From Janthinobacterium sp. GW458P (GTDB taxonomy: Bacteria > Pseudomonadota > Gammaproteobacteria > Burkholderiales > Burkholderiaceae_D), in contig NZ_NEGZ01000012.1 in NCBI RefSeq assembly GCF_002127585.1, positions 46,312 to 110,311 of the forward strand: a DNA stretch of 64,000 nt, written 5' to 3'. This document shows positions 1-64,000 of the stretch, piece after piece. A program made the translations under genes and the position numbers. The notes under the pieces were generated by a model that saw only the letters and a list, made by a program, of their open reading frames with translations, ran no database searches and was not told where the DNA came from. Each line of letters starts with the position of its first letter. Within the stretch, counting starts at the first letter, position 1.

Positions 1-211
1 AGATGCCGCCGCCCAGTGCGATGGCGCCCGTGATGATGGCCGTCTGGCGCTGGAACCCCCGCTCGCTGCTGCGCGCCATGCCGGCAATCTGCAGGGCCAT
101 GAACGAGGCAAAGATGGCAATGCCGATGGAAAACAGCACGAGAGCGGCATCGTGCGTGCCATAGATGGACGGCAGCGCATCGGCGGGGGCGGCAAACATG
201 GAACTAAGCAT
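1..211 (-). CDS. MHYT-domain membrane signalling protein, N-terminal fragment (runs off window edge)
   Basis: Only the first 70 codons are present; the gene continues beyond position 1. The fragment starts at an ATG at 211 (a second in-frame ATG lies at 199). It shows a short cytoplasmic/periplasmic lead with YGTHD, then a hydrophobic helix (ALVLFSIGIAIFASFMAL), a QIAGMARSSER loop and the start of a second helix (IITGAIALGGGI). This arrangement matches the start of an MHYT sensor domain, a seven-helix membrane module proposed to bind a metal or gas ligand and usually fused to GGDEF/EAL or kinase domains. The output domain lies outside the window, so the function cannot be settled. Confidence 0.7.
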   Translation of the reverse strand, partial: MLSSMFAAPADALPSIYGTHDAALVLFSIGIAIFASFMALQIAGMARSSERGFQRQTAIITGAIALGGGI

Positions 212-563
212 ACTGTCGTGGCATAGGTTGAGTGAAACGTGACGTCGCAAAACATGCCGGCGCACCGCGCGCCGGCGCCCGGCTTTTTAGCAAAGCGGCA
301 ACACAGCAAAAATGACAACGGTACGGGTCGGCCCGGCAAGGCTCGGTCATCACGCCCGCGCCTGCCGCGCGGGGGAAAGATGCTTTTTCAGAAAGGAAAA
401 GCGGAATGCGTACGAACTCTGGCGCGGATGGCTGGCCGCCAGCGTGACGATGATTTTTTTAGAGAGTCACAAGTATAGTTGCTTTGCGAAACTATTCATA
501 GGACTTCAGCAATACAGTTATCAAAACTGATATTTATTGCAGCGGCGATGCGACAATGCCCGC
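212..563. other. Intergenic region without a convincing gene
   Basis: This 352-base gap lies between the stop of the membrane protein gene at 564 and the start of the MHYT gene, both on the minus strand. Short open frames on the plus strand here are low-quality and unsupported. The stretch 440-535 is clearly AT-richer than its surroundings and fits a promoter region for the MHYT gene: on the minus strand TTGATA (519-524) and TATGAA (495-500) are 18 bases apart. A GC-rich 8-bp hairpin at 256-276 (GCCGGCGC / GCGCCGGC) is followed by five T on the plus strand. Both are weak predictions. Confidence 0.4.
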
Positions 564-1220
564 CTACGCCTGCGGCCAGCGCGCGCGGATGGCCTCGGCT
601 TGCTGGCTCAGCGGCCCGAACGTCTCACTGACAGGGATACCGGCCAGCTTACAACGGCGGAGAAGCTCCCCCTTGATCTGGCACAAGGACCAGCGCTGCG
701 GCACGGGCAAGTTCAGGCCCACCACGCGGATCAGCGGACAATCCCCCAAGGTCGTGTAGAGCAGCAGCTCCACGCGCGCCAGCGGTGCCGGGGTCCGATA
801 GACCTGCAATGCGCCCCCATACGTGACCACTTCCAGCCGCTGCAGCTGCGCCAACTCCAGCTGCACGCTTTTATCCCAGCCGGGCAGGCGCCGCGCATGG
901 CGCCGCAGCAACAGGCCCGCATCGCCAAGTTCCACATGAAAGAGCAAAGCGCGTCCGGGAAACAGCACCAGGCCCGCCATCCAGGCGGCCAGCGCCAGCG
1001 GACCGAACAACACTGCCTCGCCCGCATACGGCATATCGCGCCAGACGGCTTGCCCGACAAAGGCGAGAATCAGCGCGCAGCCGCCCAGCAGCACGCTGCG
1101 CCACAGCACGGGGCGCAGATTGGCCATCATCGCCGCCTGGGCGCTGGCATCGTCGGCCGGCGCAAAGCGTATCCATTCGGCGCGCGCCGGCTTGCAAGGC
1201 CTGGCTGGAATGCCGCTCAA
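564..1220 (-). CDS. Two-helix membrane protein of unknown function
   Basis: The predicted product is 218 residues if translation starts at a TTG (1220-1218) that overlaps the stop of the SseB-like gene (TTGA), which would couple the two genes. An ATG at 1130 giving about 188 residues is an equally possible start. Two hydrophobic helices (about residues 38-58 and 68-88, SVLLGGCALILAF and LFGPLALAAWMAGLVLF) are followed by a soluble domain of about 120 residues (ALLFHVELGDAGLLLRR onward) rich in beta-prone segments. This resembles membrane-anchored PH-like domains in layout, but no family was recognised. Its pairing with an SseB-like gene is the only clue to its role. Confidence 0.6.
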   Translation of the reverse strand: MSGIPARPCKPARAEWIRFAPADDASAQAAMMANLRPVLWRSVLLGGCALILAFVGQAVWRDMPYAGEAVLFGPLALAAWMAGLVLFPGRALLFHVELGDAGLLLRRHARRLPGWDKSVQLELAQLQRLEVVTYGGALQVYRTPAPLARVELLLYTTLGDCPLIRVVGLNLPVPQRWSLCQIKGELLRRCKLAGIPVSETFGPLSQQAEAIRARWPQA

Positions 1221-1585
1221 GCGTTCTGTGCCAGCATGCGGCGGAACCACGCCAGCTGCTCGCGCGTCAGGTAATTGGCGCCGTCGCCATGCAGGATGAC
1301 GATTTCGATCTCGGCGGGAATCGACGCGATCAGTTGCGCGCCCGTCACGGGAATCTTTGGAAATGCGATGCCGGCCAGGAAGTCCGGGTCTTCCGCCACC
1401 GTCACGCACTGGCGCTCCGGGTTCGGCGACGGCACGAGGAACAGGTCGATCTGCTCGCTTTGCCCGCCGATGACGACGTGCAAGTGCGCAGCCAGCAGTT
1501 CAGGCAGGATCAGCTCGATGTTATTCTCGGCGCGCGATTGCTGGAAAGCGCTTTTCAGGGGCGTGAGGACGTGTGTGGCGGTCAT
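1217..1585 (-). CDS. SseB-like N-terminal domain protein
   Basis: The product is 122 residues, starting at the ATG at 1585. The sequence has the pattern of the SseB N-terminal domain: a short helix (LKSAFQQSRAEN), a segment LLAAHLHVVIG, a strand IDLFLVPSPN, then VTVAEDPDFLAGI and a C-terminal helix ending EQLAWFRRML. This domain is found in enhanced-serine-sensitivity proteins and many small bacterial proteins of unclear role. A much longer open frame extends upstream into the receptor gene, but only this part has protein-like composition. The stop overlaps the downstream membrane-protein gene, so the two are probably co-transcribed. Confidence 0.75.
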   Translation of the reverse strand: MTATHVLTPLKSAFQQSRAENNIELILPELLAAHLHVVIGGQSEQIDLFLVPSPNPERQCVTVAEDPDFLAGIAFPKIPVTGAQLIASIPAEIEIVILHGDGANYLTREQLAWFRRMLAQNA

Positions 1586-1659
1586 GGGAACAGTAAAAAA
1601 TGGGAACGGCGGCAGTGTAGCAGAGGCGCCCGGCCGGGCGCGCTCTGCTGGCGCAATGG

Positions 1660-4158
1660 CTACATCTTGTAGTTCAGCGAGACCAGCACGCTGCGCGGCA
1701 CGCCGTAGCGCTCCAGGCCGCCCGACCAGGCATAGCCGAGTCCCTGGTAGTAGCGGCGATCGAGCACGTTGTCGACGTTCACGCGCAGCTGCAGCTGCTC
1801 GCTGAGGCGGTAGCCGGCCGTCAGGCCGACGATGGCGTAGCCGCCCTGTTGCGTCAGGTAAGCCGTGTCGCGGCGGTAGATCTTGTCCTGCGCGTACACG
1901 GAGGCGCCCAGGTTCCAGCGCGCCAGGCTGCCGCTCAGCTGCACAGTCGTGTACAGCTTGAACAACTGCTTCGGCTCGTCCGTGGCGATGCGCTGGCCGA
2001 TATTCGCCGCCACGCTGTCCTGCGTGTACTTGGCCAGCACATAGGTGTAGCCGCCCGCGATCTGCCAGCCCGGCAACGGCGAGCCCGAGAGTTGCAAGTC
2101 GATGCCTTCGCTCTGCACTTTCCCGGCCGCGCGGGCGCAATAGATGGCGCCGCCCGTCGGACAATTGACTTCGTCGGCCATGGCGCGGTTATTCTGCTTG
2201 ATGCGGAACAGGGCGCCGCTGGCGTTGAGCCTGCCGCCGAAATACTCCCCCTTGACGCCCAGTTCCAGGTTGGTGCCGCTCAGCGGCGGCAAGGTATTGC
2301 CCTGTACATCGAGCACGCTTTGCGGCTGGAAGATCTGCGTGCCGCTCGCATACACGGAATGATGTTGATCCACATCATAGACAATGCCCGCATACGGCGT
2401 AAATTTCGCGCTTTCCGTCAGGTCGCGGCGCCAGACGGGATTGGTCGAGTACCAGCCCGTGACGTCCTGCGCATACCAGCCGAAGCGCCCGCCCAGCACC
2501 AGGCGCAGCGGATCGGCCAGGCTGAAGTTGCCGGCCGCATACAGGCCCTTTTCGTCCGTCTTGCGGCCCCAGTTGTAGGGCTCGAACGCCGTGCCGCGCA
2601 TCGGGTAGGCATACGGATTCCAGCTGCGGATGTCGATCACGCGCGTGCCCGCGCCCTCCCAGCTCTGGCCCGCGTCCGAATCGTCATGACGGTAGCTGGC
2701 GCCGACGATCACGTCATGCCGGCGGCCGAACCAGCTAACGGGGCCGCTCAGGCGCCAGTCCGCCACCACCTGTTGTGTGTTGTACTTCCAGCCCGTTTCC
2801 GACTGGTTCAATTGATATATCTCACCCTCGATGCGGCTGTTGGTGGTGTTGCGCGTCGATGAAGATGCGTCGATATGCGTGATGGCAAAGCGGCTGCGCC
2901 AGCCCTTCTCCAGCTGCGTTTCCAGGTCGGCGAAGACGACGTTGTTGTCGCGCTTCTGGAACGAGTCGGCATTGTTCAGGAAGGCCGAGCGGGGCAAGTC
3001 CATGTGGCGGCCATCGGGCAAGGTCGGCAAGCCGACGAACACGCCGTCGGTGCGGCTGTGCTGGCGCGAAAAGCCGATGCCGGCCGTGGTCGACGGCGTC
3101 AGGTCCGCCTCCAGAATCGCATACACGGTGCCGTTCCTGTTGCCCACCACGTCGACGAAACTGTCGCTGTCGCGCCAGCCGGCCGCCACCCTGCCGCGCA
3201 CGCTGCCCGAGGCGTTCAGGGCATTGCTGGCGTCCACCGTCCCTTGCTTGTCCTTCCAGCTGCCCACGTGGGCGGACGCGTTCAGCAGGGGCGTGGCCGT
3301 GGGGCGCTTGCGTATCATGTTGATGCTGCCCGACGGCGCGCCCGCCCCTTCCATCAGGCCCGTGGCGCCGCGCACCACTTCCACGCGGTCGTACATCAGC
3401 ATGTCGGCCGAGACGTTGCGCTCATTAAAACCCGTGACATCGAGCGGCAAGCCGTCGACATTGACGTGGCTCAAGGCAAAGCCGCGCGCAAAGTATGTGG
3501 TTTCCTGCTCGGACACGCCCTGCGTCTTGCCGTAGATACCCGGCGTGGCGCGCGCCACGTCCTGCAAGGTGGTCAGTTCGAAATCCTCCATCTGCTGGCG
3601 CGAAATGACGCTGACCGTTTGCGGCGTGTGGCGCTGCGACAGGTTCAGCCCCGTGGCCGTCGACATGGCGCGCGCCGTGTACAAGCCCGTGCCTTCCGTG
3701 GCGCGGTCCGCCTCGGCGCTGACGACCACGGCAGGCATGCTGGCCAGGCCGCCATCGGCCGTGCTGGTCTTGATTTTTCGCAACAGGTAATTGCCCTTGC
3801 CGCCTTCCGCCACTTCGAGGCCGCTACCTTGCAGCAACGTCTGCAAACCGGCCATGACGCCATGGCGGCCCTGCAAGCCAGGCGTCGCCAGGCCGTCGAG
3901 GGCCACGCCCTGCGTCGACAGGTTCACGCCGGCGGCGACGGCAAACGAGGCCAGCGCCTCGCGCAGGCTGCCGGCGGGAACGCGGTACTCGCGCACGGTG
4001 GCGGCGGGGCTGGCCTCGGCCGCCAGCGCCATTTGCGGCAAAGTGGCGCCAGCGGCGCCCATGGCGAGGAACACGGCCAGCGCGGCGCGCACGGCGCCGG
4101 CGGTGGGATGGAGCGCGGGTGGCGTCCACGGTGAAAATAAGCGGTGCTGCACAGCCAT
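1660..4158 (-). CDS. TonB-dependent siderophore receptor with N-terminal signalling (STN) domain
   Basis: This 832-residue outer-membrane receptor should import a ferric siderophore using TonB energy. A signal peptide (about residues 20-47, AALAVFLAMGAAGA) is followed by an STN signalling domain (about 55-107, VPAGSLREALASFAVAAGVNL), a TonB-box-like VVVSAEAD stretch, a plug with QTVSVISRQQMEDF and ATPGI (about 165-290), and a 22-strand-type barrel ending LVSLNYKM; the last residue is Met, not the common Phe. STN-bearing receptors relay ligand binding to a FecR anti-sigma factor, and the FecR/FecI pair is encoded just upstream on the same strand. AAAGGG lies just ahead of the ATG. The substrate cannot be told from sequence. 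Confidence 0.93.
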   Translation of the reverse strand: MAVQHRLFSPWTPPALHPTAGAVRAALAVFLAMGAAGATLPQMALAAEASPAATVREYRVPAGSLREALASFAVAAGVNLSTQGVALDGLATPGLQGRHGVMAGLQTLLQGSGLEVAEGGKGNYLLRKIKTSTADGGLASMPAVVVSAEADRATEGTGLYTARAMSTATGLNLSQRHTPQTVSVISRQQMEDFELTTLQDVARATPGIYGKTQGVSEQETTYFARGFALSHVNVDGLPLDVTGFNERNVSADMLMYDRVEVVRGATGLMEGAGAPSGSINMIRKRPTATPLLNASAHVGSWKDKQGTVDASNALNASGSVRGRVAAGWRDSDSFVDVVGNRNGTVYAILEADLTPSTTAGIGFSRQHSRTDGVFVGLPTLPDGRHMDLPRSAFLNNADSFQKRDNNVVFADLETQLEKGWRSRFAITHIDASSSTRNTTNSRIEGEIYQLNQSETGWKYNTQQVVADWRLSGPVSWFGRRHDVIVGASYRHDDSDAGQSWEGAGTRVIDIRSWNPYAYPMRGTAFEPYNWGRKTDEKGLYAAGNFSLADPLRLVLGGRFGWYAQDVTGWYSTNPVWRRDLTESAKFTPYAGIVYDVDQHHSVYASGTQIFQPQSVLDVQGNTLPPLSGTNLELGVKGEYFGGRLNASGALFRIKQNNRAMADEVNCPTGGAIYCARAAGKVQSEGIDLQLSGSPLPGWQIAGGYTYVLAKYTQDSVAANIGQRIATDEPKQLFKLYTTVQLSGSLARWNLGASVYAQDKIYRRDTAYLTQQGGYAIVGLTAGYRLSEQLQLRVNVDNVLDRRYYQGLGYAWSGGLERYGVPRSVLVSLNYKM

Positions 4159-4259
4159 GTAGACCCTTTCGATGGTTCGGATTGTTCGTTCTCTACCTTG
4201 TATGACGAAGCAATCCGAAAAAAGGGACAGGGGAAATGCACATGACGGCGCTTGGCGGC

Positions 4260-5228
4260 TTACGCCGCCTCGATGCTGATCCAGTAGCGCGTGCGGCGCG
4301 CCAGCCGGATCGGCAAGGCGCGTTGCAGCAACAGCAGGATCTTGTCCGGGTCGTGCAACTGGAAGATGCCGTCCACGGGCATGGCAGCGAGTGCCGGATC
4401 GCAGCGCAGCACGCCATAGCGGTAGCGCGCCACCTGTTCCAGCACCTCGCCCAGCGGCATGCGCTCGGCGATCAGCACGCCCCGCAGCCAGGCATCCGCA
4501 TGGGGCGCCAGCGGCGTCAAGGGAGAAACGCTCACGTCATCGAAACTGCCCTGCCGGCCCGCATTGAGCCTGCGCAAGGCGCCCGGCGCCTGCGATGGCG
4601 CGATCTCGACGGCACCCTCGCTGACGCTCACCTGCGTGCGCGGCGCCAGTACGCTGCCGGCACGGCGCACGCTAAATTGCGTGCCCAGCGCGCGCACGGC
4701 GCCATTGCTGCTGCGCACGAAGAACGGACGCGCCGGCACGGCCCCGTCGTGCGCCGTGGCAACATGCAGTTCGCCCGCATGCAGGACCACCAGCCGCGCC
4801 GCGCCGTCAAAATGCACGTCGATGGCCGTGTCCGTATTGAGTACCAGTTGCGTGCCGTCGGGTAATGTCATGTGACGGATTTCGCCCCTGGCCGTGCGGA
4901 TGGCAGCGCGCCACGCCTGCCAGGGCGCCGATTCGCTGGCCAGCCACAGCGCCGGGCCGGCCGCGATCAGCCCGGCCAGGCCGTAGAGCACGGCGCGCCG
5001 CTGCGGCGACTGCGGCGCCGCCTCCGCCGTCTGGCGCAGCGCGGGGGGCACGCTGGCCAGGGTGCCGCAGACCAGCTCGGCCCGCTGCCAGGCCGCTGCG
5101 TGCGCGGGATCGCTGGCGCGCCAGTCCTGGAACGCTTGCTGTTCGTCAACGTTCAAGGGTCCCCCGTGCAGGCGCACCAGCCATTGCGCCGCCGCGCGCG
5201 CGGCACGCGGGTCGATGGCGGCGTTCAC
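4260..5228 (-). CDS. fecR: FecR-type anti-sigma factor / iron signal transducer
   Basis: The product is 322 residues, starting at a GTG (5228-5226) that overlaps the sigma factor stop as GTGA; upstream sequence in this frame is a shadow of the sigma gene. The N-terminal DUF4880-like region (QWLVRLHGG, FQDWRASDPAHAAAW) would bind the sigma factor. It is followed by one membrane helix (about residues 87-103, YGLAGLIAAGPALWLAS) and a periplasmic FecR domain (GEIRHMTLPDGTQLVLN, RLVVLHAGELHV). The C-terminal part (QVARYRYGV, VDGIFQLHDPDKIL) is the STN-like region that contacts the receptor. It should transmit ferric-siderophore occupancy from the downstream receptor to the FecI-type sigma factor. 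Confidence 0.9.
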   Translation of the reverse strand: MNAAIDPRAARAAAQWLVRLHGGPLNVDEQQAFQDWRASDPAHAAAWQRAELVCGTLASVPPALRQTAEAAPQSPQRRAVLYGLAGLIAAGPALWLASESAPWQAWRAAIRTARGEIRHMTLPDGTQLVLNTDTAIDVHFDGAARLVVLHAGELHVATAHDGAVPARPFFVRSSNGAVRALGTQFSVRRAGSVLAPRTQVSVSEGAVEIAPSQAPGALRRLNAGRQGSFDDVSVSPLTPLAPHADAWLRGVLIAERMPLGEVLEQVARYRYGVLRCDPALAAMPVDGIFQLHDPDKILLLLQRALPIRLARRTRYWISIEAA

Positions 5229-5731
5229 AGGATCAGGAGGATGCAGCGCTCGAATGCCTGCACCATGTAGCGCTTGATGCTGCGCTCGCTCACGGCCAGG
5301 CGCCGGGCGATTTCCCCGTACGCCATGCCGTCGACATGGGCCAGCAAAAAAGCGCTGCGCACCAGCGGCGGCAAGCCGTCGAGCATCGCGTCGATGCGCT
5401 GCAAGGTCTCCAATACCAGCAAACGCTCTTCCGGCGACTGCATCAGCAGATCGGGCTGCTGCGCCAGGGTCTCCAGCCACGCCTGCTCCAGCGACAGGCG
5501 GCGGTAATGGTCGATCAGCAGGCGCTGCGCCACGGTGGTCAGATAGGCGCGCGGTTCGCGCAGGCTCTGCCGGCCCTCGGGCGGCGCCGCCAGCAGGCGC
5601 ACGAAGGTATCCTGCGCCAGGTCGGCCGCATGGTCGGCGCATTGCAGCTTGGCGCGCAGCCAGCGCATCAGCCAGCCGTGGTGATTGCTGTAAATAACTG
5701 CGATCGATTCGCCGGATGGCGCAATGTTCAC
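5225..5731 (-). CDS. fecI: FecI-type ECF sigma factor
   Basis: The product is about 168 residues and should direct RNA polymerase to the receptor promoter when released by FecR. Region 2 is visible as ADLAQDTFVRLL and PRAYLTTVAQRLLIDHYRR; region 4 as LPPLVRSAFLLAHVDGMAYGEIARRLAVSERSIKRY. The frame stays open to an ATG at 5845, but that extension reads straight through a Fur box (5803-5821), so the GTG at 5731 preceded by GGAG with a 6-base gap is the better start and gives the usual FecI length. Iron repression by Fur is therefore predicted. The stop overlaps the fecR start, implying coupled translation. Confidence 0.9.
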   Translation of the reverse strand: MNIAPSGESIAVIYSNHHGWLMRWLRAKLQCADHAADLAQDTFVRLLAAPPEGRQSLREPRAYLTTVAQRLLIDHYRRLSLEQAWLETLAQQPDLLMQSPEERLLVLETLQRIDAMLDGLPPLVRSAFLLAHVDGMAYGEIARRLAVSERSIKRYMVQAFERCILLIL

Positions 5732-5802
5732 TAGGGACTCCGATGCGCTCAAGGCAAGGCGCGGCCACGATGACGGCCGGCCGCGAGGCAAGCGACTCAA
5801 TT

Positions 5803-5821
5803 GATAATAATTCTCATTATC
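5803..5821 (-). promoter_or_regulatory. Fur box
   Basis: The 19-base plus-strand sequence GATAATAATTCTCATTATC is close to the classical Fur consensus GATAATGATAATCATTATC (17 of 19 identical). It lies 72 bases upstream of the preferred GTG start of the FecI-type sigma gene, where it would overlap the promoter. Iron-replete Fur should repress the sigma/anti-sigma pair. Confidence 0.88.
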
Positions 5822-5977
5822 ACAAATCATTGCCGCCGGCGTCAATGCCGGCGCCTGCCTGTCTTAGGAAACCGTTGTTTCAGCGCGGCGCCTGGCGATC
5901 CATCTACAGGCTCTTCGTGAAGGTGAAAATATAGCAAAGGGACAAGCGTACCGGCCGCACGTCTAGCGGCGCCTGAG

Positions 5978-6154
5978 TCAGGCCAGCTTGTGTTGATCCG
6001 GTTTTGCGGCCAGCGCGAAGGGAATGGCAAGCGGCCCCAGCAAAGTTACCAGAACGGCCCGCACAGCCGTGGTCTTCAAGGAGCGGCGCTTGGCAATGAA
6101 GAGGCAGGCGAAGGCCGACAGCGACCAGATCAAGGCAGGCAAGTATTCAGTCAT
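5978..6154 (-). CDS. Small hydrophobic membrane protein
   Basis: This gene encodes a peptide of about 58 residues with two hydrophobic segments, LPALIWSLSAFACLFIA and AVLVTLLGPLAIPFALA, separated by a basic loop KRRSLKTT, ending AAKPDQHKLA. GGAG lies 6 bases before the ATG at 6154; a preceding ATG at 6157 is too close to it. The frame stays open further upstream but crosses a 17-bp perfect hairpin, so the longer form is unlikely. The two-helix layout with a positive loop is typical of small inner-membrane proteins. Function is unknown. The gene stands alone between the fecI promoter and the pyk terminator region. Confidence 0.6.
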   Translation of the reverse strand: MTEYLPALIWSLSAFACLFIAKRRSLKTTAVRAVLVTLLGPLAIPFALAAKPDQHKLA

Positions 6155-6211
6155 CATGCACTCCGGATGCGCCCTGGCAGGCAGGAAAACCATGCTGACA
6201 CGGAAATGCGG

Positions 6212-6250
6212 CCAGCGCAATGGCAGATTGGGCATCTGCCATTGCGCTGG
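6212..6250. repeat. Perfect 17-bp inverted repeat (stem-loop)
   Basis: CCAGCGCAATGGCAGAT (6212-6228) and its exact reverse complement (6234-6250) flank a 5-base loop TGGGC. It lies between pyk and the small membrane protein gene, about 80 bases after the pyk stop. Neither side has a long T-run, so it is not a textbook intrinsic terminator, though it may stop or protect the pyk transcript. A second hairpin, GGCCAGCA (6313-6320) with TGCTGGCC (6331-6338), overlaps the pyk stop codon. Confidence 0.7.
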
Positions 6251-6326
6251 GCGGCCAACGGCCTGTCTTTCAGCCATTCTTAAGGCTGCAGGCGGCTGCC
6301 GGCCGGTGATATGGCCAGCAATACGG

Positions 6327-7787
6327 TCAGTGCTGGCCGATCTTCATGATCTTCAGCGCGTTCGTGCCGCCCACCTTGCCCATCGGCTCGCCCCAGGTCA
6401 GCACGACGGTGTCGCCCTTGGCCACGACTTTATGTTCCAGCAGCAAGTCTTCCGCCTGCTGCAAGACCTTGTCGCGGTCCGTGCCCGACGTCAGTTCCAC
6501 CGTGCTGACGTTGCGGTACAGGGCCAGCTTGCGGCGCGTGCCCACGCTGGGGGTCAGCGCGACGATGGGGATGTCGATGTTGCAACGGCTCATCCACAGG
6601 GCAGTGGAGCCCGATTCCGTCAGGGTGGCAATGGCCTTGACGCGCAGGTGGTGGGCCGTAAACAGGGCGCCATAGGCGATAGACTGGTCGATGCGGGTGA
6701 ATGTGGCGTTGAGGAAATCGGCGTCCAGCTTGCAGGTATCCCATTTTTCCGCGTCCAGGCAGATGGCGGCCATGGCTTCCACCGTTTCGATCGGATAGCG
6801 GCCCGAGGCCGTTTCCGCCGACGTCATGACGGCGTCCGTGCCATCGAGCACGGCATTGGCCACGTCCGACACTTCCGCGCGCGTCGGCACGGCGTTGACG
6901 ATCATCGATTCCATCATCTGCGTTGCCGTAATGGCAAGCTTGTTCGACGCGCGCGCCATCTTGATCATGCGCTTCTGCAAAGCCGGCACGGCCGCATTGC
7001 CCACTTCCACGGCCAGGTCGCCGCGCGCCACCATGATGCCGTCCGAGGCATCCAAAATCTCTTGCAGGGCAGGAATGGCTTCCGCCCGTTCGATCTTGGC
7101 GATCATCATCGGCTTGTGGTCCCACGCTTCGCCGGCGATATTGGCCAGCTGGCGCGCCATGACCATGTCGGTGGCGTTTTTCGGGAAGGACACGGCCACG
7201 TAATCGGCCTGGAAACTCATCGCCGTCTTCACGTCTTCCATGTCCTTGGCCGTCAGGGCTGGCGCGGACAGGCCGCCGCCCTGGCGGTTGATGCCCTTGT
7301 TGTTCGACAACTCGCCGCCGATTTTCACGGTCGTGTGGATTTCGCTGCCGACGACCTTGTCCACCGTCAAGACGATGAGTCCATCGTTGAGCAACAATAC
7401 GTCAGCGGCGCGCAAGTCGCGCGGCAATTCCTTGTAGTCGAGGCCGCAGCGCTCGATATTGCCCAGTTCGCCGTTTTCACCCCACTTGGCGTCGAGGATG
7501 AAGGCAGCGCCGTTTTCCAGGAAAATCTTGCCTTCTTCAAACTTGCCGACGCGAATCTTCGGGCCTTGCAAGTCGGCCATAATGGCCACTTCGCGGCCGC
7601 ACAGCGCTGCCGCTTCACGCACCATGCGGGCGCGGTCGATATGGTCCTGCGCCTTGCCATGCGAGAAGTTCAGGCGCACGACGTCGACGCCGGCCTTGAA
7701 CATGCGGACCAGGGTGTCGATATCGTTCGAGGCGGGGCCGATGGTGGAAACGATCTTGGTGGCGCGTTGCTGTACTTGCATGGTCAT
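6327..7787 (-). CDS. pyk: Pyruvate kinase
   Basis: The product is 486 residues and converts phosphoenolpyruvate and ADP to pyruvate and ATP, the last step of glycolysis. It shows the A-domain start RATKIVSTIGPAS, the NFSHG motif, MADLQGPKIRVG, the catalytic-lysine region MMIAKIERAEA, the metal-binding GDLAVEVG, and the active-site helix ITATQMMESM followed by PTRAEVSDVANAVLDGTDAVM. The C-terminal allosteric domain (VALTPSVGTRRKLALYRNV) is complete. An ATG at 7787 is chosen; another lies two codons on at 7781. It follows gap at about 90 bases on the same strand, with a GGCCGGCC/GGCCGGCC hairpin between them. Confidence 0.97.
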   Translation of the reverse strand: MTMQVQQRATKIVSTIGPASNDIDTLVRMFKAGVDVVRLNFSHGKAQDHIDRARMVREAAALCGREVAIMADLQGPKIRVGKFEEGKIFLENGAAFILDAKWGENGELGNIERCGLDYKELPRDLRAADVLLLNDGLIVLTVDKVVGSEIHTTVKIGGELSNNKGINRQGGGLSAPALTAKDMEDVKTAMSFQADYVAVSFPKNATDMVMARQLANIAGEAWDHKPMMIAKIERAEAIPALQEILDASDGIMVARGDLAVEVGNAAVPALQKRMIKMARASNKLAITATQMMESMIVNAVPTRAEVSDVANAVLDGTDAVMTSAETASGRYPIETVEAMAAICLDAEKWDTCKLDADFLNATFTRIDQSIAYGALFTAHHLRVKAIATLTESGSTALWMSRCNIDIPIVALTPSVGTRRKLALYRNVSTVELTSGTDRDKVLQQAEDLLLEHKVVAKGDTVVLTWGEPMGKVGGTNALKIMKIGQH

Positions 7788-7877
7788 GGTGTGCTGCTTT
7801 CTATAAAGTTCGTGCTGCTGCAAGGGCCGGCCTTGTGGGCCGGCCGTCCTGGTGCGCTGGATCAGCGCTGGTTCTTC

Positions 7878-8888
7878 TTACTTGGCCGCCATCAGGGCGA
7901 CCGTGGTGTCGAGCATGCGGTTCGAGAAGCCCCACTCGTTGTCGTACCACGACGACACTTTCACGAGGCGGCCCGAGACCTTGGTCAGGGTCGCATCGAA
8001 GTTCGACGAGGCCGGGTTATGGTTGAAATCGATGGAAACGAGCGGTTCCGTCTGGTACGTCAAAATACCCTTCAGCGCGCCTTCCGACGCCGCTTTCAGC
8101 AAGGCATTCACCTCTTCCACCGTCGTATCGCGCTTGGCGATGAAGGACAGATCGACCAAGGAGACGTTGATGGTCGGCACGCGCACGGCAAAGCCATCGA
8201 GCTTGCCATTCAGTTCCGGCAAGACCAGGCCGACGGCAGCCGCCGCACCCGTCTTGGTGGGAATCATCGAATGCGTGGCCGAGCGGGCGCGGCGCAAGTC
8301 TTCATGCATCACGTCGGAGAGTACCTGGTCGTTCGTGTAGGCGTGCACGGTGGTCATCAGGCCAGATTCGATGCCGATGGCGTCGTTGAGCGGTTTTACC
8401 AGTGGCGCGAGGCAATTCGTCGTGCACGACGCGTTGGAAATGACCGTGTCCGATGCCTTCAAGACATGCTGGTTGACGCCGAACACGATGGTGGCGTCCA
8501 CGTCCTTGCCGCCCGGCGCGGAAATGATGACTTTCTTTGCGCCGCCCTTCAGGTGGGCCGAGGCTTTTTCCTTGGTGGTGAAGAAACCCGTGCATTCGAG
8601 CACGACGTCGACGCCCAGCTCGCCCCAAGGGATCAGCGCCGGGTCGCGCTGCGCGAAGACGCGGATGCGGTCGCCGTTGACGAGCATGTTCTCGCCATCG
8701 ATGGTGACGACGCCGGGAAACTTGCCGTGCACCGTGTCGTAGCGCGTCAGATGCGCATTCGACTTGGCGTCGCCCAGGTCGTTGATGGCGACGATTTCGA
8801 TATCCTGCTGCTTGCCGCCTTCATAAAACGCGCGCAAGACATTGCGGCCGATGCGGCCATAGCCATTGATGGCAACTTTGATGGTCAT
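7878..8888 (-). CDS. gap: Glyceraldehyde-3-phosphate dehydrogenase (type I)
   Basis: The 336-residue cytosolic enzyme oxidises glyceraldehyde 3-phosphate with NAD and phosphate to 1,3-bisphosphoglycerate. It has the N-terminal dinucleotide motif NGYGRIGRN (residues 8-16), NDLGD with an acidic residue favouring NAD, the catalytic SNASCTTNC with Cys155, and His182 in TTVHAYTND. The length is standard for the family. The ATG at 8888 is preceded by GGAGA; an in-frame upstream extension passes through the structured ppc-gap intergenic region and is rejected. It sits between ppc and pyk, forming a lower-glycolysis cluster. Confidence 0.97.
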
Positions 8889-8944
8889 GCTGTCTCCTTG
8901 TTGTTTTCTACTGAGTTCGTAAAGCCAACCCAAGTGCAAGTACC

Positions 8945-9010
8945 GGGGTCGTACCCTGAGGGGGAATACGCCCCAGTGGGGCGCATTCCGATCACGCAGT
9001 GAACGACCCC
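8945..9010. repeat. Nested inverted repeats between ppc and gap (structured RNA element or terminator)
   Basis: An outer perfect 8-bp arm, GGGGTCGT (8945-8952) with ACGACCCC (9003-9010), encloses an inner stem 8963-8974 / 8978-8989 with 11 of 12 pairs and an AGT loop. A further small hairpin, AGCCC (9011-9015) with GGGCT (9024-9028), lies immediately on the ppc side. On the minus strand the structure would form in RNA after the ppc stop and before the gap start. It could terminate ppc, protect a processed mRNA, or be a dispersed palindromic repeat. Confidence 0.6.
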
Positions 9011-9036
9011 AGCCCTCGCTGTTGGGCTTGATTTCA

Positions 9037-11799
<2,763 letters not shown>

Positions 11800-12150
11800 T
11801 TCCTGGGGCGGCCACGCCGGCACCGCACAGATTGCGTAGTACGCGCTTCCCGGCCCGGGAAACGCCCATCATCCGATTTGTAGTAAATTTACCTTATTGT
11901 TTCACCATCCTCTTGATTTCAATCAATCAAATTCATGCTCCAAGGGCTTTACAGGGCAGACAAGCTGTTTATCAGGGCAACAATATGAAAATTTACTACG
12001 CATTTGAACGAAAGGCAATCAACTTTTGTCTTTCCATGCAGGAAAGTGACGGCCCCGTGCACAGGCAAGCGGCGGTGCTGGCCCGCTTTTGCTGTATGCT
12101 GGCGTCTTGAAACAGGCATGTAATCCACATGTTCACTAACCATACGCCCC
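11800..12150. other. ppc-nsrR divergent intergenic region
   Basis: This 351-base region separates two divergent genes and is AT-rich around 11880-12010. It contains a perfect FNR-type box (11913-11926) and, next to nsrR, a CATGT-N5-ACATG dyad (12117-12121 / 12127-12131) that might be an NsrR autoregulatory site. Short open frames on both strands have no ribosome-binding site or protein-like features. No further gene is seen. Confidence 0.5.
11913..11926. promoter_or_regulatory. FNR/Anr-type binding site
   Basis: TTGATTTCAATCAA matches the FNR half-site pattern TTGAT-N4-ATCAA at every fixed position. Its centre is about 120 bases from the ppc start and 231 bases from the nsrR start. Either gene could be controlled by oxygen level; the position does not decide which. 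Confidence 0.65.
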
Positions 12151-12606
12151 ATGCGCCTGACCGCCTATACCGATTACACCCTGCGCACGCTGATGTACCT
12201 GGGCGTGCACCGCGACCGCCTCGTCACCATCCAGGACATCGCCGACCTGCATGCGATCTCGAAAAATCACCTGATGAAGGTGGTGCACCAGCTAGGCCTG
12301 TCAGGCATCGTGGAAACCGTGCGCGGGAGAAATGGCGGCCTGCGCCTGGCGCGCGACCCGGCAGAGATCAATATCGGCACGGTCGTGCGCGAGACGGAAA
12401 GTGATTTCTTCATGGCCGAATGTTTCAACAAAGACAATAATACCTGCCCGCTGACGCCCGATTGCCTGCTGAAGGCCAAGCTGGGCCAGGCCACGGCGGC
12501 CTTCCTGGCCGTGCTCGACACGGTAACGCTGGCCTCGATACTCGAAGCGGCGCCGGGCGTGCCGGCGCTGGCGGCGGGCGTGATTCCCTTGCGCGTGGCC
12601 AAGTAA
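12151..12606 (+). CDS. nsrR: Rrf2-family nitric-oxide-sensing repressor NsrR
   Basis: The 151-residue transcription factor carries an Rrf2 winged helix (MRLTAYTDYTLRTLMYLG, ISKNHLMKVVHQL, VRGRNGGLRLA) and three cysteines, C91, C99 and C105, in the ECFNKDNNTCPLTPDC region that would ligate an Fe-S cluster. NsrR loses DNA binding when nitric oxide attacks the cluster, derepressing detoxification genes. An NsrR-like operator is found upstream of the hemerythrin-hmp unit 4 kb away, which supports the assignment. No clear Shine-Dalgarno sequence precedes the ATG. A dyad 20-34 bases upstream could give autoregulation. IscR is less likely given the short length and cysteine spacing. Confidence 0.9.
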   Translation: MRLTAYTDYTLRTLMYLGVHRDRLVTIQDIADLHAISKNHLMKVVHQLGLSGIVETVRGRNGGLRLARDPAEINIGTVVRETESDFFMAECFNKDNNTCPLTPDCLLKAKLGQATAAFLAVLDTVTLASILEAAPGVPALAAGVIPLRVAK

Positions 12607-12632
12607 GGGTCAGGTAAGCGCGTGCCAAAAAC

Positions 12633-12660
12633 AACAATGCCCGGCGAACCGGGCATTGTT
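12633..12660. terminator. Bidirectional intrinsic terminator between nsrR and actP
   Basis: A perfect 12-bp stem (12633-12644 with 12649-12660, AACAATGCCCGG) closes a CGAA loop. On the minus strand it is followed by GTTTTTGG, suiting termination of actP; on the plus strand it lies 27 bases after the nsrR stop. The two genes converge here. Confidence 0.85.
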
Positions 12661-12683
12661 TCCTGCAGTAATGACCTACAACA

Positions 12684-14369
12684 TCAATGTGCGCTGGCGC
12701 CTGCCGCGCCGATGCCCGTCTCCGAACGCATTTGCTGCGCTTCGTAGCCGGCGCGGTCGATGCGCGCGCGCGGGCTCCTGTCGAGCACCGAGAACAGCCA
12801 GATGCCGACGAAGCCCGCCGTCATCGAGAACAGCGCCGGCGAGGCGTACGGGAACAGCGCTTCGCCATGACCGAGCACGTCAACCCACACGGACTTCGAC
12901 ACCACCGTCAGCGCAACGGCCGTGATCAAACCGAGGAAGCCGCCGATGGTGGCGCCCCGCGTGGTGCAGTCTTTCCACAGCACCGACATGAACAGCACGG
13001 GGAAGTTGGCCGAGGCGGCAATGGCGAAGGCCAGCGACACCATGAAGGCGATGTTCTGCTTTTCAAAAGCGATGCCCAGCACCACGGCGATGATGCCCAG
13101 CACGATCGTCGTCACGCGCGACACTTTCAGTTCGCTGGCGCCCGTGGCCTTGCCCTTCTTGATGACGGTGGCGTACAGGTCGTGCGACACGGCCGACGCG
13201 CCCGACAGGGTCAGACCGGCCACGACGGCCAGGATGGTGGCAAACGCGACCGCAGACATGAAGCCGAGGAAGACGTTGCCGCCCACGGCCTTGGCCAGGT
13301 GCACGGCCGCCATGTTGTTACCGCCCAGCAATTTACCGGCTGCATCCTTGAACTCGGGATTGGTGCTCACCAGCACGATGGCGCCAAAGCCGATGATAAA
13401 GGTCAGAATGTAGAAATAGGCGATCCAGGTGGTGGCCCAGAACACGGACTTGCGCGCTTCCTTGGCGCTTGGCACCGTGAAGAAACGCATGAGGATGTGC
13501 GGCAAGCCGGCCGTGCCGAACATCAGCGCCATGCCGAACGAGATGGCCGAGATCGGGTCCTTGATGAAGGAACCGGGGCCCATGATGGCTTCCTTGGTGG
13601 CGTGTACGTCCACGGATTTGGCGAACAGCGCTTCCGGGCTGAAGTTGAACTGCGCCAGCACGGCCACGGCCATGAAGGTGGCGCCGCCCAGCAGCATCAC
13701 GGCCTTGATGATCTGCACCCAGGTGGTGGCCGTCATGCCGCCGAACAGCACGTAGATCATCATCAGGGTACCGACCAGCACGACGGCGATCCAGTATTCG
13801 AGGCCGAACAGCAGCTTGATCAGCTGGCCCGCGCCCACCATCTGCGCGATCAGGTAGAAGGCCACGACGACGAGGGTGCCGGAGGCCGAAAAAATGCGGA
13901 TCGGCGCCTGCTTGAAGCGGTAGGCGGCCACGTCGGCAAAAGTGTAGCGGCCCAGGTTGCGCAGGCGCTCGGCCATCAAAAAGGTGATGACGGGCCAGCC
14001 GACGAGAAAGCCGATGGCGTAGATCAGGCCGTCATAGCCGTTCAAGAAGACGGCGGCGGAAATGCCGAGAAACGATGCGGCCGACATATAGTCGCCGGCG
14101 ATGGCCAGGCCGTTCTGGAAGCCCGTGATGCCGCCGCCGGCCGTATAGAAATCGGACGCCGACTTGGTCTTCTTGGCCGCCCACTTGGTGACGAACAGGG
14201 TAAAGATGACGAAGACGGCGAACATGATGATGGCCGTCCAGTTGGTGGGCTGCTTGACTGCCTGGCCCAGGTCGGCGCCGGCCGCCAGCGCGCTGTTGCT
14301 GGCGGCCGCCAGCAAGGCCAGGGCTGCCAGGCAGGGAAGCTTGCGTTGCGTCAAAGGGGCGCCGTTCAT
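12684..14369 (-). CDS. actP: Cation/acetate symporter ActP
   Basis: The 561-residue sodium:solute symporter family protein takes up acetate and similar short-chain acids. It has an N-terminal signal-like segment ([16 protein letters not shown]), then about thirteen helices, including [29 protein letters not shown], a signature of ActP, and [32 protein letters not shown]. The start codon overlaps the stop of the upstream DUF485 gene by four bases (ATGA), the standard yjcH-actP arrangement. Transcription probably ends at the hairpin near 12640. Specificity for acetate over pyruvate or propionate is inferred from gene order. Confidence 0.93.
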
Positions 14370-14674
14370 GCCTGCACCCGCGCTTGAATGGCTTGCGTCA
14401 GGTCGTCGAACTGCTTGTTGGCGCGGCGCACGTAGATGCCGGTGATCACCACGGTAAACACGATGACGAACAGGCCGATCGGCATGCCCCAGGTCATCAC
14501 GCCCGCGCCGGTTTTGGCGGCAAGAAATTCCTTGTCGAACGCGATCAGCAGGATATAGCCGTAGTACACCAGCATCATCAGGCCCGTCAGGGCCCAGCCG
14601 AAGCGCGAGCGCACCCTGACCAGTCGATGATAATTGGGGTCGCTCTTGAGTTTTTGTACCAGATCGTCATGCAT
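14366..14674 (-). CDS. yjcH: DUF485 membrane protein YjcH
   Basis: The 102-residue inner-membrane protein has two helices ([22 protein letters not shown] and [20 protein letters not shown]) and a C-terminal [14 protein letters not shown] segment typical of DUF485. In many proteobacteria this gene precedes actP and is co-transcribed with it; its biochemical role is not established. GGAGG lies at normal spacing before the ATG at 14674. The four-base overlap with actP indicates translational coupling. Confidence 0.92.
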
Positions 14675-14805
14675 GGTGTTGCCTCCGTTATGTAAAAACC
14701 TGCTCTTTTCTTTTCGAGCTTGCTTTCACAATACGGGGCCAGCCTTACCCGCCCCTTACGGCGCGTTTTTTTTCTCGCCAGGGCAACACATGGCTTTCAG
14801 CAACA

Positions 14806-15993
14806 TCAGTTCAGCGCGGAGGCGGGGCCGAAGAATTCATAATGGGTCTGCGCTTCCGGCACGCCCAGTTCGCGCAGATAGCCTTTCATGGCGCGCATGA
14901 ACGGCTGCGGTCCGAGGAAATACGCATCGACATCGCGCGATTCGGGCAGCCAGCTGCCCAGGCTGTCCTTGTCGAGCAGGCCGACGGCGTCCGGCGCGGC
15001 GGCGTCCGGCGCGCCGGCGTGTTCCGCGTAGCAGTAGTAACGCTTGAGCTGCGGATGCTGCGCCGCCAGCGCGTCAATGTGCGCGCGGAACGCATGCACG
15101 CCATGGTGGCGCGCCGCGTGGATGAAATGCACGGGGCGCTTGCCGCGCAGGGCCGCCGTCAGCATGGCCAGGGTCGGCGTGATGCCCACGCCGCCGCTGA
15201 TCAGCACCAGCGGCTTGTCGCCGTCCTGCAGCACGAAGTCGCCCGACGGCGGCGTCAGCTGTACGGTGTCACCCGCCTGCACCTGGTCATGGAAGAAATT
15301 GGACACCTTGCCGCCCTGCTCGCGCTTGATGCTGATGCGGTAAGTCTGGCCATTGCTGGCGGCGGACAGCGAATACTGGCGTCGCATGGGCACGCCGTCG
15401 ACGGTGGCCACCACGCCGATATATTGACCTGGCGCAAAGTCGAGCACGGGCTGGCCATCGGCGGGCGCCAGCAGGAAGGACGTGATCTCGGCGCTTTCCA
15501 CCGTCTTGCTGCGCACTACAAAGTCGCGCGCGCCGCTCCAGCCGCCCGGCGCGGCCGCTTGCGCCTTGTAGATGCGCCCTTCCTCGCCGGCCAGGATGCC
15601 GGCCAGCTGGCCGTAGGCCGCGCCCCAGGCGTCGATGACGGCGTCGCTGGCCACCTCTTCGCCCAGCACTTCGCGGATGGCCCGCAGCAGGCTGGCGCCC
15701 ACCAGCGGATAGTGTTCGGCGCGGATCTGCAGCGCCACGTGCTTGTTGACGATGGTCGAGACCAGCTCGCCCAGCGCTTCCAGCTGGTCGATATGTTTGG
15801 CGTACATCAACACGCCATTGGCCAGCGCCCGCTGCTGGTCGCCGCTGTGCTGGTGCGCCTGATTAAAGTACGGCAACACTTCAGGATGGTCGCGGAACAG
15901 GTTCTTGTAGAAATGGCGGGTCAGCGCTTCGCCGCCCCGCTCGAGGATGGGGACGGTGGCCGTGACGATGGCGCGTTGTTCTGGGGTCAGCAT
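14806..15993 (-). CDS. hmp: Flavohemoprotein (nitric oxide dioxygenase)
   Basis: The 395-residue cytosolic enzyme oxidises nitric oxide to nitrate with oxygen and NAD(P)H. The globin domain (1-140) has Tyr29 and the proximal heme ligand His85 in NKHVALQI. The FAD domain has RRQYSLS (around 205-210), and the NAD domain has ISGGVGITPT (from about 265); the C-terminus ends YEFFGPASALN with the usual FFGP. It lies 54 bases after the hemerythrin gene on the same strand, so both are probably expressed from the NsrR-controlled promoter upstream of the latter. Confidence 0.97.
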   Translation of the reverse strand: MLTPEQRAIVTATVPILERGGEALTRHFYKNLFRDHPEVLPYFNQAHQHSGDQQRALANGVLMYAKHIDQLEALGELVSTIVNKHVALQIRAEHYPLVGASLLRAIREVLGEEVASDAVIDAWGAAYGQLAGILAGEEGRIYKAQAAAPGGWSGARDFVVRSKTVESAEITSFLLAPADGQPVLDFAPGQYIGVVATVDGVPMRRQYSLSAASNGQTYRISIKREQGGKVSNFFHDQVQAGDTVQLTPPSGDFVLQDGDKPLVLISGGVGITPTLAMLTAALRGKRPVHFIHAARHHGVHAFRAHIDALAAQHPQLKRYYCYAEHAGAPDAAAPDAVGLLDKDSLGSWLPESRDVDAYFLGPQPFMRAMKGYLRELGVPEAQTHYEFFGPASALN

Positions 15994-16047
15994 GTGGCAT
16001 TCCTGTCTGAATTTGATGTAAGAAAAAGGTTGGGAAGTGCGGGCAGC

Positions 16048-16458
16048 CTAGAGCGCTTCCATGGCCGGATACAGTTCGTGATCCTCGCGCCGCATGCGCT
16101 GGTACAGCGCGTGCAGCACGGTGTTGGCTTCGCTGCGGAAGGCGTCGGGTTCGGCTTCCAGGCGCACCGGGGTGTTCCAGCGGCCGGCGAAGTCCAGGTA
16201 GGCGCCGGCGATGCCGTCCATCTCGCTTTCATACCGGCGTCCCAGGCTGGCCACCGTGGCCACGCCGCAGGCCTGCGCTGCCGGGTACAGGTAGCGCTGC
16301 TCGACGGCCAGGTGCAGCTTGATCAAGCCGCTCATGGCAACGATCTGTTCGGCGATGGCCGCCGCCTGCGGCGCGACGCCGGCGCGCGCCAGCTGGCGCA
16401 AGTCATCGATGGCGGCCAGGATGGCCAGGTGCTGCTGCTTGAATTTGTCGATATTCAT
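16048..16458 (-). CDS. Hemerythrin-like (HHE) di-iron protein
   Basis: The 136-residue protein is a single four-helix hemerythrin cation-binding domain with candidate iron ligands His10, His49, Glu53, His116 and His127, in QQHLAIL, KLHLAVEQRYLYP and REDHELYPAMEAL. It lacks the N-terminal ScdA domain of Ric/YtfE, so it is not a full-length cluster-repair protein. Location directly upstream of hmp and behind an NsrR-like operator indicates a role in nitric oxide or peroxide response, possibly oxygen or NO binding. The ATG at 16458 follows GAAGAACGCC. Confidence 0.87.
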   Translation of the reverse strand: MNIDKFKQQHLAILAAIDDLRQLARAGVAPQAAAIAEQIVAMSGLIKLHLAVEQRYLYPAAQACGVATVASLGRRYESEMDGIAGAYLDFAGRWNTPVRLEAEPDAFRSEANTVLHALYQRMRREDHELYPAMEAL

Positions 16459-16504
16459 GGCGTTCTTCTCTGATGGAGTGGCTGCAGTGTAGCGGAATTC
16501 GCTT

Positions 16505-16528
16505 AAACATGCAAACTACATACATCTT
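16505..16528 (-). promoter_or_regulatory. NsrR-type operator upstream of hemerythrin-hmp
   Basis: Read on the minus strand, the 24-base site begins AAGATGTATGTAG and ends TTTGCATGTTT, closely following the NsrR pattern AAGATGCATTT with its inverted copy. It lies 47-70 bases upstream of the hemerythrin start, where it would block the promoter. The encoded repressor is 4 kb away. The match was made by eye. Confidence 0.7.
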
Positions 16529-16703
16529 TAATCCGTGAAGTTGCCTACAGGAATGTTGATTGAGCTAGGCCATTATGTGCGTCAGAGAACATAAACAAAT
16601 GGCCATGCCTGCCTATAATTTCCTATCGACAGACCGGACCTGGCCACCTGCGCATGCGGCGCAAGGCAGACCGCCCGGCGCCACCACCCCGTCAAGGATG
16701 AAC

Positions 16704-17597
16704 ATGAAAAACAACAAGAACGACAAGAACGGCATGGGCCAGACGCAACAGCTGGCCGCCATCATCGGCCAGCACCACGAGCAATTGCTGGAAGGCTGGA
16801 TGGCGGACCTGATTTCCCGCCTGGTGCGGCGCGACAAGATCGCGGAAAACGAGCTGCGCCAGCAGGCCGCGCAATTCTTGCCCCTGCTGGCGCGCGCGCT
16901 GGAAAGCGGCGACGCCTTCGATATCGAAGGAAACGCCTGGGACGATACGCGCCAGCTGCTCAGCGAAATGTCGCAGTCGCGCGTGCGCCAGGGCTATTCG
17001 CCGATCGACACGGCCAGCTTCGTCTTTGCGCTCAAGGAGCCGCTGTTCGCCTATCTGCGCAAGGAAATCACGGCGCAGCCCGAGCAGCTGGGCGACGCCA
17101 TCGTCGCCACCAGCAAGCTGTTCGACGAACTGGGACTGCTCACCATCGCCATCTACCAGAAGGCGCGCGAGCAGGTGATCCTGCGCCAGCAGCAGGAGTT
17201 GCTGGAACTGTCCACGCCCGTGGTGCAGCTGTGGCAAAACGTGCTGGCCCTGCCCCTGATCGGCACCCTCGACAGCGCCCGCACGCAGGTGGTGATGGAA
17301 AGCCTGCTGCAAAAGATCGTCGACACGGGCGCCCTGATCGCCATCATCGACATCACGGGCGTGCCCACCGTCGACACGCTGGTGGCGCAGCACCTGCTGA
17401 AAACCATCGCCGCGGCGCGCCTGATGGGCGCCGACTGCATCATCAGCGGCATCCGCCCGCAGATCGCGCAAACCATCGTGCACCTGGGCGTGAACCTGGA
17501 GGACGTGATCACCAAGGCCACGCTGGCCGACGCCTTCGTCGTGGCCCTGAAACGCACGGGTTCCACCATCACCTACCAGCAGCAGCAGCAGCACTGA
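16704..17597 (+). CDS. rsbR: RsbR-type stressosome scaffold protein
   Basis: The product is about 298 residues. The N-terminal half (about 15-170, QLAAIIGQHHEQLLEGWMADL to AIYQKARE) fits the globin-like sensor fold of RsbR proteins. A linker helix (ILRQQQELLELSTPVVQLW) leads to a C-terminal STAS domain with DITGVPTVDTLVAQHLL and GIRPQIAQTIVHLG; the threonines in these motifs correspond to the two RsbT phosphorylation sites. It should form the stressosome core with RsbS. The ATG at 16704 is preceded by AAGGA at 5 bases; an ATG at 16698 is the alternative. It is the first gene of a six-gene unit that ends at 22813. Confidence 0.88.
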   Translation: MKNNKNDKNGMGQTQQLAAIIGQHHEQLLEGWMADLISRLVRRDKIAENELRQQAAQFLPLLARALESGDAFDIEGNAWDDTRQLLSEMSQSRVRQGYSPIDTASFVFALKEPLFAYLRKEITAQPEQLGDAIVATSKLFDELGLLTIAIYQKAREQVILRQQQELLELSTPVVQLWQNVLALPLIGTLDSARTQVVMESLLQKIVDTGALIAIIDITGVPTVDTLVAQHLLKTIAAARLMGADCIISGIRPQIAQTIVHLGVNLEDVITKATLADAFVVALKRTGSTITYQQQQQH

Positions 17598-17604
17598 GGC
17601 GCCT

Positions 17605-17967
17605 ATGGAAAGAATCCCCATTTTACGCATGGGCCGGCTGTTGCTGGTGACGATACAGGTGGACATGCATGACCGCCTGGCGATGACCCTGCAGGACGAC
17701 CTGACCACGCGCATCGTCAAGGACCGCGCCACGGGCGTGCTGATCGACATTTCCGCGCTCGACATCGTCGACTCCTTTATCGGCCGCATGATCAGCAACA
17801 CGGCGGCCATGGCGAAAATCCTCGACGCGCACACGGTGGTGGTCGGCATGCAGCCCGCCGTCGCCATCACCCTGGTGGAGCTGGGGCTGACCCTGGACGG
17901 CGTGAGCACGGCGCTGAATGTGGAACAGGGCATCAAGCTGCTGGAACGGGGCAGCCTGTGGGATTAA
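17605..17967 (+). CDS. rsbS: RsbS-type stressosome STAS protein
   Basis: This 120-residue protein is a single STAS domain (PILRMGRLLLVTIQVDMHD; GVLIDISALDIVDSFIGRMI; HTVVVGMQPAVAITLVELG). Ser57 in the VDSF motif corresponds to the serine of Bacillus RsbS phosphorylated by RsbT. In the known system unphosphorylated RsbS holds RsbT inactive in the stressosome. It starts 7 bases after rsbR and its end overlaps the GTG of rsbT by 10 bases, so the three are translated together. Confidence 0.93.
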   Translation: MERIPILRMGRLLLVTIQVDMHDRLAMTLQDDLTTRIVKDRATGVLIDISALDIVDSFIGRMISNTAAMAKILDAHTVVVGMQPAVAITLVELGLTLDGVSTALNVEQGIKLLERGSLWD

Positions 17968-18404
17968 GTCCCGCCTGGCAGCCGTCCAGCGCCACGGCAC
18001 GGGAAGGGGCGCAGGTGCTGCCCCTGCTCAGCGATGAAGACGTCGTGCGCCTGCGCCGGCAGGTGCGCGACAGCATGGTCGCCATGGGTTTTGGCCTGAT
18101 CGAACAGACCAAGATCATCACGGCGGCCAGCGAACTGGCGCGCAACACCCTGCGCTACGGCGGCGGCGGCGAGGCGCGCATCGTGCGCGTGCATGAAGGC
18201 GTGCGCCAGGGGCTGGAGCTGAGTTTTGTCGATACGGGCCCCGGCATCGACGATATTTCCCTGGCCCTGTCCGATGGCTACACCAGCGGCGGCGGGCTGG
18301 GACTGGGGCTGGGCGGCGCCAAGCGCCTGGCCGACGCCTTTCACATCGACACGGCACCCGGCTCGGGCACCACCGTCACCATCGCGAAATGGAAGCTGTT
18401 TTGA
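17958..18404 (+). CDS. rsbT: RsbT-type switch serine/threonine kinase
   Basis: The 148-residue kinase has the GHKL ATP-binding fold: N box ASELARNTLRYGG (Glu59, Asn63), G1 box DTGPGI (from Asp92) and G2 region GGGLGLGLGGAKRL. In Bacillus, RsbT phosphorylates RsbS and RsbR, leaves the stressosome and activates a downstream phosphatase. Start is a GTG inside the end of rsbS. Its 3' end overlaps the next gene by 16 bases. No RsbU-type phosphatase or sigma factor lies nearby, so its released form must act on a different partner. Confidence 0.92.
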   Translation: MGLSPAWQPSSATAREGAQVLPLLSDEDVVRLRRQVRDSMVAMGFGLIEQTKIITAASELARNTLRYGGGGEARIVRVHEGVRQGLELSFVDTGPGIDDISLALSDGYTSGGGLGLGLGGAKRLADAFHIDTAPGSGTTVTIAKWKLF

Positions 18405-19486
18405 ACCACCTGGAACCACCGCCTGACATCCTCAGGCAAAGAAGCTTCCCCATCGGCGAACCGAGCGAAATCGCCGCGGCGCGCCGTGCCGGCAACGAGC
18501 TGGCGCGCCGCATCGGCTTCGACGACGTGCGCGCGGGCCAGCTGGCCATCCTCATCAGCGAGGCGGCCACCAACATCGTCAAGCATGCGCGGCGCGGCGA
18601 AATCCTGCTGCGCAAGGTGCTGCGCGGCGGCACCAGCGGCGTCGAGGTGCTGGCCATCGACAGCGGCCCCGGCATCGGCAACGTGCGCCAGCACATGCAG
18701 GACGGCCATTCCACCACAGGCACGTATGGCGTGGGCCTGGGCGCGATGCGGCGCCTGAGCCAGGAATTCGACCTGTACACGGCGCCCGGCAAGGGCACCT
18801 TGCTGATGATGGTGGTGTGGGGACCGCACGCCAGCAGCGCCATTCCCCCCAGCCCGAACTGGCAGATCGGCGCCGTCTGCCTGCCGCTGGCGTCGGAACA
18901 GGTCTGCGGCGACGCCTGGAACGTCGTCTGCGAAGGCCATGAACTGAGCCTGATGGTGGCCGACGGCCTGGGCCACGGCCCGCTGGCGGCCAGGGCGTCG
19001 GAAACGGCCAGCGCCCTGCTCGAAAACAGCACGCCCGGCCTGCCGCCCCTGCCCGCGCCCTTCATCGAGCTGGCGCACGGCGCCCTGCGGGCCACGCGCG
19101 GCGCGGCCTTGGCCGTGGCGCACATCGACAGCGCGCGCCGCGAACTGCGCTACTGCGGCGTGGGCAACATCGCCGCCTGCGCCTTCGACGCCCACCAGCG
19201 CCGGCACCTGCTGTCGCATAACGGCATCGTCGGCAGCAATCTGCGCAAGCTGCAGGAATTCCGCCACCCGTGGCAGCCGGGCACGACCCTGATCATGCAT
19301 TCGGACGGCCTGCACACGCGCTGGGACCTGGAACAGTATCCGGGCCTGGCGCAATGCCACCCCAGCCTGGTCGCCGCCGCGCTGTACCGCGATTTCGCTC
19401 GCGGGCGCGACGACGTCACGGTGGTGGTGCTGCGCGAGCACGAGGAGCACCGGCATGCCGGTGCGGAAAGGAACGACACGCCATGA
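18389..19486 (+). CDS. Fusion of an Rsb-type ATPase domain to an RsbX/SpoIIE-like PP2C phosphatase
   Basis: The product is 365 residues with two parts. Residues about 20-140 form a second GHKL kinase domain with N box [11 protein letters not shown] (Glu58, Asn62), G1 box DSGPGI (Asp91) and G2 [10 protein letters not shown]. Residues about 155-355 are a PP2C-type phosphatase with [22 protein letters not shown] and [11 protein letters not shown], keeping the metal-binding aspartates. In Bacillus, RsbX resets the stressosome by dephosphorylating RsbR and RsbS; here the opposing ATPase and phosphatase activities sit on one chain. It overlaps rsbT (16 bases) and the next kinase (4 bases, ATGA). 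Confidence 0.88.
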
Positions 19487-21312
19487 CACAACGCATATTG
19501 ACCGCCAATATCGCCAGCGAACTCGATGTCGTCGGCGCCCGCCAGCGCGCGCGGCAGATCGCCGGCCTGTGCGGCTTCGGCGTGCAGGACCAGGTACGCA
19601 TCGCCACGGCCGTATCGGAACTGGCGCGCAACGTCTACAACTACGCGGGCAGCGGCAAGATCCACTTCGCCATCGACGGGCAGACGGCGCCGCAGGTGTT
19701 CACCATCCGCATCGAGGACCAGGGGCCGGGCATCGCCGCGCCGCAGTTGCAGCACATCCTGGCCGGCAGCTACCGCTCGCCCACGGGCATGGGCCTGGGC
19801 ATCCTCGGCGCACAGCGCCTGATGGACCGCTTCCACATCGACAGCGCGCCGGGCGCAGGCACGCAGATCACCTTGCAAAAGCTGTTCCCCCGCGACGCGC
19901 CCCTGCTCGACGGCCAGAGCATCGGCGCGCTGGGCGGCAGCCTGCAGGCGCTGCCGCCGGACATCACGCTGGCCGAAGTGCAGCAGCAGAACCGCGAGCT
20001 GCTGGCCACCCTGGCCGAACTGAAGACGCGCCAGGACGATTTGCTGCAGCTGACGCGCGAACTGGAAGACACCAACCGGGGCGTGGTGGCGCTGTACGCG
20101 GAACTGGACGAAAAGGCCGACCACCTGCGCCGCGCCGACCAGATGAAATCGCGCTTCCTGTCGAACATGAGCCATGAATTCCGCACGCCGCTCAGCTCCA
20201 TCCGCGCCCTGTCCAAGCTGCTGCTCGACCGGGTGGACGGCGAACTGTCCGAGGAACAGGAAAAGCAGGTGCTGTTCATCCTGCAGGGCGCCGTCAGCCT
20301 GAGCGACCTGGTCAACGACTTGCTGGACCTGGCCAAGATCGAGGCGGGCAAGGTCGACGTGCACGCCAACAGCTTCCAGGTGGCCGACCTGTTCAGCGCC
20401 CTGCGGGGCATGCTGCGCCCGCTGCTGGTATCCGAGTCGCTCGCCCTCACCTTCATCGCCCCCGATCCGGCCCTGCAGATCCATACGGACGAAGGCAAGC
20501 TGTCGCAAATCCTGCGCAACTTCATCTCCAACGCCCTCAAGTTCACCGAGGCCGGCGCCATCATCGTCAGCGCCACGCCCCTGCCGGAACAGGATGCGAT
20601 CCGCTTTTCCGTCTCCGACACGGGGCTGGGCATCGGCGCCGAGGACGTGCAGCTGATCTTCGAGGAATTCAGCCAGGTGGAAAACCACATGCAGCGCAAG
20701 GTCAAGGGCACGGGCCTGGGCCTGCCCCTGTGCCGCAACCTGGCGGCCCTGCTCAACGGCACGGTGGCCGTGGAAAGCACGCCGGGCAAGGGATCGCTGT
20801 TTTCCGTGGTCCTGCCGACGCACTACCAGGCGCCCGAGGGCAGCCTGCCGCCCAGCGCGCCGGCCAACGACAACGGCAACGACCAGCGCATTCCCGTGCT
20901 GGTGGTGGAAGACAACCCGCCCGTGCGCCTGCTGTATGAAAAATTCCTGGCCGCCAGCGAGTTTCGCGTGGTGGCCGCGCGCAGCGTGCGCGAGGCGCAG
21001 GAGCGCTGGGAGCAGCAACGGCCGGCCGCCGTCATCCTCGACATCCTGCTGCACGGCGAAAATGCATGGCACTGGCTGGCCGAACTGAAAAACGACCCGC
21101 AGCGGCGCCAGGTGCCCGTCATCATCGCCACCGAAATCGACGACAAGCGCAAGGGCCTGGCGCTGGGCGCGGACGCGTATTACGTCAAGCCCCTGCTGCG
21201 CCAGCAGCTGCTGTCGACCCTGCGCGCCCTGCTGGGCCACACAAACAACCGGCAAGCGCCGGACACGCCGCAAGGCACAACCAACTGGGATAATGCGCAT
21301 GCTACCGGATAA
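19483..21312 (+). CDS. Hybrid histidine kinase with N-terminal RsbT/RsbW-like ATPase domain and C-terminal receiver
   Basis: The product is 609 residues, starting at an ATG that overlaps the previous stop. Residues 1-132 form a third Rsb-type ATPase (N box [13 protein letters not shown] with Glu46 and Asn50; G1 DQGPGI; G2 GMGLGILGA). A coiled coil (about 162-225, [20 protein letters not shown]) leads to a HisKA domain with phospho-acceptor His231 in [11 protein letters not shown], a HATPase_c domain ([17 protein letters not shown]) and a receiver (about 480-600, VLVVEDN, VILDILL, YYVKPL). The layout suggests that the stressosome output is passed directly into a His-Asp phosphorelay instead of a sigma factor pathway. 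It has no membrane helices. Confidence 0.88.
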
Positions 21313-22813
21313 CAACAGCGATGCTCTGATCCTCAACGTCGATGACAGCGACGGCGCACGCTACGCCAAGTCGCGCATCCTCACGCGCGCCGGCTTCAAG
21401 GTGATCGAAGCGTCGAACGGCGGCGACGCGCTGCTGCGCGCCCGCCAGGAGCGCCCGAACCTGATCCTGCTCGACGTCAAGCTGCCCGACATCAATGGCC
21501 TGGAGGTATGCCGCCAATTGAAGGGCGGAGCCGACACGAACACCATCCTGGTGCTGCAGACGTCGGCCTCGTGCATCGGCACGGCCGACAAGATCCGCGC
21601 CCTCGACGGCGGCGCCGACAACTACCTGGTCGAGCCGATCGAGGCCGATGAACTGATCGCCAACGTCAAGGCGCTGCTGCGCCTGGGCAAGGTGGAGCGC
21701 GCGCTGCGCGACGTCGACCGCCGCAAGGATGAATTCCTGGCCACCCTGGCGCACGAATTGCGCAATCCGCTGGGCCCCATCCGCACGGCGCTGGCCCTGC
21801 TGTGCAAGCTCGACCCCGTCGTGCCGGCCATGCAGGACAATGCGCGCCGCACCATCGCCCGCCACACGGACCACCTGGTGCGCCTGGTGGACGACCTGCT
21901 CGACGTGTCGCGCATTTCGCAGGGCAAGATTTCGCTGCAGTGGGAAAGCGTCAGCCTGGCCAGCGTCATCCGCAGCGCCGTCGAAACCAGTTCGCACAGC
22001 ATCGCGGCGCGCGGCCATGCGCTCGACGTGAATCTGCCCGTGGAAGAATTGTGGGTCAGCGGCGACGCCGTGCGCCTGTCGCAGATCGTCGCCAACCTGC
22101 TGCTCAACGCGGCCAAGTTCACGGCGCCGGGCGGACGCATCGTCGTTAGCGCCGAACGCGACGGCGACGGCGTGCGCATCCGCCTGAGCGACAACGGCAT
22201 CGGCATCGACGCCGCCAGCATCGACAGCATCTTCGGCCTGTTCGCGCAGAGCGGGCACTCTCCCGACCGGGTGCAGGACGGCCTGGGCATCGGCCTGTCG
22301 CTGGTGCGCAACCTGGTGCAGCTGCACGGCGGCCAGGTCAGCGTGCGCAGCCCCGGCGTGGGCCTGGGCAGCACCTTTGAAGTCCATCTGCCGCTCGACG
22401 CCAACGTGCCGCTGCCCGTGCCCGCCGCCGCGCCGCAGGACGCCGGCAGCAGTCAGCGCATCCTCGTCGTCGACGACAACTGCGACGCGGCCGACACCCT
22501 GGCCGAGCTGCTGGAAATCTACGGCCACACAGTGTGCACGGCCTACACGGGCGGCCAGGCCACGCAGCGCACGCTGGAATTCCGGCCCGACATCGTCTTC
22601 CTCGACATCGGCCTGCCCGACATGAATGGCTACGAAGTGGCCGTCAAGCTGCGCCAGCTGCCGATCCCGCAGCACTTCCGGCTGGTGGCGCTGACCGGCT
22701 ATGGCCAGGAACACGACCGCCAGGCCGCCATGCAGGCCGGTTTCGATGAACATTTCGCCAAGCCCGTCGATTTCGGCAAGCTGGCCAGCCTGGGGCTGCA
22801 TATCGGGGCGTGA
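21293..22813 (+). CDS. REC-HisKA-HATPase-REC hybrid histidine kinase
   Basis: The 506-residue cytosolic kinase overlaps the previous gene by 20 bases. The N-terminal receiver (about 10-130) has acidic residues NVDDSD and phospho-acceptor Asp61 in LLDVKLP, but the conserved Lys-Pro is Glu114-Pro115 (YLVEPI), which should alter its phosphorylation. HisKA follows with His156 in LAHELRNPLG, then HATPase_c (NLLLNAAKFT, DNGIGID, GLGIGLSL) and an intact C-terminal receiver (VVDDNCDAAD, FLDIGLPDMNGYE, AKPV). It is the last gene of the Rsb operon and is the likely outlet, though no DNA-binding regulator follows it. Confidence 0.9.
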   Translation: MRMLPDNNSDALILNVDDSDGARYAKSRILTRAGFKVIEASNGGDALLRARQERPNLILLDVKLPDINGLEVCRQLKGGADTNTILVLQTSASCIGTADKIRALDGGADNYLVEPIEADELIANVKALLRLGKVERALRDVDRRKDEFLATLAHELRNPLGPIRTALALLCKLDPVVPAMQDNARRTIARHTDHLVRLVDDLLDVSRISQGKISLQWESVSLASVIRSAVETSSHSIAARGHALDVNLPVEELWVSGDAVRLSQIVANLLLNAAKFTAPGGRIVVSAERDGDGVRIRLSDNGIGIDAASIDSIFGLFAQSGHSPDRVQDGLGIGLSLVRNLVQLHGGQVSVRSPGVGLGSTFEVHLPLDANVPLPVPAAAPQDAGSSQRILVVDDNCDAADTLAELLEIYGHTVCTAYTGGQATQRTLEFRPDIVFLDIGLPDMNGYEVAVKLRQLPIPQHFRLVALTGYGQEHDRQAAMQAGFDEHFAKPVDFGKLASLGLHIGA

Positions 22814-22931
22814 CGCCGGCGGCCGCCGCCGGCATATCGGCGGTCGGCTATAATCGGCGCAGGCGCGGCGGCGACGTCCGGCGCCGCCGCGCCTGCCCGC
22901 ATGCCTGCATGCCTCCCCCTGGAACCACGAC

Positions 22932-24053
22932 ATGAAAACCCGCACGCCGCTGCTGCGCATCACCATGATACTGGGCGCCCTGCACGCCCTGCTGGGCTGG
23001 CTGCTGCTGCCTGCGCTGCCCGTCGGCCCGGCCGGCTGGCTGGCCGGCGGCGCCGTCCTGCTGGCCTCGACCATGCTCATGCCGATGACCATCTTCGCCC
23101 GCGCCGTCACCCATGACGCGCGCCTGGCCGACCGCCTGAGCTGGGCCGGCTCGCTGTGCATGGGCTTTTTTTCCTCGCTGTTCGTGCTCACCGCGCTGCG
23201 CGAACTGCTGCTGCTGATTCCCGCCACGCGCCCGCACGCCCAGGCCTCCGCCGTGGCGGCGCTGGCCGTGGCCCTGCTGGCCACCATCCTTGGCTTCATC
23301 AACGCCCGGCGGGTGGCGCGCGTGCGCGAAGTCGACGTGCCGATCGCCGGCCTGCCGGCCGCCCTGCACGGTTACAGCATCGTGCAGCTGAGCGACATCC
23401 ACGTGGGCGCCACCATCAAGCGCGCCTACGTGGAGGCCATCGTGGCGCGCGCCAACGGCCTGCAGGCGGACCTCATCGCCATCACGGGCGACGTGGTCGA
23501 CGGCACGGTGGCCCAATTGGGCGCGCATACGGCGCCGCTCGGCGATCTCCGGGCGCGCCACGGCGTGTTTCTCGTCACGGGCAACCACGAATACTATTCG
23601 GGCGCCGCGCCGTGGGTGGCGGAATTTCGCCGCCTGGGCTTGCGCGTGCTGATGAACGAACATGCGGTGCTCGAACACGACGGCGCGCGCCTGGCGATCG
23701 CCGGCGTCACCGATTTCAATGCCGGCGCCTTTGATACGGATCAGCGCAGCGACCCGCAGGCCGCCATCGCCGGCGCGCCAGCCGATATCCCCCGCATCCT
23801 GCTGGCGCACCAGCCGCGCAGCGCGCCCGAGGCGGAAGCGGCCGGCTACGACCTGCAATTGTCAGGCCACACGCACGGCGGCCAGTTCTGGCCCTGGAAC
23901 CTGTTCGTGCCGCTGCAGCAGCCCTACGTGGCGGGCCTGCACCGGCAAGGCCGCCTGTGGATTTACGTCAGCCGCGGCACCGGTTACTGGGGCCCGCCCA
24001 AGCGCATCGGGGCGCCGGCGGAGATTACGCGGCTCAGGCTGGTGGCGGCATAG
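22932..24053 (+). CDS. Membrane-anchored calcineurin-like metallophosphoesterase
   Basis: The product is 373 residues. The first 140 contain about four hydrophobic helices (LLGWLLLPALPVG, GAVLLASTMLMPMTIF, GFFSSLFVLTALRELLLLI, VAALAVALLATILGFI). The rest is a metallophosphoesterase with its metal-binding motifs in order: LSDIHVG, ITGDVVDG, VTGNHEY and LSGHTHGGQFWP. The layout matches the YkuE/YaeI-like group, some of which hydrolyse UDP-2,3-diacylglucosamine or other phosphodiesters at the membrane. The substrate is unknown. It ends 3 bases from the convergent DUF4303-like gene. Confidence 0.88.
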   Translation: MKTRTPLLRITMILGALHALLGWLLLPALPVGPAGWLAGGAVLLASTMLMPMTIFARAVTHDARLADRLSWAGSLCMGFFSSLFVLTALRELLLLIPATRPHAQASAVAALAVALLATILGFINARRVARVREVDVPIAGLPAALHGYSIVQLSDIHVGATIKRAYVEAIVARANGLQADLIAITGDVVDGTVAQLGAHTAPLGDLRARHGVFLVTGNHEYYSGAAPWVAEFRRLGLRVLMNEHAVLEHDGARLAIAGVTDFNAGAFDTDQRSDPQAAIAGAPADIPRILLAHQPRSAPEAEAAGYDLQLSGHTHGGQFWPWNLFVPLQQPYVAGLHRQGRLWIYVSRGTGYWGPPKRIGAPAEITRLRLVAA

Positions 24054-24056
24054 GCA

Positions 24057-24809
24057 TCAATCAGCCCAGCTGGCCATCCACGCCTCGAAACGCGCCACCA
24101 CGGCCGGCGGATTCAGACGCGCCATCGCGCCTTCCAGCGGCCCGCTGTCGCTGACCTCGAACAGCAGCACGCAATCGTCGCGCTCGGCGCCCGTGCCGAA
24201 TACCCCTTCGGCGCCGAGCTGCGCCAGCGCCGCGACGCAGGCGTCGAACACGCCGGTGCGGAAGGTGGCGAATGCGACGTCGAACGGCAGCTCGCGGTGC
24301 GCCTGCAGCAGCAAGCGGTAGGCGCTGTCGAAACAGGCGCCACCTTCGTCAAACGCCCATTCGGCCGGGTTCCACAGCATCTCTTCGCCGTATTCCGAGG
24401 CGGCCAGCGCTTCGCGGCTGTTCGCCATGCAGCCGATGGTCATCGCGCTGTCGTCGCTCACCAGCGCGAAAGCGTCGATGTGCTGTTCCGGATGCGCGCG
24501 GCGCACGCAGTCGACAGCCCGGCGCGCGGCGTGCGCCACCAGCGCTTGCAGCTGCGCGAAATCAAACACTGCCGGGTCGATGACGCTGGCGCGCGCCAAG
24601 GCGTAGCCATCGGCGAGGGCCGCCTGGCACCGGGCGCCGTACGCGGCCTGCGCCTCGGCCTCGCTGGCGTAGTGCGTGCGCGTCTCCTCGCCCCAGGTCA
24701 TGGCCGCGCCGGCGGCCGTCCACACGGTCGCGCCGAAGACGCGCGCTTCGCGGAAATGCGAGGGTTGATCGCCGTCAAAGGTGTAAAACAGGCTGTAATT
24801 ACTATGCAT
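24057..24809 (-). CDS. DUF4303-like protein
   Basis: The product is 250 residues with no signal peptide or membrane helix. The N-terminal 70 residues (FREARVFGATVWTAAG, MTWGEETRTHYASEAEAQAAY) resemble a WGR-like fold, while the rest (AFALVSDDSAMTIGCMANSRE, MLWNPAEWAFDE, CVLLFEVSDSGP) fits DUF4303, a family common near polymorphic-toxin immunity genes but of unproven role. Here no toxin gene is adjacent. It precedes the LysR gene stop by 16 bases on the same strand, and could share its transcript. Confidence 0.65.
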   Translation of the reverse strand: MHSNYSLFYTFDGDQPSHFREARVFGATVWTAAGAAMTWGEETRTHYASEAEAQAAYGARCQAALADGYALARASVIDPAVFDFAQLQALVAHAARRAVDCVRRAHPEQHIDAFALVSDDSAMTIGCMANSREALAASEYGEEMLWNPAEWAFDEGGACFDSAYRLLLQAHRELPFDVAFATFRTGVFDACVAALAQLGAEGVFGTGAERDDCVLLFEVSDSGPLEGAMARLNPPAVVARFEAWMASWAD

Positions 24810-24825
24810 GATAATTTTTCATCGT

Positions 24826-25749
24826 TTAATCAGCCCGCATCTGCGCGGCGAAATCGCGCTGGCGGAACTGCTCCAGCAAAAAATCGACAAACACGCGCGT
24901 CTTCGCGGGCAGGAGTTTCTTGCTGGGATAGTACACGGACAGGGGGCCGGAATCGGCATGCCAGCCGGGCAGCAGGCGGATCAACGCGCCGCTGCGCAAG
25001 TGGGCCAGCGCGTGCGGCATGGGCAGCAGCGCCACGCCGACGCCCATGACAGCCGCCTGCGCCATCGCGTCCGGGTCGTCGAAGATGGCGCGCGGCCGGC
25101 ATTCGGCCACGCCTTCGCCGCCCTGCCCGTCGCGCAGTATCCAGCTGCGCAGGCGTCCGCTGCCGGCCGAGCGGCGCGCCACGCCGTCCAATTGCGCCAG
25201 ATCCAGCGGATGCGCGGGCATGGTCTTGCCCTGCATGAAGGCGGGCGACGCCGTGGCGACAACGTGGGCGTGGCCCAGCTCGCGCGCCACCACGCCCGGC
25301 GTCAATTCGATGCCGCCGCCGATGGCGACATCAAACCCCTCGCCGATCAAATCCACCTGCCGGTTGTCGAAATGGCAGTCGGGGATGACGCCCGGGTAGC
25401 GCGCGATGAATTCGCCCAGCAGCGGCACCACGTAGCTGCGCCCGAACGACGGCGCCATGCTGATCTTCAGGATGCCGGCCGGCTGGCCGCCCTCTTCCGC
25501 CACGCCGGCGATGGCCTCGCGCAGGGTCGCCAGGGCGCCGCCTATCTGCTGCAGGAAGCGCTCGCCCCCTTCCGTCAGGGTCAGGCGGCGCGTGCTGCGC
25601 TGGAACAGGCGCAGGCCCAGGCTCGTTTCCAGCCGCGCCACGTTCTTGCTGACGGCGGCCGGCGTCAGCCCCAGGCGGCGCGCGGCCGCCGAAAAGCTGC
25701 CCAGTTCGGCGGACAGCACAAACGATTGCAAATGATTGAGGGCGTCCAT
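24826..25749 (-). CDS. LysR-family transcriptional regulator
   Basis: The 307-residue regulator has the standard N-terminal winged helix (MDALNHLQSFVLSAELGSFSAAARRLGLTP broken here into LQSFVLSAELGSFS and AAVSKNVARLETSLGLRLF) and a C-terminal substrate-binding domain (GILKISMAPSFG, LPHCH-less effector pocket, VAIGGGIE). It is divergent from the SDR gene at 25874 with a 124-base AT-rich gap, the usual arrangement for a LysR regulator controlling its neighbour. It belongs to the large group related to DhcR/CrgA-like regulators. The ligand is unknown. Confidence 0.92.
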   Translation of the reverse strand: MDALNHLQSFVLSAELGSFSAAARRLGLTPAAVSKNVARLETSLGLRLFQRSTRRLTLTEGGERFLQQIGGALATLREAIAGVAEEGGQPAGILKISMAPSFGRSYVVPLLGEFIARYPGVIPDCHFDNRQVDLIGEGFDVAIGGGIELTPGVVARELGHAHVVATASPAFMQGKTMPAHPLDLAQLDGVARRSAGSGRLRSWILRDGQGGEGVAECRPRAIFDDPDAMAQAAVMGVGVALLPMPHALAHLRSGALIRLLPGWHADSGPLSVYYPSKKLLPAKTRVFVDFLLEQFRQRDFAAQMRAD

Positions 25750-25873
25750 GCGCCTATTCTACCCGCTCATTTGATACTGATAGTTGAAATTGATTGTAGC
25801 GATTCATGGCTACCGCGCAGGCAATGCATGGCCGATACTGGCTGCATCTTCTCCACCACACAGAAAGCCCATC

Positions 25874-26638
25874 ATGCAAACCCAAGCCACCACCACCTCC
25901 CGTCCGCTGCACGACAAGATCGCCTTTGTGACGGGCGGCTCGCGCGGCATCGGCGCGGCCATCGTCCGGCGCCTGGCCAGCCAGGGCGCCACCGTCGTCT
26001 TCACCTATCAAAGCTCGGCCGCCGAAGCGCAGGCGCTGGCCGCCACGGTGAAGGCGGCAGGCGGCACGGCGCACGGCGTGCAGGCCGATGCGGCCGACGC
26101 CGCGGCCCTGACGGCCGCGATCGCCAGGGTGGCGGCGCAGTTCGGCCGCCTCGACATCCTGATCAACAACGCGGGCGTGTTCCTGCCCGGCGCCATCGAC
26201 GATTTTTCGCTGGAAGACTTCGACAAGACGATTGCCGTCAACGTGCGCGCCGTGTTCGTCGCCATCAAGGCGGCCGTGGCGCACATGCCAACGGGCGGGC
26301 GCATCATCAACATCGGCAGCACGAATGCGCACCGCATGCCGTTCGGCGGCGCGGCCGCCTACGCCATGAGCAAATCGGCGCTGATCGGCCTGACGCAAGG
26401 CCTGTCGCGCGACCTGGGCCCACGCGGCATCACCATCAACAACGTGGAACCTGGCCCCGTCGCCACCGACATGAACCCGCCCACGGGCGACTTCGCGGAC
26501 CTGATGCACGGCCTGATGGCGCTGCCCCGCCACGGCACGGCCGATGAAATCGCCGGCATGGTGGCCTACCTGGCCAGCGCGGAAGCGGCCTTCGTCACGG
26601 GCGCGGGACTGAAGATCGACGGCGGCTTCGCGGCATAA
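25874..26638 (+). CDS. SDR-family NAD(P)-dependent oxidoreductase
   Basis: The 254-residue enzyme has the Rossmann motif VTGGSRGIGAAIV near residue 20, NNAG in LINNAGVFLP, catalytic Ser in NIGSTNAH and the YxxxK pair in AAYAMSKSA, ending with FVTGAGLKIDGGF. It resembles 3-oxoacyl-ACP reductase-like SDRs. The ATG at 25874 is preceded by AGAAAG; a longer upstream reading overlaps the divergent promoter and is rejected. Probable control by the divergent LysR regulator. The substrate cannot be predicted. Confidence 0.92.
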   Translation: MQTQATTTSRPLHDKIAFVTGGSRGIGAAIVRRLASQGATVVFTYQSSAAEAQALAATVKAAGGTAHGVQADAADAAALTAAIARVAAQFGRLDILINNAGVFLPGAIDDFSLEDFDKTIAVNVRAVFVAIKAAVAHMPTGGRIINIGSTNAHRMPFGGAAAYAMSKSALIGLTQGLSRDLGPRGITINNVEPGPVATDMNPPTGDFADLMHGLMALPRHGTADEIAGMVAYLASAEAAFVTGAGLKIDGGFAA

Positions 26639-26668
26639 AAAAGGGGCCAGACTCTCCAGTCTGGCCCC
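26637..26668. terminator. Intrinsic terminator between SDR gene and cytochrome pseudogene
   Basis: GGGGCCAGACT (26643-26653) pairs perfectly with AGTCTGGCCCC (26658-26668) around a 4-base loop. On the minus strand the stem is followed by six T (26642-26637), a full intrinsic terminator for the dehydrogenase operon; on the plus strand it lies just past the SDR stop. Confidence 0.88.
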
Positions 26669-26691
26669 CGCTTCCGTATCAGGCTTTGTCT

Positions 26692-28087
26692 TTAAGGTGC
26701 TTGGACGTCCTTGCGCCGGCGTCCGCGCCACCACAGCAGCAAGGCCAGCAGCACCAGCACGCCGACGATGATGCCGGCGCGGGCCAGGCCGATCAGGTTC
26801 GACGGCGCGCCGCCGTTGCGCAAGGTCGTCACCTGCTCCGCCGTCACCTTGACGTCAGGATTGCCGTACATCGTCTGCACGTAATTACCGAGGGTGACGA
26901 TCTGCTCGTCCGACAGGGTCTGGCGGAAGACGGGCATCAAATGTCCGCTGCCGCCATCCTGCCGGTCCACGCCATCGAGTATCGCCATCACCAGGTTGTT
27001 GCTGTTGCTGCGGCCCGTCACCGAGTTGTGGAACAGCGGCGGCAGGCTGCCGTCGAAACTGTCCTCGCCCCGGGCCTGGTGGCAGCTGGCGCACTGCGCA
27101 TCGTACAGCTGCGCGTCCGACATCTTGCTGAGGTTTTGCGGCAGCGCCACGCCGCGGATGGCAGCCAGTTCGTCCCGCCTGGCCCCATTGCGTTACCGGC
27201 CTGGTGTCGGCCTTGTCGCGGATGGCCGGCACGCTCTTGACGTAGTGCGCGATGGCGCTCAGGTCCGCGTCGCTCAAGTGCTTCAGGCTATGGTCGATGG
27301 CTTCGGCCCTCGGTCCCGCCGCCTGCGCCTTGCCGGCCGCGCGGCCCGTGCGCAGGTAGCCGGCCAGCTCCTGCTGGCTCCAGCCGCCCACGCTGCTGTT
27401 CACGTCCGAGCTGATGTTCGGCGCATGCCAGGTGCCCAGGTCCGCGCCGCCCAGCTGTTTCGACAGTTGCTCGGCCATCAGCGCATTGCGCGGCGTGTGG
27501 CAGGTGCTGCAGTGGGCCAGCCCTTGCGCCAGGTAGGCGCCGCGGTTCCACTCCATGCTTTTCGCCGTATCGGCGACGAACGGCTTTTTATCGAGGAAGA
27601 GCCAATTCCAGCCCGCCATCGACAGGCGGATGTTGAACGGGAACGGCAAGTCCGTCTTTTGCGCCGGCGCAGTATCGACCGCCGCCACGCCATGCATGAA
27701 GTAGGCGTACAGGGCCGCCGTGTCGTCGTCCGTCACCCTGGCGTAGGCCGTGTAGGGCATGGCCGGGTACAGGTTGGCGCCATCGGCCCGCACGCCATGG
27801 CGCACGGCGTCGGAAAACTGCTTGAGCGTGTAGTTGCCGATGCCGCGCGTTGTCGATGGCGTGATGTTGGTGGCAACGATGGCCCCCAGCGGCGTGGCCA
27901 GGGACAGGCCGCCCGCCATCGGCTTGCCGCCAGGCGCGCTATGGCAGGCGATGCAGTCGCCCGCCGTGGCCAGGTAGCGGCCACGCTCGATCGCCTGCAC
28001 ATCCGCGCCCGGCGCTTGCGCCGCCAGCACGGGCAAGGCCAGGGACAGCAAGGCGGCGCCGGCCGCCATTCTGCAGGCCGCCATCAT
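26692..28087 (-). pseudogene. Frameshifted triheme cytochrome c subunit of a membrane dehydrogenase
   Basis: Two frames together give a cytochrome c of about 465 residues: a signal peptide (GAALLSLALPVLAAQ), three heme motifs CIACH, CSTCH and CASCH, and a C-terminal anchor (GIIVGVLVLLALLLWW). This is the usual electron-transfer subunit of gluconate, sorbitol or alcohol dehydrogenases, passing electrons to ubiquinone. The first two hemes are in one frame and the third in another. The shift lies at a run of four C (27183-27186); removing one base restores TQWARRDELAAIRG. Start overlaps the stop of the flavoprotein gene (ATGA). The adjacent flavoprotein is also broken, so this is decay and probably not a sequencing error. 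Confidence 0.85.
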
Positions 28088-29726
28088 GCTGTTGCTCCCT
28101 GTTGTACGTCAAGGATGTGCTTGACGGTGCGCAAGGCCACGGCCAGGCCGTTTTCCGTCGAATTGCAGGTGCCGGACGTGGGCAGCACGCCGGTGCTGCA
28201 CAGGAACAGGTTGGCATGGTCAAACGCGCGGCCCCACTGGTCGCACACGGCCCTGGCCGGGTCGGAACCCATCGACAGGGTGCCGCAGATGTGCTGGTTG
28301 TTGGCGAACACGCCTTCCTTGCTGTGGCGCAGATTGCTGCCGCCCATCAGCCTGGCGATCTGCTCGAAATCCTGCTTCGAGCGCGCGTGGCCGCGCCTGG
28401 CGTACTCGTCGATCGCATAATGCGCCTGCGGCTTGGGGATGCCCATGGCATCCTTTTCGCTGCTCAGGGCGATGCGGTTTTCCGGGTTCGGCAGCACTTC
28501 CAGCACGTTTTTCAGGCTCATTTCGCGGACCGAGCGGAAACGCAGCTGCTGTTCGAATTGGGCGCCAAACACGCCCTTGCCGATCAATTCCCTGGCGCGC
28601 CATCGACGCGCGAGATGTTCGTGAAATCGAGGCGGTACGGCGAGTGTTCGCTGCGGAAATCGCCGTCGCGCATGGTGTCGATGGAATTGGGGCTTTGCGG
28701 CCCCCGGCCCAGCCACAGGTCTTCATCGGCGTCGAAGGTGATCGAGGTGCTCGGGTGGTCCATCAGGTTGCGGCCCACCATGTCGCTGCTGTAGGCCAGG
28801 CCGTTCGGGTATTTGTCCGAGGCGGAAACGAGCAGCAGGCGCGGGCTTTCGATGCCGTTGGCGGCCAGGATGAAGGTCCTGGCCGTGACCCGGTGGCTTT
28901 TTTTATCCACGCCGTAGTACAGGGCGGCCGTGATGCGGCCCTGCGCGTCGTGTTCCAGCTTGTAGACATTGGCGTTGCAGACGATCTTCACGCCCGCGTC
29001 TTCCGCCTGCTAAGCGGCGATGCCGCCGTGGTACTGCGCGTCGATGGGGCAGATCGGCTGGCAGCTGTTGTTGCCTCAGCAGGCCGGGCGGCCATCATAG
29101 CCGACGCTGTTGCGCGCCACCGTGTTGCCCACCACCTTGAACGACGGGTCGAGGCGTTCGCGGATGCGGCGCGTGGCGTACGGCTCCGTCACGGGATCCA
29201 TCGGGAAGGCCTGCTGGCGCGGCGACCCGGTGTTGTCCGCGCCCGAGACGCCCATGATCTCTTCCGCTTCCTGGTAGCACGGCTCCAGGTCTGCGTAGCT
29301 GATGGGCCAGTCAACGCCCACGCCGTACAAGGTATGGATGCGGAAGTCGTTCGGCACGTTGCGCCAGGCCTGCGCGGCCCAGTGCCACGAGGTGCCGCCG
29401 AACTGGCGGATGTATTCGGCCGGGTACGGATACGGGCCGGCCTGCTGCAGGTGGCCGTTGTCCTTGGGCTGGTAGATCGGGTGCGGCGCCGTGGCGACGG
29501 ACGGATACGGCGACATCCAGTCGCTGCGGCGCGTCGTGTTGCGGAAACGGGCGACGATTTCGCCCTGCTCCGCATTGACGACCGGTTCGGCCAGCGCCCA
29601 GGGAATCAGCGCCGCGGCCGACGCCGACAGCAAGCCGCCCAGCACCATGCGGCGGCCGGGATTCAGGGGGCCGCGGCCCTCCTTGTGATGTGCAGCGCCC
29701 AATTGAAGCTCCCGTGCGTTCCGCAA
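28084..29726 (-). pseudogene. Degraded GMC-type dehydrogenase flavoprotein fused to a small-subunit leader
   Basis: The region encodes most of a GMC oxidoreductase of the sorbitol/gluconate dehydrogenase type (GGTSWHWAAQAWR, YGVGVDWPISY, ILAANGIESPRLLL, MVGRNLMDHP, HANLFLCSTGVLPTSGT). It is broken at four points. The first 46 residues are a twin-arginine-type leader (NPGRRMVLGGLLSASAA) typical of the small subunit, joined near 29576 to the flavoprotein at EIVARFRN, so the GxGxxG FAD-binding start is missing. TGA at 29076-29078 replaces the second Cys of the CCGN motif; TAG lies at 29010-29012; a frameshift lies near 28607-28613. The only start visible is a TTG 5 bases after the porin gene. 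Confidence 0.88.
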
Positions 29727-29730
29727 CCGT

Positions 29731-30897
29731 TCAGAAAGAGTGCTTGAGACCGACCATGACCACCGTCTGGCCGCCGTTCGACGACGGCGTGCCGTTTTGC
29801 GAATCGCCGACCGAGGCGACGGCGTCGACGATGGCGCCGTTCTGGGCCAGGGTCTGGCCGCGCGCCAGCTGGCGCGCTTCGATCAGGTAGACCGCCGTGC
29901 GCTTGGACAGCGCATAATTCTGCTCGAACGACAACTGGCGGTAGCGCGCGCGGTCGGCGATGCCGTTGGCGCGGCTGGCGTAGGTGTCGCTGTAGCCGGC
30001 GGACAGGAACCACTGCGGCGTCCACTGGTAGCTGGCGATCAGGCCGGCCGTGTTGAAGATGGCCGTGTCGCGGAACGTGGAATGGCTGCCCGCCTGGTAT
30101 TGCACGTTGCTGGCGTTGGCGCCCACCATCCACTTGCCCATGGTGTAGCGCGCGCTGGCGGCGATGAATTCGATGCTGTCGGCCGAGGCGTAGCCCCGGT
30201 TGATGGCCGAGATGCCGATGCTGCCCGAGGCGCTGTCGCTCCAGCCCATGGCATTTTCGCCATTTTTCAGTTTCAGGTAGCCGAGCGCGAATTCGGCCGG
30301 CGAGCTGCTGGACTTGACGGCGGCGCTGAAGCTGCTGCCCGCGGCATTGCCGTCGGCCGCTTCGCCGAAGCCGTATTGCGCGCTGGCCTGCAGGCCGCGC
30401 CAGGCGGGCATGCTGTAGGTAATGGAATTGCTGATGCGCACGGTCGTATCGAGGCCGTCGATGTCGCCCGGATGCGCGCCCGTGGCGCCCGTCAGGATAT
30501 TGCTCGACGCCAGGGAGCCGACCAGCAGGTAGTACGGCGTGTACTGGCGGCCGGCCGTCAGGCTGCCGTAGGCTTGCGATTGCAGGCCCACCCATGCCTG
30601 GCGGTTGAACAGGCTGCTGGCGGAACTTTGCGCGCCCGTGTCGCTTTCAAAGCCGTTTTCCAGCAGGAACAGCGCCTTCAGGTCGCCGCCCAGGTCTTCC
30701 ACGCCCTGGAAACCGATTTTACTGGCCGACAAGCTGCCGCTGCGCATATAGGTGGTCGAGTTGCCGCCCTGGTTGCTCGCGTAGGCGGTGGCCGCGTCGA
30801 CCACGCCATAAATGCTGACATTGCTTTGGGCGCAAACGTTTGCGCCGGCGAGTGAAACGGTGGCCAGCGCGACTGCGCGCATGCAAATATTTTTCAT
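29731..30897 (-). CDS. General outer-membrane porin (Gram-negative trimeric porin family)
   Basis: The 388-residue porin has a signal peptide ending NVCAQ and then the typical betaproteobacterial start SNVSIYGVVDAATAY, followed by GFQGVEDLGGDLKALFLLENGF, NRQAWVGLQS and YGSLTAGRQYTPYY (loop 3 region). It ends in Phe (VGLKHSF) as required for barrel assembly. It should form a 16-strand diffusion channel for small hydrophilic solutes. A perfect FNR-type box about 130 bases upstream suggests induction at low oxygen. The dehydrogenase pseudogene begins right after it, so it may once have served the same substrate. Confidence 0.93.
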   Translation of the reverse strand: MKNICMRAVALATVSLAGANVCAQSNVSIYGVVDAATAYASNQGGNSTTYMRSGSLSASKIGFQGVEDLGGDLKALFLLENGFESDTGAQSSASSLFNRQAWVGLQSQAYGSLTAGRQYTPYYLLVGSLASSNILTGATGAHPGDIDGLDTTVRISNSITYSMPAWRGLQASAQYGFGEAADGNAAGSSFSAAVKSSSSPAEFALGYLKLKNGENAMGWSDSASGSIGISAINRGYASADSIEFIAASARYTMGKWMVGANASNVQYQAGSHSTFRDTAIFNTAGLIASYQWTPQWFLSAGYSDTYASRANGIADRARYRQLSFEQNYALSKRTAVYLIEARQLARGQTLAQNGAIVDAVASVGDSQNGTPSSNGGQTVVMVGLKHSF

Positions 30898-31245
30898 TGT
30901 TTTCCTGAATTTTCCTGATTTATTGTACGTCCGACAAGTATTGCCGCCGTGGTGGCGTGCTACCGGGCGCGGCGCCGCATTGCCGTCCGGCCCAATGACC
31001 GGAACGTCCGCTTTTCTTCTTGATGTGGATCAAGTGAGACAAATTATACGCTTATTTACTCACATGTAAGTGATTGACTGTAAGGCGTAGTCTTATAGCA
31101 AAACAGGGGTGCGGGCGGGCGCAAGCCCCGCAAACTGCGGCGCTGACCATGGCAGGCGCGGCGAAAACGGCGGTGGCGCGTGACAGAAGGCACGCGCCCG
31201 GGGGATCAGGGGAAGTGGCGGAAGGCAGCCGTCGGCGAACGCCGC
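30898..31245. other. Intergenic region upstream of the porin gene
   Basis: This 348-base region lies between the hpaR-like stop and the porin start, both on the minus strand. It holds an FNR-type box (31020-31033) next to an AT-rich segment (31034-31095) suitable for a promoter. Open frames here have no ribosome-binding site and appear not to be genes. Confidence 0.5.
31020..31033. promoter_or_regulatory. FNR/Anr-type binding site upstream of porin
   Basis: TTGATGTGGATCAA matches TTGAT-N4-ATCAA at every fixed position. It lies 123-136 bases upstream of the porin ATG. Anaerobically induced porins controlled by Anr/FNR are known in Pseudomonas, so oxygen control of this porin is a reasonable inference. 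Confidence 0.7.
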
Positions 31246-31737
31246 TCAGCGCAGGATGGCGGGCGCCACCGGCAGGTTTTCCAGGGCGATGAACGCTTCG
31301 AGCGCGTCGCGCATGTCGTCGAACACCTGCTTGCCGTAAGCGTCTTCCAGGTGGGCGTACTGCAAGTCGATGAGCTTGCCCATCTGCAGCAGCAGGCTGG
31401 CGCCCGCTTCCGACAGGTGCACCTTGCGGCGGCGCTGGTCGCCTTCGAACTTGCTGCGCCCGATCAGGCCGATTTCTTCCATGCGCGCCAGGATGCCGCT
31501 CATGCTGGGACTGGAAATCTGGCAGATCTCGCACAGTTCGCGCGGTTCCAGGGTCGGGCTTTCATTCAGCGCGCGCATGATGCGCCACTGCTGCTCCGTC
31601 ACGCCGAAGTGATTGAGGATGGGGCGGAAATGCTGGAGCAGGCTGTCGCGCGCCTTCAGCAGCAGTTGCGGCATGTTCGGATAACGGATCGGTAACTGCA
31701 AGCGGAGCTCCCTGGGTGGCCGGCAAATGAGCGTCAT
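31246..31737 (-). CDS. MarR-family regulator, HpaR-like
   Basis: The product is 163 residues from the ATG at 31737; no strong Shine-Dalgarno sequence is visible and a start at the later ATG in PNMPQLL is possible. The MarR winged helix is clear: LLLKARDSLLQHFRPILNHFGVTEQQWRIMRAL, split here by the recognition part ELCEICQISSPSMSGILARME and the wing RSKFEGDQRRRKVHLS. This matches HpaR, repressor of homoprotocatechuate degradation genes, in its N-terminal QARE-x-FRP pattern and EQQWRI motif. No hpa catabolic genes are in the window, so the target is unknown. The DMT exporter gene is 50 bases upstream on the same strand. Confidence 0.85.
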   Translation of the reverse strand: MTLICRPPRELRLQLPIRYPNMPQLLLKARDSLLQHFRPILNHFGVTEQQWRIMRALNESPTLEPRELCEICQISSPSMSGILARMEEIGLIGRSKFEGDQRRRKVHLSEAGASLLLQMGKLIDLQYAHLEDAYGKQVFDDMRDALEAFIALENLPVAPAILR

Positions 31738-31787
31738 TATACGGCCGGCCCAGTGCAAACGGCGGGCTGGCAACGATGTATTTTTCG

Positions 31788-32786
31788 CTACGTCCGCCCT
31801 GCCCCACGCCCTTCTCCCCGCCCTTCGCCTTCCTCGTGCGCATGCCGCTGCACGGACCACAGCACGCCCGCCGTCAGCAAGAGCATGGCCGCCCACTCCA
31901 GCAGGCGCGGCATGCGCTGCGCGTAGATAAAGCCGTACAGCAGCGCGAACAGGGTCTCCGACAGGATCAGCTGGCCCGACAGGGTCACCGGCACCAGGCG
32001 CGACGCCAGATTCCACAGGTAGTTGCCGATCACGGAAGCGCCCAGCGCCAGCAGCAGGCACACAAGCCAGAAGCGGGGCCAGTCGCGCGCAGGACCGCCA
32101 TCGGCTCCGCCCGCCGGCTGCAGCGCCAGCATCCCGGCGCCCACGGCCAGGGCGATGACGCCGCTGGCCAGGCCATACAGCATGGCCCACTCCACGGCGC
32201 TGACATGCGCATGGCGCTTGAGGAAGCGGGCATTGTCGAGCGCATACCAGGTCCAGCACGCGAGCGCGCCGATGGCGCACAGCACGCCGGGCAGCTTCTG
32301 CGCCAGGCTGGCGCCGCCCGCGCCCGCGCCGCCGGCATGGCTGAAGACATCGACATTGATGCAGGCGATGCCCGCGGCCACCACCAGCAGCGGCAAGGCC
32401 AGGCGGCGCAGCGGCAGCGCGCCGTGGTCCTTGTGGCCGAAAATCGTCACGCTCAGGGGCAGCAAACCGATGATCAGCGAGGTGGGCGCCACGCCAGCCA
32501 GCTTGACGCCATACGCCAGCAGCAGGTAATACACGACATTGCCCGCCAGCGCCTGGCGCAGCATGGCCAGCCAGTCGCCGCGCCGCAGCCGGCGCAGCAG
32601 GGGCAAGAGGCGCGGCAGCATCAGGCCGGCCGCCAGCGCGCCATAGCAGACGTAGCGGCCCACCATCAGCTCGGCCGGAGAGAAGTCCGGCAGCAAGACG
32701 GGCACAATGAAAACGGCGCCCCAGAAGGCGCCGGCCAGCAAGCCAAATACGATCCCACGCCACATGCAGCCATACCCGGTCATCAT
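31788..32786 (-). CDS. DMT-family (EamA) membrane transporter
   Basis: The 332-residue protein has ten hydrophobic helices in two EamA repeats (IVFGLLAGAFWGAVFIVPVLL with GRYVCYG; APTSLIIGLLPLSVTIFG; later VIGNYLWNLASRLVPVTLSGQLILSETLFALLYG). It is probably a drug/metabolite exporter of the inner membrane with an acidic, glycine-rich tail (HAHEEGEGRGEGRG). The ATG at 32765 is an alternative start. The downstream MarR gene suggests that regulator and exporter form one unit. Substrate unknown. Confidence 0.87.
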   Translation of the reverse strand: MMTGYGCMWRGIVFGLLAGAFWGAVFIVPVLLPDFSPAELMVGRYVCYGALAAGLMLPRLLPLLRRLRRGDWLAMLRQALAGNVVYYLLLAYGVKLAGVAPTSLIIGLLPLSVTIFGHKDHGALPLRRLALPLLVVAAGIACINVDVFSHAGGAGAGGASLAQKLPGVLCAIGALACWTWYALDNARFLKRHAHVSAVEWAMLYGLASGVIALAVGAGMLALQPAGGADGGPARDWPRFWLVCLLLALGASVIGNYLWNLASRLVPVTLSGQLILSETLFALLYGFIYAQRMPRLLEWAAMLLLTAGVLWSVQRHAHEEGEGRGEGRGAGRT

Positions 32787-32830
32787 TCAAGGACGCCAGT
32801 ATAGGGTATGCGGTGCGGAGTCGCCCGCCG

Positions 32831-34648
32831 TCAGCCCCTGGCTTTTCTCTGCCCGGGGATGAAGTGTTCGCGCACGGCCTTGGCCAGCAAGTCCGGCGGC
32901 AGCAAGCCCTGTCCCAGCAGGAAGTTGTTGAAGGCCAGGCGGTCGAATTGGTCTCCCAGCGCCAGCTCCGTTTCCGCGCGCAGCTGCAGGATGCGCGTAT
33001 AGCCGTAGAAATAGCTGCCCGCCTGGCCCGGCATGTTGAAGGTATAGCGGTCCAGTTCCTGGCGCGCCATCGCTTTCGACAGCATCACTTCGTCCGTCAG
33101 GATGCGCCCCGCCTCTTCGCGCGTGACTTGCCCCAGGTTCAGCATCGGGTCGAGCATGGCGCGCGCCGCGCGCAGCATGCGGAACTGCAGCGCGATGAAC
33201 TGGCCTTCGGCCGGCTCGTACGGGATCATTTCCGCTTCCGCGTACAGCGCCCAGCCTTCCACGTTGACGCTGTTGAACGCGTACAGGCTGCGCGCCTGCG
33301 ACACGCCCCGCTCCACCATGGCGCTGAACTGCAGCTCGTGGCCGGGGCGGCCCTCGTGCGCGCTCAGGGTCCAGGCGGCGCCCGCGAAATTGAAGTCGTC
33401 ATACGCCTCGCCCTTGCCGCTGGCGGCCGGATTGCTGACGGGAAGGACGAACTGGCCGTGCTCGCCCGTATTGCCGATCAGCGGAGGCGGACGCATGTGC
33501 GGGGCCGGCTGGGCCGCCGATTCGGCGCTTGACGCCAGGCGCATGGTCATGGCGCGCGCAGGGATATCGACCACGCGCTGCCGGGCGATGCGTTCCTCGA
33601 GCTGGGTATTGACGCCCTTGTAGTGCGCCTCAAGCTGCGCGTTCGGGATGGAATCGCTCTTCAGCGCGCGCAGCACCTGGCGGTAATCGCTACCGTCGAC
33701 GCCTTTCAGGGCCAGTTTGGCCGCCACCACGGGCGCCAGCGCCTGCATGGCGGCGCGCGTTTCCAGATAAGCCACCTGCGCCCGTTCGACCAGCGCGCGC
33801 GGCTCGATATCGATGCCCACCTGCTTCAGGCGAAACGCGTACAGCTCGGGCGCCATGCGGAAATCCGTGCGCGACAGCGGCAGCACCACTTGCCTTTCCC
33901 ACGCCGCATACTCGTTCAACTGCTGTTCCATGGCCGCCAGCGCCGGTTCAGCGCCCGCGATGCGCATGTCGGCAAACAGCTTGCGGATGCCGGCGATATA
34001 CGTCGGCACGTTTTCCAGCGACTGCGCCACCTGCAGGCGCACGGGACCGGCCAGGCCGGGCCTGCCGATTTGCCCGGTGAAGCGCGCCTTGGCCTGCTGC
34101 GTGATCGGCGTGCTGCCCGGGCACTGGCCCACGTAGCGCTGCAGGCGTTCCAGCGCCTTGGCGCGGCGCGCGGCCGGGCGCTGTTCCTGCAGCAGGCTTT
34201 GCATGCTGCCAAAGACCATTTGCGGCACATCGACCCATGGCAGGGAGTATTTGGCTTCCAGCTCGGTGCCGGCGATTTCCTGGTCGACGGCGCCGATCAG
34301 AATTTCCAGGTCCTGGCGGATGCGTTCGTCGCGTTCCAGTTCCAGCTTCTGCTGCAATTGCGCGCGCGCCTTCCGCATGGCCGCCACCTGGCGCCCGGCG
34401 ATGTCCGGTCCCAGGTCGGCGGCCAGGCCGTCGTACTGCGCCAGCCCCCTGTCGGACGCGTCTTCGGGCGAGAACTGCGCCTGCGCCGCCAGCACGATGG
34501 CCGCGTTGCGGTTGCTGGCCTCGACCCAGGCGGAAGAGGCGCTGGCGGTGGCCGGGGCTGCGGGGCCAGCGGCCATGGCGGGCATGGCAAATGCGATGGA
34601 AAGCAAGGCGGCCAGCACGGTGCGGTGCAATTTCGGGGCGACGGACAT
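32831..34648 (-). CDS. Secreted DUF885 protein (putative zinc-dependent peptidase)
   Basis: The product is 605 residues with a signal peptide cleaved after about residue 27 (VLAALLSIAFAMPAMAAG). The DUF885 region covers nearly the whole chain. The motif HEGRPGH with a following EGWALYAE matches the HExxxGH-type zinc site proposed for this family, and YGYTRILQLR is near the end. Members are annotated as metallopeptidase- or X-Pro-aminopeptidase-like without firm substrate. It probably acts in the periplasm. It stands alone, with the LacI gene 66 bases upstream on the same strand. Confidence 0.88.
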   Translation of the reverse strand: MSVAPKLHRTVLAALLSIAFAMPAMAAGPAAPATASASSAWVEASNRNAAIVLAAQAQFSPEDASDRGLAQYDGLAADLGPDIAGRQVAAMRKARAQLQQKLELERDERIRQDLEILIGAVDQEIAGTELEAKYSLPWVDVPQMVFGSMQSLLQEQRPAARRAKALERLQRYVGQCPGSTPITQQAKARFTGQIGRPGLAGPVRLQVAQSLENVPTYIAGIRKLFADMRIAGAEPALAAMEQQLNEYAAWERQVVLPLSRTDFRMAPELYAFRLKQVGIDIEPRALVERAQVAYLETRAAMQALAPVVAAKLALKGVDGSDYRQVLRALKSDSIPNAQLEAHYKGVNTQLEERIARQRVVDIPARAMTMRLASSAESAAQPAPHMRPPPLIGNTGEHGQFVLPVSNPAASGKGEAYDDFNFAGAAWTLSAHEGRPGHELQFSAMVERGVSQARSLYAFNSVNVEGWALYAEAEMIPYEPAEGQFIALQFRMLRAARAMLDPMLNLGQVTREEAGRILTDEVMLSKAMARQELDRYTFNMPGQAGSYFYGYTRILQLRAETELALGDQFDRLAFNNFLLGQGLLPPDLLAKAVREHFIPGQRKARG

Positions 34649-34714
34649 CGGGGATTTCCTTCCTGGGGTGAGCGATGAGCGAAGCGGCGAGTATCGGCCA
34701 GCCTTGCATGCCTG

Positions 34715-35755
34715 TCAATTCAGGCCATTCAGGGCCGGCAGATTCCACGGCGTGACGATCTGGATGGCGGACAGCGACGGCGCTTGCGCCAGGGCGGGCA
34801 GCGCGCCCTGCGCCCGCAGGATATCCTGGCAGGCGCGGCGCATGTCCCGGCCCAGGTCGTGGTGCAGCACGGCCTGGATGGCGCCCGCCCTGAGCAGCGC
34901 CACATTGTCCGCATCGAGGTCGTGGCCGATGAAGACCTGGCAAGCGCGCCCCGCCTGCGCGAACGCCTGCGCGATGGCGGCATTGCCGCCGCCGATCGAG
35001 TACACGGCGGCGATGCCGGGATGGCTGGCCAGCGCCTGGCGCACCAGCGCACCCGTGGCGCCGTCGATGCCATGGCCCTCGCTCACTTCAACGACGGATA
35101 AATGGCGGTGCCGTTCGCGCAGCGCGCGGCGAAAGCCGATCTCGCGCTCTTCCTCGCCGTGAAAGCGGTTGCTGCTCAGGGTCACCAGCACCTGCTGTTT
35201 TTTCCGGCTGCCCAGCCACTGGCCGACCAGGCAGGCGGCCGTCTCGCCCGCCGCGCGGTTATCCATGCCCACGTAGCTGCGGCGCGCGGAGCCCGGCAAG
35301 TCCGTCACCAGGGTCACGACGGGGATGCCGGCAGCCGCCAGCCGGTTCACCGCTTCCGCCACCGCTGGCAAGTCCGGCGCTTTCAGCAGCACGCCGTGGC
35401 TGCCGTTCTTGCGGATGCGCTCGAGCAGTCCGACGATGCCGTCCACGTCCAGCGTTTCATGCAGGTGAAAGCGCGAGCGCAGCACGGCCGGATGCAGCGA
35501 CGGCAGCTCCGCCTCCAGCGCGGCGCGCACGGCGTCCGTGAAGCGGCGCGGCGCCACCATCAGCACGTCGAGCATGAATTTTCTGCCGGCCAGGCCCACC
35601 TGCGTGCTTTGCCGCGCCAGTTCATCGAGCGCCTGCATCACGCGGCGCACGGTATTGGCGTGCACGCCGCCGCGCTGCCTGATCACGCGGTCGACCGTGG
35701 CCACGCTGACGCCGGCCTGCAGCGCCACGACCTTGACGGGAAAGGGATGCGTCAT
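34715..35755 (-). CDS. LacI-family transcriptional regulator
   Basis: The 346-residue regulator has an N-terminal LacI helix-turn-helix (VKVVALQAGVSVATVDRVIR with the hinge NTVRRVMQAL) and a periplasmic-binding-protein-like effector domain (VLMVAPRRFTDAV, GVLLKAPDLPAV, VVTLVTDLPGSARRSYVGMDN, VYSIGGGNAAI, FIGHDLDADNVALL). The DN of VGMDN and the HDLD region suggest a sugar or sugar-acid ligand of the ribose/xylose type. It is divergent from the dioxygenase gene across 115 bases that hold three TTGATG repeats. Confidence 0.92.
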   Translation of the reverse strand: MTHPFPVKVVALQAGVSVATVDRVIRQRGGVHANTVRRVMQALDELARQSTQVGLAGRKFMLDVLMVAPRRFTDAVRAALEAELPSLHPAVLRSRFHLHETLDVDGIVGLLERIRKNGSHGVLLKAPDLPAVAEAVNRLAAAGIPVVTLVTDLPGSARRSYVGMDNRAAGETAACLVGQWLGSRKKQQVLVTLSSNRFHGEEEREIGFRRALRERHRHLSVVEVSEGHGIDGATGALVRQALASHPGIAAVYSIGGGNAAIAQAFAQAGRACQVFIGHDLDADNVALLRAGAIQAVLHHDLGRDMRRACQDILRAQGALPALAQAPSLSAIQIVTPWNLPALNGLN

Positions 35756-35775
35756 GCCATGTCCATTTTAAAGAA

Positions 35776-35805
35776 TTGATGGTTTTTTGATGGATTTCTT
35801 GATGA
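35776..35805. repeat. Three TTGATG direct repeats in the LacI-dioxygenase divergent region
   Basis: TTGATGG at 35776-35782 and 35787-35793 and TTGATGA at 35799-35805 are spaced 11 and 12 bases apart, about one helical turn each. They lie just upstream of the lacI start and about 66-95 bases before the dioxygenase start, a position fit for regulator binding. A LacI protein would normally need a palindrome, so the link is uncertain. Confidence 0.4.
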
Positions 35806-35870
35806 TAAATGCGGATGTTCATCCCTATACTGATTCTACAACCTATTTCTACAACATCAGGAGACACCGC

Positions 35871-37061
35871 ATGCCCACCACCGCCACCGCCGCGCCGCCA
35901 GCCCCCTACTGGCTGACGCCGGAACACTGCGACCTGCAGGACTTCATCCGTACCGTCGACCGCCGCACGGCGCTGGCCGACTATCCCCACGCCGCTTCAG
36001 TGGAAGAAAACATTCTCGTCTACGACTGCGACCAGGTGCGCGCACTGGCTGGCAAGCCGCTGGCTTTGCGCGCGCTGCAGGCCGAATGGGGCCAGGCGCT
36101 GCTGGACGGTCCCGGCGTCATCGTGCTGCAACGCGCCGTCACCGACATGGAGTGCCTGGAACAGGTCAATCGCGTGTTTCAGGCGCTGATCGCCGGACAG
36201 CACGCGAGCGGCCAGGCGGGCGGCGACCATTTCGCCAGGGCCGGCGCGAATGACCGCATCTGGAACGTCCAGCAAAAGCTGTGCCTGCGTGCGCCGGAAG
36301 CGTTCGCCCGCTACTACGCCAATCCCGTCTTCGCATGGATCGCCGAAGCCTGGCTCGGGCCCGGCTACCAGATGACGGCGCAAGTGAACGTCGTCAACCC
36401 GGGCGGAGCGGCCCAGGCGCCGCACCGCGACTACCACCTGGGCTTCCAGAGTCCCGCCGCCTGCGCCGCCTACCCCGCGCCCGCGCACCAGATGTCGGCC
36501 ATGCTCACCTTGCAGGGCGCCGTCGCCCATTGCGACATGCCGCTGGCCTCCGGCCCCACCCTGTACCTGCCCGGGTCGCAGCGCTACCGCGCCGGTTTTC
36601 TCGCCTGGCAGCAGCGGCCGTTCCGCGACTATTTTGCGCAGCATTGCGTGCAGCTGCCGCTAGCAGCCGGCGACGCCGTGTTCTTCAACCCCGCCCTGTT
36701 CCACGCGGCGGGCCATAACCGCTCGCCCGACATCCGCCGCATGGCCAACCTGCTGCAGGTGTCGTCGCCGTTCGGGCGCGCCATGGAAGCGCTGGACCGC
36801 CGCGCCATGAGCGCGGCGCTGTATCCGGCCCTGCAGGCGCTGCGCGCGCAGGCCGCCCTCGCAGACGAAGACATCGGCCACGCGGTGGCCGCCTGCGCCG
36901 AAGGCTATGCCTTCCCCAGCAACCTTGACCGCGACCAGCCGATCGGCGGCATGGCGCCGCCCCCCCAGCAGCAACTGATGCGCGAAGCGCTGGCGCAGGG
37001 CTGGCCGCTGGCGCGCTTTATCGACGCCCTGCACAGCCACGCCTGGCGCCGGCAAGCCTGA
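35871..37061 (+). CDS. Phytanoyl-CoA dioxygenase family (Fe(II)/2-oxoglutarate) enzyme
   Basis: The product is 396 residues, starting at an ATG with AGGAGA upstream at normal spacing; an earlier in-frame start overlaps the regulatory region. The jelly-roll iron site is visible as His185-x-Asp187 in APHRDYHLG, the distal His278 in ALFHAAGHNRS, and an Arg (284 or 289) for the 2-oxoglutarate carboxylate. Such enzymes hydroxylate small molecules using oxygen and 2-oxoglutarate. The large size and unknown N- and C-terminal parts do not point to a specific substrate. Divergent lacI suggests induction by a carbohydrate-like effector. Confidence 0.85.
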   Translation: MPTTATAAPPAPYWLTPEHCDLQDFIRTVDRRTALADYPHAASVEENILVYDCDQVRALAGKPLALRALQAEWGQALLDGPGVIVLQRAVTDMECLEQVNRVFQALIAGQHASGQAGGDHFARAGANDRIWNVQQKLCLRAPEAFARYYANPVFAWIAEAWLGPGYQMTAQVNVVNPGGAAQAPHRDYHLGFQSPAACAAYPAPAHQMSAMLTLQGAVAHCDMPLASGPTLYLPGSQRYRAGFLAWQQRPFRDYFAQHCVQLPLAAGDAVFFNPALFHAAGHNRSPDIRRMANLLQVSSPFGRAMEALDRRAMSAALYPALQALRAQAALADEDIGHAVAACAEGYAFPSNLDRDQPIGGMAPPPQQQLMREALAQGWPLARFIDALHSHAWRRQA

Positions 37062-37071
37062 CAGCAGCGTT

Positions 37072-39078
37072 TTAGTACCCCAGCCCGTAGCCGAACTTGT
37101 ACAGCGGATGGGCCGTGTCATACGGCACGTCCGATTTCTGCACCTGCACTTCGGCCATCGACGAGGGCAGCTCGAACGGCAGCTTGCCTTGCGGCCTGGC
37201 CTTGCCCGTCAAAACATCGAACAGCGCGCCGTCGCTCACGCCGAAGTTGGCAAGGATGGCGCTGGCCTTGTCCTGCACGTTGGCCAGGATGGCGGGACGG
37301 TCCAGGTACACGGTGACCACCGTCTTCGGCGCGTATTTCGCCGCGTTCTTGATCGCCTCGTAGTCGGCATTGCCGTCGATGTAATCGAGGCGGCCCTCGT
37401 GCTGCATGCTGCCGAAGATGTAGTTCGGGTGCAGGGTTTCATACGGCGCGGCCACGCGCAGCAGGGCCACGTCCGCTTCCTGCGGCGTGGCGACCACCGT
37501 GTAGCCGTGCCGCTGCGCCACGGCCGCATCGATGCCGTACAGGTAGACCTTCTTGACGCTGGCCGCCAGCGGCAAGACCTTGTCCTTGTTTTCCAGCAAG
37601 ACCAGCGAGCGGCGCTGGGCATCCAGGCCCGCCTCGACGAACTCCGCCTTGCCTACGGCGGCGGCCGCCTTGGCCGCATCGACGAACGGGTGCTCGAACA
37701 GGCCCTGCTTGAATTTCTGGATCAGGATGCGCCGCGCCGACGCGTTGAGGCGCGCTTCCGTCAGCTGGCCCCGCTGCACGGCTTGCGTCAGGTATGGCGC
37801 TTCCGTCACGCCGCCAAACTGGTCCATCCCCGCCGTCACGGCTTTCACGTAGCGCTCGGCCTTGGTGGCGTCTTCCATGCCCCACGGCGTGCCGAAACCG
37901 ATGAAGGAAGGCGCGACACCCGGCGCAGTGCCGTTGCGGCAGTTGGCGTCGCAGTCGGACGTGATGCCCCAGTCGGACAGGATCACGCCCTCGAAGCCGT
38001 ATTTGCCACGCAGCAAGTCCGTCAGCAAGGCCTTGCTGAAGCCGGCGCCCACCTGCTCCAGGGTGATGCCGTCGACGGTGATATTGCCGTCTGGCATGGC
38101 ATACGTGGGCATGACGGAAGCCGCCTTCGCCGTGAACGCCCCTTCGAACGGCTTGACATGATAGGCAAAATTGTTGCCCGGGTAGGTCATGTAGCGGCCA
38201 TAGTAATTGTGGCCATCGAAGCCCTCTTTCGTGGCGCCGTAGCCGACCCAATGCTTGACGACGGCCACCACGCTGCCGTCATGCAGGCCAGTGTTGCCAT
38301 CCTGAAAACCCTCGATATAGTGCTGCACCATGCGCCTGGCCAGGTCCGCGTCTTCGCCAAAGGTGCCGTTGATGCGCGCCCAGCGCGGTTCCGTGGCCAG
38401 GTCCGCCTGCGGCGACAGCGCCTGCGTGATGCCGACGGCCAGGTATTCCTGGCGCGCGATGTCGCCGAAGCGGCGCACCAGCGCGTCGTCGCCGATGGCG
38501 GCCAGGCCCAGGGTTTCCGGCCACTGCGAGAAACCCTGGGTGCCGGCGCTGGCGCCCACCGTGTACTGGAAATGGTGGCGCGGGTCGGTGCTGATGGACA
38601 CGGGGATGCCGTGGCGCGAGGTTTCGCTCAGCGCCTGCAGCTTGTTGTACTGCGCCGCCATATTGGCCGTGTCGCCCGCCATGCGGGTAATGAAAGTGTT
38701 GACGTACTGCTTGACGATCAGGTCCTGCAGGGCCGCCAGGTCATACGCGCCGCCCAGGCCGATGCCGGTGGGGTCGGCCACGGTGGGCGCCGTGCCGTGC
38801 ATCATCAGGCCCGCCTTTTCGTCGAGGCTCATGCGCGACAACAAGTCGTCGGCACGCGCCTCGGCCGGCAGGCGCCAGTCTTCATAGGGGTCGATCTTGC
38901 CGTTGCGATTCATATCCTTGAATTGATATCCGTCAGCTTTCAACTGGGTGTAGCTGGTGGCGCCGAACACGGGCTGCGTGTATTGCTCGCTGCTGGTGTC
39001 GTTGCCGCAGGCGGCCAGGGCAAGCGTGGCGACGCAGCCGGTGACCACGCGGGCCATCGGTTTCAAAGTGCAATTCAT
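37072..39078 (-). CDS. Glycoside hydrolase family 3 lipoprotein (beta-glucosidase-like)
   Basis: The 668-residue protein has a lipoprotein signal (VATLALAAC with Cys at about residue 23), so it should be anchored on the outer membrane or in the periplasm. A calcium-site-like MNRNGKIDPYEDW insert precedes the GH3 barrel (MSLDEKAGLMMHGT, ARINGTFGED, VVAVVKHWVGYG). The predicted nucleophile is the Asp of VILSDWG. The second alpha/beta domain (LVLLENKDKVLPL, LYGIDAAVAQ) is present, ending FKFGYGLGY-like. GGAG at 6 bases selects the ATG at 39078 over that at 39081. It is divergent from an AraC regulator. Confidence 0.93.
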   Translation of the reverse strand: MNCTLKPMARVVTGCVATLALAACGNDTSSEQYTQPVFGATSYTQLKADGYQFKDMNRNGKIDPYEDWRLPAEARADDLLSRMSLDEKAGLMMHGTAPTVADPTGIGLGGAYDLAALQDLIVKQYVNTFITRMAGDTANMAAQYNKLQALSETSRHGIPVSISTDPRHHFQYTVGASAGTQGFSQWPETLGLAAIGDDALVRRFGDIARQEYLAVGITQALSPQADLATEPRWARINGTFGEDADLARRMVQHYIEGFQDGNTGLHDGSVVAVVKHWVGYGATKEGFDGHNYYGRYMTYPGNNFAYHVKPFEGAFTAKAASVMPTYAMPDGNITVDGITLEQVGAGFSKALLTDLLRGKYGFEGVILSDWGITSDCDANCRNGTAPGVAPSFIGFGTPWGMEDATKAERYVKAVTAGMDQFGGVTEAPYLTQAVQRGQLTEARLNASARRILIQKFKQGLFEHPFVDAAKAAAAVGKAEFVEAGLDAQRRSLVLLENKDKVLPLAASVKKVYLYGIDAAVAQRHGYTVVATPQEADVALLRVAAPYETLHPNYIFGSMQHEGRLDYIDGNADYEAIKNAAKYAPKTVVTVYLDRPAILANVQDKASAILANFGVSDGALFDVLTGKARPQGKLPFELPSSMAEVQVQKSDVPYDTAHPLYKFGYGLGY

Positions 39079-39306
39079 CATTATCTCCAAGACTGTTTTT
39101 GTAGGTATCCAGGTGGCATCAGGGCCAGCCCGAAATCAATATAGCGTGAGAATGCGTGAGTTTCTTGACCGCGCAGCACGCGTTTTATACCCGCCAGAAC
39201 AATTTTTGATTAAGCGCCTCGACAACCAACAATTTCCTACAAAGTGCTAGTATTTGTGAAAAATTACTACAACAAGCAGAATACGCAGAACAAGCAGGAG
39301 GCAGCC

Positions 39307-40347
39307 TTGCACAAACCCGACACGCGCACGGTTTCGAACCGCATCGCGCAGCAATGCGCGCGCGCCATGCAGGCCGATGGCCACGATCCCGCCGACTTTT
39401 TCCGCCAGACGGGCATCACGCCGGCGCAGCTGGACGAACCGGGCGGGCGCATCAACGCCGAGCGGCACCGCCGCATGACGGCCTACGCCCGGCAACTGCC
39501 GCAGCACCGCGGCCTGCTCGACCTCGACGTGACGCACTGGTTCGCGCATTACCCGGGCATCGCCCACGTCTGCTTCAACCGCCCCACCCTGCGCAGCGCG
39601 CTGCACGAGCTGCTGCACTTGCGGGGCCTGATCGGCGAATTCGACTTCATGCTGATGAGCGAAAATGGCACGCGCATCGAGATCGAATACCTGTCCGAGT
39701 TCTGCCCGCTGGGCGGCGCCATGCAGGCGCTGGCCAATTTCCGCATGCTGTCGCTGGTCGCGCGTGCCTATGACGATGGCGCGGCCACCGCCTTCCATGC
39801 CGGTTTCCAGGGCAAGGCGCCGTGGTTCGCGCCGGCCATTGCCGAGTGTTTCGGCGCCGCCGCCGCCTTCGGCCAGGCGCGCAACACGCTGACGTTCGAC
39901 GCGCCGGCGCTGGACCGGCCCTTCGCCCAGTTCAACGCCATGCTGGCGCCGCACGCGCTGCGGCACGCGCAGGGGCAACTGCAGCAATTGCAGGGGGCGC
40001 AGCTGTTTTCCGCCCGCGTGGAGCAGGCCATCATCGATTTGCTGGGCCGGCAAGGCGCAGGGGACGCCGACGGCGCCGCGCTGCTGCCGGCCCTGTGCGA
40101 CGGCCTGGCCATGAACCGCTGGACCCTGCAGCGCCAGCTGCAGCAGGAGCAGACCTCGTTCCGCGCGCTGGAATTGCGCGCCAAGAGCCGCGAATCGCGC
40201 CGTTTGCTGCGCGAAACGAGCCTGAGCGTGGCAGAGATCGGCGAGCGCCTGGGGTTTTCGTCGCAAAGCGCGTTTACCCGCTTCTTCAAGACCCAGTTCG
40301 CGCTGCCGCCGGCACGCTACCGCCACGACATGCAGGGCAGCCCTTAG
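39307..40347 (+). CDS. AraC-family regulator with Arabinose_bd-type N-terminal domain
   Basis: The product is about 346 residues from a TTG at 39307 preceded by GGAGG at 5 bases; a GTG at 39244 would add 21 poorly conserved residues. The N-terminal domain (QQCARAMQADGHDPADFFRQTGI, LPQHRGLLDLDVTHWF) follows the OruR/ArgR-like group, and the C-terminal AraC domain ends with SVAEIGERLGFSSQSAFTRFFKTQF. It is divergent from the GH3 lipoprotein gene across 228 bases and is its probable activator. Confidence 0.9.
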   Translation: MHKPDTRTVSNRIAQQCARAMQADGHDPADFFRQTGITPAQLDEPGGRINAERHRRMTAYARQLPQHRGLLDLDVTHWFAHYPGIAHVCFNRPTLRSALHELLHLRGLIGEFDFMLMSENGTRIEIEYLSEFCPLGGAMQALANFRMLSLVARAYDDGAATAFHAGFQGKAPWFAPAIAECFGAAAAFGQARNTLTFDAPALDRPFAQFNAMLAPHALRHAQGQLQQLQGAQLFSARVEQAIIDLLGRQGAGDADGAALLPALCDGLAMNRWTLQRQLQQEQTSFRALELRAKSRESRRLLRETSLSVAEIGERLGFSSQSAFTRFFKTQFALPPARYRHDMQGSP

Positions 40348-40514
40348 CCATCCGTCGGAAAAAATGGCGCGGCCCCGCCATCACGCCATCCTGCGTGCGC
40401 CCCGCATTTTCTGGCTGCGCCGGAAACTGTTTCGGCGCAGCCAGGCTGTGACTGATGGGCAAGAAAAGGCAAACTGCGCTAAGCTGCTTCCGCCTCCACA
40501 CTACAAGGACCACC

Positions 40515-40802
40515 ATGACCCTGATCGTCGTCGCCACCATCGATGCCCAACCGCAATATATCGACGCCGTGCGCGCCGCCCTGGAAGCCGTCGTGGCGCC
40601 CAGCCGCGCGGAAGGCGCCTGCCTGCGCTACGAGTTGCACCTCGACAACAACATCCCCACGCGCTTCATCATGCTGGAAGAATGGATGGACAAGGCAGCC
40701 CACACGGCGCATGAAGCGACGCCCCATTTCAAGACCCTGGTCGCCGCCGTGGGCGACAAGGTCGTCAAGATCGACATAGCGGAATTGAGCAAGCTGAAGT
40801 AA
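40515..40802 (+). CDS. Antibiotic biosynthesis monooxygenase (ABM) domain protein
   Basis: The 95-residue protein is a single ferredoxin-like ABM domain: LIVVATIDAQPQYIDAVRAAL, PSRAEGACLRYELH, RFIMLEEWMDKAAHTAHEATPHF. This matches putative quinol monooxygenases such as YgiN, which act without a cofactor on quinols. AAGGA at 5 bases marks the ATG at 40515; a longer upstream reading is not supported. Function in this context is not indicated by neighbours. Confidence 0.87.
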   Translation: MTLIVVATIDAQPQYIDAVRAALEAVVAPSRAEGACLRYELHLDNNIPTRFIMLEEWMDKAAHTAHEATPHFKTLVAAVGDKVVKIDIAELSKLK

Positions 40803-40872
40803 CAACCGGCGCGCTGCGCAAGCGTGCCGCCATCTTGGCAAGTTGCCATCTATAATATGGCAACTTTTCTTT

Positions 40873-41448
40873 ATGGCCATCATGACTACATTCTCCCGGA
40901 TACACGGCGCCCTTGCGGCCGCCGCCTTGACTCTCTGCACGAGCGCCTTCGCGCAGGCGCCCATGCCCAATCTCGTGGGCGAGTACAATCTGCTCTCGTC
41001 GAAGACCGTGCCGCCCAGCAACTGGGGCTATTCCAAGGCCCGTGTGTCGATCAAGCAACTCGACGACCATCACCTGCTGATCCTGCTCGCCTGCGAATGG
41101 AAACGCGAACCGAAGGCCGTCTGCGGCGACTATTTCTATGCCCAGTGGCGCGACGACGGCCTGTACCTGCAGGACATGAACACGTTTGCCATGCGCCTGT
41201 ACTTCGATCCCGCCACGCGCAAGCTCACCATCATTTCACGCGGCGCCGACGCCAAGCAGAGCGTGCGCCACGAAGTGTTCGGCACGACGACCGAGCCGCT
41301 CGTCGACACCGCCCTCGTGCGGCGCATGAAGCGCGAGCAGTCGAATGCCGACAGCAAGGAAAACCGCCGCGTCTTCGGCCCCTACACGAAGTGGAAGTAC
41401 GAAGAAAACCGCATCGAATTCCAGCGCCAGGACTTGACGGCGCGATGA
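40873..41448 (+). CDS. Secreted protein of unknown function
   Basis: The product is about 191 residues with a signal peptide (IHGALAAAALTLCTSAFAQ) and a mature part starting APMPNLVGEYNLLSS. The body has an apparent beta-rich fold (GYSKARVSIKQLDDHHLLILLACEW; MRLYFDPATRKLTII) and one Cys pair candidate (ACEW, VCGD). It resembles small periplasmic lipocalin-like unknowns but no family is recognised. ATGs at 40873 and 40882 are both possible; no clear Shine-Dalgarno sequence is visible. The next small gene follows after 46 bases. Confidence 0.65.
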   Translation: MAIMTTFSRIHGALAAAALTLCTSAFAQAPMPNLVGEYNLLSSKTVPPSNWGYSKARVSIKQLDDHHLLILLACEWKREPKAVCGDYFYAQWRDDGLYLQDMNTFAMRLYFDPATRKLTIISRGADAKQSVRHEVFGTTTEPLVDTALVRRMKREQSNADSKENRRVFGPYTKWKYEENRIEFQRQDLTAR

Positions 41449-41494
41449 TGCAGCGGCTGCGCCAACCCGTGCGGCACAGCTGCTGCCCCACTTC

Positions 41495-41878
41495 GTGCAG
41501 ATGGCAGATCTGAAGCCGGGCAGCTATGCGAACGGCAAGGCGCCGTTCGCCTTGACTGCCCGGCATCTGACCCTGCTGCGGCAGCAGTCGTGGCTGTCGC
41601 CGGAGATGCTGGGCATGGGCATGGCCAGCGCCGAGGACTACCTGGCCGAAGGCTGTTGGCCCACCCCGTCCGTCGCTGGCAAGCGCCCCTACGGCGACTT
41701 CACGAATTACCCAGTGGAAATGGCGCAAGCGCCGGGCCTGCCCGTGCGCCAGCAGGCGGACGGCAGCCTGGCCATCACGCCGGCGCTGAGAGCGGAACTG
41801 AAAGCGCTGCACCAGCAGACCATGCCCGCGCTGCAGGTGTTCGTGCGGCAGGCGGGGCTGATGCGCAATACGCCCTAA
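41495..41878 (+). CDS. Hypothetical protein
   Basis: This frame encodes 127 residues from an ATG at 41495; a GTG two codons earlier is possible and no ribosome-binding site is clear. The sequence has protein-like features (ALTARHLTLLRQQSWLSPEMLG, YGDFTNYPVEMAQAPGLP, LRAELKALHQQTMPALQVFVRQ) with no signal peptide or membrane helix. It may be an intact small protein or the remaining C-terminal part of a larger one, since the in-frame codons upstream remain open into the end of the previous gene. The family is not recognised. Confidence 0.5.
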   Translation: MQMADLKPGSYANGKAPFALTARHLTLLRQQSWLSPEMLGMGMASAEDYLAEGCWPTPSVAGKRPYGDFTNYPVEMAQAPGLPVRQQADGSLAITPALRAELKALHQQTMPALQVFVRQAGLMRNTP

Positions 41879-41908
41879 ACCCGAGGCTGGAACGGGCGGC
41901 GGCACGGC

Positions 41909-42622
41909 CTACTGGCCGCATGCATCGAGTCCCCCGTTCAAGAAGCTGAAGATGCCCTGGGTCTTTTTTATGAGCCGGGCCATTTCCACCCAGCTGACCA
42001 CCGCGCCGCCGGATTTGTTTCGTCGATGGTGCCGGCTTTCCACGTTAGCGCTACTGATGCCAGGTTCTTCGCAAACCAGCAGGCCCGATGGCACCCCGCC
42101 CCTTTCCAGGCCCAGCCACTCGCCGCCAAATTGGCTCCCGGCATCTGCATCAAATGGCAGGGGGGCCGCCTGCAGGGGAATGTAATATCCCGCTGGAAAT
42201 TTACACCTCAAGCGCTGGTTTTCCGCATCAGTCAAGGCCGCGTTCAGGGACGCAAAGAGGTCTTTGGCCTGGCGCTCGCTTCGATGCTCCAGGAACACCA
42301 GGTACTTGAGACCCGGATGGAGAGGATCAATCCCCACAGGCATGAAAAACCGCACATCACCGCCCTGGCTGCCCTTCAATGCCTGCATGACTCTTGCCCG
42401 GTAGACAATGCCACAGGGTTTCCCATCCGCAGCATCCTCGTGCGGCACCACCGTCGCGGACACGACCGTCACCCGTGCCACCAGGGAAGAACTCTTGACT
42501 ACTTGACCTAGCCCAATATAGCCCGTTGCCGAGCCGACCGGGATCCGTTCTTGCGCATGAGTAGCAGAGCAGCAAGCAAGGAGAGAAACACTTAGAAAGT
42601 GCTTGATACAGGTCAGATACAT
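41909..42622 (-). CDS. Secreted protein of unknown function
   Basis: The product is 237 residues from the ATG at 42622, which has GGAGG upstream. A signal peptide (KHFLSVSLLACCSATHAQ) is present; LLAC could also be a lipobox. The mature part holds GQVVKSSSLVARVTVVSATVV and YRARVMQALKGSQGGDVRFFMPVG, a pattern seen in secreted proteins of unknown function that have an OB-like beta barrel, then LKYLVFLEHR. The C-terminus ends with an unstructured FSFLNGGLDACGQ. No function can be given. It is transcribed divergently from nothing nearby; the photolyase gene lies upstream on the same strand in the opposite order. Confidence 0.6.
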   Translation of the reverse strand: MYLTCIKHFLSVSLLACCSATHAQERIPVGSATGYIGLGQVVKSSSLVARVTVVSATVVPHEDAADGKPCGIVYRARVMQALKGSQGGDVRFFMPVGIDPLHPGLKYLVFLEHRSERQAKDLFASLNAALTDAENQRLRCKFPAGYYIPLQAAPLPFDADAGSQFGGEWLGLERGGVPSGLLVCEEPGISSANVESRHHRRNKSGGAVVSWVEMARLIKKTQGIFSFLNGGLDACGQ

Positions 42623-42729
42623 GCGTCCTCCCGAAAATAGGTCATTTTTGCGCAGCACGAAACATTGCGCGCCGTTTGCGGCCAGATACCGCGCCACCTG
42701 GCAGGCATCGGGCGCCATGCCGCGCTGCG

Positions 42730-44271
42730 CTACAATGCATCGAGCCTGGCCAGCATCGTGGCCGCCTGCTGGCGGAAAGCGGCGATTGTTTCCTCGTCCA
42801 TTTTATCCAGCTGGCGATACGCCATGCCGATGCGGGGATTGCGCTCCAGCGCGGCCGCATTGCGGTGGAAAAAATCCCAGTACAGCGCATTGAACGGGCA
42901 CGCGCGCTCGCCGATGCGCGCCTTCTTGTCGTAATGGCAGCCTTTGCAATAATCGCCCATGCGGTCGATATACGCGGCGCTGGAGACATACGGCTTGGTG
43001 GCCAGCAGGCCGCCGTCGGCGAACTGGCTCATGCCGACGGTATTGGGCAGCTCCACCCATTCGAAGGCGTCGATGTAAATGCCCAGGTACCAGCCATGCA
43101 CTTCGGCCGGGTCGAGACCGGCCAGCAGCGCGAAGTTGCCGATCACCATCAGGCGCTGGATATGATGCGCATGGGCCTGCTCCAGCGACTGCGTGATCGC
43201 CTGCGACAGGCAATGCATCTTCGTCTTGCCGTCCCAGAACCAGGAGGGCAACGCACGCGCATGGCCAAAAAAATTCTTCTCGGCATAGCCGGGCATCTGC
43301 GCCCAGTACACGCCGCGCACATATTCGCGCCAGCCCAGAATCTGGCGGATGAAGCCCTCGACCGCGGCCAGCGGAGCATGGCCGGCGTGATAGGCGGCCT
43401 GCGCCCTGCCGACGACTTCGCGCGGGTTGAGCATCTTGACGTTCAGCGCGAACGACAGCAAAGAATGAAACAGGCGCCAGGCCTTGCTGCTCATGGCATC
43501 CTGGAAATCGCCGAAATGCGGCAAGGCATGAACGATGAAGGCATCGAGCTGCTGCAGCGCCTCATCCCGGTTCAGCGCCCACGCCAGCCGGTCGGCATGG
43601 GGCGCGCCGAAGCTTGGCACGCCGGCAGCGACGATGGCTTGCCATAACAGGCAATGGTCATGCACGGTGCGCGGGTCTTGCGGCTCGGCGGGCGTGCCGC
43701 GCCAGGGCTTGCGGTTATCGTGATCGAAATTCCACTGGCCGCCGACGGGTTTTTTCGCGTCTTCCATCAGCACCTGGTGCGTGCTGCGCATCTGGCGGTA
43801 GAAAAACTCCATCAGCCATTGCTTGCGCCCGGCAAATATATCGGCCGCCTCGTGGCGGGCCGTATAGAAATGCTCGCTGTCGACCATCAGCCACGGGACC
43901 GCCGAGCGCCGCCCGGCCTCATACAGCTGCTGGTCGAGGCGCCACTCGTCGGGCGCCTGGTACTCGACGGCGCCGGCGCCATACTGGACAAGCAGCGCTT
44001 CGATATTGTCCGGTATCGAGCGCGTGCTCGCCGCGTCGCCGATGGCGATGTAATGCACGGCGTGGCCATCCTCGCGCAACTGGCGCGCCAGGTCGCGCAT
44101 GGCCGCGAAGATGGCCAGGATTTTCTGCGCGTGATGCAGCACGTAATCCGTTTCCTGGCGCACTTCCATCAAGACGTAGATGGTGGCGTCATCGACGTCG
44201 GTAAACCAGCGGTGGCGGGCATTGAGCTGGTCGCCCAGTATCAGGCGCAAGGTGGGCTTGGGTGACATCAT
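42730..44271 (-). CDS. phrB: FeS-type bacterial (6-4) photolyase / cryptochrome (FeS-BCP)
   Basis: The 513-residue flavoprotein should repair UV (6-4) photoproducts with light. The N-terminal half (LRLILGDQLNARHRWF) is the antenna-binding domain of the deoxyribodipyrimidine photolyase-related family; the C-terminal half (GWREYVRGVYWAQMPGY, MVIGNFALLAGLDPAEVHGWYL) binds FAD. Four cysteines, Cys354, Cys442, Cys445 and Cys458 (CKGCHYDKK, ERACPF), have exactly the spacing of the [4Fe-4S] ligands of Agrobacterium PhrB. Two adjacent ATGs start the gene. It lies 28 bases downstream of the PBP gene on the same strand. Confidence 0.93.
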   Translation of the reverse strand: MMSPKPTLRLILGDQLNARHRWFTDVDDATIYVLMEVRQETDYVLHHAQKILAIFAAMRDLARQLREDGHAVHYIAIGDAASTRSIPDNIEALLVQYGAGAVEYQAPDEWRLDQQLYEAGRRSAVPWLMVDSEHFYTARHEAADIFAGRKQWLMEFFYRQMRSTHQVLMEDAKKPVGGQWNFDHDNRKPWRGTPAEPQDPRTVHDHCLLWQAIVAAGVPSFGAPHADRLAWALNRDEALQQLDAFIVHALPHFGDFQDAMSSKAWRLFHSLLSFALNVKMLNPREVVGRAQAAYHAGHAPLAAVEGFIRQILGWREYVRGVYWAQMPGYAEKNFFGHARALPSWFWDGKTKMHCLSQAITQSLEQAHAHHIQRLMVIGNFALLAGLDPAEVHGWYLGIYIDAFEWVELPNTVGMSQFADGGLLATKPYVSSAAYIDRMGDYCKGCHYDKKARIGERACPFNALYWDFFHRNAAALERNPRIGMAYRQLDKMDEETIAAFRQQAATMLARLDAL

Positions 44272-44299
44272 TGTCCTGTATCAAATAACAACGTGGCCG

Positions 44300-46750
44300 C
44301 TAGCCTTGCGGCATTGGCTGCGGTGCCGGGACAGGCGCAGGGGCCGATTCCGGCACGGCCTTGCCATGCGCTTCCTGCCCGCCCTCTTCGGCCGGCACGG
44401 CCAGCGGCGCGGGCGGCGCGCCTTCCTGCAGCAAATCGCCCGGCTCTTCCACCGGTTCGTCCTGCGGCTCGTCGACGGGTTCCACGTGGCGCAGCGGCGG
44501 TGGCGGCTTGCCGCCGGGGAAGATGGCGTCGCGCGCGATCTTGCCCGTGTCGAGCGCCGTCTTGAAGAAGTCGCCCACCACCAGCACGGCGTTGTGGCCG
44601 CCCTGGCCCCAGTAATTGCTGCGCATGGTGACGCGCGCGTCGTTGAAACCCACCCAGGCGCCGCCCACCAGTTCCGGGTGCATCAGGATGAACCAGCCGT
44701 CCGCATTGTTTTGCGTTGTGCCGCTCTTGCCGGCCACGTCGGAGCGGATGCCGAAGCGGCTGCGGATGGCCGTGCCCGTGCCCCGGTCGATGACGCCGCG
44801 CATCATGTCCGTCAGGGTGGCCGCCGATGCCGCCTGCATGGCGCGCTTGGGCTTGTCTTCGCCGAAACGGGCGATGACCTTGCCTTCGCGGTCAGTGATG
44901 TGCGTGACGACGAAGGGCAGACGGGCTTCGCCCTGGGCCGCGATGCTGGCGTAGGCGTTGACCATTTCCAGCAAGGTGACGGGGCTGGTGCCCAGCGCCA
45001 GGGACGGCACTTTTTCCAGCTTGCTGTCGCGGATACCGAGCGCGCGCGCCAGTTTGATGATCGGCGGCAAGCCGACGTCCTGCATCACCTGCGCCGTGAT
45101 CGTGTTTTTCGAGTACACCAGGCCATCGCGCATGGTCATGTCGCGCCCCGTCGTGCCGCTCATGTCCGTCGGGCGCCATTTGGTGCCGTCAGCCGCCTTG
45201 ATATCCATGACTTCATCGCGGTAGACGTGGTCGGGACTGAGGCCCTTTTCCAGCGCCGCGCCATACACGATGGGCTTGAAGGTGGAACCGGGCTGGCGCG
45301 CCGCCTGCGACACGTGGTCGAATTGCTCGCGCGCAAAGTCGCGGCTGCCCACCCAGGCGCGCACGGCGCCCGTGGCCGGGTCCATGGCTGCAAAGCCAGC
45401 TTCCAGCCGTGTCTTCGACTTGCGCAGGGCCGCCATGAAGGCGCGGTCGCCCTTCAGCTGCGCCAGCGCGGCCTCGGGCGTGCCACCGGCCGCCGTCAGC
45501 TTGCGGTAGTCGGCGGACTCGCGCACGAAGGCGTCGAGCAGGGCCGGATGCGATTTCCAGAAGTAGTCGAAGGCCACGCTGCCGCCCTGCATGCCCGCAT
45601 ACATGCCCGTCGAGGTCGACGACGGCACGCCGGCGCGGCTCCATTCCACGTCGGCGATCGCCTGCAAGGCATTGGCCTGGCGCTCGACGGCCCGCTCGGC
45701 CGCCTGCTGCAAGTCGTGGTCGAGCGTGGTGTGCACCACCAGGCCGTCCAGTTCCAGGTTGTAATCATTTTCGTCGGCCCAGTCAATCAGCCACTTGCGC
45801 ACATAGGCCGTGAAATGGCTGTCCGACTGCGCCCGCTCGCTCTGGCGCTCGAAATGCAGGCGCAGCGGACGCTTGATCAACTGCTTGTAGCGCGCCTCGT
45901 CGATGACGTCATGCTTGCGCATCTGGCCCAGCACCACATTGCGCCGCTGCAAGGAACGTTCGGGATTGCCGACAGGATTGTAGTAATTCGTGCCCTTGAG
46001 CATGCCGACCAGGGTGGCGCTTTCCAGGATATCGAGGCGCGAAGCGGGTTTGTCGAAATACGTGCGGGCCGCCATTTCGATGCCGTAGGTGTTGTACAGG
46101 AAAGGCACCGTGTTTAAATACGCTTCGAGGATTTCCGTCTTGCTGTAGGTGGCCTCGATCTTGAGGGCCGTGATCAGTTCCTTGAGCTTGCGGTTCAGGT
46201 TGCGCGAGCGGCCGATTTCCTCGGGGAACATATTGCGCGCCAGCTGCTGCGTGATGGTGGAACCGCCCTGCGGGTTGCCCCCTGCCGTATGCAGGATGGC
46301 GCCGGCCGTGCGCGTGAAATCGACGCCGTGGTGCTGGTAGAAGCGGTGGTCTTCCGTTGCAATCAGCGCGCTGATCACGTTCGGCGAAATCTGCTGCAGC
46401 GTAACGCGCTCCTGCAAGCCCTGGTCGAAGCGCGCCAGTTCCTTGCCGTCCGCGCTGACCATGGTGCTGGGCGCGGCCGCGCGCGCCTGGCGCAAGTCGT
46501 GGATGCTGGGCGTCAGCGGAATCAGCAGCAGCATGTACAGGATCACCAGCGCCAGCACGGCCAAAAACGACCATAAGGCCAGCACCAGCGCGCGCCGCAC
46601 GGGCGGCAAGGTCATCAAGTGCGCATGGCCGCGCCGGTACAGCGCCACTGCCCTGGTCCACGCCACGCCCGCCACGCGCACCGCCTGCGCGCGCCCCCGT
46701 ATGAATGCCTGTCTTGCCTTTTCCTGAAACTGCTCCATGCCTGATGCCAT
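44300..46750 (-). CDS. Bifunctional class A penicillin-binding protein
   Basis: The product is about 816 residues. After a cytoplasmic lead and one membrane helix (LALWSFLAVLALVILYMLLLI), a GT51 transglycosylase has the catalytic Glu in ALIATEDHRFYQHHGVDF and GGSTITQQLARN. The transpeptidase has Ser in PGSTFKPIVYG, SxN in YSKNTITAQ and KSGTT in AGKSGTTQNN. A proline/glutamate-rich tail (about 90 residues) ends the protein. It builds and cross-links peptidoglycan; the domain order fits PBP1A/1C-like enzymes, but it lacks the PBP1C Ig-like domain. ATG at 46750 is used; ATG at 46738 is possible. Confidence 0.92.
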   Translation of the reverse strand: MASGMEQFQEKARQAFIRGRAQAVRVAGVAWTRAVALYRRGHAHLMTLPPVRRALVLALWSFLAVLALVILYMLLLIPLTPSIHDLRQARAAAPSTMVSADGKELARFDQGLQERVTLQQISPNVISALIATEDHRFYQHHGVDFTRTAGAILHTAGGNPQGGSTITQQLARNMFPEEIGRSRNLNRKLKELITALKIEATYSKTEILEAYLNTVPFLYNTYGIEMAARTYFDKPASRLDILESATLVGMLKGTNYYNPVGNPERSLQRRNVVLGQMRKHDVIDEARYKQLIKRPLRLHFERQSERAQSDSHFTAYVRKWLIDWADENDYNLELDGLVVHTTLDHDLQQAAERAVERQANALQAIADVEWSRAGVPSSTSTGMYAGMQGGSVAFDYFWKSHPALLDAFVRESADYRKLTAAGGTPEAALAQLKGDRAFMAALRKSKTRLEAGFAAMDPATGAVRAWVGSRDFAREQFDHVSQAARQPGSTFKPIVYGAALEKGLSPDHVYRDEVMDIKAADGTKWRPTDMSGTTGRDMTMRDGLVYSKNTITAQVMQDVGLPPIIKLARALGIRDSKLEKVPSLALGTSPVTLLEMVNAYASIAAQGEARLPFVVTHITDREGKVIARFGEDKPKRAMQAASAATLTDMMRGVIDRGTGTAIRSRFGIRSDVAGKSGTTQNNADGWFILMHPELVGGAWVGFNDARVTMRSNYWGQGGHNAVLVVGDFFKTALDTGKIARDAIFPGGKPPPPLRHVEPVDEPQDEPVEEPGDLLQEGAPPAPLAVPAEEGGQEAHGKAVPESAPAPVPAPQPMPQG

Positions 46751-46824
46751 GCTTCTAACCTTGTCTGATGCCGGATGATCCGTTTCAGCAAGTATATAGG
46801 GCGGGCAACAAAGCGGGCCGGAAT

Positions 46825-47220
46825 TTAGGGCAGGCAAGCATCGAGGCGGGCCAGGGTGACGCCGACATAGGCGCCCACGCAGCGTTCATCGCGCGTATGG
46901 AAAGCATCTTCCACGCGCAGCAGGCCGCAGTCGCAGACGACGGGATCGACGCTGATCACCTGCCCCAGCGCCAGGTAGCGCCAGCCGTCGAGGCGCTGCA
47001 GGCGTTTTTCGCGGCCCGGGTTGGCGTGGAAGATGGCGTCCCAGTCATCGCTCTCGCCGGCCACGGGCCACAGTTCGGCCTGGAATCGCGTGCCGGCGGC
47101 CAGTTGCCCGCCGCCGAACTCGTCCATCACGTGCAGGCGCTGGCCGTCCACCTCGATGACGGCTTCCAGATAGTCGCCGTCGCTGGCGACGAAGATGGCC
47201 GTGACGCTAGCCGGCGTCAC
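46825..47220 (-). CDS. Hypothetical protein coupled to the beta-lactamase gene
   Basis: The product is 131 residues with no signal peptide or membrane helix. It begins TPASVTAIFVASDGDYLEAVIEVDG, continues GTRFQAELWPVAGESDDWDAIF and contains a VCDCGLLRVED segment and a late CVGAYVG. A beta-barrel fold is likely; no family is recognised. Its ATG overlaps the stop of the OXA gene as ATGA, so it must be translated together with it. This suggests, but does not show, a shared role. Confidence 0.7.
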   Translation of the reverse strand: MTPASVTAIFVASDGDYLEAVIEVDGQRLHVMDEFGGGQLAAGTRFQAELWPVAGESDDWDAIFHANPGREKRLQRLDGWRYLALGQVISVDPVVCDCGLLRVEDAFHTRDERCVGAYVGVTLARLDACLP

Positions 47221-48035
47221 TTCTGCGCCTGCTCCAGCAGAGCCGGCAATTCCTTCAGCATGGCTACGCGCGTGCGCAAGCCGGCCGATTGAGCGCCCTT
47301 TTGCTCGTCCTGCACCAGGCGCGCGAAGACGATCGTGCGCTCGCCCTTGCTGGCCCAGCCCACGAACCAGCCATAACCGTGCGCTTCGTCAAAGCTGCCG
47401 TCGGCCTTGCGCGGGAAGGCGGCGCCCGTCTTGCCGTGCACCTGCCAGCCGTCCACGTCGGCCAGTCGCGTCAGGCGACGCGTCTGCTCCATCGCCTGCT
47501 TGCTTACTGGCAACTGATCGTTGACCAGCTTGCGCAGGAAACCGAGCTGCTCCAGCGGCGAAATCTTCAGCGAAGAACTGATCCAGGAGCGCTCCAGGCT
47601 GTTCTCCTTGCCGGGGTCGCCCGACACATCCGCATTGCCGTAGCGCAAAGCCTTGGCATATTTCTGAAAGCGCTCGGCGCCCAGCGCCTGAGTGATCTGC
47701 TGCGAATACCAGACCACCGAGTACTGCATCCAGCGCGACGGGTCCGTATCCTGGCGCCACGCTTCGCCGCCCCAGTCCACATAGCCCTGGCGGAATGGCA
47801 GGCTGGGCTTGTGCTCGTCCTTGAGGAAGCCGGCGTCATAGCCCATCAGGCTGAGCGCGATCTTGAAGGTGGACGCGGGCGTGACCCGGTCGATGCAATT
47901 GCCTTCCTGCAGCAAGACAGTACCGGCCCTGGCATCGGCCATGGCGGTGCAGATGGTGGCGGAATGGGCAGGCGAGGCGGCCAGAACGGCGCCTGTCAGG
48001 CCGAGGATGAACGGAAAGAATGCGCGGTATTTCAT
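47217..48035 (-). CDS. Class D (OXA-type) beta-lactamase
   Basis: The 272-residue enzyme has a signal peptide (FILGLTGAVLAASPAHSA) and the class D motifs in order: STFK with active-site Ser55 and Lys58, SVV at 106-108, YGN at 132-134, Trp151 in WISSSLKIS and KTG at 202-204. All catalytic residues are present, so it should hydrolyse beta-lactams in the periplasm; spectrum cannot be read from sequence. It is chromosomal, with no integron or transposon nearby, and codon use is like its neighbours, so it looks like a resident gene. The small hypothetical gene follows it with a four-base overlap. Confidence 0.95.
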   Translation of the reverse strand: MKYRAFFPFILGLTGAVLAASPAHSATICTAMADARAGTVLLQEGNCIDRVTPASTFKIALSLMGYDAGFLKDEHKPSLPFRQGYVDWGGEAWRQDTDPSRWMQYSVVWYSQQITQALGAERFQKYAKALRYGNADVSGDPGKENSLERSWISSSLKISPLEQLGFLRKLVNDQLPVSKQAMEQTRRLTRLADVDGWQVHGKTGAAFPRKADGSFDEAHGYGWFVGWASKGERTIVFARLVQDEQKGAQSAGLRTRVAMLKELPALLEQAQK

Positions 48036-48121
48036 GTGCCTCCAGGGTTGGGGGAGAGAAACAAAGCGAAATTGTACCGGGCAGCGCGGCGCGATGCCAG
48101 CGCTGATGCAGCGCGTGCGCG

Positions 48122-48289
48122 CTAGCGCCCTGCCGGCGAGCCCGGCTGGCGTTCCCGCTTCAAATGCTCCTCTTCCAGCTCGTCCATCCCCAGCTTTTCC
48201 TCGTCGATCAGCGCATGCTCGCGCCGCTCGCGCTCCAGCTCCTCTTCCAGGCTGTCTTCGCCAGGCTCCTGCGTGATGTTCTCCGGCAT
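48122..48289 (-). CDS. Small highly charged protein
   Basis: The 55-residue protein is dominated by Glu, Asp, Arg and Lys (DSLEEELERERREHALIDEE, MDELEEEHLKRER) and should form a helical, possibly coiled-coil, soluble protein. GGAGG at 8 bases precedes the ATG at 48289; an earlier GTG start contains the Shine-Dalgarno sequence and is rejected. Function unknown. It lies between the OXA and folE2 genes on the same strand. Confidence 0.6.
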   Translation of the reverse strand: MPENITQEPGEDSLEEELERERREHALIDEEKLGMDELEEEHLKRERQPGSPAGR

Positions 48290-48322
48290 GCGGTCTTCCT
48301 CCACGGTGGTTGAGTGAAAAGC

Positions 48323-49234
48323 TCAGGCAAGCTGCCCCGCCTGCGCCACGGCGTCGTGCGGATGCAGGCTTTCCATATGCCTTACAGTAACACTTGTCTG
48401 CGCATAATGTAGCGCCAGCGCCGCCTGCACGCGGCGGGCCGCGTCTTCCACGTACATCAGATTAGCACCATTCAAGCGCGCGAACGCCTGTTCGTCGGCC
48501 CGTTTCACGGCCGTCTGCAGGGGCGTCGCCAGCGCCGCTTCCACCAGGTCAATCAGGGGAAACAAGTCCAGCTCCGCTTGCTCCGTCAATGGCACGGTCA
48601 CCGTCGCCGTGCTGCGCTGGCTGTGCGGCGTGGCCAGGCTGGCGTGTTCCTGCAGCCAGGCGTGCGCGGCGGCGCCGTCGATGCGGCCCGCGCCGAACTG
48701 CGCCGCAAAGGCGTCGGCCAGCAATTGCCGCGCCAGCGCCGCCGAACAGGGGCAGGTGGACGAATAAGCGACCTCCACCGTCAGGGACAGGGCAAAGCCC
48801 TGCGGAGAAACACCGGCTTGCAGGCGCACGGGATACGATTTCCAGCCCGACAGCCCCGCCGTCAGCAGCGCCGGCTGGCGCCGCAGCAGGGGAAAGGCCA
48901 GCGCGATGCGCGCCTGCGTGCTGCCGCAATCAGCGTGACTGTCCACCATGCGCCGCAGCACGGCGGCCAGCGCGCCCGCCTCGAGCGGCTGTGCGGCCGC
49001 AAACGCGTCGAGCAGCAGGTACAGGCGCGACATGTGGATGCCCTTGACTGCCGGATCGGGCAGATCGACCTGCACGTCGGCCCAGGCATGGACTTGCTGC
49101 GCCTGCCCGCCCTCTTCCAGCCACAGGGGCAAGGCGATGCCCTGCATGCCCACCCATTCCAATGGCAAGGGGTGGCCCAGATGGGGGCCGGCCGCCACGT
49201 CGGGCAGGGGCGAAGAAAGGGAATCGCGCTTCAT
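48323..49234 (-). CDS. folE2: GTP cyclohydrolase FolE2 (type IB)
   Basis: The 303-residue enzyme makes dihydroneopterin triphosphate from GTP, the first step of folate synthesis, without needing zinc. The family signature SSTCPCSAAL (Cys161, Cys163) is present along with ADVQVDLPDPAVKGIHMSRLY near the start and a C-terminal VRHMESLHPHDA. FolE2 is often Zur-controlled as a zinc-sparing substitute for FolE. Here the ATG at 49234 (or 49240) is preceded by GGAG, and two TGCAA-N5-TTGCA dyads lie immediately upstream. An ArsR regulator is divergent. Confidence 0.93.
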   Translation of the reverse strand: MKRDSLSSPLPDVAAGPHLGHPLPLEWVGMQGIALPLWLEEGGQAQQVHAWADVQVDLPDPAVKGIHMSRLYLLLDAFAAAQPLEAGALAAVLRRMVDSHADCGSTQARIALAFPLLRRQPALLTAGLSGWKSYPVRLQAGVSPQGFALSLTVEVAYSSTCPCSAALARQLLADAFAAQFGAGRIDGAAAHAWLQEHASLATPHSQRSTATVTVPLTEQAELDLFPLIDLVEAALATPLQTAVKRADEQAFARLNGANLMYVEDAARRVQAALALHYAQTSVTVRHMESLHPHDAVAQAGQLA

Positions 49235-49246
49235 GGTCATGGCTCC

Positions 49247-49304
49247 ATATGCAAACAAGTTGCATATCATGGAGAAAAAGCGCCGTATTTGCAAGTATCT
49301 TGCA
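49247..49304. promoter_or_regulatory. Paired TGCAA-N5-TTGCA dyads upstream of folE2
   Basis: The first dyad is ATATGCAA-acaag-TTGCATAT (49247-49267, perfect 8-bp arms). The second is TGCAA-gtatc-TTGCA (49290-49304). Their centres (49257 and 49297) are 40 bases apart, close to four helical turns, and both lie within 75 bases of the folE2 start. This looks like a two-site operator for one regulator. The candidate is the ArsR protein encoded next to it, or a zinc regulator outside the window. Confidence 0.65.
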
Positions 49305-49340
49305 TTAAAACGGCGAATGATTTCTCTTGACTCGCTAACA

Positions 49341-49370
49341 CATGTCAGATAATGTTGACACATGACAGAT
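49341..49370. promoter_or_regulatory. Repeats at the arsR-type gene start
   Basis: CATGTCAGAT (49341-49350) and CATGACAGAT (49361-49370) are near-identical direct repeats 20 bases apart, the second covering the ATG of the ArsR gene. TGTCA (49343-49347) and TGACA (49356-49360) also form an inverted pair. The site could allow autoregulation. Confidence 0.45.
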
Positions 49371-49697
49371 ACAAACACCTCCCCCACCGGCGAGCGCTTG
49401 CTGGCCATGCTGGCGGCGCTCGACAATCCGCACCGGCTGCGCATCATCGCGGCGCTGGCCAGCGGCGGGCGCAACTACATCAGCCAGCTGGCGCGCGACC
49501 TGGGCATCAGCCGGCCCCTGCTGCATTTGCACCTGCAGAAGCTGGAACACGCGGGACTCGTCACCAGCCAGCTGGAACTGTCGCACGACGGCAAGGCCCT
49601 CAATTACTTTGAAGCCAGCCCATTTGAATTGCTGCTGACGCCGGCCAGCATCGCCGCGGCGGCGTCCACGCTCACCCCCAACCCGGATCAATCCTGA
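49362..49697 (+). CDS. ArsR-family winged-helix regulator
   Basis: The 111-residue protein is a compact winged helix: RLLAMLAALDNPHRLRIIAAL, YISQLARDLGISRPLLHLHLQKLEHAGLV and the wing LSHDGKALNYFEAS. It has no Cys and only scattered His, so the usual thiolate metal sites of ArsR/SmtB are absent and the signal is unknown. No ribosome-binding site precedes the ATG, suggesting a leaderless or poorly translated start. It heads a three-gene plus-strand unit with two small membrane proteins and is divergent from folE2. Confidence 0.88.
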   Translation: MTDTNTSPTGERLLAMLAALDNPHRLRIIAALASGGRNYISQLARDLGISRPLLHLHLQKLEHAGLVTSQLELSHDGKALNYFEASPFELLLTPASIAAAASTLTPNPDQS

Positions 49698-49712
49698 ACT
49701 GTAGAGGTCATC

Positions 49713-49970
49713 ATGTCTGAAAATATCTTTTTCGCCGCCTTCTTCTTCCCCTGCACGGCCGCCGTCATCATCTTCGCCCTCAAATATACGTCCGGCATCG
49801 TGCAGGCGCGCGCCCGGCTGGCGCAGGACGGCGCCTACCAGGAGCTGGCCAGGTCCGCAGCCGCCGCGCAGGCGGAAACGGCAGCGTCGCTGGCCGTATT
49901 GAACGCCTCCGTGGCGCAGATCCAGGCGCGCCTGGGCAGCCTGGAAACGATACTCAAGGAAGTCGAGTAA
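49713..49970 (+). CDS. Small membrane protein with coiled coil
   Basis: The 85-residue protein has one N-terminal helix (IFFAAFFFPCTAAVIIFALKY) followed by a basic segment and a long amphipathic coiled coil (LARSAAAAQAETAASLAVLN, ASVAQIQARLGSLETIL). This one-helix-plus-coil plan is like PspB of the phage-shock system, though sequence identity is not clear. It lies 15 bases after the ArsR gene and 38 bases before the next, so an operon is likely. Its role may be membrane stress sensing, which is only inferred from shape and context. Confidence 0.7.
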   Translation: MSENIFFAAFFFPCTAAVIIFALKYTSGIVQARARLAQDGAYQELARSAAAAQAETAASLAVLNASVAQIQARLGSLETILKEVE

Positions 49971-50008
49971 ACCCTTTCATCGCCACCCCACGACCAGGAG
50001 ACCGCACC

Positions 50009-50440
50009 ATGAATACCGTATCGACCGCCCGCCTGTATGCGCTGCGCGCCATGTATCTGCTGGTTGTCCTGGGGCTGGGCAGCGTGCTGTGGCCCGGCAT
50101 CGTCACGCCGCACGCGCCGTGGGAACTGGCGCGCGGCACCGTCAACTGCATGCTGGCCGCGTTCTCGCTGCTATGCTTGCTGGGCTTGCGCTATCCGCTG
50201 CAGATGCTGCCCCTGCTGCTGTGGGAGGCGCTGTGGAAGACCCTCTGGCTGCTGCTCGTGCCGCTGCCGCAATGGCTGAACGGCCAGATCGATCCCGCCA
50301 CCGCGGCAACCGCGTTTGAATGCGCGTTCGTCGTGCTGGTCTACCTGGCCATCCCGTGGCGCCATGTGCACGCGCAGTACGTCGTCAAGCCGGGAACGGC
50401 CTGGCGCCAGCTCAGGCAGCCTTGCGAAACGTCAGATTGA
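50009..50440 (+). CDS. Four-helix membrane protein of unknown function
   Basis: The 143-residue protein has about four hydrophobic helices (AMYLLVVLGLGSVLWPGIV; TVNCMLAAFSLLCLLGLRY; LPLLLWEALWKTLWLLLVPL; FECAFVVLVYLAIPW) and a soluble tail ending RQPCETSD. AGGAG precedes the ATG. It is the third gene of the ArsR unit. The last 29 bases overlap the 3' end of the convergent alkB gene. No family is recognised with confidence. Confidence 0.75.
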   Translation: MNTVSTARLYALRAMYLLVVLGLGSVLWPGIVTPHAPWELARGTVNCMLAAFSLLCLLGLRYPLQMLPLLLWEALWKTLWLLLVPLPQWLNGQIDPATAATAFECAFVVLVYLAIPWRHVHAQYVVKPGTAWRQLRQPCETSD

Positions 50441-51074
50441 TGCGTTGCGCGCCCAGCAGCGGGTGTTCACCCTCCTTCAGGGGCGCCACGCCGTGGAAGC
50501 GCAGGCGGTCGGCGCCGCCCCACACCACCACGTCGCCATGCAGCAGGGGGATGCGGATAGCCTTGTCGGCCCGCTCCGCGCCGCCGAACAGGAAGGTGGC
50601 GGGCAAACCGAGCGAGACGGAGACGATGGGCGCATTGAAATCGCACTCGTCGCGGTCCTGGTGCAGAGCCATGCGCGCGCCGGGCGCATAGCGGTTGACC
50701 AGGCAGGCGTCGGGCATGAAGTCCGCATAGCCGGCCGCCAGCGCCGCCTGCTGCGCCAGGTGCAGGAACACGGGAGGCATCGGCGGCCAGGGACGGCCGC
50801 TGGCCGGATCGAGCCGCGCATAGCGGTAGCCGCGTCCATCCGTGACCCAGCCGAGGGCGCCGCAATTGCTCATGGCGACCGACATGCGCAAGCCGCCCGG
50901 CGTGGCCATGTGGCGCAGGGGCGCCGCCAGCATGATGGCGTCCAGCGCCGGCAGCAGCTGCGCCAGGCAAGGCAGCGCGAATGCGCGCAGCAGGACCGAC
51001 GCGGACGATCCCGGCACCAGCGGCGCCGGGCCGGCCGGAGCCTGGTCTTCATCGGCAAACAGGGACAGGTTCAT
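50412..51074 (-). CDS. alkB: AlkB-type DNA/RNA alkylation repair dioxygenase
   Basis: The 220-residue Fe(II)/2-oxoglutarate dioxygenase removes methyl groups from damaged bases. The iron ligands His138, Asp140 (ALHQDRDE) and His194 (RFHGVAP) and the 2-oxoglutarate arginines Arg211 and Arg217 (RINLTFRKA) are spaced as in E. coli AlkB, as is the nucleotide-lid region (SNCGALGWVTDGRGYRY). The ATG at 51074 is chosen because upstream codons are not protein-like. No ada or alkA gene is nearby. Confidence 0.95.
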   Translation of the reverse strand: MNLSLFADEDQAPAGPAPLVPGSSASVLLRAFALPCLAQLLPALDAIMLAAPLRHMATPGGLRMSVAMSNCGALGWVTDGRGYRYARLDPASGRPWPPMPPVFLHLAQQAALAAGYADFMPDACLVNRYAPGARMALHQDRDECDFNAPIVSVSLGLPATFLFGGAERADKAIRIPLLHGDVVVWGGADRLRFHGVAPLKEGEHPLLGAQRINLTFRKAA

Positions 51075-51157
51075 GGCGCCTATTTTAGCCGCATTACACA
51101 AAAAGCCCCCATGGTGCGCTACAGTAGCGCTTCCAGCCACTACCACCCGCCTCCACG

Positions 51158-51628
51158 ATGGATCATTACGCCGATTTGCTGCACACCCTGGCGCAACAGG
51201 AACAATCCCTGCAATTCGAGCGCTTCGACAACGACGCCGCGCTGGCCGTGGGCCTGTGGATCGTCGAAGAAGTGCGCAAGCGGGGCAAGGCCGTCACCGT
51301 CAATATCACCCGCAACGGCCAGGTCCTGTTCCACCACGCCATGACGGGCGCCACGGCGGACCAGGCGGACTGGATACGCCGCAAGAACAACACGGTACAG
51401 CGCTTTTGCCGCAGCTCCTATTACATGGGCATCTCGCATAAAAGCCGCGGCAGCACCTTCGAAGACGTCAAATACCTCGAAGACGTCGAGTACGCGGGCC
51501 ATGGCGGCGCGTTTCCCCTGCTGATACGCGGCGTGGGACTGGTCGGCACGGTCACCGTATCCGGCCTGGCGCAGGCGGACGACCACGCGCTGGTAGTGGC
51601 TGCCCTGCAGGCGCAACTGGACAAATAG
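51158..51628 (+). CDS. UPF0303 / heme-degrading-domain-like protein
   Basis: The 156-residue soluble protein matches the UPF0303 (YBR137W-type) branch of the GlcG/HbpS family: LWIVEEVRKRGKAVTVNITRNG, HHAMTGATADQADWIRRKNNTVQRF and LIRGVGLVGTVTVSGL. Members are called heme-degrading-domain proteins by similarity, but no activity is shown for this branch. Its stop abuts that of the convergent racemase-like gene with no base between them. Confidence 0.85.
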   Translation: MDHYADLLHTLAQQEQSLQFERFDNDAALAVGLWIVEEVRKRGKAVTVNITRNGQVLFHHAMTGATADQADWIRRKNNTVQRFCRSSYYMGISHKSRGSTFEDVKYLEDVEYAGHGGAFPLLIRGVGLVGTVTVSGLAQADDHALVVAALQAQLDK

Positions 51629-52321
51629 TCAACCGCCGACTGCATGGCGCAGGGCGGCGCGCGCCAGCAGGCGCGTGGAATCGAGCGTCGGCAGCGGCGC
51701 ATTGGCGTCGCTGATGATGAGCGGGATTTCCGTGCAGCCGAGGATGACGGCGTCGCAGCCCCGCTCGCGCAAGCCTGCGATGACGGCCTGGAAGCGCGCC
51801 ACGCTGTCCGGCTGGACCGCGCCCGGCACCAGTTCTTCCATGATGATGCGGTTGATCTCGTCGCGCTCGTCCTCGCCGGGCCGCACGCAGGCGATGCCGC
51901 GCGCGGCCAGCCTGTCCGGATACACGGCGCTGTCGACCAGCCAGCGCGTGCCCGTCAGGCCCACGCGCCGGTAGCCGCGCGCGGCCGCCTCACTGGCCAC
52001 GACGTCGGCGATATGCAGCCAGGGCAGCGGCGACCGGGGCGCCATCAGGGCAAACGCCTGGTGGATGGTGTTGTCGGGGCAGATCAGGAAGTCGGCGCCG
52101 GCGGCGGCCAGCTTGTGCGCCGACGCCAGCATCAGCCCGGCCACGCCGGCCAGATCGCCCCTGTTCAGGCATTCCACGTAGCGCGCCAGCGGCGGCGTGT
52201 GCAGCGTCACTTCCGGATGTTCATAGGCGCCCAGCGCATGCGCGCCCTCTTCGCAGATGGTGCGGTAGCACAGGGCCGCCCCTTCGGCGGAACAGCCGAC
52301 GATGCCGATATGTTGAGTCAT
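51629..52321 (-). CDS. Aspartate/glutamate racemase family protein
   Basis: The 230-residue enzyme has the two active-site cysteines of the PLP-independent racemases in FLICPDNTIHQAF and VILGCTEIPLII, with an N-terminal IGIVGCSAEGAALCYRT. Such enzymes racemise aspartate, glutamate or related hydantoins. The family member with Cys followed by Pro-Asp-Asn fits aspartate racemase-like proteins. It is the last gene of a GntR-SDR-racemase unit (17 bases after the SDR stop). AAGGA at normal spacing supports the ATG at 52321. Confidence 0.88.
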   Translation of the reverse strand: MTQHIGIVGCSAEGAALCYRTICEEGAHALGAYEHPEVTLHTPPLARYVECLNRGDLAGVAGLMLASAHKLAAAGADFLICPDNTIHQAFALMAPRSPLPWLHIADVVASEAAARGYRRVGLTGTRWLVDSAVYPDRLAARGIACVRPGEDERDEINRIIMEELVPGAVQPDSVARFQAVIAGLRERGCDAVILGCTEIPLIISDANAPLPTLDSTRLLARAALRHAVGG

Positions 52322-52338
52322 GCGATCTTCCTTTTCAC

Positions 52339-53073
52339 TTAAATGCGCTGGCCGCCGTCGATGGGGATCTCCGCGCCCGTGATGTACGAGGCGCGCTCGC
52401 TGCATAAAAACTCCACCAGGTCCGCCACTTCGGCCGTCGTGCCCAGGCGGCGCAGCGGAATTTGCGTGTCGACGATGTGCGAGGTCCCCGGCGACAGAAT
52501 CGCCGTGTCGATCTCGCCCGGCGCAATCGCATTCACGCGCACGTTCAGCGGCGCCATGTCATTGGCCATTTCGCGCGTCAAGGACGCCAGCGCCGCCTTC
52601 GAGCTGGCGTAGGCGGAGCCGGCGAACGGATGCACGCGGTAGCCGGCGATCGAGCACAGGTTCACGACGGCGCCGTGCGCATTCGACAATTCCTGCGCAA
52701 AGCCGCGCGTCAGGGCCAGCGGCGCAAAGAAATTCGTGTTGTACATTTCCTGCCACGTCCGCATGTCGGTGGTCAGCGAATTGACGCGCGCGCCGCCCGG
52801 CCCCTTCGGCGACACGCCCGCGTTGTTGACCAGCGCATGTAGTTTGGAGTCGCCCAGCATGGGGCGCAGGGTATCGACCATCTGCCCGATCTGGCTCAGG
52901 TCCGACAGATCCATGCACACATGCGTGTTGTGCTCCTGGCTGCGCGGGCAGCCGCCCGGTATCGGGCTGCGCGAGACGGTGATGACCCGCCAGCCCAGGC
53001 TGCGGAAGCGCTCGGCCACGGCGTGGCCGATGCCGCGGCTGGCGCCCGTGACGATGGCGGTCTTCTGTTCCAT
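52339..53073 (-). CDS. SDR-family oxidoreductase
   Basis: The 244-residue enzyme has VTGASRGIGHAVAERF (cofactor loop), NNAG in LVNNAGVSPKG, catalytic Ser in LCSIAGYRV, YxxxK in SAYASSKAAL and the C-terminal TGAEIPIDGGQ. CGGAGC precedes the ATG at 53073. The gene lies 7 bases after the GntR stop and 17 before the racemase gene, so the three are one transcript. The substrate is probably a hydroxy acid or amino-acid-derived compound metabolised with the racemase, which is inference. Confidence 0.92.
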   Translation of the reverse strand: MEQKTAIVTGASRGIGHAVAERFRSLGWRVITVSRSPIPGGCPRSQEHNTHVCMDLSDLSQIGQMVDTLRPMLGDSKLHALVNNAGVSPKGPGGARVNSLTTDMRTWQEMYNTNFFAPLALTRGFAQELSNAHGAVVNLCSIAGYRVHPFAGSAYASSKAALASLTREMANDMAPLNVRVNAIAPGEIDTAILSPGTSHIVDTQIPLRRLGTTAEVADLVEFLCSERASYITGAEIPIDGGQRI

Positions 53074-53080
53074 GCTCCGT

Positions 53081-53809
53081 TCAATCTTGTGCTTGATGTG
53101 CGTCATGTGCTTCCTTGTCCTGTTGTGTTGCGCCGGCATGCATGCGCTCCTGGCGCATCACATAGGCCAGCATTTGCGTGCCGCCGTCGAGAATGTCCTG
53201 TTCGATGGCGCGCCGCGCGGCCGCGCCGTCGCGCCGGCGCAGCGCGTCGAGGATGGCGTGGTGGTGGCCGACCCGCATGTCGGGAGAAAAGCTGGCGTAG
53301 CCGACGGCGATCAGGGGCGCCGTCTGCATCCACAGGTGGTCGACGAAGCGTTTCAATGTCGGCATGCCGGCCGCCTGCGCCAGGCCCAGGTGAAAGGCCT
53401 GGTTGCATTGCAGGGCCGCCGCCTGGTCGTGCCGCGCAATCGCCGCTTCATTCGCCTGCAGCAGGCGCTCCAGGTCGGCCAGGGTGGCGGCGTCGATGCG
53501 CTGCGCCGCCTCGAACGCGCCCAGCCCTTCCAGTTCCAGGCGCAGCGCGCGGATTTCCAGGTAGCGCGCCACGCTGAGCACAGGCACGCGAAAGTCGCGC
53601 GGCGAGCGCAGCACCAGCGCCTCTTCCTGCACCAGCTGCAGCATGGCGTCGCGCACAGGCGTGACGCTGGTGCCCAGCTGCAGCGCCAGCTCGCGGATGC
53701 GCAGCCGGTCGTTCGGCTGGAAGCGCCCGGCCGCCAGGGCTTCGCGCAGCATCGCATACACGGACTTGCCGAGGTTGACGTGCAGCAGACTGTCCAATTG
53801 GCGCTTCAT
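53081..53809 (-). CDS. GntR-family regulator (FadR/FCD subfamily)
   Basis: The 242-residue regulator has an N-terminal winged helix (LREALAAGRFQPNDRLRIREL, TSVTPVRDAMLQLVQE) and an FCD effector domain with metal-binding histidine/aspartate candidates (CNQAFHLGLAQAAG, VGHHHAILDAL). It should repress its own operon with the SDR and racemase genes. A 14-bp perfect palindrome lies 25-38 bases upstream of its start, a fitting operator position. The effector is probably a small carboxylate. Confidence 0.92.
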   Translation of the reverse strand: MKRQLDSLLHVNLGKSVYAMLREALAAGRFQPNDRLRIRELALQLGTSVTPVRDAMLQLVQEEALVLRSPRDFRVPVLSVARYLEIRALRLELEGLGAFEAAQRIDAATLADLERLLQANEAAIARHDQAAALQCNQAFHLGLAQAAGMPTLKRFVDHLWMQTAPLIAVGYASFSPDMRVGHHHAILDALRRRDGAAARRAIEQDILDGGTQMLAYVMRQERMHAGATQQDKEAHDAHQAQD

Positions 53810-53833
53810 GCGTATGCTCGAGAGTTGAAAAAT

Positions 53834-53847
53834 TATGATGCATCATA
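53834..53847. promoter_or_regulatory. Palindromic operator upstream of the GntR gene
   Basis: TATGATGCATCATA is a perfect 14-bp palindrome, followed by a second half-like ACATCA. It lies in the gap between the GntR gene and the thioesterase gene. Its length, symmetry and place fit an FCD-type GntR autorepression site. Confidence 0.65.
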
Positions 53848-53945
53848 CATCAAGAGAAAAAACACTGCTTCATACCGTGCGCAACGCCAGCGCAAACGGC
53901 CGCAAGACCGTACAATCAGCCGCCACCGTCTCGAAAGGATTGCTC

Positions 53946-54398
53946 TTGAACTGGGATTTTCCGCACGCCTGCACCCTGCCCGTCAGCCCCGAACCGGCCG
54001 ATATCGACGGCTTGCAGCATACGAACAACGCCGTCTACGTGCGCTGGTGCGAGCATATCGCCTGGCACCACTCGGCCACCCTGGGGCTGGACCTCGACGA
54101 TTACCGGCGCCTGGACCGGGCCATGGCGATCCGCCGCGGCGAATACGACTACCTGCTGCCGACGCGGGCCGGCGAAGCGCTGACCCTGGCCACCTGGCTG
54201 TGCGCCAGCGATGGGCGCTCCAGCATGGAGCGGCGCTTCCAGCTGGTGCGCGACAGCGACGGCGCCACCGTCGTGCGCGGACGCTGGCACTTGATCTGCA
54301 TCGAATTGAGCAGCGGCCGCGCGCGCCGTTTGCCGCCCGAGTTCCTGGCCGCATACGAGCCGGCCGTCGTCGCTGCGCGCGCGCCGGCGCGGGACTAA
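53946..54398 (+). CDS. Hotdog-fold acyl-CoA thioesterase-like protein
   Basis: The product is 150 residues from a TTG at 53946 that has AAAGGA at 6 bases; the longer ATG start at 53835 lies on the GntR operator. The 4-hydroxybenzoyl-CoA/YbgC-type hotdog fold is visible: DIDGLQHTNNAVYVRWCEHIAW with the catalytic region, then RRGEYDYLLPTRAGE and MERRFQLVRDSDGATVVRGRWHLICI. It probably hydrolyses a short- or medium-chain acyl-CoA. The 3' end overlaps the DUF1275 gene by 4 bases in convergent orientation. Confidence 0.82.
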   Translation: MNWDFPHACTLPVSPEPADIDGLQHTNNAVYVRWCEHIAWHHSATLGLDLDDYRRLDRAMAIRRGEYDYLLPTRAGEALTLATWLCASDGRSSMERRFQLVRDSDGATVVRGRWHLICIELSSGRARRLPPEFLAAYEPAVVAARAPARD

Positions 54399-55078
54399 GC
54401 GGCCAGGCGCGCCGGTTCCAGCGCGATCAGCACCAGCAGGATGGCCAGCGGCACGGCCAGCGCGGCAAAGCCCACGGCCAGGTAGGCAAAGGCGGCCAGG
54501 ATGGCGCCCGCGGCAAAGCCCAGCAGGGGCCAGAAGAATTTGACGCAACGTTCGCGCGTGGCGCCGTCAGCCGCGCCGCGCAGCACGTCGACCGTGTCGA
54601 TCACCACTTGCGTCACATTGCCCGTCATCATGGACGTGGGTGCCAGATGGGCCAGCAGCAGCCGGCTGATGGCGCTGTGCGCGCCCATGGCCGCCGCGCC
54701 GGACAGGCCGGCCGTCATGGCCAGCGCGCCCGGCTCGGGGCCCAGCGGCTCGGCCAGCACGCCCAACACCATGAAACCGAGCAGCAGCGCCAGCTCCAGC
54801 AGCAACGCCAGGCGCAGCGCCGGTCCGCCGCGGCGTTCGGCCGCCACCGTCAACAGCCGCGCCGCCGCCACGCCCGCGACAAACGCGGGAAACGCCAGCA
54901 GCTTGAGGGCGATCGAGGCATGCGTGGCGTTGGCCAGCGCCGCGCCGATCAGCACGAAGTTGCCCGTCACGTGGGCGGTGAACAGGCCAAACAGGGCGAC
55001 GAAGCCCAAGGTATCGACATAGCCGGCCAAAAAGCCCAGGCTGACGCCCTGCAAACGGCTGCGCTGCGCAAGATTCAT
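54395..55078 (-). CDS. DUF1275 (YoaK-type) membrane protein
   Basis: The 227-residue inner-membrane protein has about six helices and the DUF1275 features GYVDTLGFVALFGLFTAHVTGN, FVAGVAAARLL and SMMTGNVTQVVIDTVD. The family includes YoaK and has no proved transport substrate. AGGAG precedes the ATG at 55078. A much longer frame runs upstream opposite the amino-acid permease and is not coding. Confidence 0.9.
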   Translation of the reverse strand: MNLAQRSRLQGVSLGFLAGYVDTLGFVALFGLFTAHVTGNFVLIGAALANATHASIALKLLAFPAFVAGVAAARLLTVAAERRGGPALRLALLLELALLLGFMVLGVLAEPLGPEPGALAMTAGLSGAAAMGAHSAISRLLLAHLAPTSMMTGNVTQVVIDTVDVLRGAADGATRERCVKFFWPLLGFAAGAILAAFAYLAVGFAALAVPLAILLVLIALEPARLAA

Positions 55079-55267
55079 ACCCACTCCTTGAAATTTTCCA
55101 TCATGATACCGTGGCGCCGCCGCGGCCTGCAGCCGTTTTGCGCGCCGTTCGGCGAAGATGCGGGGCGTTTCTTGCACCTCCGCAGTGCAACATGCATTTC
55201 GCTCCTGCTTTGCCCGAGCATGCTTTAGAATCAGCGACCTCAGCCCCGTAAAAACAGGATAAAACAT

Positions 55268-56632
55268 ATGACGGCAGTCGGGAATACCGAACCACAAGAG
55301 CTCAAGCGCGGCCTGAAAAGCCGCCACATCCAGCTCATCGCCCTGGGCGGCGCCATCGGCACCGGCCTGTTTCTGGGCATCGCGCAAACCATCAAGATGG
55401 CCGGGCCTTCCGTGCTGCTCGGTTATGGCATCGCCGGCGTCATCGCCTTTCTGATCATGCGCCAGCTGGGCGAGATGGTCGTCGATGAACCGGTGGCCGG
55501 CTCCTTCAGCTACTTTGCCGACAAATACTGCGGCCACCTGCCCGGCTTTTTGTCGGGCTGGAACTACTGGGTGCTGTATGTGCTCGTCAGCATGGTCGAA
55601 CTGACGGCCGTCGGCATCTACGTGCAGTACTGGTGGCCGGACGTGCCGACCTGGGTCTCGGCGCTGGTGTTCTTTTGCGTCATCAACGCCATCAGCCTGC
55701 TGAACGTGAAGGCATTTGGCGAGATGGAATTCTGGTTCTCCATCATCAAGGTGGTCGCCATCATCGGCATGATCGTCTTCGGCGCGTATCTGCTCGCTTC
55801 CGGCGATGCCGGACCGCAGGCGTCGGTGGCCAACCTGTGGCAGCACGGCGGCTTCTTCCCGAATGGCTGGCAAGGCCTGGTGATGGCCATGGCCGTCATC
55901 ATGTTTTCGTTCGGCGGCCTGGAACTGGTGGGCATCACGGCGGCCGAGGCGGACGATCCGAGCACGACGATTCCCCGCGCCACCAACCAGGCCATCTACC
56001 GCATCCTGATCTTTTACATCGGCGCGCTGGGCATTCTGCTGTCCCTGTACCCATGGCAAAACGTCGTCACCGGCGGCAGCCCTTTTGTCCTGATCTTCCA
56101 TGCGCTCGACAGCAACCTGGTGGCCACGGCACTGAACGTGGTGGTACTGACGGCGGCACTCTCCGTCTACAACAGCGGCGTGTACTGCAACACGCGCATG
56201 CTGTTCGGCCTGGCCAAGCAGGGCAACGCCCCGCGCGCGCTGCTGCAGCTGAACCGCCGCGGCGTGCCGCTCGTCGCCCTGGGCGTCTCCGCCCTGGCGA
56301 CGGGCGCCTGCGTGGTGGTCAATTACCTCATGCCGGGCAAAGCATTCCAGGTATTGATGGGACTGGTGGTCTCGGCGCTGATCATCAACTGGGCCATGAT
56401 CAGCTGGATCCATTTGCGCTTCCGCGCGCAGAAAAAAATCGAAGGCAAGACGACCCTGTTCCAGAGCCTGGGCTACCCGTTCACCAACTACCTGTGCCTG
56501 CTGTTTTTGGCCGGCATCCTGGTGATCATGTACCTGACGCCGGGCCTGCGCATCTCCGTCTACCTGATTCCCGTGTGGCTGGCCGCGCTGGGCGTCGGCT
56601 ACTGGATCAAGCAAAACAAGGCCAAGGCATAG
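55268..56632 (+). CDS. Amino-acid permease of the AAT family (aromatic/proline-type)
   Basis: The 454-residue transporter has twelve helices and the APC/AAT signature near its start (RHIQLIALGGAIGTGLFLG, GPSVLLGYGIAGVIAF), plus GEMVVDEPVAGSF and FGGLELVGITAAEADDP. It resembles AroP/PheP/ProY and should be a proton symporter for a neutral or aromatic amino acid. AGGA lies before the ATG. A strong terminator follows at 56655-56688. Specificity cannot be read from sequence. Confidence 0.92.
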   Translation: MTAVGNTEPQELKRGLKSRHIQLIALGGAIGTGLFLGIAQTIKMAGPSVLLGYGIAGVIAFLIMRQLGEMVVDEPVAGSFSYFADKYCGHLPGFLSGWNYWVLYVLVSMVELTAVGIYVQYWWPDVPTWVSALVFFCVINAISLLNVKAFGEMEFWFSIIKVVAIIGMIVFGAYLLASGDAGPQASVANLWQHGGFFPNGWQGLVMAMAVIMFSFGGLELVGITAAEADDPSTTIPRATNQAIYRILIFYIGALGILLSLYPWQNVVTGGSPFVLIFHALDSNLVATALNVVVLTAALSVYNSGVYCNTRMLFGLAKQGNAPRALLQLNRRGVPLVALGVSALATGACVVVNYLMPGKAFQVLMGLVVSALIINWAMISWIHLRFRAQKKIEGKTTLFQSLGYPFTNYLCLLFLAGILVIMYLTPGLRISVYLIPVWLAALGVGYWIKQNKAKA

Positions 56633-56654
56633 GCTGTTTTACACCGCATCAAGC

Positions 56655-56688
56655 AAAAAGCCCGTCTTCGCAGGAAGGCGGGCTTTTT
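56655..56688. terminator. Bidirectional intrinsic terminator
   Basis: AAAAAGCCCG (56655-56664) pairs with CGGGCTTTTT (56679-56688), with extra CTTC/GAAG pairing inside the loop. T-runs occur on both strands, so it can end the permease transcript and that of the convergent 534-residue protein gene. Confidence 0.92.
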
Positions 56689-56716
56689 GCATTCAACGCA
56701 GTCTCGCCGTCTATTG

Positions 56717-58321
56717 CTAAGCGGCGGCCCCGCCCTCTTCCGGCAGCACGTCGGCGCGCCACAGGCCGATGGTCTGGCCCGGATACGATTGCAGCAGCAC
56801 TTCGTCGTTCAGGGTCAGCATCGCCTGCTGGCGCTGCTCCGCCTTCTTCTCGGGCGTCATGCCCAGCTCACCCGTCTTGTACGGCCCCAGCACGGGCAGC
56901 AGGTCGCGCAGCACGGAATAGTTGCCCGGCGTGGTCTTGTCCGATTCCAGCTTGCCCAGGAAATATTTCATGACATGCTCGGACTGGCTGGCCTCCTGCC
57001 GCAAGCTCGCCTTCACCATCTTGCCATCCTTGTAGGCCACCTGCGCGTCGCTGCTGGCCGTATCCTCGATCTGGTGGTAGGTATAGTTCTGCGATTCCGT
57101 GCTGGTCGTCAGGCGCAGCGGCACGCCGGGGACGAGGGTCTCATGGAAGCTGGCGCTGAGCTTCGATTGCTGCTGCTGCCTGACCGAACGTGCATCCTGG
57201 CTGGCACCGGTCTGCTCCGTCTTTTGCGACACTTCATAATTGAAGCCATCCTTTTCCGAACTGCGCATGGGATTGCTGAATTGCACGGTCTGCGACACGG
57301 AGGCGCTGAAATCGGCCAGTCCCGTCAGGATGGACTTGTCCTCGGCCGCCAGGCGCCACTTGCCCGTCGCGGGCGTGTCCGTGGCCGCTTGCGGCGCGGC
57401 GGTATTGCTGTGCAGGGCAGTAAAGCTGTCCTTGAGCATGGCCACCAGCCCCGCGTCGCCATGGCCGCGCGACGCCGCCTGGTCGAACTGCTTCATGTAA
57501 CTGCCCAGCGCCTTGGCTTGCCGTTCCTTGCTGCCCAAGGTATTGAGTTGGCTGGCGTCGACCTTCAGGTCCAGGCTGCCGGCCAAGCCGCTGAAGCTGA
57601 TCTTGCACTGCGCGCCATCGGCCTGGAAATCCAGGGTTTGAATACTTTCCGGCTCGCCGCGCACCTTGACTTCCGCATGCAGCTTCACCGACGCCAGCAG
57701 CTGCTGGTCGAACTGCATCAGGCCTTCCAGCTTGATTTTCGGCGTATCCCGTCCCATGCCATCGATGGCGTCCTGAAAACCTTTCGCCAGGTCGCCCAGG
57801 GCGCTGGCTTCAGCGTCGCTGAGCTCGCCGCTCGTCGTCATGCTCACGGCCAGGCCGTCTTGCTGGCTGTCGAGCGACAGCTTGACTTCCACGCCGCTTT
57901 TGGTGGTGATGGTGAGGGCAACCTTGTCCTCGCCATTGCCGTGCAGGCTGCCCGGCGCGATGCCGGACGCCGCGTAGACATTGGGCGTGGTGCTCGGCGG
58001 CGGCTGCCGCATCGCCTGCGCGAAATTGTAGTTTCCAAGCTTGGCCTGCCCCAGCATGGCCGCGCCCAGGCCGCTGAAGCGGCCGCCAAACGCATGCGAA
58101 GAGAAACTCTTTGTCATCGCGTCGCTCACCTTGTTGCGGGTCGCGCTTTCCCATATCGTCGGCGAAGGCAGCAGCTGCGCGACGGCTTGCGTCGCCCCGA
58201 TGTCAACAATGGAGGACGGGCTCGGCGCCGGAGACGGCGTGGCATCCGCCTTGGTGGCAGCGGCATTGAGCGCGCGTGAGGGACTTGGATTCCAGCTCGG
58301 GATCGAGGAGACGGAGGTCAT
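56717..58321 (-). CDS. Large protein of unknown function
   Basis: The 534-residue protein has no signal peptide or membrane helix. The first 45 residues are low in complexity (Ser, Pro, Ala: PSWNPSPSR, ADATPSPAPSPSS). The rest is a mix of beta-rich segments (VALTITTKSGVEVKLSLDSQ, SLDLKVDASQLNTLG) and helices, with a Gln-rich patch (VRQQQQSKLS) and a C-terminal LNDEVLLQSYPGQTIGLWRAD. Codon use is like its neighbours and the frame is intact. It resembles uncharacterised proteins of soil betaproteobacteria; a cell-surface or flagellum-related role is possible, but nothing shows it. It stands alone before a terminator. Confidence 0.75.
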   Translation of the reverse strand: MTSVSSIPSWNPSPSRALNAAATKADATPSPAPSPSSIVDIGATQAVAQLLPSPTIWESATRNKVSDAMTKSFSSHAFGGRFSGLGAAMLGQAKLGNYNFAQAMRQPPPSTTPNVYAASGIAPGSLHGNGEDKVALTITTKSGVEVKLSLDSQQDGLAVSMTTSGELSDAEASALGDLAKGFQDAIDGMGRDTPKIKLEGLMQFDQQLLASVKLHAEVKVRGEPESIQTLDFQADGAQCKISFSGLAGSLDLKVDASQLNTLGSKERQAKALGSYMKQFDQAASRGHGDAGLVAMLKDSFTALHSNTAAPQAATDTPATGKWRLAAEDKSILTGLADFSASVSQTVQFSNPMRSSEKDGFNYEVSQKTEQTGASQDARSVRQQQQSKLSASFHETLVPGVPLRLTTSTESQNYTYHQIEDTASSDAQVAYKDGKMVKASLRQEASQSEHVMKYFLGKLESDKTTPGNYSVLRDLLPVLGPYKTGELGMTPEKKAEQRQQAMLTLNDEVLLQSYPGQTIGLWRADVLPEEGGAAA

Positions 58322-58744
58322 GGGTCTTATGCCTTGCTAAACGAAGATGGGTGGTTAGGTAAAGTATGCATAACTTTCATTTTTTGATAACTGCTAGCCG
58401 TCGAGTACTGCCATGTTTTCTCAGAGCAAGGGATGGGTCGCATCTCAAGCGCTAAGCAGACACTGCTATAACGACGTGAAATGTGAAATCATGAGCGCGA
58501 AGGAGCATGAAAATTTTTCATTCTTGATACAAATCACGCTCCGCCGCCATGCCAGCGTTCGCAGGTGTTCGCCATCTAACTCAATTTGAACAGTTGCCAC
58601 AAGTAAATTTCTACTGTTGCTCAAATGCTGAAAGTGACTATGTGTGATTTTTCGCCCGCCCGCAATCAATATGATCGCTGAGTGCTTGGTGATAAAGCTG
58701 CATATGCTTACTCGGAACCGCAAGCACGGCCTTAAGGAGGCAAT
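58322..58744. other. Intergenic region upstream of the chemoreceptor gene
   Basis: This 423-base divergent gap is AT-richer than the rest and must hold promoters for the unknown protein gene and for the chemoreceptor operon. AAGGAGG lies directly before the chemoreceptor ATG. No sigma-28-like TAAA-N15-GCCGATAA site could be found by eye. A 97-codon minus-strand frame overlapping the chemoreceptor start has no ribosome-binding site and is not accepted. Nothing else was recognised. Confidence 0.5.
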
Positions 58745-60427
58745 ATGAAATTTATGCACTTAACCATCGCCAAACGGCTCGGCATGGGCTTTGGCCTGGT
58801 CGCCCTGTTCCTGTTGCTGGTCATCGCGCTGGGACTGACCAGCATGCGGCAAATCCAGGATCGCATGGATGAAGCGACCAAGGTCAACGACGTCGAAACC
58901 AGGCTGGCCCAGACCATGGATTTGACGGTGACCGAGCGGGCACTGGCCCTGCGCAATCTGATCTTGCTGAAAGAAGACAAGGAAATCCAGATCGAGGTCG
59001 CGCGCATCGGGGAGCAGGAAAAGAAATACGCCATCGCCCAGCAAAAGCTGGGGGCGATGTTCGGCAGGCTGGAGGGCACATCGAGCGAAGAAAAAAGCCT
59101 GCTCGAACAGATCCGCACACAAAGCGAGCTGGCGGCCCCCTTCATACAGCGGGCCGCCGACCTGGCGCTGCACCAGAAACAGGACGATGCCTACAAGCTG
59201 CTGCGTTATGAATTCCGCCCCGTGCAGAAGCGCTGGTGGGAATTGCTGCGCACCTTGATCGCCGTCGAGGAAAAACAGAATAGCGAAGCCTCCATCATCG
59301 CCGAGGCCGCCTACAGCCAGGCGCGCCTGATGATGCTGAGTATCGGCTCGCTGGCGCTGGTCACCAGCCTGCTGGCCGCCGTGCTGATCACCCGCAGCGT
59401 GACGCGCCAACTCGGCTGCGAACCCGACGAAGCGGCGGCGATTGCCGGACAGATCGCCGGCGGCAACCTGGCCGTCCCCATTCATACCCGCGCCGGCGAC
59501 ACGCACAGCCTGCTGTACGCCATGCAATCGATGCGCGACAGCCTGGCGCAAATCGTCCAGCAAGTTCACGCCAGCACCGAGACCATCGCCACGGCGGCGG
59601 GACAAATCGCCATGGGCAATCTGGACTTGTCTTCGCGCACGGAGCAGCAGGCCAGCACGCTGGAGCAAACCGCTTCATCCATGGAAGAACTGACCAGCAC
59701 CGTGCGTATCAACACCGACCATGCGCGCCAGGCCAACGGGCTGGCCGAAACGGCTTCCGATGTCGCCACCAAGGGCGGCGCCGTAGTGGCGCAGGTGGTC
59801 GACACCATGGCCGCCATCGATGTCTCGGCGCGCAAGATCGTCGACATCATCGCCGTCATCGACGGCATCGCCTTCCAGACCAATATCCTGGCGCTGAACG
59901 CGGCGGTCGAGGCGGCCCGCGCCGGGGAACAGGGGCGCGGCTTTGCCGTGGTGGCCACCGAGGTGCGCAACCTGGCGCAGCGCTCGGCCGCTGCGGCGAA
60001 GGAAATCAAGGACTTGATCGGCGACTCCGTCGACAAAGTCCAGGCCGGCAACCGGCTGGTGGAACAGGCAGGATCGACCATGCATGAAGTGGTCGCCAGC
60101 GTGCGGCGCGTCACCGGCATCATGTCTGAAATGATGTCCGCCAGCCAGGAACAATCGGCCGGCATCGAGCAAATCAATATGGCCGTGACGCAAATGGACA
60201 ATGTCACGCAGCAAAACGCGGCCTTGGTCGAGGAAGCCGCCGCCGCCGCGCAAGCGATGCAGGAACAGGTCAACAGCCTGAACGAGGTGGTCAGCGTCTT
60301 CCGCGTGGAAAACAGGGACGGCCGCCGCGATGCGGGGCTGCGCGTGGTCAGCCGTCCGCCAGCGCCCCTGGCAGTGCCGCGCCCCGCCGCTGCCAAGCCC
60401 CGCGAAATCGAATGGGAGCAGTTTTGA
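58745..60427 (+). CDS. Methyl-accepting chemotaxis protein with CheR-tethering tail
   Basis: The 560-residue receptor has a first membrane helix ([16 protein letters not shown]), a four-helix-bundle periplasmic sensor (about 30-190), a second helix ([21 protein letters not shown]), a HAMP linker and the signalling coil with [22 protein letters not shown], the highly conserved tip ([21 protein letters not shown]) and [13 protein letters not shown]. It ends EWEQF, the W-x-x-F pentapeptide used to tether CheR and CheB. AAGGAGG precedes the ATG. It is the first gene of a unit with cysC and a sulfotransferase, separated by only about 25 and 31 bases, an unusual partnership. Confidence 0.95.
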
Positions 60428-60451
60428 GCCGGCAACGGGGGAGTGACGCAC

Positions 60452-61078
60452 GTGGGTAAACTGGAACAGATCGCCGCTGCGGGCGGCGTAGCGCAACACA
60501 TCTTCCCGCATGCGGGCCATATCGGCAAGGCACAACGCAGCGTGCTGGCCGGCCAGCAAGGCGCGACCTTGTGGCTGACCGGCCTGAGCGGTGCAGGCAA
60601 ATCGACGCTGGCCTACGCGCTGGAAAGGCGGCTGCTGGCGGAGGGCCACCTGAGCTGCGTGCTCGACGGCGACAATATGCGGCACCACCTGAATGGCGAC
60701 CTGGGTTTCTCTCCCCGCGACCGCCAGGAAAACATCCGCCGCAGCGCCGTCGTGGCCAGGCTGATGAACGATGCCGGCATGATGGTCATCTGTGCCTTCA
60801 TCTCGCCGCTGCGCGGCGACCGCGAAATGGCGCGCCAGATCATCGGCAGCGATAATTTTATCGAAGCCTACATCAGCACGCCATGCGCGCTGTGCGAGGA
60901 ACGCGATCCCAAAGGACTGTACCGGAAAGCGCGGGCCGGACTGATCCCTGCATTTACGGGCGTCTCGGCGCCCTACGAAGTGCCGCTGGCGCCGGCGCTG
61001 ACGCTCGATACCGGCACGCTGTCGCTGGACCAGGCTTGCGAACGGCTGTTCCAGCAACTGCGCCCGTGCTTCATCTGA
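60452..61078 (+). CDS. cysC: Adenylylsulfate (APS) kinase
   Basis: The product is about 208 residues and phosphorylates APS with ATP to give PAPS, the sulfate donor. The P-loop GLSGAGKST, the DGDNMRHHLNGDLGFS segment, QENIRRSAVVARLM and the catalytic FISPLRGDRE are present, as is DPKGLYRKARAG near the end. A 30-residue N-terminal extension lies before the kinase fold. The GTG at 60452 has GGGGGAG at 9 bases; a GTG at 60443 is too close to it. CysC normally sits with cysD/cysN; here it lies between a chemoreceptor and a sulfotransferase. Confidence 0.93.
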   Translation: MGKLEQIAAAGGVAQHIFPHAGHIGKAQRSVLAGQQGATLWLTGLSGAGKSTLAYALERRLLAEGHLSCVLDGDNMRHHLNGDLGFSPRDRQENIRRSAVVARLMNDAGMMVICAFISPLRGDREMARQIIGSDNFIEAYISTPCALCEERDPKGLYRKARAGLIPAFTGVSAPYEVPLAPALTLDTGTLSLDQACERLFQQLRPCFI

Positions 61079-61109
61079 TGTCGCGCCCACTTTTCAGAGG
61101 AATGATGAA

Positions 61110-62228
61110 ATGAGCAGCAGCCACCATTGCGGCCACGGTAGGCGCCCGCGCCCTGTCATGATGATCCCCCTGCGCCGCTGCGGCAGCCATGCCCTGCGGC
61201 TGCGCCTGAACCTGTCGCCCCAGTTTTATTCACCGTATCCGCTGCACCTGGTCGACATGATGCCATTGCTGCCCCTGTACGGCGACTTGCGCGACGACCG
61301 CGCCTACTTTCGCCTGGTGGTCGATGTGGTGGGCCTGGCGGCGGTCAGCATGGTCAAGTGGCCGGGGGTCGTCTTCGATCCAGTGGAAGTATTCGAGACG
61401 CTGCGCAGCCAGCCGCGCAGCATCCACCGCGTGGCATGGGAACTGCTGCTGCGCGCGGGCGAACACCGCCAGGCGCAGGTGGTGATGGACAAGTCACTCG
61501 ACAGCGTGCACTACGCCGACGACATCGTGCGGCTGTACCCGGACATGCTGTTCCTGAACGTGGTGCGCGATCCGCGCGCGCAGGTGGCATCGATGAACCG
61601 CGCCATCATCCACGATTTTGACACGCTGCTCAATGCCAGGACCTGGCTGGCCGCCCATGCGGCAGCCGACCAGGTCGTGCAACGCTATGGGGCACGCGTG
61701 CTGACGCTACGCTATGAAGATTTCCTGTCGCGCCAAAGGGAGACGCTGGAAAAGGTATGTGACTTTCTCGGCATCGCCTTCCTGCCGCAAATGCTGGATG
61801 TGACCGCGTCGGCGGAAGCGCGGCAAATCGCGCAGTTGTCGTCGCTCTGGTCGGCCAACTGCTATGCGCCCATCGCGGCCAACATCGACAAATTCAGGCA
61901 GCAACTGTCGGACGATGACATCAACATCATCGAAACGCTCACCGGACCGTATATGGACCGCTACGGCTACGCGCGCCTGAGCCGCGGCGACGCCAGCATC
62001 ACGCCCGCGCTGATCGAGCTGGCCGGCCTGCGCTCGGCGCAAGGACGCGAACGCGCCTGGCGCACCCTGGAACACGATAACTTCCGCGATTACCTGCTGC
62101 GCCGCTGCCGCGCCGACTATCTGGCACAGCTGCATGTACGGCTCAGCCAGAGCAGCGGCGCGCCGGGCAGCGGCACCATCGTTACGCTGGATCAACTGGA
62201 CCCGGGCGCGTTTGTCGTCAGTGATTAA
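61110..62228 (+). CDS. Sulfotransferase family protein
   Basis: The product is 372 residues. It has a phosphosulfate-binding loop in MIPLRRCGSHALRLRLN (typical RSGSH-like), an acidic/hydrophobic middle and the 3'-phosphate motif in LFLNVVRDPRAQVASMNRA, followed by LRYEDFLSRQRETLEKVCDFLGI. This order is typical of PAPS-dependent sulfotransferases. With CysC 31 bases upstream, it should use the PAPS produced there to sulfate a cell-surface glycan, lipid or small molecule. No signal peptide is seen, so it acts in the cytoplasm. The acceptor is unknown. Confidence 0.88.
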   Translation: MSSSHHCGHGRRPRPVMMIPLRRCGSHALRLRLNLSPQFYSPYPLHLVDMMPLLPLYGDLRDDRAYFRLVVDVVGLAAVSMVKWPGVVFDPVEVFETLRSQPRSIHRVAWELLLRAGEHRQAQVVMDKSLDSVHYADDIVRLYPDMLFLNVVRDPRAQVASMNRAIIHDFDTLLNARTWLAAHAAADQVVQRYGARVLTLRYEDFLSRQRETLEKVCDFLGIAFLPQMLDVTASAEARQIAQLSSLWSANCYAPIAANIDKFRQQLSDDDINIIETLTGPYMDRYGYARLSRGDASITPALIELAGLRSAQGRERAWRTLEHDNFRDYLLRRCRADYLAQLHVRLSQSSGAPGSGTIVTLDQLDPGAFVVSD

Positions 62229-62268
62229 AGCCTGGCCATCGCCAGTGCCAGGCCGCCCTCCTGCGCCT

Positions 62269-62286
62269 GGCAAGCAGCTGCTTGCC
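62269..62286. repeat. 18-bp perfect palindrome after the sulfotransferase gene
   Basis: GGCAAGCAGCTGCTTGCC lies 41 bases after the sulfotransferase stop. It can form a 7-bp hairpin. A CCTGGC/GCCAGG pair (62231-62236 and 62247-62252) is just upstream. No T-run follows, so Rho-independent ending is uncertain. Confidence 0.45.
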
Positions 62287-62422
62287 CGGTAGCTCTTCCT
62301 AGGTGACATGCTTGGGCATGCCATCGCCATTGCCTCCCGGGCAAGTCGCGCTGACCAGTCATTTATCCCTAAAAACAACAATTTCAATATCAATCGGCAA
62401 TGTCCACTAGAATAGTGAACAT

Positions 62423-63763
62423 ATGAAACATATGCTTAGCGCGCCGGTCGCCAGTTTCACCGATTTGCTGCTCGACGCCGTGTGCATGGTCGATGTGGAG
62501 GGCCGCTTTGTCTTCGTCAGCGCCGCCTGCGAGCGCATCTTCGGCTATACGCAGCAGGAAATGATCGGCAAGCTCATGCTCGACATGGTCGCCCCCGCCG
62601 ACCGCGCGCGCACCCTGGCGGCCGCGCGCGCCATTATGGACGGCCATGCGCAGACGCATTTTGAAAACCGCTACCTGCGCAAGGACGGCAGCCTGGCCCA
62701 CATCATGTGGTCGGCCCGCTGGTCCGCCGCCGACCAGCTGCGCGTGGCGGTGGCGCACGATGTTACCTTACTGAAACAAGCACAGGCGAAGCAGGCTGCG
62801 CTGTACGCCATCTCCGAAGCCATGCAGGCGACGCAGGACTTGCCGGCCTTGCTGTACCGCATACAGCACATCATCGGCGAACACTTGCCTGCGCGCAGCC
62901 TGACCTTGCTGCTGCAGGACGAACACGGCGCGCAACCTTTCATGACCTGTCATGCCGACGACGGCGCGCCGCAGCCCGCGTCGCCGCTGGCCAGCCTGCT
63001 GTGCGACGAAGTGCTGCGCAGCGGGCGTTCCCTGCTGCTGCAGGCGGGGCAACTGGCCGGCCTGCCGCCCGCGCTGCAAGTGGCGGCCGGCACCTTGTCC
63101 GGGTGCTGGCTGGCCGTGCCGCTGTATTCCTCCAGCGGCAGCATCGGCGTGCTGGCCTTGCAAGGCAGCCCGGACGCCGTCATCGGCACGGAGCAAGACC
63201 AGGATCTGCTGCAATTTGTCGCCAAACAGCTGGCCACCGCCATCGAGCGCCGGCAATTGCAGACGCAAATGCAGTTCATGGCCATGCACGATGAGCTGAC
63301 CCGGCTGCCGAACCGCCGCCTGTTCCACGACCGCCTGCACACGGCGTTCGCGCGCGCGCACCGCCAGGAAGGCCGGCTGTCGCTGCTGTTCCTGGACCTC
63401 GACAACTTCAAGCTGGTCAACGACTTCCATGGCCACGCCTGCGGCGACCTGCTGCTGCAGACGGTGGCGGGCCGCCTGCGGGATTGCATGCGGGAAACAG
63501 ATACCCTGGCCAGGATGGGCGGCGATGAATTCGTCGTGCTTCTGGAAAGCAACGCCACGCCGGTGGACGTCAGCCTGATCGAGCAAAAGATCCACGCGGC
63601 GCTGGCCGCGCCGTTGCACTTGGGTAACGGACAGCAGTTGCAGATCGCCGTCAGCATCGGCGTGGCCCACTATCCGGAAGACGGCGACACCATGCAGCAA
63701 CTGCTGCGTCATGCGGACCGCGCCATGTACGCCGCGAAGCTACTTGCCGCGGCGGCGCGCTAG
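62423..63763 (+). CDS. PAS-GAF-GGDEF diguanylate cyclase
   Basis: The 446-residue cytosolic protein has a PAS domain (about 10-120, VCMVDVEGRFVFVSAACERIFGY), a GAF-like domain (about 130-285, SLTLLLQDEHGAQPF, WLAVPLYSSSGSIGVLALQG) and a GGDEF domain (about 285-446) with DELTRLPNRRLFHDRL. The active-site GGDEF is at residues 366-370, and the RETD at 357-360 gives the RxxD inhibitory site five residues upstream. It should make c-di-GMP under product inhibition, controlling motility or biofilm. No ribosome-binding site is evident before the ATG, and 194 bases separate it from the sulfotransferase gene, so it may have its own promoter. Confidence 0.94.
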   Translation: MKHMLSAPVASFTDLLLDAVCMVDVEGRFVFVSAACERIFGYTQQEMIGKLMLDMVAPADRARTLAAARAIMDGHAQTHFENRYLRKDGSLAHIMWSARWSAADQLRVAVAHDVTLLKQAQAKQAALYAISEAMQATQDLPALLYRIQHIIGEHLPARSLTLLLQDEHGAQPFMTCHADDGAPQPASPLASLLCDEVLRSGRSLLLQAGQLAGLPPALQVAAGTLSGCWLAVPLYSSSGSIGVLALQGSPDAVIGTEQDQDLLQFVAKQLATAIERRQLQTQMQFMAMHDELTRLPNRRLFHDRLHTAFARAHRQEGRLSLLFLDLDNFKLVNDFHGHACGDLLLQTVAGRLRDCMRETDTLARMGGDEFVVLLESNATPVDVSLIEQKIHAALAAPLHLGNGQQLQIAVSIGVAHYPEDGDTMQQLLRHADRAMYAAKLLAAAAR

Positions 63764-63809
63764 CGGCCGCCTCCTGGCGGCAATTGCCCCTATGCTATAC
63801 TTTCCAGCG

Positions 63810-64000
63810 ATGCTGAAACTCTTCAAAACATGGCTGATCCTGCTGCTGATGGCGGCGGTGCCGCTGCAAGCGGCCGCTGCGGGCGTTGCCCGGGCATGCA
63901 CGCCGCCGGCGCACGCCGCGCCTGCCGCCGTGGCGGCAACGGCCTGCCAGCATCACGGTGCGGCTCCGTCAGCCGCGCCGTACGGCGCCAGCGCGCCCGG
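63810..64000 (+). CDS. Secreted protein, N-terminal fragment (runs off window edge)
   Basis: The frame starts at the ATG at 63810 and remains open to the window end (63 codons). It begins MLKLFKTWLILLLMAAVPLQAAAAG, seen here as a lysine-led hydrophobic signal peptide, followed by an Ala/Pro/His-rich part (ACTPPAHAAPAAVAATACQHH). Short proteins of this look (DUF2946-like) often lie before copper-handling genes, but with only the start available that link is a guess. Confidence 0.55.
   Translation, partial: MLKLFKTWLILLLMAAVPLQAAAAGVARACTPPAHAAPAAVAATACQHHGAAPSAAPYGASAP

Follow-up and report, generated by a model that had tools for sequence, protein, structure and literature searches.

The histidine kinase encoded beside the stressosome genes of Janthinobacterium sp. 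GW458P is likely docked through a fused RsbT-type domain. We propose, with a probability of roughly 0.6, that this domain (T3) is a tether by which the stressosome would hold the kinase directly, without an RsbU-like adaptor or a sigma factor. The three RsbT-like domains of the operon differ, and T3 has lost its ATP-binding boxes in 34 of 111 distinct domains yet keeps the RsbT-type helical face. At the level of sequence, this favours docking of the kinase itself through T3 over a signal carried to it by free RsbT.

The operon comprises six genes. In the window (the whole 64,000-nucleotide stretch analysed), open reading frames and Pfam domains place rsbR, rsbS, rsbT, an ATPase-PP2C fusion, an ATPase-hybrid kinase and a second hybrid kinase in series on the plus strand (16698-22813; Table 1), as the earlier note had read them. 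The side-by-side arrangement of rsbR, rsbS and rsbT identifies an RST stressosome module; such modules were reportedly surveyed in 2005 by Pane-Farre and others. With the starts used, four junctions overlap by 10, 16, 4 and 20 bases; the overlaps of 4-20 bases previously described apply to these four of five junctions and not to rsbR and rsbS, which are 7 bases apart. T1 is RsbT itself, T2 shares its polypeptide with an RsbX-type phosphatase and T3 is fused to kinase 1, and all three window copies have the intact N, G1 and G2 boxes first ascribed to them. We find that T1, T2 and T3 are placed in separate groups in a domain tree that includes L192_T1 (really a cut-off T3) and L156_T3x (an over-extended T1 frame).

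Table 1. Features of the six-gene operon, in window positions.
Feature	Position	Strand	Description	Basis
rsbR	16698 or 16704-17597	+	RsbRD_N PF14361 (about 16755-17057) + STAS (about 17232-17534)	Pfam
RsbR likely phospho-acceptors	Ser 17274-17276, Thr 17376-17378	+		alignment
RsbR further conserved Thr	17472-17474	+		alignment
rsbS	17605-17967	+	single STAS domain, Ser57 codon 17773-17775	Pfam
rsbT (T1)	17958-18404	+	free-standing GHKL ATPase/kinase, HATPase	Pfam
T2-PP2C fusion	18389-19486	+	HATPase_c_2, RsbT-like (about 18458-18811) + SpoIIE/PP2C, RsbX-type (about 18935-19435)	Pfam
Kinase 1	19483-21312	+	T3 + 88-residue predicted helix + HisKA + HATPase_c + REC	Pfam, AF2 model
T3 domain	about 19483-19893	+	RsbT-type, HATPase_c_2	
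T3 residues	Arg20 19540-19542, Arg39 19597-19599, Glu46 19618-19620, Arg49 19627-19629, N-box Asn50 19630-19632	+		
Kinase 1 HisKA	about 20143-20349, His 20173-20175	+		Pfam
Kinase 1 HATPase_c	about 20488-20820	+		Pfam
Kinase 1 REC	about 20896-21222, Asp 21040-21042	+		Pfam
Kinase 2	21293-22813	+	REC1 (Asp61, 21473-21475) + HisKA (His154, 21752-21754) + HATPase_c + REC2 (Asp438, 22604-22606)	Pfam

The RST core has its phospho-acceptors (the RsbS serine and the RsbR Thr/Ser), the catalytic Glu of RsbT and the N, G1 and G2 boxes. In an alignment of 158 loci, the window among them, the Ser57 position of RsbS is Ser in 150; the first RsbR site is Ser in 152 and Thr in 6, the second Thr in 146, Ser in 8 and Ile in 4, and the third Thr in 153, Ser in 3 and Ala in 2. 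The T1 boxes are preserved in 123-124 of 124 distinct T1 domains, the sole exception being the cut-off T3 labeled L192_T1. In a sequence search of solved structures, the best relatives of RsbR were 7o0i_B and Listeria RsbR 7b0u, and RsbS matched the solved RsbS chains 6jhk, 6qcm and 2vy9; a single-sequence search with RsbT gave no match at E<=0.01.

The fused phosphatase is of the RsbX type. Its PP2C half finds its best solved matches in 3zt9 (deposited as SpoIIE, and presumably the Moorella RsbX homologue MtX) and 3w40 (RsbX). The active-site and metal-binding Asp codons (18911, 18962, 19304, 19409 and 19412) are preserved in 156-157 of 157 sequences, and we thus class this half as RsbX, nearest RsbX/MtX with the metal-binding Asp, although it is joined to T2 and is not the single-domain PP2C of Vibrio-type RsbX. 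Relatives L075, L077, L078, L126 and L127 have an unfused RsbX-type PP2C. T2 boxes are intact in all 128 T2 domains, which mostly carry I/L-x2-T-E-x2-T where T1 and T3 have T-x2-S-E-x2-R.

A separate SigB-like pathway was sought in the genome and rejected. RsbU_N had 0 matches genome-wide in a profile search whose control was recognised only in B. subtilis, and the SigB/F/G model had 7 matches, 0 of them over its cut-off. The STAS model PF01740 matched five times, twice in the operon and three times in frames of 511-589 aa; by this model there is no other short STAS protein, and thus no free RsbV. The 33 genome matches of HATPase_c_2 all lie in frames of at least 276 aa, and the exclusion of a free RsbW is not strict because rsbT of the operon itself went undetected in this search. 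The reported absence of RsbU, RsbV, RsbW and a sigma factor therefore holds in the operon and, as far as searched and less strictly for RsbW, in the genome.

The linkage of the stressosome genes to the two kinases exceeds chance. The order R-S-T1-T2X-T3HK-HK2 recurs without change in 120 of the 157 other loci (104 of the 141 that are distinct once identical copies are removed), in Pseudomonadota, Cyanobacteriota, Acidobacteriota and Verrucomicrobiota, and in 42 of 49 loci that were sampled from within the family by their RsbS. This is the survey that the earlier note had called for, and it strongly supports the genetic link claimed there. It is very improbable that the kinases are merely co-transcribed with the stressosome while their RsbT-like domains do something unrelated: the order is preserved in four phyla, RsbU_N replaces T3 in split operons, and T3 occurs on different kinase cores (those of L118 and L123 group apart from the kinase-1 core, and L125 carries HisKA_2). 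Such a reading can draw on the several exchanges of kinase 2 among relatives, and on the V. vulnificus study, which found that RsbT and the neighbouring kinase did not interact (PMC9237108).

T3 is related to SpoIIAB and RsbW. Its profile matches SpoIIAB (1til/1th8), the best match, and RsbW (6m36). The pattern T-x2-S-E-x2-R is common to T3, T1 and mostly Ta, the free-standing RsbT of other RST loci (12 rows), and the window T3 has both this RsbT-type helical signature and the ATP-binding boxes. In AF2 models, the window and damaged forms of T3 share one succession of strands and helices (pLDDT mostly 85-95 and 59-91 per block). The best 50 Foldseek matches of a damaged-T3 kinase were all histidine-kinase cores, and are uninformative on T3.

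Loss of the ATP boxes leaves the partner face of T3 in place. The 34 damaged domains each carry a change at one or more of six box residues, and 77 of 111 are intact; 28 of the 34 have lost the Asn and retain no more than one of three G1 residues. Nevertheless, the equivalents of RsbW Arg23 and Glu49 are preserved in 34/34, as is each of Thr42, Arg39 and Arg49. In RsbW, these two residues form bonds with the STAS partner RsbV, where Glu49 reaches the phosphorylatable Ser56 (PMC7340262, in part). Not every RsbW contact is preserved: Asp42 is replaced by Arg/Lys in T3 and T1, Lys44 by Ala/Gly/Ser, and the Ser48 equivalent is Ser in 27 and Leu in 7 of the 34. Conserved columns of damaged T3 lie in helices more often (17 of 48) than elsewhere (9 of 94), an enrichment that is not specific to them, since intact T3 and T1 show it too. 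In a tree of RsbR, RsbS, T2X and the kinase core without T3, box damage needs two changes, both forced by starred branches, while T3's own tree places the damaged forms in one clade (95*); this single clade speaks for either one origin or convergence. As the window T3 has intact boxes, pseudo-ATPase behaviour on its part is inferred from relatives.

The same data bear on whether T2 and T3 might instead be additional Ser/Thr kinases resembling RsbW and SpoIIAB, acting on RsbS, RsbR or a STAS protein encoded elsewhere, with T3 thereby tuning its own kinase. The SpoIIAB match and the intact boxes of the window, of 77 T3 domains and of every T2 would fit this, but 34 T3 domains combine damaged boxes with a preserved face, and PF01740 detects no other short STAS protein in the genome. 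We consider it quite improbable as a whole, although T2 may act in this way.

RsbU_N, the known RsbT receptor, can take the place of T3. Five split operons lack T3, and in four of them (L075, L077, L078 and L127) the kinase carries RsbU_N over the cut-off, at the same end as T3 elsewhere; in the fifth, L126, RsbU_N reaches 15.9 bits against a cut-off of 25.5. No RsbU_N was found on the three T3-kinases scanned, including kinase 1 of the window. In the phylum sample, loci with T2-PP2C and an orthologous kinase divide into seven with T3 and eight (L110-L113, L115, L120, L122 and L124) without T3. T3 is thus not indispensable, because the kinase subclade of these eight loci has neither T3 nor RsbU_N. 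These observations lend some weight to an explanation that we regard as unlikely: free RsbT would be the messenger, as in Bacillus, and would activate kinase 1 through a GHKL heterodimer with T3 or by phosphorylation, T3 being a receptor that replaces RsbU_N. It would also cover the eight kinases without T3. The preserved face could likewise serve dimerisation, because helix alpha1, which lies within it, forms the RsbW dimer together with beta1 (PMC7340262, in part). Against this stands the preservation of Glu46, whose RsbW counterpart touches the STAS serine; a dimerising receptor devoid of ATP would have no obvious need for this residue.

The proposed docking through T3 suggests the following cycle. 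At rest, RsbS unphosphorylated at Ser57 would bind RsbT as well as kinase 1, the latter by its T3 end. Once RsbR senses stress, RsbT would phosphorylate RsbR and RsbS, T3 would lose its seat, and the kinase 1 dimer would be freed or re-oriented. The dimer would then autophosphorylate on His and pass the phosphate to the Asp61 receiver of kinase 2, from which it might travel onward via a carrier and a regulator encoded elsewhere. T2-PP2C, drawn to the same STAS scaffold, would strip the phosphates and so reset the system. The phospho-accepting His of kinase 1 is preserved in 127/127 sequences and its REC Asp in 78/127 (44 gaps, 5 Ala); kinase 2 keeps the REC1 Asp and the His in 131/131 and the REC2 Asp in 122/131. 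The outline of the earlier note, in which the stressosome feeds a His-Asp relay reset by the fused phosphatase, is thus a fair one, because the gene order is kept, the PP2C half is RsbX-like, and the active-site Asp and both phospho-accepting His are preserved. Its serial ATPases are not equivalent, and kinase coupling had already been published.

The output beyond kinase 2 probably lies outside the operon, within which Pfam finds no output domain. The genome has 20 Hpt matches, from which the phosphotransfer route cannot be fixed. Two candidate clues were rejected. In Janthinobacterium loci, the operon repeatedly has NO-detoxification genes as neighbours (an Rrf2 regulator, flavohaemoglobin and hemerythrin), and among the other loci flavohaemoglobin adjoins it only in L043 and L121, so that these genes give no general clue to the output. 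A second PP2C locus, on C142, adjoins a GGDEF gene and presumably resembles the SiaABCD cluster; no link to the operon was seen.

Stressosome-kinase coupling is not new; the use of RsbT-like domains, T2 on an RsbX-type phosphatase and T3 on a kinase, looks new. In V. vulnificus rsbRSTX, RST is likewise followed directly by an RsbX-type phosphatase and hybrid kinases, with no RsbU and no SigB, as described by Heinz et al. 2022 (PMC9237108). In that system, RsbX consists of a PP2C domain alone, the RsbR sensor is a globin and some targets, though not most, carry RsbU_N, whereas here an RsbT-like domain is fused to RsbX, RsbRD_N takes the place of the globin in RsbR, and an RsbT-type domain sits on the kinase. 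Section 10 of that article mentions no RsbT-type fusions. Histidine kinases with RsbU_N are known from proteobacterial RST operons (cited in a passage of eLife 2025, PMC12143880); they share a histidine kinase as the stressosome output, with N-terminal RsbU_N where our family has the RsbT-type domain. The B. subtilis SigB pathway shares RsbR, RsbS, RsbT and an RsbX-type phosphatase, but the window genome yielded no RsbU_N, SigB-group factor over cut-off or short STAS RsbV. SpoIIAB and RsbW share the GHKL fold and are the closest solved relatives of the T3 profile; T3 differs in its fusion to HisKA-HATPase, the loss of ATP boxes in part of the family, and the lack of a sigma partner in our searches. 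In the open-licence literature, we found no report in which a histidine kinase or RsbX carries a fused RsbT-type domain.

At even odds, the stressosome can act without a messenger, holding a histidine kinase via a fused RsbT domain that has become a dead-ATPase tether in two lineages. One particle would then serve three RsbT-type clients: the opening kinase, the resetting phosphatase and the output enzyme. Such tethers may be overlooked elsewhere, because Pfam can miss a severely damaged T3; in L174, HATPase_c_2 recognises the ATPase region of the kinase proper and nothing else. The natural loss of ATP binding with a preserved partner face separates docking from catalysis in RsbT-type proteins. 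The T3-fused kinase accounts for a pathway that could dispense with an RsbU-like adaptor, and offers a concrete, testable answer to how Gram-negative stressosomes relay their signal.

The six-gene operon is present in full in the window. An earlier note had described overlaps of 4-20 bases along it; these hold for the four later junctions (10, 16, 4 and 20 bases), while rsbR and rsbS are separated by a 7-base gap. In PDB sequence searches, RsbR and RsbS match stressosome proteins of known structure, and the phosphatase (PP2C) half of the fusion matches 3zt9 and the feedback phosphatase RsbX (3w40). Among the matches listed, the named protein closest to the fusion comes from Janthinobacterium sp. 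TND4EL3 (97%). The domain content of the six genes includes no Hpt or output domain; the genome (6.28 Mb, 156 contigs) has 20 Hpt matches.

Location and domain content of the operon, its neighbours and individual loci (L-numbers)
Feature	Location	Strand	Content
Six-gene operon	16698-22813	+	all six genes
Gene 1, rsbR		+	RsbRD_N + STAS (Pfam)
Gene 2, rsbS		+	STAS (Pfam)
Gene 3, rsbT		+	HATPase (Pfam)
Gene 4, T2-PP2C fusion		+	HATPase_c_2 + SpoIIE (Pfam)
Gene 5, kinase 1		+	HATPase_c_2 + HisKA + HATPase_c + REC (Pfam)
Gene 6, kinase 2		+	REC + HisKA + HATPase_c + REC (Pfam)
Directly upstream of operon	12151-16458		Rrf2-type regulator, acetate-permease-like pair, flavohaemoglobin, hemerythrin-domain gene
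Damaged T3	L174:9394-10731
RsbT-type domain on HisKA_2 kinase	L125:9583-10821
Second SpoIIE-type phosphatase	L218 832-3624 (G000 C142)		ahead of GGDEF gene

We take the upstream Rrf2-type regulator to be NsrR-like. Beyond the window, 19 loci have hemerythrin and permease genes next to the operon; each is Janthinobacterium or, by kinship, of the same genus, and a nitric-oxide or oxygen stress input is possible in this genus. Only one other SpoIIE-type phosphatase is encoded in the genome, in a gene order resembling SiaABCD.

The gene order recurs across several phyla. RsbS matches (E<=0.001) were found in 51 of 145 family genomes and 40 of 398 phylum genomes; 49 family loci were taken (all but that of the window and G004, which had a single weak match) and 28 of the 40 phylum loci (all but the window's own, G018, already included, and ten others). 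A further 80 named loci were drawn from the matches listed in a scan with the T2-PP2C fusion as query; such a scan is biased towards this architecture and partly revisits the same genomes. With all 157 loci annotated by profiles made from the window's own domains, the proposed survey finds the exact consecutive six in 120 (family 42/49, phylum 5/28, fusion scan 73/80), or 104 of 141 once identical copies are dropped. The fusion-scan loci with full order comprise 56 Pseudomonadota, 14 Cyanobacteriota, two Acidobacteriota and one Verrucomicrobiota; one Nitrospirota and one Armatimonadota locus also keep the first five genes in order, and the loci of these last four phyla are metagenome assemblies. 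Regardless of order, 121 loci hold all six genes, the extra one being L138 (Janthinobacterium sp. TND4EL3). Its kinase-1 frame is in two parts (T3-kinase, 485 aa; kinase-REC, 221 aa), either by frameshift or by sequencing error. In a large protein database, the fusion protein gave at least 6754 matches among 8000 scored candidates and T3 gave 4904 among 5865; the best 120 of those 4904 all combine HATPase_c_2 with HisKA and HATPase_c.

Variant operons distribute these domains differently. In five split operons (L075, L077, L078, L126, L127), two RsbT-like domains and the PP2C are each encoded by a gene of their own, and the kinase lacks T3; this kinase carries the RsbT receptor domain RsbU_N above cut-off in four and at 15.9 bits in the fifth. 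Eight phylum loci (L110-L113, L115, L120, L122, L124) have the T2-PP2C fusion, but their kinase lacks both T3 and RsbU_N and has just a coiled-coil-like stretch ahead of HisKA. Three representatives of these kinases nest inside the T3-kinase group (97*, unrooted kinase tree), so T3 has either disappeared from these kinases or arisen in others. An older-looking R-S-T-PP2C-hybrid kinase layout occurs in L135-L137, with an Hpt in L135. L125, adjoining R-S-T1-T2X in a different family (f55), is an additional T-kinase fusion on a different kinase core. In family f39 (L131, L132, L133, L134), RsbR, RsbS and a T-PP2C fusion are present and no free RsbT was detected; the only RsbT of these loci may be the fused ATPase.

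The three RsbT-like domains fall largely into separate groups. In a quick-method tree of 163 thinned domains over few columns (134), T3 separates at 99* (54 rows: 52 T3, L125_T3x and L192_T1, in fact a cut-off T3) and T1 at 97* (29 T1 plus L156_T3x, in fact an over-extended T1). T2 forms a group of 62 rows (support 92), beside which lies the additional RsbT-like gene of the split operons; three more T2 rows (L131, L132, L134) are placed elsewhere. The pattern T-x2-S-E-x2-R is common to T3 and T1 and mostly absent from T2.

T3 has lost ATP-binding residues in part of its range. We scored six box residues: the Asn, the Asp, Gly and Gly of G1, and two Gly of G2. The full set is intact in 123-124 of 124 T1 and 128 of 128 T2 domains; for distinct T3 domains the figure is 77 of 111. 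The remaining 34 T3 domains, which come from Massilia, Duganella, Paraburkholderia, Caballeronia and relatives, are altered at one or more of the six positions, and 28 of them lack the Asn together with two or all three of the G1 residues. All 34 retain the equivalents of RsbW Arg23 and Glu49, as well as Thr42, Arg39 and Arg49 (numbered as in the window's kinase 1). At the position of RsbW Ser48, 27 domains have Ser and seven have Leu; Arg stands at the Asp42 position throughout, and Ala, Gly or Ser at that of Lys44. We took the RsbW contact residues from passages of PMC7340262 and mapped them by an identical 26-residue Arg-Glu spacing and profile alignment to SpoIIAB Glu46/Asn50. Columns at least 90% kept in damaged T3 concentrate in three helices (17/48 vs 9/94 elsewhere, Fisher p 0.0004), a trend shared by intact T3 (25/48 vs 22/94) and T1 (25 vs 26). 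The damaged T3 of L174 escapes Pfam HATPase_c_2, the sole match there being the kinase's own ATPase region.

A T3-free tree (RsbR STAS, RsbS, T2-PP2C and kinase core; 91 thinned rows, 31 damaged), made by a quick method without mixture and with some long branches, requires two damage events, both forced by starred branches: Paraburkholderia/Caballeronia and Massilia/Duganella. On T3's own tree, damaged forms are one clade (95*), which may reflect one origin with transfer, or convergence.

AF2 models of T3, linker and kinase core (window: 40 sequences, mean pLDDT 85.3, pTM 0.50; damaged L174: 22 sequences, 78.9, 0.47) both give T3 a strand-helix-helix-strand-strand...helix-strand-strand fold, followed by an 88-residue helix continuing into HisKA. 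Because pTM is low, relative domain placement is unreliable. For the damaged form, the top 50 Foldseek matches are all histidine-kinase cores.

Passages of PMC9237108 and PMC12143880 already describe stressosomes tied to His-Asp relays, RsbX beside RST and RsbU_N on some target kinases. Public databases list the operon's proteins under generic names, for example 'ATP-binding protein'. In searches of open-licence literature we found no histidine kinase or RsbX with a fused RsbT-type domain, and no loss of ATP binding in such a domain. The stressosome-relay link is known; the RsbT-type domain fusions and the loss of ATP-binding residues in part of the T3 domains appear to be new.

In a model of RsbT on RsbS, the potential base Glu45 faces Ser56 (a passage of PMC9237128), and T1, T2 and T3 all have this glutamate without exception. 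Counted over rows with the window and duplicate genomes included, kinase 1 retains its His in 127/127 and its own REC Asp in only 78/127, and kinase 2 its REC1 Asp and His in 131/131 each and its REC2 Asp in 122/131; kinase 2 is more variable between lineages. From these retained residues we infer a phosphate route through the kinases. T3 would occupy the seat of RsbT on RsbS/RsbR, and kinase 1 would thereby become a client of the stressosome.
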